Shown here: piece by piece, positions 1-41,602 of the stretch
Numbering within the stretch: position 1 is the stretch's first letter
Layout: each line of letters starts with the position of its first letter
Assembly (NCBI GenBank): GCA_007135095.1
Contig: SLJO01000221.1
Coordinates: 1-41,602 of the forward strand
Direction: 5' to 3'
DNA: 41,602 bases
Origin: Bacteroidales bacterium
GTDB lineage: Bacteria; Bacteroidota; Bacteroidia; Bacteroidales; PUMT01
Notes under the pieces: model-generated
Seen by the model: only the letters and a program-made list of their open reading frames with translations
Databases searched by the model: none
Told to the model about the DNA's origin: nothing
Position numbers and translations under genes: made by a program

Positions 1-858
1 CAATGAAATAGGCTGGTCAACATTTTGTTCCAGCCAGTAATCCCAAATGCGGCAAAGAACATGCTGCAACATAGGCAGCTGGTCTGATTTGTCAACTATA
101 TCACGCACCAACTGTTTTTCGAGTCCGGGTTCTATTTCTGCACCCCAGAATGCTGCCGGACCTTGAATTACCTGCTTTAATTCTTCAGTTGCCAGGTGGG
201 GCAGATTGAAACTGCTTTCGGTTATCAGGTGGTTCAATGCCACGAATTGCTGGCATTCTTCAAGAAATCCAGATCGGATGGCCAATAAAAAATGAACAGG
301 CAGGCTAATATCTTTAGTGACTTCAACGATAATTCTGACAAAGCCTTCCCGTTCATTGTCAGAATTACTGTTGGCCTTGTTTTGCCGGAAACGGAAAAGT
401 TCTTCAAAATTGTCAATTACAATGAGAATTTTTTTCTTTTCTCTCCTGTTAATTTGATGCAGTAATTCAGCAAGGCTGTCAGGGTCACTTTGCAAAGGCA
501 GGGTAACATTGTCGGGCAGACTTTGTTCTTCGTCCTTTGACTTGCCTGTATTGGCATGTTCTGTTATGGCATCTGAAAGATTAGCAAGTGGTGAGGTTCC
601 AGGTCTGGTAGTGATGACTTTCCAGTTGGAGAGGGCATCATATTTACTGCTGGTCGCAATTTTGTGAATGATGCCGGCATTTATAAGTGACGATTTTCCG
701 GAACCCGAAGCACCTATTAAGGCCACTAACCTGTTATTTTGAATTTTATCGATAACCACATCGGTCTGACTGTCCCTTCCGAAAAATAATTTTCCCTCAG
801 TTGAGCTGAACGGGCGCAAACCGGGATAAGGGTTGTATATGCTTTTAGCTGTTGTCAT
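1..858 (-). CDS. nSTAND1-type NTPase, N-terminal part (runs off left edge)
   Basis: ATG at 858 opens a frame with no stop to base 1 (286 codons). The N-terminus reads NPYPGLRPFS at residues 9-18, followed by LFFGRD at 24-29, the hallmark opening of the nSTAND1 family. A Walker A, GASGSGKSS, lies at 49-57 and a Walker B, ILIVIDNFEEL, at 144-154. AIRSGFLEE (193-201) and LPMLQHVLCRIWDYW (261-275) match the later part of the P-loop/STAND module. Known STAND proteins are signalling NTPases that sense a ligand through C-terminal repeats (WD40, TPR) and often carry effector domains; many act in phage defence or regulation. Here the NTPase is N-terminal with no preceding effector, so any sensor or effector must lie beyond the edge. 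It is divergent from the next gene and separated by 371 bp. Family call firm, function open. Confidence 0.88.
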   Translation of the reverse strand, partial: MTTAKSIYNPYPGLRPFSSTEGKLFFGRDSQTDVVIDKIQNNRLVALIGASGSGKSSLINAGIIHKIATSSKYDALSNWKVITTRPGTSPLANLSDAITEHANTGKSKDEEQSLPDNVTLPLQSDPDSLAELLHQINRREKKKILIVIDNFEELFRFRQNKANSNSDNEREGFVRIIVEVTKDISLPVHFLLAIRSGFLEECQQFVALNHLITESSFNLPHLATEELKQVIQGPAAFWGAEIEPGLEKQLVRDIVDKSDQLPMLQHVLCRIWDYWLEQNVDQPISL

Positions 859-1229
859 AACAAAAGGAATGGAAACACTTAAACTGAATTTTTTTATTCT
901 GTCTGTAACATGTCAGACTTTATTAATCTGACAACAGTAAGATACTTACAATGAACCGGACAGGTATTTCCGGTTGCTTAGTTCTCTTCAATATAACAAG
1001 TAATGCATGTATTTGTTGAAGAGATGCCAGCTGCCCTCAGGGAAATCGCCGGACAGAAAATTCTATAGCGTTACGATTCAGCATTTAAAAGAATGGGTGA
1101 CTCTTAAAACAAATATACAATATGTTTGTACACAATAACAATAAATACAGAATTTCCATAAAAATTTATTTTTATAATTTTACAAATATTACTATAAGTC
1201 ATTGTTAATTGACCTGATTATTTAATACA
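859..1229. other. Intergenic region between divergent genes
   Basis: 371 bp, AT-rich towards the right. I see no ORF, tRNA or strong hairpin. The one promoter-like string is TATGTTTG at 1121-1128 on the plus strand, matching the Bacteroidota -7 consensus TAnnTTTG, but with no convincing -33 TTTG about 18-20 bp upstream. It could drive the gene at 1230 with a leader of about 100 nt. Confidence 0.4.
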
Positions 1230-1730
1230 ATGCTTAAAGCCGGACCGGTCATATTCTTCTGCTTTTTTACCATAAATTGTTTTGCAGACAATTTATCGGT
1301 TTCGCGTAATCTTGTATATGCAGAAATACTGGGCAGGGGGGGGTACGGATCATTAAACTATGAAAGGCTGATTCTTAGGCAAGAGTTTATGAGCATGGGT
1401 TTGAGCCTTGGAGCAGGGACATATAATGTATATGATTTTGAAGGAAGGTTTAACCCCGACTTAATTCTTCCGTTTTCTTTGAATTTTTATTTTTTCGAAC
1501 CCCATAGTATTGAAGTTGGGATTGGAAGCGCCTTGTCCAGTATAATCCAGGTGGATCAGGCTAACTGGCAGCCTGAGAGAATAAACAGGATGAGTATGAA
1601 TTTTGCCCTGGGATACAGGTACAGAAAAAGTGAAGGGGGCTTGGTCTTCGGTGCCGGCTATAAACCGGTAATAGAATTTTACAGGAGGTTCGTGCACTGG
1701 GGCGGGATCTCTTTCGGATATGCTTTTTGA
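1230..1730 (+). CDS. Putative outer-membrane beta-barrel protein
   Basis: 166 aa with an N-terminal signal peptide (hydrophobic residues about 5-19, cleavage probably after CFA). The mature part has alternating polar/aromatic strands, a Gly-rich turn GRGGYGSLNYERL near the start and a C-terminal aromatic residue (GYAF ending in Phe), typical of small outer-membrane barrels. This resembles a widespread, uncharacterised Bacteroidota family rather than a named porin. No substrate can be inferred. It ends 13 bp before the GDPD lipoprotein gene, so the two are probably co-transcribed, suggesting an envelope role for both. Confidence 0.6.
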   Translation: MLKAGPVIFFCFFTINCFADNLSVSRNLVYAEILGRGGYGSLNYERLILRQEFMSMGLSLGAGTYNVYDFEGRFNPDLILPFSLNFYFFEPHSIEVGIGSALSSIIQVDQANWQPERINRMSMNFALGYRYRKSEGGLVFGAGYKPVIEFYRRFVHWGGISFGYAF

Positions 1731-1743
1731 TAAATAATACGAA

Positions 1744-2589
1744 ATGAAGACAAGGTTTATCATATTGATCTTAAGTACGATATTTCAGTTTTCCTGCCAG
1801 AAGCCTGAAATAGATGTTTCCAATCTGAATAATGATAAAATCCTGGTTATTGGACACGGGGGGATGGGAATAGCACATAATTACCCGATGAATACCTATG
1901 AATCGGTAAGGCGTGCTCTCAGTCTTGGAGCAAACGGTGTGGAAATTGATGTCCAGATGACACTCGACGGGGTTCTTGTAGCTTATCACGATTATGATTT
2001 ATCCCAAAGGTCAACAGCCTCGGGGCAGATTTACATGCAAAACTGGGAAGATATCAGCAACGCTACCTATCTGGGTCCCCTGTATACAGATTATTCAGTT
2101 ATGCGTCTGGATTCCCTTATTTCGGGAATTCCTGAAAGGCAGGATGTTATATTTATACTGGACTGCAAAAATTTTAATCCCGATACATCAGAGTATTATC
2201 TGGATAAATTTACCGGCGCTTTGATTGACCTTTTGGATGATTTCCTGCCTGGAGAAAATGTTTATATTGAATTTAAAAGAACCGACCTTATCAGAACGCT
2301 TCAAAATAAACGGGAAGATTTCAAGATATTCTTCTATGGAAATGATTTTAACCGGGCTATTGAAATGGCTCAGAAATATAATCTCGAGGGTATTACCTTG
2401 TCTGTAAACCTTATATCAAAAGAACAGGTCAGTGTTGCTCATTCAAAAGGCAAAATGGTGTCGGTTGTTAATGCACATACCCGTGCAAGAAACCGCAATG
2501 CCATTGAGATGAATGTTGATCTGATTCAGACCGATATGTTACGTTACCTGATCAGGCTTCTGAAGGATTCCACACATGGTGATGTATGA
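1744..2589 (+). CDS. Glycerophosphodiester phosphodiesterase, lipoprotein
   Basis: 281 aa. The signal sequence ends in a lipobox-like FQFSC, with Cys18 the likely lipidated residue, so the enzyme is probably anchored in the envelope. The GDPD TIM-barrel motifs are in order: HGG (about 38-40) with the NTYES segment, then GANGVEIDVQMT with the metal-binding Glu and Asp, DGVLVAYHD with the second catalytic His, a central FILDCKN strand, and a C-terminal NVDLIQTDM. The family hydrolyses glycerophosphodiesters to glycerol-3-phosphate and an alcohol, using a divalent metal. Length fits the family (about 250-300 aa). The upstream partner is the beta-barrel-like protein 13 bp away. Substrate not determinable; lipid salvage is the usual role. 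Confidence 0.86.
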   Translation: MKTRFIILILSTIFQFSCQKPEIDVSNLNNDKILVIGHGGMGIAHNYPMNTYESVRRALSLGANGVEIDVQMTLDGVLVAYHDYDLSQRSTASGQIYMQNWEDISNATYLGPLYTDYSVMRLDSLISGIPERQDVIFILDCKNFNPDTSEYYLDKFTGALIDLLDDFLPGENVYIEFKRTDLIRTLQNKREDFKIFFYGNDFNRAIEMAQKYNLEGITLSVNLISKEQVSVAHSKGKMVSVVNAHTRARNRNAIEMNVDLIQTDMLRYLIRLLKDSTHGDV

Positions 2590-2681
2590 ACAGTATACGT
2601 GAGTGCTGCACTTGCTGAGAAGCTGTTATAAAAGCTTTGAAAACTGAGTAAAGCATTTTCATCTGCCCAGAGTATAAAATA

Positions 2682-2716
2682 GAACAACCGGTCAGTTGCA
2701 TGGCTGTTATTTTTTA
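2682..2716 (+). terminator. Weak candidate terminator after the GDPD gene
   Basis: AACAACC can pair with GGCTGTT (one A/C mismatch) around a 12-nt loop, followed immediately by a run of Ts. The stem is short and imperfect, so this is only a possible intrinsic terminator. Confidence 0.25.
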
Positions 2717-2857
2717 ATCCGGACCGTTAGCTTTGCTATTCTTTTTTATTAGCAGGTAACTGGTAACAAAAAAATTATTATTTGCGTATATCTATATAAT
2801 ATCGGTAAGAATATCCGTTGTTTATACATTATGAAAATCTAACCATTCTTATTTGTT

Positions 2858-3475
2858 ATGATACTATCTGGAAAAAAAACATGGATATTCCTCGTTACGG
2901 TTACATTGATCATCTCCGGTATTAAACCTCTGTCGGGCCAGGCCATGCCTGAAGTCCTTGATTCAGGCACTCTTCAGGAACAACTTGATTTCATCCAGAA
3001 CAGGACTTTGATTTATGAAAATTTCCGGGCCATCCGGGAAGATATGTTTCAGAGAATAAAGAACAATTCACTTGATTCTCTTAATTCTGCAAAACGCCAG
3101 ATGGATGACCTCGCGGTTCACCTTAACAATCTGGATGCGGAGATTGATTCTCTTTCTCTATTACTGGGAGATACCAGGGGTGAGTTAAACCTTGCCGTTG
3201 AAAACAGAGACAACATTTCCTTTTTGGGAATCCCAATGAATAAGACAGCCTATAATATGTTGGTCTGGGTCATAATAGGAGGATTGACAGTTTTACTGGT
3301 TATCGGATTTATGTTTTACTTCCGGAACCGGAATGTTACTGTAAATACCCTCACCGAAATTCATGAGCTAAAAGAAGAATTTGAGAATTATAAAAAAGAA
3401 TCCAGGGAGAGAAGGGAAAAGCTTGTTATTGAACATTTCAATGAGATGAAAAAGCTTAAGGAACAAATGAGTTAG
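2858..3475 (+). CDS. Coiled-coil, single-pass membrane protein of unknown function
   Basis: 205 aa, not assigned to a named family. It has a signal peptide (hydrophobic about 9-21, GQA cleavage-like site at 27-29), an extracytoplasmic helical region with heptad-like patterning (about 55-115, e.g. LAVHLNNLDAEIDSLSLLL), one strong transmembrane segment at about 134-155, then a highly charged cytoplasmic coiled coil (165-205, rich in KEE and KKES). Similar-looking Bacteroidota proteins are sometimes annotated as tRNA (guanine-N1)-methyltransferase; nothing here supports that, because no methyltransferase motif is present. It ends just before a sharp compositional break and the SppA remnant. Confidence 0.6.
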   Translation: MILSGKKTWIFLVTVTLIISGIKPLSGQAMPEVLDSGTLQEQLDFIQNRTLIYENFRAIREDMFQRIKNNSLDSLNSAKRQMDDLAVHLNNLDAEIDSLSLLLGDTRGELNLAVENRDNISFLGIPMNKTAYNMLVWVIIGGLTVLLVIGFMFYFRNRNVTVNTLTEIHELKEEFENYKKESRERREKLVIEHFNEMKKLKEQMS

Positions 3476-3543
3476 TTTGTTCCCAACTTTTAAAAAACAG
3501 TTCTACTACCCTTTTAAACCTGGCATTTATCACTTTCAGCCTG

Positions 3544-4127
3544 TTCTTGCAAGCGAGAACATCCTGCGGGAGCTTGCGGCTTTGCATGTAAAGAAGCCTC
3601 TCGTGGTTTCGATGGGTCCCGTTGCCGGCAGTGGCGGATACTGGATTTCGGCCACCGGACGCCGGATTTTTGCACTTCCAACAACCATAACCGGTTCAAT
3701 AGGTGTTCTGACGCTTTATTTCAACTTAGCCCGGCTGCTTGAGAAGTATGGAATAACCACCGACTGCATCAGACATGGTGACTCGGCCGATCTTGGTTCG
3801 GCTTACCGGCCGCTCAGCGAAAAGGAGCGCAGGACGATCAGCAGCATTGTCGAATTTTTGTATCAGGAATTCATCAGTCGTGTGGCCGACAACCGGAAAA
3901 TGTCACCAGAGAAAGTGCATGAGCTAGGGGAGGGGCGCTTATGGCTTGGTAAGGAAGCGGTTAGATACAACCTTGTTGACGAGACCGGCGGACTGCATGA
4001 TGCTATTGCCCATATAAAAAGTATTATCGGTGCCAAAGAAGTACGGATTAGTTTCGAACCCCGTCAACCTTATATCGTGAGACTTCTTGCACGGTGGCGC
4101 ACGGATGCAAACTTATGCCGGCGTTAG
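3544..4127 (+). pseudogene. SppA (signal peptide peptidase) C-terminal-half remnant
   Basis: Recognisable SppA sequence begins at ASENILRELA (about 3549) and runs to the TGA-proximal LLARWRT. It contains the nucleophile-serine block VVSMGPVAGSGGYWIS, then TITGSIGVL and the GRLWLGKEAVRYNLVDE block. The order matches the C-terminal half of the 67-kDa, two-domain SppA: E. coli SppA has its Ser409 here and its general-base Lys209 in the N-terminal half, which is missing. The open frame can be extended back only to a TTG at 3477, directly abutting the previous stop, through sequence with no SppA similarity. I therefore read it as a 5'-truncated, inactive fragment. It is much richer in GC than both neighbours, suggesting different origin. 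Confidence 0.72.
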
Positions 4128-4392
4128 AATACCCTGCCTGCCCCGGGGTTGAGGTATTCACCCGGACACTCGCTTCCCTGGCTGCCGGAGGGTCCGAAAC
4201 ACCTGGGTTTACGACCCCCCTGGAGATTGCCCGTGCCTGCCTTGCGGTTCACGGGCAGCTGCTTTTCCTTGATCCGCTTCTGCTGCGGTTCACCTCCGGC
4301 TTTGAAGGTGCTCCCCGGCCTTAAAGCCCTCCAAAAAGGTGAAAAATTCTCCTCAAACCGGTTTCTGTGTGGTCAAATGTATGGTCAAAATG
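4128..4392 (+). other. GC-rich tail downstream of the SppA remnant
   Basis: About 200 bp of high-GC sequence (roughly 40 G/C in bases 4141-4200 by hand count) followed by a return to AT-rich DNA after about 4330. A second frame stays open from about 4094 to 4324 and ends ...GQLLFLDPLLLRF; it could be the frameshifted end of the SppA reading frame, but I cannot match it to a known SppA tail with confidence. No other feature seen. Confidence 0.35.
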
Positions 4393-4428
4393 AAAAACCA
4401 CCTACCGGGTAATTCCAGTAAGTGGTTT
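4393..4428 (-). terminator. Intrinsic terminator downstream of tRNA-Met
   Basis: On the minus strand AAACCAC pairs with GTGGTTT, extended by three more pairs after one mismatch, with a 12-nt loop, followed by TTTTTCATTTT. It sits 10 bp past the tRNA 3' end, in the right orientation to end its transcript. Confidence 0.55.
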
Positions 4429-4438
4429 ATTTTCAGTG

Positions 4439-4512
4439 TAGCGAGAGCGAGACTTGAACTCGCGACCTCATGATTATGAATCATGCGCTCTAACCACCTG
4501 AGCTACCTCGCC
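4439..4512 (-). tRNA. tRNA-Met (CAU), probably elongator
   Basis: A complete 74-nt cloverleaf reads on the minus strand: acceptor GGCGAGG with TCTCGCT (two G-U pairs), D arm GCTC/GAGC, anticodon stem CATGA/TCATG, loop TTCATAA giving anticodon CAU, T arm GCGAG-TTCAAGT-CTCGC and discriminator A. CCA is not encoded. The anticodon stem lacks the three G-C pairs of initiator tRNA, so elongator Met is preferred; the Ile2 (lysidine-modified CAU) species cannot be excluded from sequence alone. It borders the GC-rich SppA remnant. Confidence 0.93.
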
Positions 4513-4931
4513 GTAATTAATGCTCCTGAGTGTTTTTCTGCCTGCATATACGTTCCCTGATAAATCACGTTTTTATAATGCGGGCTGCAAATATAATAAC
4601 TTTTTTATTTCATTTTAAGTATTTTTAAATTTTTTCAAGCATACAAATGTGTTGTAAAACCATAATAAATGAACATATTTAACACCTGGAATAAAAGAAA
4701 GCATTTTTAAAACTAGAAATTTAACCAGCTCTGTTTTGAACCTTTTGTTTTGGTTTTTTTTAATTCCATAAATTTTCTATATTGCAGTACGTCCTGATGC
4801 TGTTTTTTTGATACATATCCCGGATCATTTAGCAGGTTAATTTTGTTCCAACGGTTACCCTGGTAATGTATGTAAAAGCGTAAATGGAGTTACCATAATT
4901 CTTAACAAGGGATTATTAAATATGATTAACC
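4513..4931. other. Intergenic region between tRNA-Met and the START-like gene
   Basis: 419 bp, AT-rich, no ORF of note. Two -7-like boxes point outward: TATATTTG on the minus strand at 4588-4595 (would give a pre-tRNA leader of about 70 nt) and TAATTTTG on the plus strand at 4838-4845 (would serve the gene at 4932). Neither has a well-spaced -33 TTTG, so both are tentative. Confidence 0.35.
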
Positions 4932-5312
4932 ATGATGAAAAATAAGTTAAAACTTGAATACACAATCAATTCCTCACCCAGTGTTTTATACAAGCAACTG
5001 AGCACGCCATCAGGATTATCTGAATGGTTTGCCGACGATGTAAACCTTAAGGGCAATATCTTCACTTTTATTTGGGACGGTACCGGTGAGCGGGCAGAGA
5101 TGATTTCAAAGAAAGATAACGCGTTCATACGTTTCCGCTGGGTGGATGCAGGTGATAAGGAAGAATTTTTTGAATTCAAGATCAACAGACAGGAGCTGAC
5201 CGGTGATGTAGCCCTTGAAATCACCGATTTTGCCGATGAAGATGATGCCGATGATGCCCGTGATCTCTGGGACTCCCAGATAGCCAGATTAAAGCACACC
5301 ATGGGGCTTTAA
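4932..5312 (+). CDS. START-like domain protein (AHSA1/START superfamily)
   Basis: 126 aa, soluble, acidic. The pattern KLEYTINSSPSVLYKQLSTP-type start, SGLSEWFADDV, then a beta-rich FTFIWDGTGERAEM and a C-terminal long helix with LWDSQIARLKHTMGL is characteristic of the Bacteroidota START-like family of single-domain proteins, related to AHSA1. The fold forms a hydrophobic pocket; the ligand of this family is not known to me. Two consecutive ATGs (4932, 4935) are possible starts. It lies 211 bp upstream of lptF on the same strand; a link with that operon is possible but not shown. Confidence 0.75.
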   Translation: MMKNKLKLEYTINSSPSVLYKQLSTPSGLSEWFADDVNLKGNIFTFIWDGTGERAEMISKKDNAFIRFRWVDAGDKEEFFEFKINRQELTGDVALEITDFADEDDADDARDLWDSQIARLKHTMGL

Positions 5313-5523
5313 AAGATTACTCCCGGATGTCTTCCCTAAACAGCTTATTTTTGCAGTTTCAACATAAAAGTGCCAAACCTGCGTTATATTTTCCGGAGAG
5401 TTTCTGTAATAAATGATTCTGTGCCAGATTTCCCTGGCATAGCCTGGAAATGAACCTGATGCCGAATTACAGGTTTTTATGTGCCGGCATATTTATCTGA
5501 TTAAATTAAACAGGATCTTTTAC

Positions 5524-7005
5524 ATGAAGAAACTGCATTTATTTGTTATAAAAACTTATACGGGTCCGCTTATTTCCACATTCTTTGTGGTTGTTTTTAT
5601 ATTGCTCATGCAGTTTTTGTGGAAATATATCGACGACCTGATAGGTAAAGGATTGGAATTCGCCGTGATAGCAGAATTGCTGTTATATACCTCTGCAGGG
5701 CTTGTTCCTCTTGCACTTCCCCTGGCTGTATTATTATCATCGCTAATGACCTTTGGTAACATGGGGGAGAACTTCGAGCTGACCGCCCTTAAATCAGCCG
5801 GTATATCACTGCAGAGGATAATGAGCCCGCTTATTATCCTGACAATAATAATAAGCATTGGCGCCTTTTATTTTTCCAATAATGTATTGCCCTTCACCAA
5901 TCTGAAAATGCGCTCGTTACTTTATGATGTGCAGCAGCAAAGGCCTGAAATGCAGATCAGGGAAGGTGTATTTTATAATGGCATTGATAATTACAGCATT
6001 AAGATAGCCGGCAGGAACTATCGTACAAATATGATGTACGATATCAAGATATATGACCATACTCAGCGAAGAGGTAATTTAAAGGTGACTATTGCTGACT
6101 CCGGCTATATGAGGATTACCGAAGATAAGGCATTCCTTGTCACCACTCTTTACAGCGGGTATAATTACGAAGAGATGGAAGAAAGGGCCCGGCAGCAGAG
6201 AGACAGATCCTTTCCACACCGGAGCGATGTTTTCGATAAGCAAACAATGCATATTGAGTTATCCGGATTTGACCTGCAAAGGACCGACGAGGAGGCATTC
6301 AGGCACAATTCACAGATGATGAACATCAGTCAGCTTGACTCTACTACTGATTCCCTTGGACTGGCACTTAAAAAGGAGGTTAATGAGCATACTGAAAAAA
6401 TAATAAGTTCATCGTTTTTTCGAAAAGATAATTTTACTGTATTAAAAGATACTGTTCTGCATGTCGAGAGAAAGCCTGCCGATATATGGGCCCTGGAACA
6501 GAGCCTTACCCACGAGGAGAGGAGGAGGGCCCTGGATCAGGCCACAATTGATGCTAGGATGATAAGAAACCAGATAATATCCACTAAAACCAATTTTGAC
6601 TGGCAAAACAAGAGGATCCGCAGATATGAAATGGAGTGGCACCGGAAATTCACATTATCCTTTGCATGCTTTATTTTCTTTTTTATCGGAGCCCCCCTTG
6701 GTGCGATCATTAGAAAAGGCGGACTTGGAATGCCCGTGGTAATATCGGTTTTATTCTTTGTACTGTATTATGTAATTGATATATCAGCCCAGAAATTTGT
6801 AAAGGAACTTGTTATACCTGCTTTCCCCGGAATGTGGATATCCAGCATCATTCTGCTTCCTGCAGGGATATTTCTCACCTATAAAGCGACCACTGATTCG
6901 GTGATTATGAATACTGATACATATCTTAATTTTTTCAGGAAAATATATATTTCCGTGAATAAATTAATAAGACAGGTTTTGCCGAAGTCCCGCTCTGCGA
7001 TATGA
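5524..7005 (+). CDS. lptF: LptF/LptG-family LPS export permease (LptF-like)
   Basis: 493 aa from the ATG at 5524 (MKKLHLFVIKTYTG), preferred over the upstream in-frame start at 5479 because family members begin just before the first membrane segment. Membrane segments lie at about 15-38, 50-85 (with LPLALPLAVLLSSLMTFG) and 95-118, and three more at the C-terminus (about 375-395, 405-425, 435-455). A long periplasmic domain with a charged, helical insert separates them. ELTALKSAGISLQRIM is the cytoplasmic coupling segment typical of LptF/G. The protein would pair with LptG and the ATPase LptB to extract LPS from the inner membrane. Its stop overlaps the next start (ATGA), so it heads a tight operon with two glycosyltransferases. 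LptF versus LptG is assigned by C-terminal length and context, not certain. Confidence 0.85.
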   Translation: MKKLHLFVIKTYTGPLISTFFVVVFILLMQFLWKYIDDLIGKGLEFAVIAELLLYTSAGLVPLALPLAVLLSSLMTFGNMGENFELTALKSAGISLQRIMSPLIILTIIISIGAFYFSNNVLPFTNLKMRSLLYDVQQQRPEMQIREGVFYNGIDNYSIKIAGRNYRTNMMYDIKIYDHTQRRGNLKVTIADSGYMRITEDKAFLVTTLYSGYNYEEMEERARQQRDRSFPHRSDVFDKQTMHIELSGFDLQRTDEEAFRHNSQMMNISQLDSTTDSLGLALKKEVNEHTEKIISSSFFRKDNFTVLKDTVLHVERKPADIWALEQSLTHEERRRALDQATIDARMIRNQIISTKTNFDWQNKRIRRYEMEWHRKFTLSFACFIFFFIGAPLGAIIRKGGLGMPVVISVLFFVLYYVIDISAQKFVKELVIPAFPGMWISSIILLPAGIFLTYKATTDSVIMNTDTYLNFFRKIYISVNKLIRQVLPKSRSAI

Positions 7006-8213
7006 GAATTCTGCTGATTTGTAATAAATTTCCTTACCCGCCAAGGGACGGTGGATCCCTGGCATCCTACAATATGGCCAGAGGGCTTGTCGAAGCAGGC
7101 AACAGGGTTGACCTCCTGGCCATGAATACAAGTAAACATTATTCTCCTGGGGGTGTTTTAAATATTGATATCGAAGGTTTAAATAAAGTCAGGGATGTAT
7201 TTATAGATAATTCAGTAAGTTATCCTGGACTTTTTTTTAATCTTTTGTTCTCATCCACACCATACAATGCCGGTCGTATTATCCACAAAACTTTTAAAAA
7301 AGTACTTGCTGACATGCTGAGGGAGAATGAGTATGATATAATTCAGATGGAAGGCCTGTACCTGGCTTCCTACTTAAAGGAAATACGGGAAAATACAAAA
7401 GCAAAGATTGTTTACAGGGCTCACAATATTGAGCATGAAATATGGAATAGTTACTGCAGGAATACAAAAGCAATATCCGAAAAATTTTATCTTGGTCACC
7501 AGAACAAAAAAATCAAAAACTTTGAGCAGGAATTTGTCAACAGGTATGATCTGCTTGCCACTGTTTCAAAAGCCGATCTTGAAAAGTTAAATTCCATGGG
7601 CAATGAAAAGCCTGCCATAGTGGCACCTTTTGGTATGTACCCTGATGAGTTTATTATGGCAAAGAGCAGTTCTGTCGGCGATAGTTTTCATCTGCAGTAT
7701 ATCGGTGCGCTGGACTGGTTGCCCAACGTTGAATCGCTCAACTGGTTTATTGACAATGTCTGGGTTAAAGTGAAAAAGAAGTATCCCGGACTAAGGTTCA
7801 GTGTGGCGGGAAGAAATCCCAAAGGAAGGTTTGCTAAAAAAATGGTCAGAAAAGGTATCGACTATTTTGGTGAGGTAGCAAGTTCAAGGAAGTATCTTTC
7901 CGAAAATGGCGTAGTTGTCGTTCCATTGTTTTCAGGCAGCGGCATCAGGGTCAAGATCATCGAGGCTTTATTTATGAAAAAACCAGTAATAGCCACAACA
8001 TTTGCTGTTTCAGGAATACCTGTTGAAGACGGGGTAAATATCCTTATTGCCGATAATGAGAATGCATTTCTGGATTGCATTGGAAAATTAGTTACTGATC
8101 AGGATTATGCGGCCGGCATGGGTGCCAGGGCAGGGGAATTATCAGCCCGGTATTTTGACAACAGAACTATTACTGATGAGCTTACAGCTTTCTATAAAAT
8201 CCATTCTGTATGA
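7002..8213 (+). CDS. Glycosyltransferase family 4-like
   Basis: 403 aa, GT-B fold. The N-terminus MRILLICNKFPYPPRDGGS and the SYNMARGLVEAGNRVDLL segment are typical of GT4 acceptor domains. The C-terminal donor-binding part has LQYIGALDWLPNVESLNWF and PLFSGSGIRVKIIEALFMKKPVIATT, with the conserved Glu of the EX7E-like motif region. It overlaps lptF by 4 bp and the next GT2 gene by 4 bp, so the three are translationally coupled. Members of this family transfer activated hexoses in LPS, exopolysaccharide or other surface glycans. Linked to lptF here, an LPS or outer-core role is a reasonable inference; the exact sugar is unknown. Confidence 0.85.
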   Translation: MRILLICNKFPYPPRDGGSLASYNMARGLVEAGNRVDLLAMNTSKHYSPGGVLNIDIEGLNKVRDVFIDNSVSYPGLFFNLLFSSTPYNAGRIIHKTFKKVLADMLRENEYDIIQMEGLYLASYLKEIRENTKAKIVYRAHNIEHEIWNSYCRNTKAISEKFYLGHQNKKIKNFEQEFVNRYDLLATVSKADLEKLNSMGNEKPAIVAPFGMYPDEFIMAKSSSVGDSFHLQYIGALDWLPNVESLNWFIDNVWVKVKKKYPGLRFSVAGRNPKGRFAKKMVRKGIDYFGEVASSRKYLSENGVVVVPLFSGSGIRVKIIEALFMKKPVIATTFAVSGIPVEDGVNILIADNENAFLDCIGKLVTDQDYAAGMGARAGELSARYFDNRTITDELTAFYKIHSV

Positions 8214-9376
8214 CAGAAATGCTTTTTTTCTGGCTTCCGGCCGCGGTAATGATTTATGCGTATTTGTTATATCCCGCACTGCTTCGTATTATTGCAGCAC
8301 GAAAGCAGCCAAACAAAATAATTTACGATGCCGGTGAACTGCCTTATGTAACTGTTATAATGGCCGTTCATAATGAACAGGATGTAATTAAGGAAAAGAT
8401 CAGCAGCATAACATGGAATAATTACCCCGCCAGGAAGCTCAGAATACTCGTTGGATCGGATGCCTCCACGGATAAAACAAATATAATCCTCGGGGAGCTG
8501 GCGGGTTCCGGCATTCCTCTCAGCTGTTTGTTTTTTGAAAAACGCAGGGGTAAATCATCAATCATCAATGAACTTGCCAGATTGTCGGGTGATGAAATAC
8601 TTATTATTACTGATGCAAATGTGATAATGAAAAAAGATGCAGTATATCATCTTGTCAAGCATTTCAGGAATAGTGAGATCGGTTTGGTAGACTCAAATAT
8701 GATGCACAAGGGAATAAAGAATTATGGGATTTCCGTTCCCGAGAACGCCTATATTTCAAGGGAAATCAGAATTAAATATGATGAAAGTCTTCTCTGGGGA
8801 ACCATGATGGGGCCTTTTGGAGGATGCTACGCTATCAGGAAAAAGTTATATTGCAATGTTCCCGATTTGTTCCTGGTCGATGATTTCTTTATTAACATGA
8901 AGGTTATTACTTCAGGTCATAAGGCTATAATTGAGCCTGATGCTCATGTAGTTGAGGATGTATCAAACAACCTGGCCGAGGAATTCAGACGCAAGGTCAG
9001 AATTGCAGCGGGGAATTTCCAGAACCTGCGTTATTTCTCCAGGTGCATTTTCTCAGGCATTCCGGGGCTGTCTGTTAGTTTCTTGTCTCATAAAATATTG
9101 CGATGGCTGGGACCCATATTTCTTGTTTCAATTTTTTTAAGCAGTATCTGGCTTAGCAGGGAAAATATTTTTTTTAAATATGCATTGACATTACAGGTTT
9201 CTTTACTGTTGGTGCCAATAATCGATTATTTATTAGGGAAAATCAAAATTCATATTATAATTTTGCGTTTTATAACACATTTTATAAGCATGAACCTTGC
9301 ATTGATGGTAGGGTTTATCAAATTTTTGAAAGGAGTAAAAACAAATGTATGGCAACCAACAAGAAGGAATCAGTAG
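8210..9376 (+). CDS. Membrane-anchored glycosyltransferase family 2
   Basis: 388 aa. One N-terminal membrane segment (about 5-25) precedes a GT-A domain: [14 protein letters not shown], then [12 protein letters not shown], then the metal-site region IITDANVIM (DAN in place of the common DAD). [11 protein letters not shown] and [11 protein letters not shown] follow, with the acceptor/base region containing [15 protein letters not shown] in place of QxxRW. Two or three hydrophobic segments close the protein (about 285-310, 320-340, 350-370). This matches processive-like or polymer-type GT2 enzymes related to the CESA_like group. It overlaps the GT4 gene by 4 bp and ribBA by 32 bp. Confidence 0.84.
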
Positions 9377-10616
9377 AAAACTGAATTCCATTGATGAAGC
9401 AATTGAAGATATAAAGGAAGGGAAAATTGTCATCGTAGTTGATGATGAAGACCGTGAGAATGAAGGTGATTTTGTTGCCGCAGCTGAACTAACAACTCCT
9501 GATGTGGTCAATTTCATGGCAACCCATGGCCGCGGACTGATTTGTGCCGCACTTCCCGAGGCACGCTGTAACGAGCTTGAGCTTGAACTGATGGTCGGGA
9601 AAAACACCTCGCTGCATGAGACTGCTTTTACCGTATCGGTAGACCTGATTGGAAAGGGATGCACTACTGGGATTTCAGCATCAGACAGGGCCAAGACCAT
9701 TAATGCCCTTGTTAATCCTTCGACCAGCCCTGAAGATCTGGCCAGGCCGGGACATGTATTTCCTTTGAAAGCCAAGGAAAAGGGAGTACTCCGCCGTTCA
9801 GGCCACACCGAGGCGGCAGTTGACCTGTCTGCACTGGCAGGCCTTAAACCGGGGGGAGTTCTGGTGGAAATAATGAATGCCGATGGGTCAATGGCTCGTC
9901 TGCCTGAATTGTTAAGGATGGCAGAGCAGTTTGATCTGAAGATAATATCCATAGAAAAGCTTATTGCATACAGGCTCAAGCATGAAAGTATAGTTGAAAA
10001 AGGAGTCGAAGTGAAACTTCCAACCAAATACGGCGATTTTCACCTTGTCCCGTTCCGCCAGAAGTCAAATGCGATGGAACATGTGGCCATCATCAAGGGT
10101 AAATGGAAAAGAGATGATCCGGTTCTGGTCAGAGTGCACTCATCGTGTATTACTGGCGACATTTTCGGTTCCATGCGATGTGATTGCGGCAATCAGCTTC
10201 ACGAATCCCTTAAAATGATACAGAAAGAAGGCAGGGGTATTGTTGTTTATCTTAACCAGGAGGGGAGGGGAATCGGACTTTTCAACAAAATGGCAGCCTA
10301 CAAATTACAGGAGGAGGGTCAGGATACCATAGAGGCAAATATTAACCTTGGTTTCAATGAGGATGAACGGGATTTTGGTGTGGGAGCCAATATCCTGCAC
10401 GAGCTTGGGGTTGGCAAGATCAGGCTAATTGCCAACAATCCATTCAAGCGCAAGGGGCTTGAAGGATACGGGCTTGAAATAATCGAGACAATTCATATGA
10501 AATCAAAAACCAATATGTATAATTACACCTATCTTATGACAAAACGTGATAAAATGGGGCACTTCCTTGATCTCGTAAGGCCGGAAGAATCAGAAGGTAA
10601 CCCCGAGGAAGAATAG
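9345..10616 (+). CDS. ribBA: Bifunctional DHBP synthase / GTP cyclohydrolase II (RibBA)
   Basis: 423 aa. The N-terminal half (about 10-210) is 3,4-dihydroxy-2-butanone-4-phosphate synthase, with [23 protein letters not shown] and [11 protein letters not shown]. The C-terminal half (about 220-405) is GTP cyclohydrolase II, with its zinc site in [20 protein letters not shown] (C-x10-C-x-C) and NQEGRGIGL. Together they supply both riboflavin precursors, from ribulose-5-phosphate and from GTP. The start lies inside the previous gene and is fixed by a strong Shine-Dalgarno (GAAAGGAG at 9328-9335, 9 nt before ATG), unusual for this phylum. No other rib gene is in the window. Confidence 0.95.
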
Positions 10617-10673
10617 TCACGAATAACCCCTGATTTATATGACCCTACAGGGAGAGACAATTTTATTAACCTG

Positions 10674-11636
10674 ATGACTGGACGTAAACCCGGCATAATT
10701 TTTATGGGAACTCCTCAGTTTGCTGTTCCCTCCCTGGAGATCCTGATACAGAATGATTACCCCGTAATGGCTGTCGTAACCGCGGCTGACAAGCCTTCGG
10801 GCCGGGGGCTCAAAACCAGGGAGCCGGCCGTTAAGATGGCGGCTGTTGCCAATGGAATACCTGTACTTCAGCCTGCAAACCTGAAAGATGATGCTTTCCG
10901 GGAAGAACTGCGCCGGTTCCCGGCCGACATTTTTGTAGTTGTAGCCTTCAGGATGCTTCCCGAGAAGATATGGAGCATTCCGCCTATGGGGACCGTGAAT
11001 TTGCATGCTTCCCTTTTGCCTCTTTACCGGGGAGCCGCCCCAATAAACCATGCAATTATCAATGGCGAAAAAATTACCGGCGTTACAACTTTTCTGATTG
11101 AGAAGGAAATAGATACGGGTAAAATACTTTTTCAGGAAAAAACGGAGATTGCTGATAGTGATAATGCAGGCACCTTGCATGACAGGCTCATGCATATTGG
11201 TGCCGGTTTGCTGCTTAAAACCGTAGCTGCGATCGCTGATGGCACTGCGGTGCCCCTTCCCCAGGATAAGGTTCCTGCACCGGCAGATCTCCCCAGGGCG
11301 CCTAAGATACACAAAAATGACTGCCGTATTAACTGGGAGGCATCGGTTGAAAAGGTTTATAATTATGTGCGGGGTCTGAGTCCTTATCCCGCGGCATGGA
11401 CTATACTGCATTCAGGAAGCAGAACTGTTAACCTGAAGATATATGAGGTTGAAAAGATTGCCCGGGTCCACTACCCTTCGCCCGGTAAGGTTACGGTTCA
11501 AAAGGATAAACTCATAATCGATACCGGTGAGGGCGCCGTACTTGTCAGAAAAGTTCAGGCAGAAGGCCGAAGGGCAATGGCAGGTACTGAATTTGTCAAA
11601 GGATTCAGGCCTGATAGCGGGGCATATTGTCTGTGA
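10674..11636 (+). CDS. fmt: Methionyl-tRNA formyltransferase
   Basis: 320 aa, the usual length. It begins with IIFMGTPQFAVPSLEIL, carries the formyl-donor/catalytic block VNLHASLLPLYRGAAPINHAI with conserved Asn and His, and the TGVTTFLIEKEIDTGKIL segment with the catalytic Asp. The C-terminal OB-like domain (about 210-315) has NYVRGLSPYPAAWT and ends GFRPDSG. The enzyme formylates initiator Met-tRNA using 10-formyl-THF. It lies 57 bp after ribBA on the same strand, likely the end of that operon; def and rsmB are not adjacent. Confidence 0.95.
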   Translation: MTGRKPGIIFMGTPQFAVPSLEILIQNDYPVMAVVTAADKPSGRGLKTREPAVKMAAVANGIPVLQPANLKDDAFREELRRFPADIFVVVAFRMLPEKIWSIPPMGTVNLHASLLPLYRGAAPINHAIINGEKITGVTTFLIEKEIDTGKILFQEKTEIADSDNAGTLHDRLMHIGAGLLLKTVAAIADGTAVPLPQDKVPAPADLPRAPKIHKNDCRINWEASVEKVYNYVRGLSPYPAAWTILHSGSRTVNLKIYEVEKIARVHYPSPGKVTVQKDKLIIDTGEGAVLVRKVQAEGRRAMAGTEFVKGFRPDSGAYCL

Positions 11637-11672
11637 CAACCATTTTCCGGCAGAGTAAACCCAGTGATGTGT

Positions 11673-12659
11673 TTAATAATCAGGGCCTGACCTGAAATTG
11701 CTTCTTGGATCTTCACGGTAAGTCTGCCTTCGCAGAAATATGGTATCGCCGGGTGATGGTTCCCGGCCGTCTTCCAGATAATTCCGTCTCAGAAGCCTGT
11801 TAAGCCTGACGCCGTACTGCTGCGATATCTGATGCATTGTCTCACCTTCATTTACTATGTGTATTTCTGATCCCCTTTCTGCTCTTACTCTCTTGGGCTG
11901 CAGGTAAAGTACATCTCCCGGACTTATTGCCCTGTAGGGAAGGTCATTGTACTGTGCTATTTCCCACCTCATCAGTTCCATCTCCCTGGTGACACTCTCG
12001 TATGTATCTCCTTCTTCAGCAATGATAAATCTTATTCTGTTGCGCCGTAATATTTGCCTGCCTGTGACCAATGAAACGGGGCTGGACGGCTCTTCGCTGC
12101 TCACCCTGGTGCTGCTGCGCGGGGAAGGTAAAGGAGTGCCTGAATCAAGCCTGTAAAGTTCGTTGTCTTCTATTATCCTTATCAATTTACGGTCATAATT
12201 CGGATCGGTTGCATATCCAGCTAACCGGAGCCCTCTTGCCCAGGCCTTGTAATCATAGGGGTCCAGATTAAACAGGCCGGCATATCTGGGCCGTCCGGTA
12301 AGAAAGTCACTATGATCAAGGAATGATTCTTCCGGCCTGTTATACCGCCTGAAACATTCGTTCCGGTGGTCATCATCATGATATACCCTTCTTCCCGTCC
12401 AGTCGTGGCATTTTATCCCGAAGTGGTTATTTGACTTACTTGCAAGCAGGCTGTTTCCGTCGGCTGATTCAAGGATAGCCTGAGCCATCTTTATACTTGC
12501 AGGTATACCGGTACGCCTCATTTCCCTGATCGCTATATCGCTGTATCTGGCAATGTATTCTGATCGTGTGTTGCTGACAGCTGGAGCTGTATACCGTGTG
12601 GTTTTACATGCAGAAAATACAAGCAGAAAGAACAGAAGGGAAAGGCAGATCTTCTTCAT
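11673..12659 (-). CDS. Lipoprotein N-acetylglucosaminidase with LysM repeats
   Basis: 328 aa. The signal peptide ends in LVFSACK, with Cys18 as the lipidated residue. Residues about 35-170 form a GH73 glucosaminidase domain: SIKMAQAILESADGNS with the catalytic Glu, SNNHFGIKCHDWTG, and the YRRYN/ESFLDHSDFL and WARGLRLAGYATDPNY blocks. The Ser/Pro-rich linker (about 175-200) is followed by two LysM domains, a degenerate one at about 212-255 and a clear one at about 268-312 (HIVNEGETMHQISQQYGV). The enzyme should hydrolyse peptidoglycan glycan strands from the periplasmic face of the outer membrane. It converges on fmt, 36 bp apart. Confidence 0.88.
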   Translation of the reverse strand: MKKICLSLLFFLLVFSACKTTRYTAPAVSNTRSEYIARYSDIAIREMRRTGIPASIKMAQAILESADGNSLLASKSNNHFGIKCHDWTGRRVYHDDDHRNECFRRYNRPEESFLDHSDFLTGRPRYAGLFNLDPYDYKAWARGLRLAGYATDPNYDRKLIRIIEDNELYRLDSGTPLPSPRSSTRVSSEEPSSPVSLVTGRQILRRNRIRFIIAEEGDTYESVTREMELMRWEIAQYNDLPYRAISPGDVLYLQPKRVRAERGSEIHIVNEGETMHQISQQYGVRLNRLLRRNYLEDGREPSPGDTIFLRRQTYREDPRSNFRSGPDY

Positions 12660-12794
12660 AAAAAATATTTTTGCAGATATTCAGGGTAAAAATAAATTAA
12701 TTCCCCGGTATCATGCAAAGATAAAATATTATTGATTTTTCCCCAGCGATAGTGAAATATATTAAAAGTTTGCAGCGTTTCTCCCGGCTTGAAT

Positions 12795-13208
12795 TTACTT
12801 TTTCCCCCATTCTTTAAGCTGGCACATGCAGGAACCTGTGAGACGTGCCTTAATATTAATCTTAACCGGTAGTCCGTCTCTTTCCCATTCGGTAATTCCG
12901 CCTGCCATATTTGCTATATTTTCAAACCCCTTGCCCTTTAAAAACAATACAGCCTCTTTGCTATGGATACCGGCGGAATCAGCAAAAATAAAGAATTCAT
13001 CATCAGGGAGGTCCTTATATTCAGTTTCAATATTGCCGGCCGGCAAAAAGAGAACTTTATCCACATCGAATGATTTAAAGTCACGAAGATAACTATCCCT
13101 CACATCAACGAGGATAACACCTTTTTTACATAGTTCATATGTCTCCTCAGGCGACAAATGTAAAACCCCGTCTATCATAAAACCTTTATCTTTGAACAGG
13201 TCAATCAT
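12795..13208 (-). CDS. Rhodanese-like protein lacking the active-site Cys, with C-terminal CxC
   Basis: 137 aa from ATG at 13208 (MIDLFKDKGF); an in-frame TTG at 13238 would add 10 residues. The rhodanese fold is clear: ILVDVRDSY (33-40), VLFLPAGNI, FFIFADSAGIHSKEAV and MAGGITEWERDGLPV. In active rhodaneses the loop is C-x4-R-S; here it is DSAGIHS, with Asp77 replacing the persulfide Cys, so normal sulfurtransfer at this site is not possible. The tail reads TGSCMCQL, with Cys127 and Cys129 as a pair. It is the last gene of the ars cluster, 108 bp after acr3. Inference: the tail may bind As(III) or metal, or act as a redox pair; untested. Confidence 0.8.
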   Translation of the reverse strand: MIDLFKDKGFMIDGVLHLSPEETYELCKKGVILVDVRDSYLRDFKSFDVDKVLFLPAGNIETEYKDLPDDEFFIFADSAGIHSKEAVLFLKGKGFENIANMAGGITEWERDGLPVKINIKARLTGSCMCQLKEWGKK

Positions 13209-13316
13209 TTTAAGAGGTTCATTTTTAAAGATTGACAAATTGTTATCTATTTTTTAAAAGTACGGAAATCTGACAATACCGTTAAATTTAAATTGCCCGG
13301 TAAATCATCAATTAAT

Positions 13317-14345
13317 TCAAAACTTTTTCCTGTTGGCAAAGGCAACAAGTGAAAGCATGACTGGTACCTCAACCAAAACCCCTACCACCGTGACCAGCGC
13401 AGCGGGTGATTGCAGTCCGAACAGGGCAATAGCAACGGCAACTGCCAGTTCAAAGAAATTACTTGCACCTATCATTGCTGCGGGTGCACAAACAGCATGC
13501 GGAAGCTTCAGTTTTTTTCCGCCGTACCAGGCAATAAAGAAGATAAAGTAAGTCTGTATCACCAGGGGCACGGCAGCGAGCAATATAATCAGCGGATTGC
13601 TCAGGATATTCTGTCCCTGAAATGCAAACAATAAAACAAGAGTTATTAACAGGGCTATAATGCTTACAGGCTTTAACCTTGGAAGGAATTCCTTCTTAAA
13701 CCATTCTTCTCCCTTTGACTTCATAAGAATCTGCTGTGTGATAACCCCGGCAACAAGGGGAACAACCACGAAGATAACTACACTGGCAACCAGTGTGCCA
13801 TAGGGTATTGTTACATCTGTTATTCCGAGTAACAATCCCACTATAGGAATAAATGCAACAAGGATTATCAAATCGTTTACAGAGACCTGTACAAGGGTGT
13901 AATTCGGGTCTCCATCGGACAGGTAGGACCATACAAATACCATGGCAGTGCAGGGGGCGGCACCCAGAATAATAGCACCTGCAATATATTCACCGGCCAG
14001 GGCAGGATCAATCCAGGCGGCATAGATTTTTGTGAAAAAAAGCCATGCAAAAAATGCCATGGTAAATGGCTTGATAAGCCAGTTTATAGCTACAGTCCAG
14101 ACTATTCCACGGGGCTTCTTACGGATTTGCTTTATACTGGTAAAATCTATCTGAAGCATCATGGGGTAAATCATCAGCCAGATGAGAATAGCTACCGGTA
14201 TATTTACCCTTGCTATCTCCAGGCTGCTTATTATTTTGATGCTGTCGCCGGCCAGATGACCGATAAGGATGCCGGCAAGGATTCCGAGACCAACCCAAAC
14301 AGTTAAATATTTATCGAAAAAGCTAATTGTTTTCTTTTGTACCAT
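13317..14345 (-). CDS. acr3: Arsenite efflux permease, ACR3 family
   Basis: 342 aa with about ten membrane segments. Signature regions include PVAILIWLMIYPMMLQIDFTS, the conserved cysteine segment GAAPCTAMVFVWSYLSDGDP (the Cys essential in characterised ACR3 proteins) and APAAMIGASNFFELAVAVAI. It belongs to the BASS superfamily ACR3 branch, not the ArsB ion-transporter family. It exports arsenite (and in some members antimonite) across the inner membrane using the proton gradient. Located between the Usp gene and the rhodanese-like gene, same strand as arsR, arsC and arsM. Confidence 0.93.
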   Translation of the reverse strand: MVQKKTISFFDKYLTVWVGLGILAGILIGHLAGDSIKIISSLEIARVNIPVAILIWLMIYPMMLQIDFTSIKQIRKKPRGIVWTVAINWLIKPFTMAFFAWLFFTKIYAAWIDPALAGEYIAGAIILGAAPCTAMVFVWSYLSDGDPNYTLVQVSVNDLIILVAFIPIVGLLLGITDVTIPYGTLVASVVIFVVVPLVAGVITQQILMKSKGEEWFKKEFLPRLKPVSIIALLITLVLLFAFQGQNILSNPLIILLAAVPLVIQTYFIFFIAWYGGKKLKLPHAVCAPAAMIGASNFFELAVAVAIALFGLQSPAALVTVVGVLVEVPVMLSLVAFANRKKF

Positions 14346-14462
14346 CTGAACAATTAATTATGATTAGCGAATTATGATTTTTAAAACAAGTGGTCATGGC
14401 ACCGTATGTTACCGGGGATATTGCTATGATCTAAGCTGATTTATTAGCTGTTATTCAATGTG

Positions 14463-15332
14463 TTATCTTGATAAAGGAACAAATAGAACATTGGAATCGG
14501 AATGCCTGGCTACCTGGTGACTGACGCTTCCCAGGAAAATTTCGGAAATATACCCGCGCCCCTGGCTGCCCATCACTGTCAGGCACGCTTCCTTTTCCTT
14601 TATATAGTTTAAAATCACTTGCTTGGGTTTACCGTATTCGATTGCTATCTCAATATCAGTTTCAGGGTGGGCTTCATTGAATGATTTTTTCAGGCGTTCA
14701 AGCCGTTCACCGTCAATCCTGTTGAATTCTTCAAGCTTATCCTTCAGGTACTTTCCGATCTTAACCTCATCCTGCACATGCATAAGGATTAATTTTGGAA
14801 AAGACACATTCCTGCCTTTGAGCCATTGAAAAGCTGCTTCTGCAGTATCTGAAAAATCGGTGGGAAAGAGGATGCTGCCTGTTAGTTTATTACAAGAAAT
14901 CTTGTGGGTTTTTCCGTCTTTTGTTTCAATAGTTTTCATGGCCATAAGAAGCAGCGGATGGGTGATATTTTGAATAAGCTCAGACGCGGTGCTTCCGATA
15001 AGTGCCTTTGTAAGGGAAATCCCATGGCTGCCGATTATTATCAAAGCCGCATCATTTTCCTTTGCAAGGCTCTGCAGTTCATCTTTAGGCAGGTGTTTCA
15101 TTACCTTTGTATCAACCTCAAAACCCTCTTCCTGGAGTTTCTTTTTCTGCATTTCAAGTTTCTCCTCCACCCCCTGCTTCAGCATTTCTTCAAAAGCCTG
15201 GATGTATTTTAAACCCAGTGCATGCACGAGTGTTATTCTATTTATTCCCAGCTTTTTATATTCTGATGCACATTCAATCAGCTTGTCCGATGCCGGCGAC
15301 AGATCGGTTCCGAATATTGCATGTGTGTTCAT
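14463..15332 (-). CDS. Tandem universal stress protein (two UspA domains)
   Basis: 289 aa. Domain 1 (about 1-140) has HAIFGTDLSPASDK and ends with GSHGISLTKALIGSTASELI; domain 2 (about 150-289) has SILFPTDFSDTAEAAFQWL and GSQGRGYISEIFLGSVSHQVARHSD. The second repeats the ATP-binding pattern G-x2-G-x9-G-(S/T) more closely than the first. UspA proteins help cells survive stress, and ATP-binding forms act as switches; the exact role is unknown. It sits between arsM and acr3, with 117 bp to acr3 and 40 bp to arsM, so it is probably part of the arsenic operon. Confidence 0.9.
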   Translation of the reverse strand: MNTHAIFGTDLSPASDKLIECASEYKKLGINRITLVHALGLKYIQAFEEMLKQGVEEKLEMQKKKLQEEGFEVDTKVMKHLPKDELQSLAKENDAALIIIGSHGISLTKALIGSTASELIQNITHPLLLMAMKTIETKDGKTHKISCNKLTGSILFPTDFSDTAEAAFQWLKGRNVSFPKLILMHVQDEVKIGKYLKDKLEEFNRIDGERLERLKKSFNEAHPETDIEIAIEYGKPKQVILNYIKEKEACLTVMGSQGRGYISEIFLGSVSHQVARHSDSNVLFVPLSR

Positions 15333-15372
15333 AACATTTTTTTATTTGCGCAAGTCCTTGATACAAATTGGT

Positions 15373-16185
15373 TCAACCCGGTTTTTCAGCATAAACCGTG
15401 ATACTGTGAATACCTGCCTCTGATTTCTTGAATTCAGCAAGTTCTTTTTTATCAATATATTGAAGGAAAACCTCATCGGGTATGGTAATAGCCTTTACCT
15501 TCTGTAATTTGATGTTTACAAGTCCGGCTCCTTCCATTAATTTTAAATATTCATCAAGCCTTACTGCTCCTGAAATACATCCGGCATACAGTTCGGCGGC
15601 CTGCTGGAGTTTCTCAGGCAATTGCCCTTTTAAAACCACATCTGACACGGACAGATGGGCTCCCGGTTTCAATACCCTGAGAATTTCACTAAAAGTTTTT
15701 TCCTTGTCAGGTACAAGATTTAATACGCAGTTGCTGACTATCACGTCGGCGGTATTATCTGCCAGTGGCATATTTTCGATGTCACCCAGCAGAAATTCTA
15801 CATTTTCATAACCAAGTCCGGCTGCATTTTCACGTGCTTTTTTGATCATTGATTCAGTCATGTCAAGACCAATAACACGGCCCCTATGCCCGACCAGGGC
15901 ATGCGCTACAAAACAATCATTTCCTGCACCGGAGCCAAGATCCAGAACTGTATCGCCCTCTTTGATCCTGGCAAATTCTGTGGGAATACCGCAGCCTAAC
16001 CCCATATCCGCATCGGGATTATATCCTTCAAGCGTATCATAGTTTTCGCTGAAAATGGAATAATCAACCCCTGAACAGCAACCTGATGCAGTACAACAGC
16101 CTCCGGTCTCCAATTGGACTTTTGATTGCAGGGCAATCTGGCCGTATTTTTCCTTTACTAATTTTTTTAAATCTTCCGGATCCAT
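15373..16185 (-). CDS. arsM: Arsenite methyltransferase (ArsM)
   Basis: 270 aa. A class I SAM domain reads VLDLGSGAGND (80-90), then VIGLDMTESMI, FLLGDIENMPL and VSNCVLNLVPDKEK. The Cys set expected for ArsM is present: Cys30/31 near the N-terminus, Cys65 in GLGCG, Cys153 in SNCVLNL and Cys203 in YAGCISGA, the last three corresponding to the As(III)-binding trio of characterised enzymes. Extra cysteines (36, 37) lie close to the N-terminal pair. It methylates As(III) with SAM to methylated, partly volatile arsenicals. Its place after arsR and arsC supports the call. Confidence 0.93.
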   Translation of the reverse strand: MDPEDLKKLVKEKYGQIALQSKVQLETGGCCTASGCCSGVDYSIFSENYDTLEGYNPDADMGLGCGIPTEFARIKEGDTVLDLGSGAGNDCFVAHALVGHRGRVIGLDMTESMIKKARENAAGLGYENVEFLLGDIENMPLADNTADVIVSNCVLNLVPDKEKTFSEILRVLKPGAHLSVSDVVLKGQLPEKLQQAAELYAGCISGAVRLDEYLKLMEGAGLVNIKLQKVKAITIPDEVFLQYIDKKELAEFKKSEAGIHSITVYAEKPG

Positions 16186-16274
16186 TTTTATTTGAATAAA
16201 GTATAGTTATCAAGCTTAAATTCAATCATTTTACTAAGGCATGGCATTCATCTGGAGCAGATGCGGGTTTCATT

Positions 16275-16700
16275 CTATAATCGAGGTTCAATTTCTTCTT
16301 TATACAGTTTGTAAAAGCCTTCATTTATCTCATCCCTGACACGGATAAATTCACTGTGAATAAATTCTTCAGTTCCGGTAACATGGGAGGGGTCGTCAAA
16401 TCCCATATGGAGACGTTTCTTTACATTACCCGTAAACACAGGGCAATTTTCGTTAGCACCTCCACAAACGGTAATCACATAGTCCCATTCCTCTCCCATA
16501 TATTTTTCAACAGAATCGGATGTATGATGACTTATATCTATGCCAGCATCTTTCATCACTTCAACTGCTTTTTCATTAAGCCGGCCTGAAGCTTCCGTTC
16601 CGGCAGAGAATACATGCAGTCTGTTATCGAATGATTCCATAAATCCGTGTGCCATCTGGCTGCGGCATGAATTCCCGGTGCAAAGGATAAGTATTTTCAT
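16275..16700 (-). CDS. arsC: Arsenate reductase, thioredoxin-coupled LMW-PTP type
   Basis: 141 aa from ATG at 16700 (MKILILCTG); an upstream ATG at 16736 would add 12 residues with no homology. The P-loop CTGNSCR (Cys7 to Arg13, CX5R) has the nucleophile, and the redox pair is Cys79/Cys86 in TVCGGANENCP. FDDP (101-104) supplies the catalytic Asp. This spacing matches the S. aureus pI258-type enzyme, which reduces As(V) to As(III) with thioredoxin. The usual Asp after the first redox Cys is Gly here. It follows arsR by 54 bp and precedes arsM. Confidence 0.93.
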   Translation of the reverse strand: MKILILCTGNSCRSQMAHGFMESFDNRLHVFSAGTEASGRLNEKAVEVMKDAGIDISHHTSDSVEKYMGEEWDYVITVCGGANENCPVFTGNVKKRLHMGFDDPSHVTGTEEFIHSEFIRVRDEINEGFYKLYKEEIEPRL

Positions 16701-16754
16701 GTGTTTGTATTTATTAAAAACCCTGGCATGATTCATTCCGATATATAGAATTGA

Positions 16755-17105
16755 TCAGCAGCAATCATTTTCGGTTTTAATCATTCCCGGGTCAGTCTTT
16801 ATTTCCTTTACAAACGAGTTGAGCGTTTTCTCAAGCCAGTCGACCTTCGCCGGATTAAGACAGTAGTTGGTTTTAACCCCGTCAACGGTTCCTGAGATAA
16901 GACCAACTTTTTTGAGTTCGTTCAGATGCTGGTTCACTGTTGTCCTGCTAAGGGGCAACTCATCGGATATATCACCGCTGATGCACGTCTTTATTTGTGC
17001 AAGATATCTTAGTACAGCCAGCCGCGCCGGGTGTCCAAGTGCCTTGAACAATGCGGCATTTGTCTGAAGATCTTTTTCGAACAATGAAACTTTGGTTGCA
17101 GCCAT
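16755..17105 (-). CDS. arsR: ArsR-family metalloregulator
   Basis: 116 aa from ATG at 17105 (MAATKVSLFE). A longer frame with a TTG at 17141 is unlikely, since the candidate -7 box covers that codon. The winged-helix core is ALFKALGHPARLAVLRYLAQ, followed by the recognition helix in PLSRTTVNQHLNELKKVGL and the wing GVKTNYCL. Cysteines at 41, 82 and the terminal 115/116 are candidate As(III) ligands; Cys41 lies near the DNA-binding helix, as in classic ArsR proteins. It leads the operon and should repress it until As(III) binds, using the dyad at 17164-17179. Confidence 0.9.
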   Translation of the reverse strand: MAATKVSLFEKDLQTNAALFKALGHPARLAVLRYLAQIKTCISGDISDELPLSRTTVNQHLNELKKVGLISGTVDGVKTNYCLNPAKVDWLEKTLNSFVKEIKTDPGMIKTENDCC

Positions 17106-17138
17106 ATTATCATCATCATTAATCCGTTTGTCGTGACG

Positions 17139-17179
17139 CAAATATACGTTATTTTTTTAAAACGACGTAATAATACGTC
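17139..17179 (-). promoter_or_regulatory. ars promoter and candidate ArsR operator
   Basis: On the minus strand TATATTTG (17139-17146) matches the TAnnTTTG -7 box, 34 bp upstream of the arsR ATG. Directly upstream at 17164-17179 is the dyad GACGTA-ATAA-TACGTC (perfect 6-bp arms, 4-nt spacer), in the position where a bound repressor would block RNA polymerase. A related half-site CGTTAT/ACGTA string lies between the two. No good -33 TTTG was found. Location next to arsR supports operator function; it is an inference. Confidence 0.55.
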
Positions 17180-17229
17180 AATTTTCTATAAAGACGACAA
17201 TACTGTTTTATTAAGGCAGGCAGGGTTAA

Positions 17230-17776
17230 TCAATATGCTTTTCTGAGCATGTCGGCATATCTGTCAGGCAAAATACTATCTTCAATGGCTTTGGCGGCTT
17301 TTTCGATGTCATAGCCGGCATATTTGAACCCGGGATTCGGACGTCCCTCTCCATTCCCTGTAATATAGGTTCCGCAGGACTTGCGGCATCTTCCGCATAA
17401 AATACATGCTGAGTTATTGTCTACCGTAGCAGGGTACAGATCAACACCGCAGTTTTTATAATTCTGATTGTACTGGTAATTCTTATGAATACAGGATTTG
17501 TCCCTGCAACTGTCACATACCTCCTTGCTGCCGATGCGCCATCCAATTGGCGAAAATCTTGAATAGAGCCCGAGGTTATATCCAACCGGACAAACGTACC
17601 TGCAGAAAGTGTTCTTTTCATAAATCAGGCCGATGATTATCGACACCACAACAATCCCGAGCATGTATATTGCCATGTAAAACGGATCCCGGTGTATGGC
17701 CAGAAATTGTGCCGGAATTGCCCTGCAAAAAATTTGTTCTTTCCCGGGCTGCTTGAGTGGAATAATTTTCTTCCAG
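17230..17776 (-). pseudogene. 5'-truncated NapH/NosR-like 4Fe-4S membrane protein
   Basis: The in-frame ATG at 17676 gives 148 aa, but the same frame is open and homologous-looking back to a TAA just above 17776 (KQPGKEQIFCRAIPAQF... DPFY). One membrane segment (about 5-19) is followed by the hallmark FCRYVCPVG (Cys25, Cys29) and two further Cys clusters, VCDSCRDKSC and CILCGRCRKSC, i.e. two 4Fe-4S ferredoxin-like sites. NapH/NosR-type proteins have four or more membrane segments ahead of this, so most of the N-terminus is missing. It is probably a broken gene next to the ars cluster; a short functional ferredoxin cannot be ruled out. Confidence 0.7.
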
Positions 17777-17882
17777 GATGGTTAAAACTTTAGCTGTATT
17801 ATAGTTAGTGGTATAATTTTTGTCAATAATAGTTAAGAAAACGGTGCAAATTATTTTTTCTAACCCTAATTCCCTGGGAATA

Positions 17883-18755
17883 ATGAGAGCAAAGGTAAGA
17901 ATGATTTTTGTTATCCTTATCGCGGCAGCCGTCTCAGGAACCTATATGGCTTCAGCAGATGATTCCCCTCCTGATTCCCCATATTTTGGCAAATGCCTTA
18001 ATACCGCTACTTCTCTAACTTCAGCCGAAACGAAGGCAGGCCCGGCGGCAGTCCACCGTCGGCACGATTCTCCGGAAGACACCATCTGGTTTGATGATTT
18101 TCTTGTCGTGGGCAGCGACACCCTTTCATGGGAGCAGGCTTACGGATGGGAGTTTGCATGGCAGGAGTATAATGTTACGCCGGAAGACACCATCTGGTTT
18201 GATGATTTTCTTGTCGTGGGCAGCGACACCCTTTCATGGGAGCAGGCTTACGGATGGGTGTTTGCATGGCAGGAGTATAATGTTACGCCGGAAGACACTA
18301 TCTGGTTTGATGATTTTCTTGTCGTGGGCAGCGACACACTTTATTACACCCGGGATTATGCATGGAGCAGTACTGATCGCAAATTAATAATTAACATTCC
18401 CGAACCCACAGCGGACTGGTATAGCCCGGAATTATCGCTCAGGTTTTATAATTCGGGAATGCATTACGATCCCTTTTATGTCGGATTTCTTTGGCAAAAC
18501 AGGAATGGCACTATTTATAGCTTCGGTAATCATTTTTTTATACCAGATATAACACCCATTGCCGACTGGATAGAAATTGCAGTTAACCACAGGAAGGAAA
18601 CAGAAAGGCCCCTTTATTCCTATTATATGCCATTGCCGCCGCAGGGGCCTTACACTTCGGAAGGCCTCGTTCAAAGGCGTCGGGCCGGATCGGAAAATGA
18701 TAAATCGTTGATTTCCATTTTACGGTCTTTGCTTTTACCGGAGAGCGACCAATAA
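17883..18755 (+). CDS. Secreted protein with 36-aa tandem repeats, unknown function
   Basis: 290 aa from ATG at 17883; a TTG further upstream (17820) would only add residues ahead of a clear signal peptide (MRAKVRMIFVILIAAAVSG, cleavage near ASA). Residues 64-99 and 100-135 are near-identical 36-aa repeats starting PEDTIWFDDFLVVGSDTL and continuing with SWEQAYGW, and a third partial copy occupies 136-153. The remaining part (about 155-290) is Trp/Tyr-rich (DWYSPELSLRFYNSG and WQNRNGTIYSFG) and ends in a basic tail. I do not recognise the family. The DNA repeats are nearly identical, so they arose recently. Confidence 0.6.
   Translation: MRAKVRMIFVILIAAAVSGTYMASADDSPPDSPYFGKCLNTATSLTSAETKAGPAAVHRRHDSPEDTIWFDDFLVVGSDTLSWEQAYGWEFAWQEYNVTPEDTIWFDDFLVVGSDTLSWEQAYGWVFAWQEYNVTPEDTIWFDDFLVVGSDTLYYTRDYAWSSTDRKLIINIPEPTADWYSPELSLRFYNSGMHYDPFYVGFLWQNRNGTIYSFGNHFFIPDITPIADWIEIAVNHRKETERPLYSYYMPLPPQGPYTSEGLVQRRRAGSENDKSLISILRSLLLPESDQ
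18072..18341 (+). repeat. 108-bp tandem repeat, 2.5 copies
   Basis: Copies start at 18072, 18180 and 18288, each opening CCGGAAGACAC. The period is exactly 108 bp (36 codons). Copies 1 and 2 differ by single bases (GAG to GTG at the Glu/Val codon), and copy 3 diverges after about 54 bp at GACAC-ACTTTATTA. The in-frame period keeps the protein open. Confidence 0.95.
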
Positions 18756-18930
18756 TACCTTCAGGTGCCCTGGCCCTGAAAGAACCCAATGAGATTATCT
18801 TGACCTTCAGCAGTTCGGATATCCTCGGAAAAGGAGTGATCGGTTAGTAGGATAGGCTCAGAGTATACAATTTGTAATGCAGTGATAGGTGCAGGCAGAC
18901 CGTAGGACGGAATACTGCCGCGCAGGGCTG

Positions 18931-20526
18931 TCAGATTTCAGTTAATATTTTTTTGAAGGTATTATTGGGTATAATTCCATGCTTATCTGAGCGGAACTCT
19001 TTTTTCAGGCCGTCCACAAAATACATGTCAATATCACCCATATTCCGGACTTCAACTTTGCCCCTGTAGCTGCAGTCGAAAAACTCGCATACGTGTTTAT
19101 AGGTGCTTCCGGAGATGTTTATTTTATTGACCTCGCCGCAGCTTTCCATCCTGCTTGCTGTATTTACGGCATCACCCCAGATGTCATATGCCATTTTACT
19201 TTTACCGATCACGCCGGCTATTACTTCTCCGGTGTGTATGCCTAATCTGATTTCCCATTTTGGCTGATTGTTGTTTTGCTTGATTATGTTTGCCTGAGTT
19301 ACGAACTTCTGGATTTCAAGAGCTGCCAGTACAGTATCTATGGGGTTACTCTTATTTCGGATCGGAAGGCCGCCCGCACACATGTAGGCATCACCGATGG
19401 TCTTGATTTTCTCTATATAATGAGTTTTGGCGATAGAATCAAAATTTTCAAAGTACATGCTGAGTTCCTTAATAAGGTCATGAATGCTCAATTGTTCTGA
19501 TAATTTTGAAAATCCGGCAAAATCCGTAAACATAATTGAAACGAGCTTGTAATGTTTTGGCGTTGCATATCCTTTTACCTTTAGCTGTTCTGCTATTTTA
19601 TATGGGAAAATATTATTCAGAAGATCGTCTGCCAGTAATTTTTGCTCTTCAGCCAGCTTTTTTTGCCTGTTAACCTCTTTTTGCTGTTCTTCAAGCTTTT
19701 TATTGATCTGTTCAAGATTTATGGTAAGGCCCCGGAGGTCTTGATTTTGCTCAATCAGTTTTTCCTGTGCAAGTTTGAGTGAAGTAATGTCTGTTTCAAC
19801 AGCTATGAAATTTGTTATTTCACCCTCATTATCCAGTACAGGGGTAAGTGAGGTCTGTATCCATTTTCTGGCGCCTGACCTGGTTATCCAGAAATTTTCA
19901 TAGACAACCCACCTGCGGTATTTTTTACATTTTGTTACTGCATCTGAAAATTTTGGTGAGGCATCCTGGATTTTTTCCCCATAATGGTTCTTGAAATCAG
20001 AGAGGGTGTATTCATAAAGTTTTTCAAATGCTTTATTTACCCATTCCAGTTCTCCATTGGTATTAGTAATCAATACAGAATTTTCGGTCCTGTCGGCTAC
20101 AAGTGACATTTTCTTAAGGTCCATGGATTGCCGGAGATTGTTCAGGTGCAGCTTGTGCCGCTGAATAAGATATTTGATCCTTATAAGCAATTCGATCCTT
20201 TCGATGGGTTTCTTGATAAAGTCGTTTGCTCCGGCACTGATTGCCTTCTGGACCACACCCGAGAGGAAATCAGTGGCCATTAGTATGGGGATGCTGCTGA
20301 AAAGTTTTAGGCTTCTCAGCCTTTTAATGAACCTGATGCCTTCATTCAACGGATCATCAAAATTCAGAATGACTATATCCGGCAGTTCGTCCTTACCGGC
20401 ATCTTTAATTTCATCAATTCTCAGTATAGTTATAACAACGAATTCATGAATGAATATTTCAAGGGTTTTTCGAAGAATGGTTAATGATCTGATATTATCT
20501 CCTGCAATGAAAACCTTATATTTCAT
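18931..20526 (-). CDS. Receiver-PAS-adenylate cyclase (class III) signalling protein
   Basis: 531 aa from ATG at 20526; the frame also offers a TTG 12 nt earlier. A receiver-like domain (about 1-120) has the conserved Lys and Thr regions (ATD, FIKKPIE) but Asn55 in LNFDDP where phospho-Asp belongs. A PAS/PAC domain follows at about 140-255 (SVLITNTNGELEWVNKAFEKLY ... AVETDIT), then a coiled coil to about 305. The C-terminal catalytic domain (about 325-510) has both metal Asps (335 in FTDF, 379 in IGDAYM), Lys375 and Asp448 for adenine recognition, and Asn455/Arg459. It is predicted to make cAMP in the cytosol. Its start is 21 bp from the pseudouridine synthase stop, so they may be co-transcribed. 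Confidence 0.85.
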   Translation of the reverse strand: MKYKVFIAGDNIRSLTILRKTLEIFIHEFVVITILRIDEIKDAGKDELPDIVILNFDDPLNEGIRFIKRLRSLKLFSSIPILMATDFLSGVVQKAISAGANDFIKKPIERIELLIRIKYLIQRHKLHLNNLRQSMDLKKMSLVADRTENSVLITNTNGELEWVNKAFEKLYEYTLSDFKNHYGEKIQDASPKFSDAVTKCKKYRRWVVYENFWITRSGARKWIQTSLTPVLDNEGEITNFIAVETDITSLKLAQEKLIEQNQDLRGLTINLEQINKKLEEQQKEVNRQKKLAEEQKLLADDLLNNIFPYKIAEQLKVKGYATPKHYKLVSIMFTDFAGFSKLSEQLSIHDLIKELSMYFENFDSIAKTHYIEKIKTIGDAYMCAGGLPIRNKSNPIDTVLAALEIQKFVTQANIIKQNNNQPKWEIRLGIHTGEVIAGVIGKSKMAYDIWGDAVNTASRMESCGEVNKINISGSTYKHVCEFFDCSYRGKVEVRNMGDIDMYFVDGLKKEFRSDKHGIIPNNTFKKILTEI

Positions 20527-20546
20527 TTTATTTGTCAATATTGAAA

Positions 20547-21251
20547 TTAATTGTCAGGATCATTCCCCGGCTGCAATTTCATGAAAGTATCCCACAATAT
20601 ATGTCCGGTTGGATCTGCTTTTATGGTAATATGCTCTTTGCTTACCGGATGGGTAAAAGACACCTCCCTGGAATGAAGTCCGATACCACCGTTTTCAAGG
20701 GAACGGGGAAACCCGTATTTAAGATCACCCAATACCGGACTGCCGATTTTTGCAAGTTGGCAGCGTATTTGGTGATGCCTTCCAGTCTTAAGCTCAATTT
20801 CCAGCAGGGTATATTTTTTAAAAACAAATAATGTCCGGTAACTCAGAATTGCCACCTTGGAACCTTTCACCGGGTTTTCATGAATATAGGATTTATTCTG
20901 GGCAGCATTTTTTTTAAGGTTATTAATAAGGGTACCTGATTCCTCCGGTGGTCTTTGTCCGACAATTGCCCAGTAGATCTTTTTTACCTGCTGCGCCTTG
21001 AAAAGTTCATTCATGCGCGATAAACCTTTACTTGTTTTTGCAAAGATCACTACACCGGTTACAGGTCTGTCAAGTCTGTGAACCACTCCGACAAAAACAT
21101 TTCCCGGTTTCTTATACTTGATCTTCAGCCACTCTTTAAGATTATCCGCAATTGAGACATCCCCGGTCTTGTCTCCCTGCACAAGTTCGGAGGCCTGCTT
21201 GTTAACCGCAATTATGTGGTTGTCTTCATAAATGACTTGCGGAGAGTACAT
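20547..21251 (-). CDS. RluA-family pseudouridine synthase
   Basis: 234 aa from ATG at 21251 (MYSPQVIYEDNHIIAVNKQ), chosen because it leaves a 16-bp gap after panB; an upstream ATG at 21314 would overlap panB by 47 bp. The catalytic block VVHRLDRPVTGVVIFAK has Asp61, and GRHHQIRCQLAKIGSPVLGD and the C-terminal LHSREVSFTHPVS segment are standard RluA/RluD features. It has no S4 domain, which suggests the shorter RluA-like group. It converts specific uridines in rRNA or tRNA to pseudouridine; which site is not determinable here. Confidence 0.9.
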   Translation of the reverse strand: MYSPQVIYEDNHIIAVNKQASELVQGDKTGDVSIADNLKEWLKIKYKKPGNVFVGVVHRLDRPVTGVVIFAKTSKGLSRMNELFKAQQVKKIYWAIVGQRPPEESGTLINNLKKNAAQNKSYIHENPVKGSKVAILSYRTLFVFKKYTLLEIELKTGRHHQIRCQLAKIGSPVLGDLKYGFPRSLENGGIGLHSREVSFTHPVSKEHITIKADPTGHILWDTFMKLQPGNDPDN

Positions 21252-21267
21252 AATACCTGCAATTCGC

Positions 21268-22089
21268 TTAGTATTGTTCCCTCTCGTTCGGGAATTTTTT
21301 ATCCTTAACGTCATCCGTATAATTCTGAACAGCGCCCTTTATCTCCTCGTAAAGGTTATGATAACGCCTGAGAAACCGGGGTGAAAAATCCTGTATTATA
21401 CCCAGCATATCATGAAGCACAAGGACTTGCCCGTCTACCTTTGCACCTGCACCTATTCCTATTATTGGTATCCTGACGGATTCCGCAACCCTTGCTGCCA
21501 GTTTTGCAGGGATTTTTTCCAGAACTATTGCAAAACACCCTGCATTTTCCAGCAAATGGGCATCATTAATTAATTTATTTGCTTCTTCCTCTTCTGTTGC
21601 CCTGACCACATAGGTCCCGTATTTGTGGATTGATTGAGGCATGAGTCCGAGATGCCCCATAACAGGTATTCCTGCCGATAAGATACGGCCTATGGATTCG
21701 AGTATTTCAGCACCCCCTTCCATTTTGACGGAATGTGCCCCTGTCTCTTTCATGATCCTTATGGCTGAACACAGCGCTTCCTTTGAATTTCCCTGGTAAG
21801 TTCCAAAAGGCATGTCAACAACTACCATTGCCCTGTTGATGGCTTTTACCACCGAAGTAGCATGATAGATCATCTGATCAAGTGTAATGGGAAGGGTAGA
21901 TTCATTTCCGGCCATCACATTTGAGGCAGAATCGCCAACCAGCACAATATCTATACTTGTAGAATCGATAATTCTCGCCATAGAATAATCGTAAGCCGTT
22001 ATCATGGCAATTTTATTGCCGTGAAGCTTCATTTCCTGCAACACATGTGTGGTTACCTTTTTTATTTTTGACCTTTTATTTATTGACAT
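21268..22089 (-). CDS. panB: 3-methyl-2-oxobutanoate hydroxymethyltransferase
   Basis: 273 aa, the normal length. [14 protein letters not shown], the metal-binding [21 protein letters not shown], then [34 protein letters not shown] and [25 protein letters not shown] are all in order. The enzyme transfers a hydroxymethyl from 5,10-methylene-THF to 2-oxoisovalerate, the first step of pantothenate synthesis. panC and panD are not nearby. It heads a minus-strand run with the pseudouridine synthase and the cyclase. Confidence 0.96.
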
Positions 22090-22378
22090 AAGTTATAATG
22101 ATAAGTTCGGTCACGCAAACCTACATGAATTTTAAATAAATCGCAACTAGAGGGATAGCAAAATTATAGTCAGGTTTATCAGGTAGCTGCCGAACGGACA
22201 ATTGAATTTCATAACAACTGCCCCTAAATCTGCCATTATGTCTTTTTGTCACATAAACATGTAAATCAAAATCGCACCGCATATGTCATTATTGCATAAT
22301 GCTGTCAGTATAATTTAATGGCACAATCATTGAAAAGAGTTAAATTCAAAATAAATAATACAAAACCGAAATAATATC

Positions 22379-24301
22379 ATGGGTAAAATAATTGGAATAG
22401 ATCTGGGTACAACAAATAGCTGTGTATCTGTAATGGAAGGGAATGAACCTGTTGTTATCCCGAATAGTGAAGGAAAAAGGACCACTCCATCCATAGTTGC
22501 ATTTATTGACAATGGAGAGAGGAAGGTTGGCGATCCTGCAAAAAGGCAGGCAATCACGAACCCGCATAACACTGTATCTTCCATTAAGCGGATAATGGGG
22601 GAGCCCTTTGAAAAAATTTCCACGGAAGTTGGACGGGTATCATACAAAATTATTAAGGGGGAAAACAATACGCCAAGGGTTGTTATAGGCGACCGGAAAT
22701 ATTCCCCCCAGGAGATATCAGCTATGGTTCTTCAAAAGATGAAGAAAACGGCAGAAGATTACCTCGGTCAAGAGGTAAAAGAGGCAGTCATAACGGTACC
22801 TGCCTATTTTAGTGATTCCCAAAGGCAGGCTACCAAGGAAGCCGGGGAGATTGCAGGTCTTACCGTCAAGCGTATTATTAATGAGCCTACTGCTGCTGCC
22901 CTGGCATACGGACTTGACAAGAAGTCACAGGATCTTAAAATTGCTGTATATGATCTGGGTGGCGGAACATTTGATATTTCAATACTTGAGCTTGGTGATG
23001 GTGTATTTGAAGTAAAATCAACACACGGGGATACTCATCTTGGAGGTGATGATTTTGACCAGGTTATAATCGACTGGCTCGCGGAAGAGTTTAAAAAAGA
23101 CGAGGGTGTGGATCTGAAAAAGGATCCGATGGCGTTGCAGCGACTCAAAGAAGCTGCAGAGAAAGCCAAAATAGAACTTTCCAGTTCATCCAGCACAGAG
23201 ATAAACCTTCCTTACATAATGCCCATTGATGGTATTCCCAAGCATCTTGTCAAAACCCTTTCAAGAGCACATTTTGAAAAACTTGGCGATCAGCTGATAC
23301 AGGCCACAATTGAACCCTGTAAAAAGGCCCTTAAGGACAGTGGTTTGTCTGCTTCAGAGATTAATGAGGTAATTCTCGTAGGAGGGTCAACCCGTATCCC
23401 TGCCATACAAAAGGTTGTAGAGCAGTTCTTCGGAAGAACCCCTTCAAAGGGAGTTAATCCTGATGAGGTTGTGGCTATCGGTGCTGCAATTCAGGGTGGG
23501 GTGCTTACCGGAGAGGTAAAGGATGTCCTTCTTTTGGATGTAACCCCGCTGTCCCTCGGTATTGAAACAATGGGGGGAGTAATGACCAAACTTATCGAAT
23601 CCAATACCACCATACCTACCAAGAAGACTGAGACCTTCACCACCGCTGCTGATAACCAGCCATCAGTGGAGATTCATGTGCTTCAGGGTGAGCGTCCGGT
23701 AGCATCAGGTAACAAGACTATTGGAAGGTTCCATCTTGACGGGATTCCACCTGCTCCCAGGGGGGTGCCACAGATTGAAGTTACTTTTGATATCGATGCA
23801 AACGGGATACTTAATGTCTCGGCGAAAGACAAGGGTACCAACAAACAGCAAAGTATCAGGATTGAAGCTTCCTCCGGGTTGAACGAAGAAGAAATTAAGC
23901 GCATGCGTGAAGAAGCGAAGGTCCATGAAGAAGAGGACAGGATAATCAAGGAAAAGACAGATAAGATGAACGCTGCCGACAGCCTGATTTTCCAGACCGA
24001 GAAACAGCTAAAGGAATTTGGGGACAAGCTGCCCGCAGACAAAAAAGCCCCAATTGAGGAAGCACTTGGCAAACTTAAGGAAGCCCATAAAAATCAAGAC
24101 CTGGAGGCTATTGATAAGGCAACCGCCGATCTGAATGCTTTCTGGCAAACTGCTTCAGAGGAAATGTATAAGGCCAGCCAGGCTCAGTCAGAAGCGCAGC
24201 CCGGTAAGGAACAGGCCACTGCTGATGACGCTTCAAAGTCTGGAAAGAAGGGTGATAAGGATGATGATGTAACCGATGTTGATTTTGAAGAGGTTAAATA
24301 A
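22379..24301 (+). CDS. dnaK: Molecular chaperone DnaK (Hsp70)
   Basis: 640 aa, matching bacterial DnaK. The ATPase domain opens [20 protein letters not shown] and has [31 protein letters not shown] and [14 protein letters not shown]. The peptide-binding domain (about 390-505) includes [16 protein letters not shown] and [14 protein letters not shown]. The alpha-helical lid ends in a charged tail [12 protein letters not shown], the variant of the EEVK/EEVD-like tail. The protein folds nascent and stressed polypeptides with DnaJ and GrpE, which are not adjacent. A hairpin terminator follows 20 bp after the stop. I could not find a CIRCE element upstream. Confidence 0.98.
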
Positions 24302-24320
24302 AAGGTAATTCAAAAAGATC

Positions 24321-24364
24321 ATATTGAAAAAGCCGTACCCTTGTGGTATGGCTTTTTGCAATAT
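24321..24364 (+). terminator. Intrinsic terminator of dnaK
   Basis: AAAAAGCCGTACC pairs with GGTATGGCTTTTT (one G-U) around a 5-nt loop; the flanking ATATTG and CAATAT extend the stem with one bulged G. The 3' arm provides the T-tract, and the same hairpin could work weakly in the opposite direction. Confidence 0.85.
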
Positions 24365-24474
24365 GCCTGGTTTACCTGGCCGGATAACATGAATATGGTT
24401 TAAGTTTAAAATTCTCGCTTTATTGTAAAAAAATCAGATGTTGATTATCTATTTTTGAGGAAACTATCAGAATA

Positions 24475-25305
24475 ATGAAGCCAGCCATTTTCAACCACGT
24501 GATAATATACTGTTTATATCTGGGTGTTTTTTTACCTGGCACAATATCGCCCCTTAATTCCCGGGAACTTCAGGATAAAAGGAATTATACCGACGAAAAC
24601 GGGCAGAGGCAGGGAATATGGGAACGGAAATACCCTGACGGCACTTTACAGTACCGGGGTTATTTCAGGAATAACCATCCTGTGGGGGAGCTCATAAGGT
24701 ATTTCCCAAACGGCAACAAAATGGCTGTCATGAATTTCTGTGATTCCGGGATAAAAGCAAAAGCCACGCTTTTATACCAGGACGGCACGCTTGCTGCAGA
24801 AGGTAATTATGTAAATGAGAAAAAGGACAGTATCTGGAGGTACTACTCCTATTATGATAATCGTCTTGCCAGTATTGAAACCTGGCAGAATGGAACAAAG
24901 CATGGTATCTCCTCTGTGTTTTATAATAACGGAAATGTATCAGAGTCAGTCTGGTATAAAAATGATGCAAGGAATGGTCCATGGAGGCAGTATTATGAAA
25001 ACGGCAGTATAAGAATGGAGACGGTATTCGATGACGATCAGAGGAACGGAGTGTTTCAGTTCTATTCTCCTTCCGGCAGGCTTGAGATAAGCGGACAATA
25101 CCTCAATAATCAGATGCAGGGTGAATGGACTTATTTTGATGAATTCGGGCAGATAACATCAGTGATCACTTATATTGATGGCACACCGGAGAATGAGGAT
25201 GACCTGATAGATAAAGAACAGGATGTCTTCAGAAGAATCGAGGAAATGCGGGGGCGCATTCCCGAGCCTGATGAATCGGAATTATTTTATCCAGGTGGGC
25301 GCTAA
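24475..25305 (+). CDS. Secreted YwqK/MORN-variant repeat protein
   Basis: 276 aa with a signal-peptide-like hydrophobic N-terminus (about 8-22). From about residue 40 to 235 it is built of short repeats centred on G-x-W/Y-x-x-Y-Y-x-N/D-G (GIWERKYPDGTLQYRGYF, GPWRQYYENGSIRMETVF, GEWTYFDEFGQITSV), the MORN-like repeat type often labelled YwqK family antitoxin. That label comes from distant family naming; no toxin gene is beside it. The acidic tail (about 240-276) is not repetitive. The repeats probably form a beta-ladder at the cell surface or periplasm. A TATTTTTG -7-like box at 24450-24457 could be its promoter. Confidence 0.75.
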   Translation: MKPAIFNHVIIYCLYLGVFLPGTISPLNSRELQDKRNYTDENGQRQGIWERKYPDGTLQYRGYFRNNHPVGELIRYFPNGNKMAVMNFCDSGIKAKATLLYQDGTLAAEGNYVNEKKDSIWRYYSYYDNRLASIETWQNGTKHGISSVFYNNGNVSESVWYKNDARNGPWRQYYENGSIRMETVFDDDQRNGVFQFYSPSGRLEISGQYLNNQMQGEWTYFDEFGQITSVITYIDGTPENEDDLIDKEQDVFRRIEEMRGRIPEPDESELFYPGGR

Positions 25306-25343
25306 AAAGAGGTGAATCACCCGCCTGGCACCTCAGGGAAACC

Positions 25344-26585
25344 TTAATTTTTCTTAATCTTCTTCTCCCTGTTGTATCCGCCTGTTTGTTTTCCTTTCCG
25401 GTAGGGTTTGTTTGGTCCCGTGCTTTTTGAAGCAACATATTCCGGTCCCTGGCCAATATGGGGTGGGAGTGGAAGTTTGTGGATCTCACTGCCAATAAGG
25501 GTTTCAATATTCATAAAACTTCTCACATCCCTGCTGTTGATAAAAGTGAGGGCAACGCCAGTGAGTTCCGCCCTTGCCGTTCGCCCTACACGATGAACAT
25601 AGTCTTCGGCATCAGAGGGCACATCATAATTTATTACAAGATCAATGCTGTCAATATCTATGCCTCTTGAAACTATGTCGGTAGCAACAAGTATTTGAAA
25701 CTTCCTGTTTTTAAAGTCGTTCAGGACGGTAACACGTTCGTGCTGCTCAAGGTCGGAATGAATGGCACCACATGAAAAGCCGTCTGCCTTGAGTTGTTTA
25801 TAAAGCAGCTTTACATTTAATTTTGTTGCTGAGAACAAGAGGATACTTTTGAGTTCGGGCTTATCCCTCAGCAAATCAATGATCAGGGCTGGTTTTTGAT
25901 CATCGTGAACCAGGTAGGCTCCCTGCAGTACACCCTCTGCCGGCCTGGCCAGTGATATATTCACCTCTTCCGGATCTATTAATATTTTTTTGGCCAGCTG
26001 CCTTATTTTTGGGGGCATAGTCGCAGAGAACATCAGGGTCTGACGTTTTTTGGGAAGGTTGGTGATGATTTTAACAATATCATCGTAAAAACCCATGTCA
26101 AGCATACGGTCTGCTTCATCAAGCACCAGGGTTTGCAGGCTGTCTGCCTTAAGGTAATCCAGATTGATAAGCGAAATTAGTCTGCCCGGTGTGGCTATTA
26201 TTATATTGACCCCGGAGGCAATCGCAGATTTTTGCTGGTCCCATACATCTCCGGCACCACCTCCGAAAACAGCAACCGAACTGACAGGAACAAAATAGGT
26301 GAAGCCCTGTAATTGCTGGTCGATTTGCATGGCCAGCTCCCTGGTGGGAACTATTACAAGCAGTTTGGTGCCCTCAAAATCATTGTTTTTCACGATCCTT
26401 TGAAGTACCGGAAGAAGAAAAGCTGCTGTTTTCCCTGTGCCGGTCTGTGCACAGGCTATCAGATCTTTGTTCTCAAGTATTATCGGAATTGTTTTAACCT
26501 GAACAGGAGTCGGCTTAGTAAAGCCCATGGCATCAATACTTTCTTCAATTGATGGATGGAATTGGAAATCTTTAAAACTTATCAT
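25344..26585 (-). CDS. DEAD-box RNA helicase (RhlE-like)
   Basis: 413 aa. Motifs are complete and ordered: Q motif (GFTKPTPVQ), I AQTGTGKT (46-53), Ia PTRELAMQ, GG, Ib TPGR, II DEAD, III SAT, IV-V LLFSATK ... ATDIVSRGIDID, VI HRVGRTARA. The last 45 residues are Lys/Arg/Gly-rich (KPYRKGKQTGGYNREKKIKK), as in RhlE-type proteins that help ribosome assembly and RNA turnover. It would act in the cytosol on RNA. Its stop is close to the oppositely directed YwqK-like gene. A TATATTTG box (26726-26733, minus) with TTG 16 bp upstream may be its promoter. Confidence 0.93.
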   Translation of the reverse strand: MISFKDFQFHPSIEESIDAMGFTKPTPVQVKTIPIILENKDLIACAQTGTGKTAAFLLPVLQRIVKNNDFEGTKLLVIVPTRELAMQIDQQLQGFTYFVPVSSVAVFGGGAGDVWDQQKSAIASGVNIIIATPGRLISLINLDYLKADSLQTLVLDEADRMLDMGFYDDIVKIITNLPKKRQTLMFSATMPPKIRQLAKKILIDPEEVNISLARPAEGVLQGAYLVHDDQKPALIIDLLRDKPELKSILLFSATKLNVKLLYKQLKADGFSCGAIHSDLEQHERVTVLNDFKNRKFQILVATDIVSRGIDIDSIDLVINYDVPSDAEDYVHRVGRTARAELTGVALTFINSRDVRSFMNIETLIGSEIHKLPLPPHIGQGPEYVASKSTGPNKPYRKGKQTGGYNREKKIKKN

Positions 26586-26830
26586 TTATAATTTAAAATA
26601 TTTGGTTTTTATCTGGCCGGTTGGCATAATTCATTTATACCGTGGATTAATAATAAAGAAATTCAGAACAATTATTATTCCAGAATTTACAGGCAGTATG
26701 GTTTTTGTCAGGTATTTAAAAAACGCAAATATACGAAACATAATCAAAACAACCTTTAATCCCGATCAATGAGATTGCCCGGGGGTGCTTATTTTTCACT
26801 GTGAACCAGCTTATACGGGTAATCTGCGGC

Positions 26831-28345
26831 CTAAAAGGGAGGGGGCTCATTGTCAAAATCCACGTTGCCGCCTTTATTGAAACCCCTGGTAAATTCATTT
26901 GCGTCATTCATTTTTGATCCGAGGGTAATAGACAGGTCGTCTTCGCCAAAGGGCTGCAGTTCGTCTTCCAGCTCAGTGAAACTGGCTGAGTCAGACTGGA
27001 ATTTGAGTTTAACGTTGCCTGTTCGTCCATTTCTGTGTTTTGCAATAATGATCTCAGCTATCCCTGCATTGGAGTTACCTTCCTCATCCTCATGAAAGCC
27101 GTAATATTCAGGCCTGTGAATAAACAGGACCATATCTGCATCCTGTTCAATTGCTCCTGATTCCCGCAAATCTGACAACTGTGGACGTTTTGTCCCTCCC
27201 CTGGTTTCCACTGCCCTGTTTAGCTGCGACAATGCTATGATAGGAACATTGAGTTCCTTGGCAATTGCTTTAAGTGAACGTGAGATCATGGAAACCTCCT
27301 GTTCCCGGTTCCCCCTGGTATCCGATGTTCCTGACATCAGCTGCAGGTAATCGATGATAATAATTCCTATATCATGTTGCAATTTTAGCCTCCGGCATTT
27401 AGCCCTTAGCTCGTAAATTGAAATTGCGGGTGTATCATCAATGAAAACAGGGGCATCAACAAGGTTTTTTATCTTTATCTCCAGCTGTTCCCACTCATAG
27501 TCGTGTAATTTCCCGTTCCTGATCCTTTCCGATGGAAGTTTGGTTTCACTTACTATAAGCCTGTTGACAAGCTGGACCGAGGACATCTCGAGAGAAAAAA
27601 CCGCTACGGGGCAATTATGCTCAATAGCCATGTTTCTGGTCATTGAAAGGACGAATGCAGTTTTTCCCATTGAGGGGCGGGCCGCGATAATTATCAGATC
27701 AGAATTCTGCCATCCCGAGGTAATGCGGTCAATCTTGGTGAATCCGCTGGGAATCCCGCTGAGATTATCTTCTCTCTTGCCTGCTTCTTCAATCTGGTTA
27801 ATTGCCTCTTTTATTAAGATATTGATCTTGAGGGTTTCCTTCTTTATGTTGCCTTCGGCGATATTAAAGAGTTCTTTTTCAGAATAATCAAGCAGGTCGT
27901 CGACGTCAGAACTTTCGTCATATGACCGGTTTTGTATCTCTGTGGAAATCCTTATAAGTTCCCGCTGGATGAATTTTTGCGCAATTATCCGTGCATGGTA
28001 TTCAATATGCGCAGCTGATGAAACCCTGCTGGTTAACCGGGTTATATAGAAGGCACCGCCAACTGAGTCTAGCACCTTTGCTTTCTTCAACTCTTCGGTT
28101 ACCGTTAAGATGTCTATCGGCTTCTCTTCCATTGAGAGCTTCATTATGGAAGAATAAATCTTCTGATGGGATTCTTTGTAGAAACTCTCAGGCTTAAGCA
28201 AATCAAGTATTGCGATAAGAGCATCCTTTTCAAGCATAATAGCTCCCAGGACGGTTTCTTCCAGTTCAATGGCCTGCGGGGGAACTTTCCCGTACTCAGG
28301 TGCGGGGGTCACTTCTTTGTATTTTGATCTGATGGTTTTTTCCAT
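26831..28345 (-). CDS. dnaB: Replicative DNA helicase DnaB
   Basis: 504 aa. N-terminal domain (about 20-125) begins PPQAIELEETVLGAIML; a linker helix follows, then the RecA-like domain with Walker A ARPSMGKTAFVLSM, Walker B IIIDYLQLMSG, and the downstream SRSLKAIAKELNVPIIALSQLNRAVE and RPQLSDLRESGAIEQDADMVLFIHRPEYY blocks. It forms the hexameric ring helicase of the replication fork. No intein or insertion is seen at the Walker A site, a common intein site in this protein. It ends in an acidic tail, FDNEPPPF. Confidence 0.96.
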   Translation of the reverse strand: MEKTIRSKYKEVTPAPEYGKVPPQAIELEETVLGAIMLEKDALIAILDLLKPESFYKESHQKIYSSIMKLSMEEKPIDILTVTEELKKAKVLDSVGGAFYITRLTSRVSSAAHIEYHARIIAQKFIQRELIRISTEIQNRSYDESSDVDDLLDYSEKELFNIAEGNIKKETLKINILIKEAINQIEEAGKREDNLSGIPSGFTKIDRITSGWQNSDLIIIAARPSMGKTAFVLSMTRNMAIEHNCPVAVFSLEMSSVQLVNRLIVSETKLPSERIRNGKLHDYEWEQLEIKIKNLVDAPVFIDDTPAISIYELRAKCRRLKLQHDIGIIIIDYLQLMSGTSDTRGNREQEVSMISRSLKAIAKELNVPIIALSQLNRAVETRGGTKRPQLSDLRESGAIEQDADMVLFIHRPEYYGFHEDEEGNSNAGIAEIIIAKHRNGRTGNVKLKFQSDSASFTELEDELQPFGEDDLSITLGSKMNDANEFTRGFNKGGNVDFDNEPPPF

Positions 28346-28367
28346 TTACGGTTTTTTTGCGGGCACT

Positions 28368-28397
28368 CAAAGTTAAAAAATAACATCACCTGCGAAA
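28368..28397 (-). promoter_or_regulatory. Candidate dnaB promoter
   Basis: Minus strand TAACTTTG (28368-28375) matches TAnnTTTG, with TTTC (near TTTG) 18 bp upstream. The predicted start point is about 15 nt before the dnaB ATG. Confidence 0.4.
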
Positions 28398-28501
28398 GCT
28401 AAATCACACTTTCTTTTTAAACAATATGATGTTGAAAAAAAAATATATTTGTTCAAAACAAATAATTACAAAAAGAAAGGGATATTTTAGCAATAAAAAG
28501 T

Positions 28502-29329
28502 ATGATTAGTTTTCCGAATGCTAAAATCAACCTGGGATTACACGTAACAGGAAGAAGGCAGGACGGATACCACAATATCGAAACGGTTTTTTATCCCCTT
28601 GGCCTGTCAGATATCCTTGAGGTGACTCCCTCCCCGGATACCCGGGGTCATTATACTTTCCTGAATACCGGTATAAAAATAGAAGGTGAACCATCGGATA
28701 ATTTGTGTATCAGGGCATGGAATGAACTTAATAAGATCCGGCCCCTTCCCGGGGTATCTATCCACCTGCACAAGATAATCCCTTCTGGCGCGGGACTGGG
28801 AGGGGGTTCCTCCAATGCAGTTTATGTTCTCAGGATTCTCAACGATCTGTTTCAGCTTGGTTTGAAGGTTTCCGAACTTGAAGCCATAGCCGGGGGTATT
28901 GGCAGTGACTGTCCTTTTTTTATGCATAATAAGCCGCTTTTCGCAACCGGACGCGGCGAAATTTTTGAGCCGGCAGAAATTGATCTTAAGGGGATCCGCA
29001 TTGTTGTTGTGCATGCCGGCATTCATATAGACACTGCCCGGGCATACAGGGAAATAACATTAGCGGAACACACCGGATCGTTAAGAGATATTATTCATAC
29101 TGATCCATACAGTTGGCAGGGTAGAGTTACCAATGATTTTGAACCGGGGGTTTTTGCCGGTTACCCGGAAATCCGTTATTTAAAGGAACAACTCCTTGAC
29201 TCCGGCGCATTTTATGCATCCATGACAGGTAGCGGATCGGCCGTTTACGGGTTATTTGATTACGAAGCTGATATAAAAATCATAAAAAGGAAATTTCCAG
29301 GTTTGTTTTTATGGGATGGTATATTATAA
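28502..29329 (+). CDS. ispE: 4-diphosphocytidyl-2-C-methyl-D-erythritol kinase (IspE)
   Basis: 275 aa, GHMP kinase fold. It opens SFPNAKINLGLHVTGRRQDGYHNIE, has the ATP-binding glycine loop PSGAGLGGGSSNA (94-106), SDCPFFM for the catalytic region, and the GHMP motif 3 MTGSGSAVYGLF near the C-terminus. It phosphorylates CDP-ME in the MEP isoprenoid pathway. Other pathway genes are not in the window. A TATATTTG box at 28444-28451 lies upstream without a clear -33. dnaB is divergent. Confidence 0.94.
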   Translation: MISFPNAKINLGLHVTGRRQDGYHNIETVFYPLGLSDILEVTPSPDTRGHYTFLNTGIKIEGEPSDNLCIRAWNELNKIRPLPGVSIHLHKIIPSGAGLGGGSSNAVYVLRILNDLFQLGLKVSELEAIAGGIGSDCPFFMHNKPLFATGRGEIFEPAEIDLKGIRIVVVHAGIHIDTARAYREITLAEHTGSLRDIIHTDPYSWQGRVTNDFEPGVFAGYPEIRYLKEQLLDSGAFYASMTGSGSAVYGLFDYEADIKIIKRKFPGLFLWDGIL

Positions 29330-29353
29330 ATGCTTATAACTGGGGATTCCCTG

Positions 29354-29710
29354 TCAGGTAAGTTCATGGGTATATCCTATTTCAACCATAAGTGTTCCCT
29401 TGGGTGCTCTTTCTCCTTCCTTAACATTTATCGATTTTATGACCCCTTCCAGCGGACTAAGGATGATATTTTGCATTTTCATCGCCTCAAGCACCAGGAG
29501 ACTGTCACCTTTTTTGACACATTGCCCCAGGGAAACATTGATCTTGAGAATTGTTCCGGGAATGAATGAATAAACCTTGTTTTTTTCAGGCTTGGCATAC
29601 TGCTTCCTGGTCAGGTACTTTTTATGCAGGGTAGTCCTGTATTTGGTGCCATCAATATAGAGAGACTTACACCTTACTTTTTTATCTTCACAATTGACCT
29701 TTTTCATCAT
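29354..29710 (-). CDS. Biotin carboxyl carrier protein subunit
   Basis: 118 aa. The C-terminal biotinyl/lipoyl domain (about 48-115) has LLVLEAMKMQNIILSP, with Lys78 as the biotin site, and a final GTLMVEIG strand. The N-terminal 45 residues are basic and lack the usual long Pro/Ala linker of methylmalonyl-CoA decarboxylase or AccB carriers. It should carry carboxybiotin for the carboxyltransferase encoded 254 bp upstream on the same strand. Start could be either of two adjacent ATGs (29710 or 29707). Confidence 0.85.
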   Translation of the reverse strand: MMKKVNCEDKKVRCKSLYIDGTKYRTTLHKKYLTRKQYAKPEKNKVYSFIPGTILKINVSLGQCVKKGDSLLVLEAMKMQNIILSPLEGVIKSINVKEGERAPKGTLMVEIGYTHELT

Positions 29711-29964
29711 TCGAATGAATTATGGTTATCGTACTTATTGTCTTTATTTTACCCTGGCAATGTATTCGTATTCGGCTTTCACTCTTATGAATTTCACAGC
29801 AGCCTTTTTTTGCCAAAAGCGGGATACACTGCATGTTAGATCGACCGCAGGTCAAACCCCCATGGTTTGTTCATGTCTTTTTGTGCAGGCTGCCTGATAA
29901 ATCCATAAAACTGCACATGGGGTTTCATCCGTTTTGATCCAATCATGTACAGGCCTGCAAAACT

Positions 29965-31509
29965 TTAAAATGGTGGTATCCCGTGTTTCTTCTTAGGCAG
30001 AAAAACTGATTTACTGCCCGAAACCTCAATTGAATGCAGCAAAAGCCTCCTGGTCTCTTCGGGTTCGATAACTGAATCAACATATCCGCGTGCTGCTGCC
30101 ACATACGGATTGGCAAATTTTTCCTTGTATTCCTTTACCTTGAGTTTTCGCATTTTCTCGGGATCTTCTGCACTCATAATTTCTTTTCTGAAAATTATGT
30201 TTGCTGCTCCTTCGGGACCCATAACTGCAATTTCAGCAGTAGGCCAGGCAAACACAAAATCTGCCCTGAGGTGCCTTGAGCTCATGGCAATATATCCGCC
30301 ACCATACGCCTTCCTGAGGATGACAGTCATCTTGGGTACGGTAGCTTCACTGTAGGCATAAAGAAGTTTGGCACCATGGCGTATAACCCCGGCATGTTCC
30401 TGATCAATTCCGGGAAGGTAACCCGGAAGGTCAACGAGTGTGATGATCGGAATATCGAAAGCATTACAGTAACGTACAAACCTTGCGGCTTTGTCGGATG
30501 AATCGACATCAAGAACGCCGGCAAGTACAAGTGGCTGGTTGGCAACAAATCCAATAGTGTCCCCGTTCATCCGTCCAAAACCTATTACTATATTGGCCGC
30601 CCAGAGCTCCTGTATCTCAAAGAAATCGGAATCGTCAACAATTGCCTTGATCACATCCCTCACGTCGTAGGGTTGCCTGGGGTCGCCGGGAACTATTTCA
30701 GATATCTTGTATTCAGGTTTTGGTTCCTTTGGCTCAAATTTCATCGCTTTCCCCATATTGTTGCGTGGTATGAAAGTGACAAGTTTTTTTATCTGGTCAA
30801 AGCATTCTGCTTCGCTTTTGGAGAAAAAGTGTGCATTCCCTGTAATTTCACTGTGCACGCGCGCTCCGCCAAGATCTTCCATGGAAATTTCCTCCCCAAG
30901 TACAGTCCTGATCACCTCGGGGCCGGTTATGAACATTTTTGATATTTTATCCACAACGAAAACAAAATCAGTCAGGGCAGGTGAATAGACAGCACCGCCT
31001 GCACAGGGACCCAAAATTACTGATATCTGGGGTATGACGCCTGATGAGAGTGTGTTCCTGAAAAAGATCTCGCCATAGCCTGCCAGGGAATTTACACCTT
31101 CCTGTATTCTGGCTCCACCTGAGTCATTAATTCCAATCAGAGGCACTTTCATTTTAAGGGCATGATCCATTATCTTGGTAATTTTGCGGGCATGCATCAG
31201 ACCCAGTGAACCTCCTGCAACAGTAAAATCCTGTGCGAAAATACATACGGGGGCTCCATAAATGGTTCCGGTGCCTATTATTACCCCGTCACCATGAAGG
31301 ATTTTTTTATCCATGTCAAAATCTCTTGCCTCATGCTCAACGAACAGGTCGTATTCGTGAAATGAATCGGGATCGCACAGAGAAATAATCCTCTCGCGGG
31401 CCGTCATTTTACCCATTGCGGTCTGTTTTTCAATAGCTTTGTCGCCACCACCTTTCAGGACCTCTTCCCTTTTCTTGTGCAATTCAAGGATTTTTCTTTT
31501 TAATCCCAT
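29965..31509 (-). CDS. Acyl-CoA carboxylase / decarboxylase carboxyltransferase subunit (PccB/MmdA-type)
   Basis: 514 aa from ATG at 31509; a TTG two codons upstream is not needed. The crotonase-fold carboxyltransferase has AGGSLGLMHARKITKIMDHAL, GINDSGGARIQEGV with the oxyanion-hole Gly residues, GPCAGGAVYSPALTDF, and a C-terminal half with ITLVDLPGYLPGIDQEHAGVIRHGAK and AYGGGYIAMSSRHL. Length and sequence match propionyl-CoA carboxylase beta or the methylmalonyl-CoA decarboxylase alpha subunit; both use a biotin carrier. Which reaction runs depends on the partner: a biotin carboxylase (carboxylase) or a sodium-pump subunit (decarboxylase). Neither is present here, only the carrier. Confidence 0.92.
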   Translation of the reverse strand: MGLKRKILELHKKREEVLKGGGDKAIEKQTAMGKMTARERIISLCDPDSFHEYDLFVEHEARDFDMDKKILHGDGVIIGTGTIYGAPVCIFAQDFTVAGGSLGLMHARKITKIMDHALKMKVPLIGINDSGGARIQEGVNSLAGYGEIFFRNTLSSGVIPQISVILGPCAGGAVYSPALTDFVFVVDKISKMFITGPEVIRTVLGEEISMEDLGGARVHSEITGNAHFFSKSEAECFDQIKKLVTFIPRNNMGKAMKFEPKEPKPEYKISEIVPGDPRQPYDVRDVIKAIVDDSDFFEIQELWAANIVIGFGRMNGDTIGFVANQPLVLAGVLDVDSSDKAARFVRYCNAFDIPIITLVDLPGYLPGIDQEHAGVIRHGAKLLYAYSEATVPKMTVILRKAYGGGYIAMSSRHLRADFVFAWPTAEIAVMGPEGAANIIFRKEIMSAEDPEKMRKLKVKEYKEKFANPYVAAARGYVDSVIEPEETRRLLLHSIEVSGSKSVFLPKKKHGIPPF

Positions 31510-31766
31510 AAACAAATTATTTGATTGATTAATAATGGAATGAACTGTACTTTTTAAGAAAACAGCGGCACAGCCAAATTGGATTATTTCGAGTACAACA
31601 TTACGAAATCAAAATATATTAAAAAAATTTAAATTGGAGATGTTGGTCAGGTAATATTTAGTTCCTTGATTATTAAACTGAAAGAAATTAAATATTTTGC
31701 CGGTTTGATTTTTGCAGGTAATCGGGTAAAGTAACTTCTTCTTTGTTAAAGTCAGTTTAAAAAACA

Positions 31767-32861
31767 TTATTTAGGGGCAACCCGGTATATGATATAGGCA
31801 ATCAGGGCATATGTTATGTTTGGCAGCCATACAGCTGTCAGGGGGCTCAGAAGACCGCTGACAGCAAACATGGTGCTGAACCGCATAAAAAGGATATATG
31901 AGAAACTCAGCAACAATCCGAGCCCGATATGGAAACCAATTCCCTCGCGTGACTTTCTTGAGGATAATGACATGCCGATAAGGGTGAGGATAAATGTTGA
32001 AAACGGAAATGATATGCGGCTGTATCGTTCAATAAGGTAATAATCGATATTATCTGCTCCCTGCATTCGCTGCTGCTCAATGAATTCATCAATCTGTTTC
32101 AGACTCATTGTCTCCACGATGCTTTCACGGCGGCTGAATTCAGAGGGATGAACATTGAGTGTTGTATCCAGGCTGATGCCCCGTTCTATTCTTTGCCCGT
32201 TATTCTCATAATGCCTTGTCACATACTGGCGAAGGGTCCATTTATTGGCAGTGGTGTCATAGGTAGCATAATCGGACGTTGTTTTTGAAACCAGCCTGTT
32301 CCCTTCAAACTTTTCTATCGAGAAATAATAGGCTATGTTGGAGGCGTGGCTGAAATTTGAAAAGTATATATATACCCCCGGCATGATCTGTTTATGCACA
32401 TCACGCATATTTGCCCTCGGAGCCTGCCTTCTGTAATATCTTTCCTCAAAATCGAGCCTTTTTTCATTGGATCGGGGCAGCACAAGATCGCTCATTAGAA
32501 ATGAGAAAATAGCAATGATACAGGCTGATATGAAATATGGGCGAAGAAGGCGCCTGAAGCTGATACCATTACTCAGTATAGCGATTATTTCAGTATTGTA
32601 TGCCATCTTTGAGGTGAAAAAGATGACTGATATAAAAGTGAAGAGCGGACTGAACAGTATAGCGAAATAGGGGATGAAATTCAGGTAATAATCAAAAATA
32701 ATTGCCCTTAACGGAGCCTCCCTTTCCATAAAGTTATCCAGCTTTTCTGCCAGGTCAAAGATTACGGCAATACTTACAATAAGAAGTATGGAATAAAAAA
32801 ATGTCCCGAGGAATTTCTTTATTATATAGCGGTCCAATATTTTCAGTCCGGCCTTGCTCAT
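31767..32861 (-). CDS. lptG: LptF/LptG-family LPS export permease (LptG-like)
   Basis: 364 aa. Membrane segments at about 17-40, 55-85 and 100-125 precede a periplasmic beta-jellyroll domain (about 130-265), and three more segments lie at about 280-300, 310-330 and 340-360. ILSNGISFRRLLRPYFISA is the coupling-helix region. The size matches LptG (about 360 aa), so together with the longer homologue at 5.5 kb it would supply both membrane subunits of the LptB2FG exporter. It follows tgt by 73 bp, a gene order I recall as common in Bacteroidota. Confidence 0.85.
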   Translation of the reverse strand: MSKAGLKILDRYIIKKFLGTFFYSILLIVSIAVIFDLAEKLDNFMEREAPLRAIIFDYYLNFIPYFAILFSPLFTFISVIFFTSKMAYNTEIIAILSNGISFRRLLRPYFISACIIAIFSFLMSDLVLPRSNEKRLDFEERYYRRQAPRANMRDVHKQIMPGVYIYFSNFSHASNIAYYFSIEKFEGNRLVSKTTSDYATYDTTANKWTLRQYVTRHYENNGQRIERGISLDTTLNVHPSEFSRRESIVETMSLKQIDEFIEQQRMQGADNIDYYLIERYSRISFPFSTFILTLIGMSLSSRKSREGIGFHIGLGLLLSFSYILFMRFSTMFAVSGLLSPLTAVWLPNITYALIAYIIYRVAPK

Positions 32862-32934
32862 TTGTAGATATGGCTATTATTTGCTGAGAATGTGTTAATG
32901 TTATTGTTTCAGGAAGCCCTGCCTGTGGTTTGCC

Positions 32935-34065
32935 TCATAACTTCCTGTTCAGTCCCGGCACAACAGATTTTTTCCAGGCACTGAAGTTTCCCTGGCTTAT
33001 TTCTTTTCCTGCCTTGTTCATTAACCAGGTATAAAATTCAAGATTATGTATACTGGCAATAACTGATCCAAGCATTTCACCCGAAACGATTAAATGACGT
33101 AAATATGCCCTTGAATATTGTGTTCCTGTGTTAGTTGTTCCTGCGGGATCGATGGGCGAGAAGTCATTTTTCCACTTAAGGTTTTTAATGTTGATTATTC
33201 CCTCCAGTGTGAAAAGGCTGCCATTCCGGCCATTCCTTGTTGGCATGACGCAGTCGAACATGTCGACTCCAAGAGAAATGCATTCCAGCATATTTGCGGG
33301 TGTTCCCACCCCCATAAGATAGCGGGGTTTTGATTCCGGGAGTATCCTGTTTACTTCATCCACCATTTCATACATGATTTCCGCCGGCTCACCCACTGAA
33401 AGACCACCAATTGCATTGCCTGCAGCCTCAAAACTACCGATAAGCTCTGCAGATCTTATTCTCAGATCCTTATAAATACTGCCCTGAACTATAGGGAACA
33501 GGAATTGCTCTTTTCCATAAAGAGCCTCTGTTTCCAGGAATCTTTTCCAGCACCTTGCCAGCCATCTGCCGGTGAGACCGGCCGATTCCCGGGCGTAATT
33601 GTATTCACATGGCCAGGGGGTGCATTCATCAAAAGCCATTATGATATCGGCGCCTATTGCACGCTGGATATCAATCACATTTTCGGGAGAAAACTTATGC
33701 CTTGAACCATCTATGTGTGACCTGAAATCGGCTCCTTCTTCGGAAAGTTTCCGGTTTTCTGCCAGCGAGAAAACCTGGTAACCTCCGCTGTCGGTAAGCA
33801 ATGGCTTTTCCCAGCCGATAAATTTATGAAGTCCGCCGGCTCTGGATATAGTATCGATTCCGGGGCGAAGATAAAGATGGTAGGTATTTGCCAGTATTAT
33901 ACCGGCCCTGATCCTGTCCTCCAGTTCGTACCTGCTGACCCCCTTTACACTTCCTGCTGTTCCTACCGGCATAAAAACAGGGGTTTGGATACTGCCCCTG
34001 CCGGTTGATATTATTCCTGCTCTTGCCCGGGAAAACCTGTCATTTGCAGTAACCTTGAAAAACAT
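32935..34065 (-). CDS. tgt: tRNA-guanine transglycosylase (Tgt), zinc site altered
   Basis: 376 aa, normal length. Substrate pocket residues are present: TDSGGYQVFSL (Asp92), FDECTPWP, and the nucleophile Asp271 in MFDCVMPTRNGRNG. YLMGVGTP and RAYLRHL are also conserved. In the usual zinc site, C-x-C-x2-C before RAYLRHL, this protein reads AGTTNTGT (308-315): all three cysteines are absent, while His340 in SIHNLEF is kept. Known enzymes exchange guanine-34 for preQ1 in queuosine tRNAs, and the zinc is structural, so a stable fold without it must rely on other contacts. I do not know whether this is typical of the lineage. Confidence 0.9.
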   Translation of the reverse strand: MFFKVTANDRFSRARAGIISTGRGSIQTPVFMPVGTAGSVKGVSRYELEDRIRAGIILANTYHLYLRPGIDTISRAGGLHKFIGWEKPLLTDSGGYQVFSLAENRKLSEEGADFRSHIDGSRHKFSPENVIDIQRAIGADIIMAFDECTPWPCEYNYARESAGLTGRWLARCWKRFLETEALYGKEQFLFPIVQGSIYKDLRIRSAELIGSFEAAGNAIGGLSVGEPAEIMYEMVDEVNRILPESKPRYLMGVGTPANMLECISLGVDMFDCVMPTRNGRNGSLFTLEGIINIKNLKWKNDFSPIDPAGTTNTGTQYSRAYLRHLIVSGEMLGSVIASIHNLEFYTWLMNKAGKEISQGNFSAWKKSVVPGLNRKL

Positions 34066-34090
34066 TATAGAGAGATTAAAAATTGACTGC

Positions 34091-34098
34091 CAAAGATA
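34091..34098 (-). promoter_or_regulatory. Candidate -7 box for tgt
   Basis: TATCTTTG on the minus strand matches TAnnTTTG, 26 bp upstream of the tgt ATG. No -33 TTTG at the proper distance was found. Confidence 0.3.
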
Positions 34099-34211
34099 AG
34101 CAATTGTTCAGATAATCAGTGACTGTGAATAACATTAGCATAATTATTCGATTGAAGGATGATAAAATACAAAAACTTTTAATAAAATTGCAGTGCCTTT
34201 AAAAACCGAAT

Positions 34212-35351
34212 GTGAATCTTACAATAGATCAAACCAGCCTCATCTGGATAATCATTGCCGGGATGTTCCTTACATCCTTTGTTATACAGATGTTCTATTA
34301 CCTGTTTTTCTATACACGCCTGTCTTTCCACAAAAACGATGAAACTGTAATCAGTACGGGGGAACCTGTAACGATTGTGATCTGCGCCCGTGATGAAGCA
34401 GATAATCTTGAGAAGAACCTCCCGTTGATCCTTGAACAGGATTATCCTGATTTTGAAGTTGTCGTGGTGAATGATTGTTCTGACGACAATACAGAAGAGG
34501 TGCTGGAACGCCTGAAAATAAAATATAATAACCTCAGGTCCACTATAATAAAAAGAGACATTAAGTTCAGCCATGGCAAGAAACTAGCCCTTACCATCGG
34601 CATTAAGGCGGCAAGGCATGACTGGGTTTTGCTTACCGATGCTGACTGCCGCCCCGACAGTCGGCTATGGGTTAAACATATGCAAAAACATTTTATTAAC
34701 TCCAATGAAATAGCGCTTGGCTATGGCGGTTACGCCAGGGAAAAGGGATTTCTCAACAAGGTGATCAGGTATGACACATTTTTTATCGCCATGCAGTATT
34801 TTTCATTTGCATTGGCCGGCTATCCTTATATGGGCGTTGGAAGGAACCTTGCCTATAAACGCTCGCTTTTTTTTAAAAACCGGGGCTTTGCATCTCACCT
34901 TAAACTGGAATCGGGAGATGATGATCTTTTCATTAATGAGGTAGCCAGTGAAAACAATACAGCAGTGGAGCTTTCCTCACTGTCGCACACCTTGTCAGCG
35001 CCCCATAAAACCTGGAATGGATGGTTCAGGCAAAAATCCAGGCACCTGACCACCGGATTTCATTACAGGGGGGCCACCCGATTCCTGCTTGGACTGGAAA
35101 GCACCAGCAGACTGATATTTTATTTTTCTTTTTTGCTCCTGTTGATAAATAAGATATTTTTGCCGTACGTTGCTGCTTTATTCATTATCCGGTTGCTTTC
35201 AGTCACCATTATTTTAAATTTAGGGATGAACCGTTTGAATGAAAAGAATTTATTAGTATTTTCGCCCATGTTCGATATAAGTATATTACTATTTAATATC
35301 TTCTGTGTTGTAAGCAATATAACTATTCAAAAAAGAAGTAGATGGAGATAA
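34212..35351 (+). CDS. Membrane glycosyltransferase family 2
   Basis: 379 aa from GTG at 34212; the nearby ATG at 34210 is out of frame and an internal in-frame ATG lies at 34263. An N-terminal membrane segment (about 10-32) precedes the GT-A domain: VTIVICARDEADNLEKNL, DFEVVVVNDCSDDNT, and LLTDADCRP with the DAD metal motif. SGDDDLFINEV, then the WFRQKSRHL pattern (QxxRH in place of QxxRW), follow. Two or three membrane segments end the protein (about 290-320 and 335-365). Glycan product unknown. It overlaps the sigma factor gene by 10 bp, so expression is coupled. Confidence 0.85.
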   Translation: MNLTIDQTSLIWIIIAGMFLTSFVIQMFYYLFFYTRLSFHKNDETVISTGEPVTIVICARDEADNLEKNLPLILEQDYPDFEVVVVNDCSDDNTEEVLERLKIKYNNLRSTIIKRDIKFSHGKKLALTIGIKAARHDWVLLTDADCRPDSRLWVKHMQKHFINSNEIALGYGGYAREKGFLNKVIRYDTFFIAMQYFSFALAGYPYMGVGRNLAYKRSLFFKNRGFASHLKLESGDDDLFINEVASENNTAVELSSLSHTLSAPHKTWNGWFRQKSRHLTTGFHYRGATRFLLGLESTSRLIFYFSFLLLLINKIFLPYVAALFIIRLLSVTIILNLGMNRLNEKNLLVFSPMFDISILLFNIFCVVSNITIQKRSRWR

Positions 35352-35941
35352 GTCCGAATCTTTCTGATAAGGCCCAGTATGATTATGAATTGGTAACGAA
35401 AGCTACCACCGGCGACCAGAAGGCATATGCCGAATTACTGGAGCGCTATCGTGATGCAATTTATTTTATGTTGCTGAAAATGGTTAATAATCCCAGTGAC
35501 GCGGAAGATTTGACAATCGAGGCATTTGGCAAGGCATTTAAAAGTATCAGTCAGTATGCTCCCAATTTTGCTTTCAGTACCTGGCTTTTTAAAATTGCCA
35601 CCAATAACTGCATTGATTTCATGCGGAAGAAAAAAAGTGCACCTTTTTCATTTGAAACCCCGGGGGATGACCATGACGATCCTTCCCACAATATCCAGTG
35701 CGGCAATATGGATCCTGAAGAGACACTGATCAATCATCAGAAGATAAAGATGATGAAGGAGATCGTATCAAAGCTTAAGCCAAGATACAGGAAACTGATT
35801 GAACTTAGATATTTCAAGGAGTATTCCTATGATGAGATTGCCCGGGAACTTGATTTACCCATCGGTACCGTCAAAGCCCAGCTTTTCAGGGCCAGGGATC
35901 TTCTTTTTAATGTTTTTAACAATACGAACCATAACTTCTGA
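35342..35941 (+). CDS. RNA polymerase sigma factor, ECF (sigma-70 family)
   Basis: 199 aa, sigma2 and sigma4 domains only. Region 2 (about 25-95) has YAELLERYRDAIYFMLLKMV, then DAEDLTIEAFGKAFKSI and FSTWLFKIATNNCIDFMRKKK. After an acidic linker (about 98-125) comes region 4 (about 130-185) with SKLKPRYRKLIELRYFKEYSYDEIARELDLPIGTVKAQLFRARDL-type helix-turn-helix features (each motif here read in pieces). No anti-sigma gene is adjacent; the neighbours are a glycosyltransferase and rsmG, so its targets cannot be inferred. It is the common housekeeping-like ECF type in this phylum. Confidence 0.9.
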   Translation: MEISPNLSDKAQYDYELVTKATTGDQKAYAELLERYRDAIYFMLLKMVNNPSDAEDLTIEAFGKAFKSISQYAPNFAFSTWLFKIATNNCIDFMRKKKSAPFSFETPGDDHDDPSHNIQCGNMDPEETLINHQKIKMMKEIVSKLKPRYRKLIELRYFKEYSYDEIARELDLPIGTVKAQLFRARDLLFNVFNNTNHNF

Positions 35942-35946
35942 TAATT

Positions 35947-36591
35947 TTGGGAGCCGGCCTGATTAAAAGATACTTTCCGGGCATGGACCAGATTTCTGCA
36001 CAAAGGTTTGAGCAGCTTGAGGAACTCTACATTTACTGGAATGAAAGGATCAATGTTATATCCAGAAAAGACCTGTCCAACCTTTACGTAAATCACATAC
36101 TGCACTCTCTCAGCCTGGCAAAGCTTATACGGTTCACCCCGGGTGAAAATGCACTTGATCTGGGAACCGGTGGCGGGTTTCCTGGAATTCCCCTTGCGAT
36201 ACTGAATCCCGATGTAAAGTTCACCCTGCTTGATGCCAGGGGAAAGAAGATAAAAGTGGTGGAAAATATCGCAGGAACCCTGTCCCTGAACAATGTAGAG
36301 CCGGTACATGGACGGGCAGAAGAGTTCAGGGGTGCTTTTAATTATATTTTCAGCAGAGCGGTAGGTTCCTTTTCCGGGCTTGTAGAATTGTCGGGGGGCA
36401 AGCTGATTGCCGGAATTGCTGCCCGTGACGTCCATGGCCTGTACAGCCTGAAAGGAGGTGACCTCTCCGGGGAACTGGCTTCATGGAAAAACAAGGTCAG
36501 GATTTATAATATAGGCGAATTCTTCCAGGAAGATTACTTTCAAACCAAAAGAATAGTTTTTTTGCCAGCCCGTGAATTTCCTTTGATATGA
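35947..36591 (+). CDS. rsmG: 16S rRNA (guanine-527-N7)-methyltransferase RsmG
   Basis: 214 aa from TTG at 35947. The conserved N-terminal LIKRYFP and the following QLEELYIYWNERINVISRKD block precede any ATG-started frame (next ATG is 35983), so the non-ATG start fits homology best. The SAM domain is clear: ALDLGTGGGFPGIPLAI, FTLLDARGKKIKVVENIA, GRAEEF and FSRAVGSF. It methylates G527 in the 530 loop of 16S rRNA; loss gives streptomycin resistance in other bacteria. It starts 5 bp after the sigma gene stop, the last gene of this run. Confidence 0.92.
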   Translation: MGAGLIKRYFPGMDQISAQRFEQLEELYIYWNERINVISRKDLSNLYVNHILHSLSLAKLIRFTPGENALDLGTGGGFPGIPLAILNPDVKFTLLDARGKKIKVVENIAGTLSLNNVEPVHGRAEEFRGAFNYIFSRAVGSFSGLVELSGGKLIAGIAARDVHGLYSLKGGDLSGELASWKNKVRIYNIGEFFQEDYFQTKRIVFLPAREFPLI

Positions 36592-36595
36592 ATTC

Positions 36596-37519
36596 CTAAT
36601 CCAGCAATTTGTAACTTACAAAAGCAAATCTTTTACTGTCGGGCGCCCATGAGGGGACATTAATGGTGCCCTGTCCGCCGAAAAGTTCCGTGAGCACTAC
36701 CGGGCTGCCGCCCTGGGCCGGCATTAATCTCAGCCATACGGTTTTATTTGCCGGATGTCCTTCCACTCCCTTATCATAAGACAGCAGGGCTACATGTACT
36801 CCATCAGGAGAAGGATGGGGGAACCAGTCATTAAATTCATCGAAAGTCATCTGAACAGGATTGCTGCCGTCGCGGTTCATTTTCCATATCTGCATGATGC
36901 CTGACCTGTCGGAGTTAAACCAGATGTAATTACCGCAGGGGCTGTAATCAGGGCCGTCATCGTGAGATGGTGTATTGGTAAGCCTGACCTCAGGCCCCTC
37001 CTTTATCGGCTTAACGAATATATCATATTGTCCGTTCCTCAGGGCGCAATACGCCAGCTCTCCGCCGTCGGGCGACCACCCGTGAAGGTAGGAAGGCCCT
37101 CTCCTGGTTATTCTGATGGGCTCCCCACCTTTAATATTGACCGCGTATATTATGGAGACCCCCCCGTCATCTGCGCTGTGGTGGCTTATTGCCATGTGGG
37201 ATCCGCCAGGTGAAAGAACATGGTCGTTGTTGTTGCGGTTGGCGAAACCGGTATTTAGCCGTTCCGGTTCACCTCCTTCAACGGGAATGCTGTAAATATA
37301 CCCTCCCCTGTTAAAGTACAGTGTGCTGCCTTCGGGCGACCAGTTTGGGGCTTCGAAATGGCTGGTATCCTGATATACGATTTCCCTCATGCCTGTTTCG
37401 ATATCGATTATCTCCAGGAAGCTGACAATCAGCTGTTCCTGTGGCCTGGCAGCAACGGAAAGGATTGAAGTGGCCGATAACATTGCCAATCCAATCAAAT
37501 AACCGGATGTTAATCTCAT
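36596..37519 (-). CDS. Secreted TolB-like beta-propeller (PD40 repeats)
   Basis: 307 aa with a signal peptide (hydrophobic about 6-22, cleavage near AARP). PD40-type repeats recur: APNWSPEGSTLYFNRGGYIYSIP, HGWSPDGGELAYCALRNGQYDIF, GPDYSPCGNYIWFNSDRSGIMQIW, FPHPSPDGVHVALLSYD and VPSWAPDSKRFAFVSY, giving a six-bladed propeller of TolB or DPP-like type without any catalytic domain. Similar Bacteroidota proteins are annotated as TolB family or transporters' periplasmic partners; the function is unknown. It converges with rsmG, 4 bp apart. Confidence 0.82.
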   Translation of the reverse strand: MRLTSGYLIGLAMLSATSILSVAARPQEQLIVSFLEIIDIETGMREIVYQDTSHFEAPNWSPEGSTLYFNRGGYIYSIPVEGGEPERLNTGFANRNNNDHVLSPGGSHMAISHHSADDGGVSIIYAVNIKGGEPIRITRRGPSYLHGWSPDGGELAYCALRNGQYDIFVKPIKEGPEVRLTNTPSHDDGPDYSPCGNYIWFNSDRSGIMQIWKMNRDGSNPVQMTFDEFNDWFPHPSPDGVHVALLSYDKGVEGHPANKTVWLRLMPAQGGSPVVLTELFGGQGTINVPSWAPDSKRFAFVSYKLLD

Positions 37520-37705
37520 ATAAGCTTGAACTTTGATTTCTATTACTGAATGAAAAAGATTATTTTTTACAATAGTAACTATTTTTTTCAGGTTTTTAAA
37601 ACCCGGTCAAAAGAGTTGGGAACGTTGCCGCATAAAAAAGGAAGGGCAATTTTTCATCTTGTTTGTGTAATTTGGCGGCGTGGGATAATTAAAATGGTGC
37701 TGTTT

Positions 37706-37735
37706 TTTGAAAATAATAAAAAAATAGTACCTTTG
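37706..37735 (+). promoter_or_regulatory. rpmH promoter (Bacteroidota type)
   Basis: TTTG at 37706-37709 is followed after 18 bp by TACCTTTG at 37728-37735, a match to TTTG-(18-20)-TAnnTTTG. The start point should be about 37742, leaving a 45-nt leader before rpmH. This is the best promoter in the window. Confidence 0.75.
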
Positions 37736-37787
37736 CACACCTGATCAGTGAACCGGTTATTTTCATAACACAAATAAGTCATTTACG

Positions 37788-37946
37788 ATGAAGAGGACAT
37801 TTCAACCATCAAACAGAAAAAGAAAAAACAAGCACGGGTTCCGTGAGAGAATGGCAACCGCCAATGGTCGCAGGGTACTGGCAAAAAGAAGAGCCAAGGG
37901 CCGAAACCGTTTATCCGTATCGGACGAGCCCAGGCACAAGGTCTGA
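37788..37946 (+). CDS. rpmH: 50S ribosomal protein L34
   Basis: 52 aa beginning [19 protein letters not shown], then [21 protein letters not shown], the complete L34 consensus, with a short extra [10 protein letters not shown] tail. Very basic, binds 23S rRNA. Its gene is too short for most ORF cut-offs. Usually adjacent to rnpA; that gene is not here. It has its own promoter and a strong terminator 78 bp beyond the stop, so it is monocistronic. Confidence 0.97.
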
Positions 37947-38023
37947 TCCGGGTTTTAGGTGGTTGAGTGGCTGCATAAATAATCAACAGTCAAAGGGACA
38001 GTAAATTATAAATAGGTCATAAT

Positions 38024-38057
38024 AAAAGCTCCGGCGTTTTGAAGCGCCGGAGCTTTT
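38024..38057 (+). terminator. Strong intrinsic terminator after rpmH
   Basis: AAAAGCTCCGGCG pairs perfectly over 13 bp with CGCCGGAGCTTTT around an 8-nt loop, with A and T tracts on the two sides, so it could terminate transcription from both directions (also toward the pepD side). Confidence 0.93.
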
Positions 38058-38121
38058 ATATTGTTGCCGTGCATGGCAGATGACCAGGTGGTGAAAGTCC
38101 ACTATTCCGATACGGTTTTTT

Positions 38122-39582
38122 TCATTTAACCGGAATATTCTTAAGTGTCTCAACAAGGAAATTCCAGAATTTCAGGACTGATTCAATGTGGACTTTTTCA
38201 TCGGGTGAGTGCGGGTTGCGTATCGTGGGCCCGAAGGAGATCATATCCAGTTCCGGATATACTCCACCAATCAGCCCGCATTCCAGTCCGGCATGTATGG
38301 CTTTTACATCAGGTATTTTTCCGTAAAGTGCCTTGTAAACCTTTTTCATCACATTCAGTATCTCGGAATTCATATCGGGTTTCCAGCCCGGGTAGGCCCC
38401 GTCAAAATCGATGGTTGCCCCTGCCAGGGTAAAAACTGATTCCATGATTCCGGCGAGCTCATCCTTTGAAGAGTCAACCGAACTTCTCATAAGGCATTGT
38501 AATTCTATTTTCCCCTGTCCGGATATTACCCGGGCAAGGTTTGTTGATGTTTCCACGAGTCCGGGCATGGAGTTGCTCATTCTTATCACCCCGTTAGGGC
38601 ATGCCAGGACTCCGTTGATGAGGCGGTTCATTGTCTCACGGTCAATCAGGCCGGAGGGGGGATCAGTTTTTTTCAGTTTCAGGATAAGATCCGGCTCTAC
38701 TGCTGATAACTCATGGCGGTAAATTTTTTCATACTCCTTTATGGCCGACTCAAGTTGTTTTTCCTTTCCTGAGGGAATTATTACAATTGCATGTGCCTCT
38801 CTTGGAATTGCATTCCGGAGGCTGCCGCCATCAATGCCGGCAAGTTCGGCATCCAGTTCCCTGGCTGCGTATTTAAGAAACCGGAACAATAATTTATTGG
38901 CATTCCCACGGCCAAGTGCAATATCCAGTCCGCTATGTCCCCCTTTCAGTCCGCTGACACCTATTTCGAAGGCCAGGCTGTTTGCGGGTACCTCTGCCCT
39001 GGTAAATGAAAATGTTATATTGGCATCCATGCCGCCGGCGCAGCCGACATACAATTCCCCTTCATCTTCAGAGTCAGTGTTAAGCATTATATCGCCATCG
39101 AGCAGTCCTTTTTTCAGTCCGAAGGCCCCTGTCATTCCAGTTTCCTCATCAACAGTAAATAATGCTTCAACCGGGCCGTGAACCAGATCTTCTGAATCAA
39201 GGACGGCAAGTGCTGCTGCCACTCCGATGCCATTATCTGCACCCAGGGTAGTATCTCTGGCACGCACCCACTGATCATCAATAAATGTTTCAATGGGATC
39301 ATTCTCGAAATCGTGTTGCTTTTCACTGTTTTTCTGCGGGACCATATCCAGATGACCCTGCAGTACCGTAACCTTGCGGTTTTCCATGCCGGGAGTTGCA
39401 GCTTTTTTGATGATAATATTTCCAACCTCATCAACCACCGTCTCCAGTCCGCGCTTTTCCCCAAAATTCTTCACATAGTCGATAATTTTGCCTTCTTTAC
39501 CTGATGGTCTGGGGATACGGGTAAGATCATAAAAAAAGTTCCATAACAATGCCGGTTTCAGGCCTTTTATTTCCTGGCTCAT
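38122..39582 (-). CDS. pepD: Aminoacyl-histidine dipeptidase PepD (M20 metallopeptidase)
   Basis: 486 aa, typical for PepD. VLQGHLDMVPQ supplies the metal His and Asp, VDEETGMTGAFGLKKGLL the catalytic Glu pair, and LNTDSEDEGELYVGCAGG the following metal Asp. GLKGGHSGLDIALGRGNAN marks the dimerisation-domain His region, and IHAGLECGLIGG the C-terminal metal His. It hydrolyses Xaa-His and other dipeptides in the cytosol using Zn or Co. It follows abgT by 79 bp on the same strand and may be co-expressed with it. Confidence 0.94.
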   Translation of the reverse strand: MSQEIKGLKPALLWNFFYDLTRIPRPSGKEGKIIDYVKNFGEKRGLETVVDEVGNIIIKKAATPGMENRKVTVLQGHLDMVPQKNSEKQHDFENDPIETFIDDQWVRARDTTLGADNGIGVAAALAVLDSEDLVHGPVEALFTVDEETGMTGAFGLKKGLLDGDIMLNTDSEDEGELYVGCAGGMDANITFSFTRAEVPANSLAFEIGVSGLKGGHSGLDIALGRGNANKLLFRFLKYAARELDAELAGIDGGSLRNAIPREAHAIVIIPSGKEKQLESAIKEYEKIYRHELSAVEPDLILKLKKTDPPSGLIDRETMNRLINGVLACPNGVIRMSNSMPGLVETSTNLARVISGQGKIELQCLMRSSVDSSKDELAGIMESVFTLAGATIDFDGAYPGWKPDMNSEILNVMKKVYKALYGKIPDVKAIHAGLECGLIGGVYPELDMISFGPTIRNPHSPDEKVHIESVLKFWNFLVETLKNIPVK

Positions 39583-39661
39583 ATTTTTTTGTTTTATACG
39601 GTTTTATTATAACTCCTGTAGTACCTGTAAAGTTAAAGGAATTTAACGGTTCCTTTCAGGC

Positions 39662-41233
39662 TCAGGGAGTATAATAAATCGGGCCCTCGATGCCCAGGGG
39701 CAATCCAAGCCATATCCATATAAGCAGCATGGGAATTCTTATAACCATAAAAGCAATAGCATATGGAAGCATCATTGATATTAGAGTTCCTATCCCCACG
39801 TTCTTAACGTATTTCTGGGCGAATACAATTACAATAGGAAAATACGGAAGCAGCGGGGTGAGGATATTGGAATATGAGTCGCCGATACGATATGCTGCCT
39901 GTGTTAGCTCAGGGGAATAGCCCATAAGCATCAGCATGGGCACAAAAATAGGCGCAAGGATTGCCCATTTGGCTGAGGCACTGCCCATGACCAGGTTCAC
40001 CATAGATGCAACAATAATAAAAGCCACCAGCAGTGGGCCGCCTGTAAAACCAATTGCTTTCAGGCCATCCGAACCTACAACTGCCAGCACACTTCCCAGG
40101 TTTGACCAGTTGAAGTAGGCAACAAATTGTGCTGCGACAAATGCAATGACAATATACAATCCCATTGTTGCCATTGCCTTGGAAGTCATATTAGAAACAT
40201 CCTTGTCACTTTTAATGCTCCCGGCCACAATCCCGTACACCAGTCCCCCGACAAAGAAAACTATAAACATTATCGGTACGATGGAATCATAGAAAGGCCT
40301 CATTGACCTTATTCCTGTTTCAGGATCGATATCTCCCCTCAGGATTCCGTCGGCAGGGATAGTTGCGGCAGCAACTAGTCCCAGCACAATAAGGATCGAA
40401 AAAAGCGACCACTTCAGGGCCCTGCGTTCCCTGGCTGAAATTTCATTATGCTCCTCGACTATCTCTCCTTCTGGCTCGTAGGTGCCAAGCCTGGGCACCA
40501 GGATCCTTTCAGTGACCCATGTTCCGGCAAGCCCGATAAAAGGGACCGAAGCAGCCATCAGGTAATAGTTTGAGAGAGGATTCACGGTATAATCGGGATT
40601 GATTATCTGTGCTGCCGGTTCGGTAAATGCTGCTATCATGGGATCCAGTCCCGTAGGAAGGAAGTTGGCGCCGAAGCCACCGGACACACCGGCAAAGGCT
40701 GCTGCTATTCCTGCAAGCGGATGCCGTCCCATGCTCATGAAAATAACTGCCCCAAGGGGGATCAGCACCACGTACCCGGCATCAGCAGCAACGGAGCTTA
40801 CCATTCCTGCCACAACAATTGAAAAAGTGATCAGGTAATTCGGAACCTTCGATACAAATAGCCTGAGGGCCACTGCTATCATGCCGCTGTGCTCGGCAAC
40901 ACCAATCCCGAGCATCACCACCAGTACCAGTCCGAGCGGAGGGAACTGGGCGAACGTATCAACCATTTCGGTAAGGATCCTCTGAACGCCTTCCCTTGAC
41001 AAAAGGTTTGTTACGCTTATTGTTTCAACGGGCAAGCCATCCCTGTCCAGCAGACCTGCTTCCTTCCCGGGGTGATCGACGGTTACTCCCCCGAATATCC
41101 ATGAAAGCAGTAATACTACTACCATCAGGATGGCAAAAAGGGTAACCGGTTGCGGCAGCTTGTTTCCTACTTTTTCAACCTTGTCCAGCGCCCTTTCAAA
41201 AAAACCCCGTTTTACTTTATTATTTACAGTCAT
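39662..41233 (-). CDS. abgT: AbgT-family transporter
   Basis: 523 aa with about twelve membrane segments, close to the family's usual 500-530. It starts with a cytoplasmic GFFERALDKVEKVGNKLPQPVTLF, then the first membrane helix. Family marks include MVSSVAADAGYVVLIPLGAVIF, GGFGANFLPTGLDP (re-entrant loop), SASAKWAILAPIFVPMLM and the C-terminal ILTPLLPYFPIVIVFAQKY. Known members import p-aminobenzoyl-glutamate, and structurally studied MtrF/YdaH-type members also extrude sulfonamides with Na+ or H+. Its immediate partner pepD is a metallopeptidase. Direction of transport cannot be read from sequence. Confidence 0.9.
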   Translation of the reverse strand: MTVNNKVKRGFFERALDKVEKVGNKLPQPVTLFAILMVVVLLLSWIFGGVTVDHPGKEAGLLDRDGLPVETISVTNLLSREGVQRILTEMVDTFAQFPPLGLVLVVMLGIGVAEHSGMIAVALRLFVSKVPNYLITFSIVVAGMVSSVAADAGYVVLIPLGAVIFMSMGRHPLAGIAAAFAGVSGGFGANFLPTGLDPMIAAFTEPAAQIINPDYTVNPLSNYYLMAASVPFIGLAGTWVTERILVPRLGTYEPEGEIVEEHNEISARERRALKWSLFSILIVLGLVAAATIPADGILRGDIDPETGIRSMRPFYDSIVPIMFIVFFVGGLVYGIVAGSIKSDKDVSNMTSKAMATMGLYIVIAFVAAQFVAYFNWSNLGSVLAVVGSDGLKAIGFTGGPLLVAFIIVASMVNLVMGSASAKWAILAPIFVPMLMLMGYSPELTQAAYRIGDSYSNILTPLLPYFPIVIVFAQKYVKNVGIGTLISMMLPYAIAFMVIRIPMLLIWIWLGLPLGIEGPIYYTP

Positions 41234-41602
41234 AGAATTATATATTTTATGGTTTCGGTTTTAAGGTACAGGGATGCCGGTCCAGGTAAGAAAACCTTAA
41301 ATGACCGGAGCCTGAAGGGGAGAGTTTTACCTTGTTCGTCCTGTGATTGCATGTCCCGGATCTGTTACTAAAAACCGTAAATGTAAAAAAAAAAAATATC
41401 TAACACTGCATATGTTTATGAACATATACCCTGATTCAATTGTATTAAGTGGGGGATAATCCGGAAACAGACTGTTGAAATGTTAAAAATATACAATCAT
41501 AAACATATATTGATTATTTGGTATTAACTTTGTTTTCGAATCATGCAGAACCGATACTGCAAAATTTCCAGTTCCGGGTTGAATTTATTTCCGGGATTTG
41601 AA
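41234..41602. other. Right-edge intergenic region
   Basis: 369 bp. AT-rich, no complete ORF. It has a dyad ATATGTT-TATG-AACATAT at 41410-41427 and a further AACATAT half-site at 41502-41508. A TAACTTTG -7-like box (plus strand) lies at 41525-41532, and an ATG at 41543 opens a frame of 20 codons to the edge, which may start a gene outside this window; support is weak. Confidence 0.35.

Follow-up and report, generated by a model that had tools for sequence, protein, structure and literature searches.

The arsenic operon and its last gene

The window, by which the whole analysed stretch of 41,602 nucleotides is meant, is contig 10 of a 4.0 Mb Bacteroidales genome that is 94% complete. An arsenic resistance operon lies on its minus strand in the gene order arsR-arsC-arsM-usp-acr3-rhodanese. 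The arsR-family regulator (16755..17141) matched NF033788 with 58.6 bits (cut-off 55), and is followed by an arsC-like gene (16275..16736) of the LMW-PTP, thioredoxin-type arsenate reductase family, which matched PF01451 and reached 129.6 bits with TIGR02691, below the cut-off of 174.3. The arsenite methyltransferase gene arsM (15373..16185; NF008823, 347 bits, cut-off 263), a gene for a universal stress protein with two Usp stretches (14463..15332; PF00582, 137.8 bits) and the gene for the arsenite efflux permease Acr3 (13317..14345; TIGR00832, 389.7 bits, cut-off 282.8) complete the set ahead of the rhodanese-like gene (12795..13208), all on the minus strand. The sequence-only reading had placed this last gene directly downstream of acr3, and indeed acr3 ends 108 bp upstream of it on the same strand.

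Just upstream of arsR is an ORF for a NapH-like ferredoxin of 148 aa (17230-17676, minus strand), which matches only the C-terminal part of its profile (157-247 of 255) and is therefore probably a truncated gene. Further out, an ORF at 17820-18755 contains 2.5 copies of a 108-bp unit (18072-18342, 98% matches), corresponding to a 36-aa protein repeat. A perfect sigma-70-type match, TTGACA-17-TATAAT, was found at 17826-17798 on the minus strand, which is odd for a genome of the Bacteroidota type and may be due to chance; the scan for promoters and terminators was at chance level overall.

The rhodanese-like gene encodes a protein of 137 aa, starting at the ATG at 13208; an alternative TTG at 13238 would add 10 aa, but the homologues start at the ATG. 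The protein matched Pfam Rhodanese (PF00581) with 33.2 bits against a cut-off of 22.2, which places it in the rhodanese homology domain, and the Pfam search gave no other family, whilst no NCBIfam model reached its own cut-off in the profile search. AlphaFold2, run with a 48-row alignment, predicted a rhodanese fold with a mean pLDDT of 94.3, and values of 86 and 77 for the blocks of the tail. The top PDB matches found by Foldseek are rhodaneses, the first being 3gk5 (E 3.7e-8), and the sequence matches in the PDB end at about residue 120, so that no solved structure spans the tail.

The loop of the active site reads D77-S-A-G-I-H82-S83 (12960..12980, minus strand), with Asp in place of the catalytic Cys, and the tail carries the motif G125-S-C127-M-C129-Q-L131 (12816..12836, minus strand). 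Both had been picked out in the sequence-only reading, which was right about the Asp and about the presence of the CxC tail, but had the protein ending in TGSCMCQL, when its true C-terminus is TGSCMCQLKEWGKK, with six more residues after the QL.

A family of rhodaneses with Asp77 and a CxC tail

Relatives were sought with the window protein in an unbiased sample of 247 genomes of the same order, where 98 genomes gave some match and about 48 held a close relative. A scan of genome contigs added 80 further loci, nearly all titled as Bacteroidales or Bacteroidetes MAGs; some of these contigs are the same as contigs of the order sample, and counts are therefore given on distinct sequences. The scan was built on a 16-sequence alignment, the full set of 48 having yielded no conserved stretch that could be used. 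A gene borne by phages was rejected, as there was no relative among viral contigs.

The family numbers 116 distinct relatives, nearly all from MAGs of the Bacteroidales type, and more than 100 of them combine Asp77 with the CxC. Over these sequences Asp77 is conserved in 99% (with a single Glu) and Trp108 in 100%, and conservation reaches 99% for Gly125, Cys127 and Cys129 and 97% for Leu131, although CxC counts from the contig scan are biased, as GSCxC is part of one of the two patterns that it used. The spacing between Trp108 and the CxC is the same in 113 of 114 sequences, which argues for a fixed site. The two features together are hence a trait of the family and more than chance. Cys at other positions is optional: of 115 sequences, 66 have C27, 40 have C55 and 23 have no Cys in the domain at all. 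L074, the only member without the CxC, likewise shows no linkage to ars genes, which is a single case.

An active sulfurtransferase has a catalytic Cys in a C-x4-R-S/T loop, neither of which is found in D77-S-A-G-I-H-S, and the position held by Arg in active rhodaneses is variable across the family, where it is His, Arg, Lys, Asn or others. Asp or Gly in the place of the catalytic Cys is a mark of non-catalytic rhodanese domains (PMC6272796). A sulfurtransferase was accordingly rejected on these loop residues, and the loss of sulfur-transfer chemistry proposed earlier is consistent with them; the activity is likely to have been lost, judging from the missing Cys. A related alternative is that the tail carries persulfide sulfur and has a role in arsenic thiolation or sulfur trafficking, as might be suggested by the rhodanese fold and by its structural neighbours, which include YgaP and persulfide enzymes such as BpPRF. 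This is very unlikely, given that the catalytic Cys and a conserved loop Arg are both missing, and that, for the BpPRF rhodanese domain, the title of the PDB entry calls mutation of its catalytic Cys (C314) inactivating.

The Asp-type proteins share the fold, the domain boundaries and the loop length of single-domain rhodaneses (PF00581; GlpE, YgaP and TVG0868615, 3gk5), but differ from them in the Asp, in the unconserved loop Arg and in the extra CxC tail. The non-catalytic rhodanese domains of MAPK phosphatases and other proteins likewise have Asp for the catalytic Cys (PMC6272796), whereas the Asp-type proteins are stand-alone, are encoded in ars operons and have an invariant dithiol tail. 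Membership of the rhodanese superfamily and an arsenic context are both shared with the ACR2-type arsenate reductases of the rhodanese/Cdc25 fold; these require a Cys-x5-Arg loop, however (PMC6272796, PMC5525254), and an arsenate reductase of the ACR2/Cdc25 type was rejected, the loop here being of the shorter rhodanese type and without Cys.

In a tree built from 104 domain columns, all 49 Asp-type sequences fell on one side of a branch with an SH-aLRT of 97, even though column 77 and the tail had been excluded, and the Asp-type proteins are thus a single clade; this was a quick tree with few columns, and its deeper branching was not read. A second clade (SH-aLRT 97) consists of 20 relatives from the same order with tails of 3-10 Cys (for example CGCGCS...CC), in which the active-site Cys is kept in 13. 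The genes of this sister clade are mostly in the same type of ars clusters, share several loci with an Asp-type gene and are also uncurated (L063 7145-7573; L083-L090; L102 2526; L121 6496; L160 579; L161 2210; L169 7082). A third clade (SH-aLRT 92) holds 18 relatives from another class of the phylum with the canonical Cys and no tail Cys, and about 3 kb of DNA read at their loci gave no profile match to an ars structural gene. The fourth (SH-aLRT 99) comprises four relatives on plasmids of Pseudomonadota (Citrobacter, Pseudorhizobium NT-26, Cereibacter and Comamonas), all with the active-site Cys and with 2-7 tail Cys. The gene order permease-thioredoxin-rhodanese is conserved among them; three of the four have acr3 and arsC-type genes in the vicinity, and the Cereibacter plasmid has arsR-type regulators and a molybdopterin oxidoreductase gene. 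Cys-bearing rhodanese tails therefore recur in arsenic clusters.

No curated family covers the Asp-type proteins. A scan of 48 members against curated families gave only partial matches to other rhodanese families, and NF045521 (rhoda_near_glyco), one of the two that most members match (37/48), scored 27 bits with the window protein and 34 bits with an Asp-type relative (L034), against a cut-off of 145. A literature search, with subscription journals largely outside its reach, returned no paper describing the family.

Linkage to arsenic genes

Linkage was scored with profiles built from the neighbouring genes and scanned over all loci, counting acr3, arsM, arsC, arsE, arsF, arsG and a SaoE-like permease. 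The identities of arsE, arsF and arsG are given by TIGR00412, NF040494 and NF040495, all above cut-off, whilst the permease of the arsEFG module matched the SaoE and SO_0444 models below their cut-offs. Within 8 kb, 36 of 47 Asp-type genes of the order sample were ars-linked, compared with 3 of 20 other rhodaneses of the order (Fisher p = 5e-6), and within 3 kb on the same strand the figures were 36 of 47 and 0 of 20, these 20 controls having been chosen as distant matches and not at random. By this linkage the gene is a candidate accessory gene of ars operons. Carrier genomes also hold acr3 more often than others (45 of 48 against 105 of 199, p = 2e-8).

Across all 114 distinct loci, 94 (82%) are ars-linked, and this is a lower bound because several contigs stop close to the gene; by chance, linkage would be expected for about 1% of positions in a genome of 4 Mb. 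Asp77, the CxC tail and ars clusters thus co-occur strongly, as the sequence-only reading had asked to be checked, and homologues with the CxC are not equally common away from ars genes, which it had named as the outcome that would speak against it.

Both export modules are present at 42 of the loci, the arsEFG/permease module only at 30, the Acr3 module only at 22, arsR only at 8 and none at 12. The 30 loci with only the arsEFG/permease module have no acr3, arsC or arsM within 8 kb. A partner specific to Acr3 was rejected on these 30 loci. The earlier proposal, in which the protein serves that exporter as an As(III) chaperone or sensor, is too narrow; a further 20 loci have no ars gene other than arsR in the DNA read (some of these contigs being short). 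Linkage to the Acr3 module alone, to the arsEFG/permease module alone or to both suggests that what the loci have in common is a substrate and not a single partner protein.

The 20 loci without further ars genes may instead point to a general thiol-stress or structural protein, the ars linkage covering only part of the family. In the order sample the CxC is kept in 10 of 11 loci without an ars gene beyond arsR, which counts against an arsenic reading, and several of the eight loci with arsR only lie beside genes for an eight-haem cytochrome and a ProC-like protein. A linkage of 82% overall against about 1% expected by chance makes this an improbable account, however, and the ProC-like gene recurs in ars-linked loci of the family too.

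Several other genes were observed near members of the family. One recurrent neighbour of Asp-type genes, often the immediate one, encodes a membrane-anchored cytochrome of about 815 aa with eight CxxCH motifs, and it is also seen at loci with no ars gene other than arsR (L118 8413-10863; also L079, L101, L103, L105, L114, L117, L120, L126 and L057). The ProC-like gene, of the pyrroline-5-carboxylate reductase family but below cut-off, was found at L126 (10953-11723) and at 23 other loci. A Cys-rich small membrane protein of 93 aa with no Pfam match is encoded directly downstream of the Asp-type gene at L053 (8484-8765), and nine other loci, not counting the duplicate record L164, have weaker relatives.

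The arrangement of the loci bears on two further roles. A sensor of arsenicals that acts on ArsR, as an anti-repressor or co-regulator, might be expected from the 30 of 114 loci with arsR adjacent upstream and the eight further loci where arsR is the sole ars gene. There is little to commend this reading, as arsR is five genes away in the window, ArsR senses arsenicals by itself, and ars operons of every kind commonly contain arsR.

The main rival to arsenical binding is a redox-active dithiol, in which the CxC would relay electrons between the thioredoxin-like ArsE/ArsF, the DsbD/CcdA-like ArsG and the thioredoxin-dependent arsenate reductase ArsC. The CxC is a known redox motif, arsC is adjacent downstream at 30 of the 114 loci and arsG adjacent upstream at 16, and the profile search found ArsE to be thioredoxin-like and ArsG to match DsbD as well. 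However, many loci have no arsC nearby and others no arsEFG, so neither proposed partner is constant, and the Cys-rich tails of the sister group resemble metal(loid) ligands more than a redox pair; such a relay is rather unlikely, if less so than the other alternatives above.

A putative site for trivalent arsenicals

The reading that we favour, tentatively and as a possibility somewhat short of probable, is that the protein is a non-enzymatic rhodanese scaffold, whose putative CxC site binds trivalent arsenicals and buffers them or hands them on. The Asp-type protein would be an accessory component of ars operons, chiefly those of Bacteroidales, with the catalytically dead rhodanese domain serving as a structural scaffold and the C-terminal CxC, at its constant spacing from the domain, as a dithiol for trivalent arsenicals produced by ArsC, ArsM or ArsEF. 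These may be buffered and then passed to the exporter encoded in the operon, which would be Acr3, or ArsG with the SaoE-like permease. The family follows two unrelated export modules, alone or together, so that the substrate is the simplest common factor, which favours binding with hand-over or buffering.

The sequence-only reading had taken the cysteine pair for a natural As(III) ligand. The arsenite site of the ArsR of plasmid R773, ELC32VC34DLC37, includes a Cys-x-Cys (PMC2440759), and the short CxC-x-L dithiol motif is common to both proteins, although the R773 motif lies in the DNA-binding region of a regulator and has three Cys, whereas that of the Asp-type proteins is a C-terminal tail on a rhodanese. 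The ArsRs that neighbour Asp-type genes have an R773-type CxCxL site in 0 of 35 cases, from which no conclusion is drawn. Two thiols suffice for MAs(III), whilst three are usual for As(III) (PMC11868830). That no third Cys is conserved speaks against tight three-coordinate binding of As(III) by the monomer, and as only two thiols are invariant, two-ligand binding of methyl- or aromatic-As(III) would be expected, with tight binding of As(III) only where a third thiol is available. With its two invariant thiols, the CxC would be expected to be no worse a ligand for methyl- or aromatic-As(III) than for arsenite.

ArsD, the arsenite metallochaperone, is also a small ars-operon protein with a Cys pair, and is the only arsenite chaperone named in a review (PMC6205960); a similar working is only proposed for the Asp-type protein. 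An ArsD homologue was rejected, as the window protein has no match to the ArsD profile PF06953 and belongs to a different family. ArsD was found in 5 of the 247 genomes of the order, and in one genome (G058) the Asp-type gene adjoins arsD, so the Asp-type protein is not simply a substitute for it. A stronger form of the proposal, that a dead rhodanese forms the basis of a second type of arsenical metallochaperone, one that is unrelated to ArsD, serves Acr3 and ArsG and prefers methyl- or aromatic-As(III) through its two thiols, is doubtful. To our knowledge, Acr3 and ArsG are pumps that are not known to need a metallochaperone.

If the Asp-type proteins do bind arsenicals, a previously unrecognised protein would be added to arsenic handling in anaerobes, and an enzyme fold would, once its catalytic residue was lost, have been put to new use in carrying a metalloid. 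The analysis also offers a concrete annotation, with testable Cys residues, for more than 100 proteins for which curated models are no more precise than rhodanese-like.
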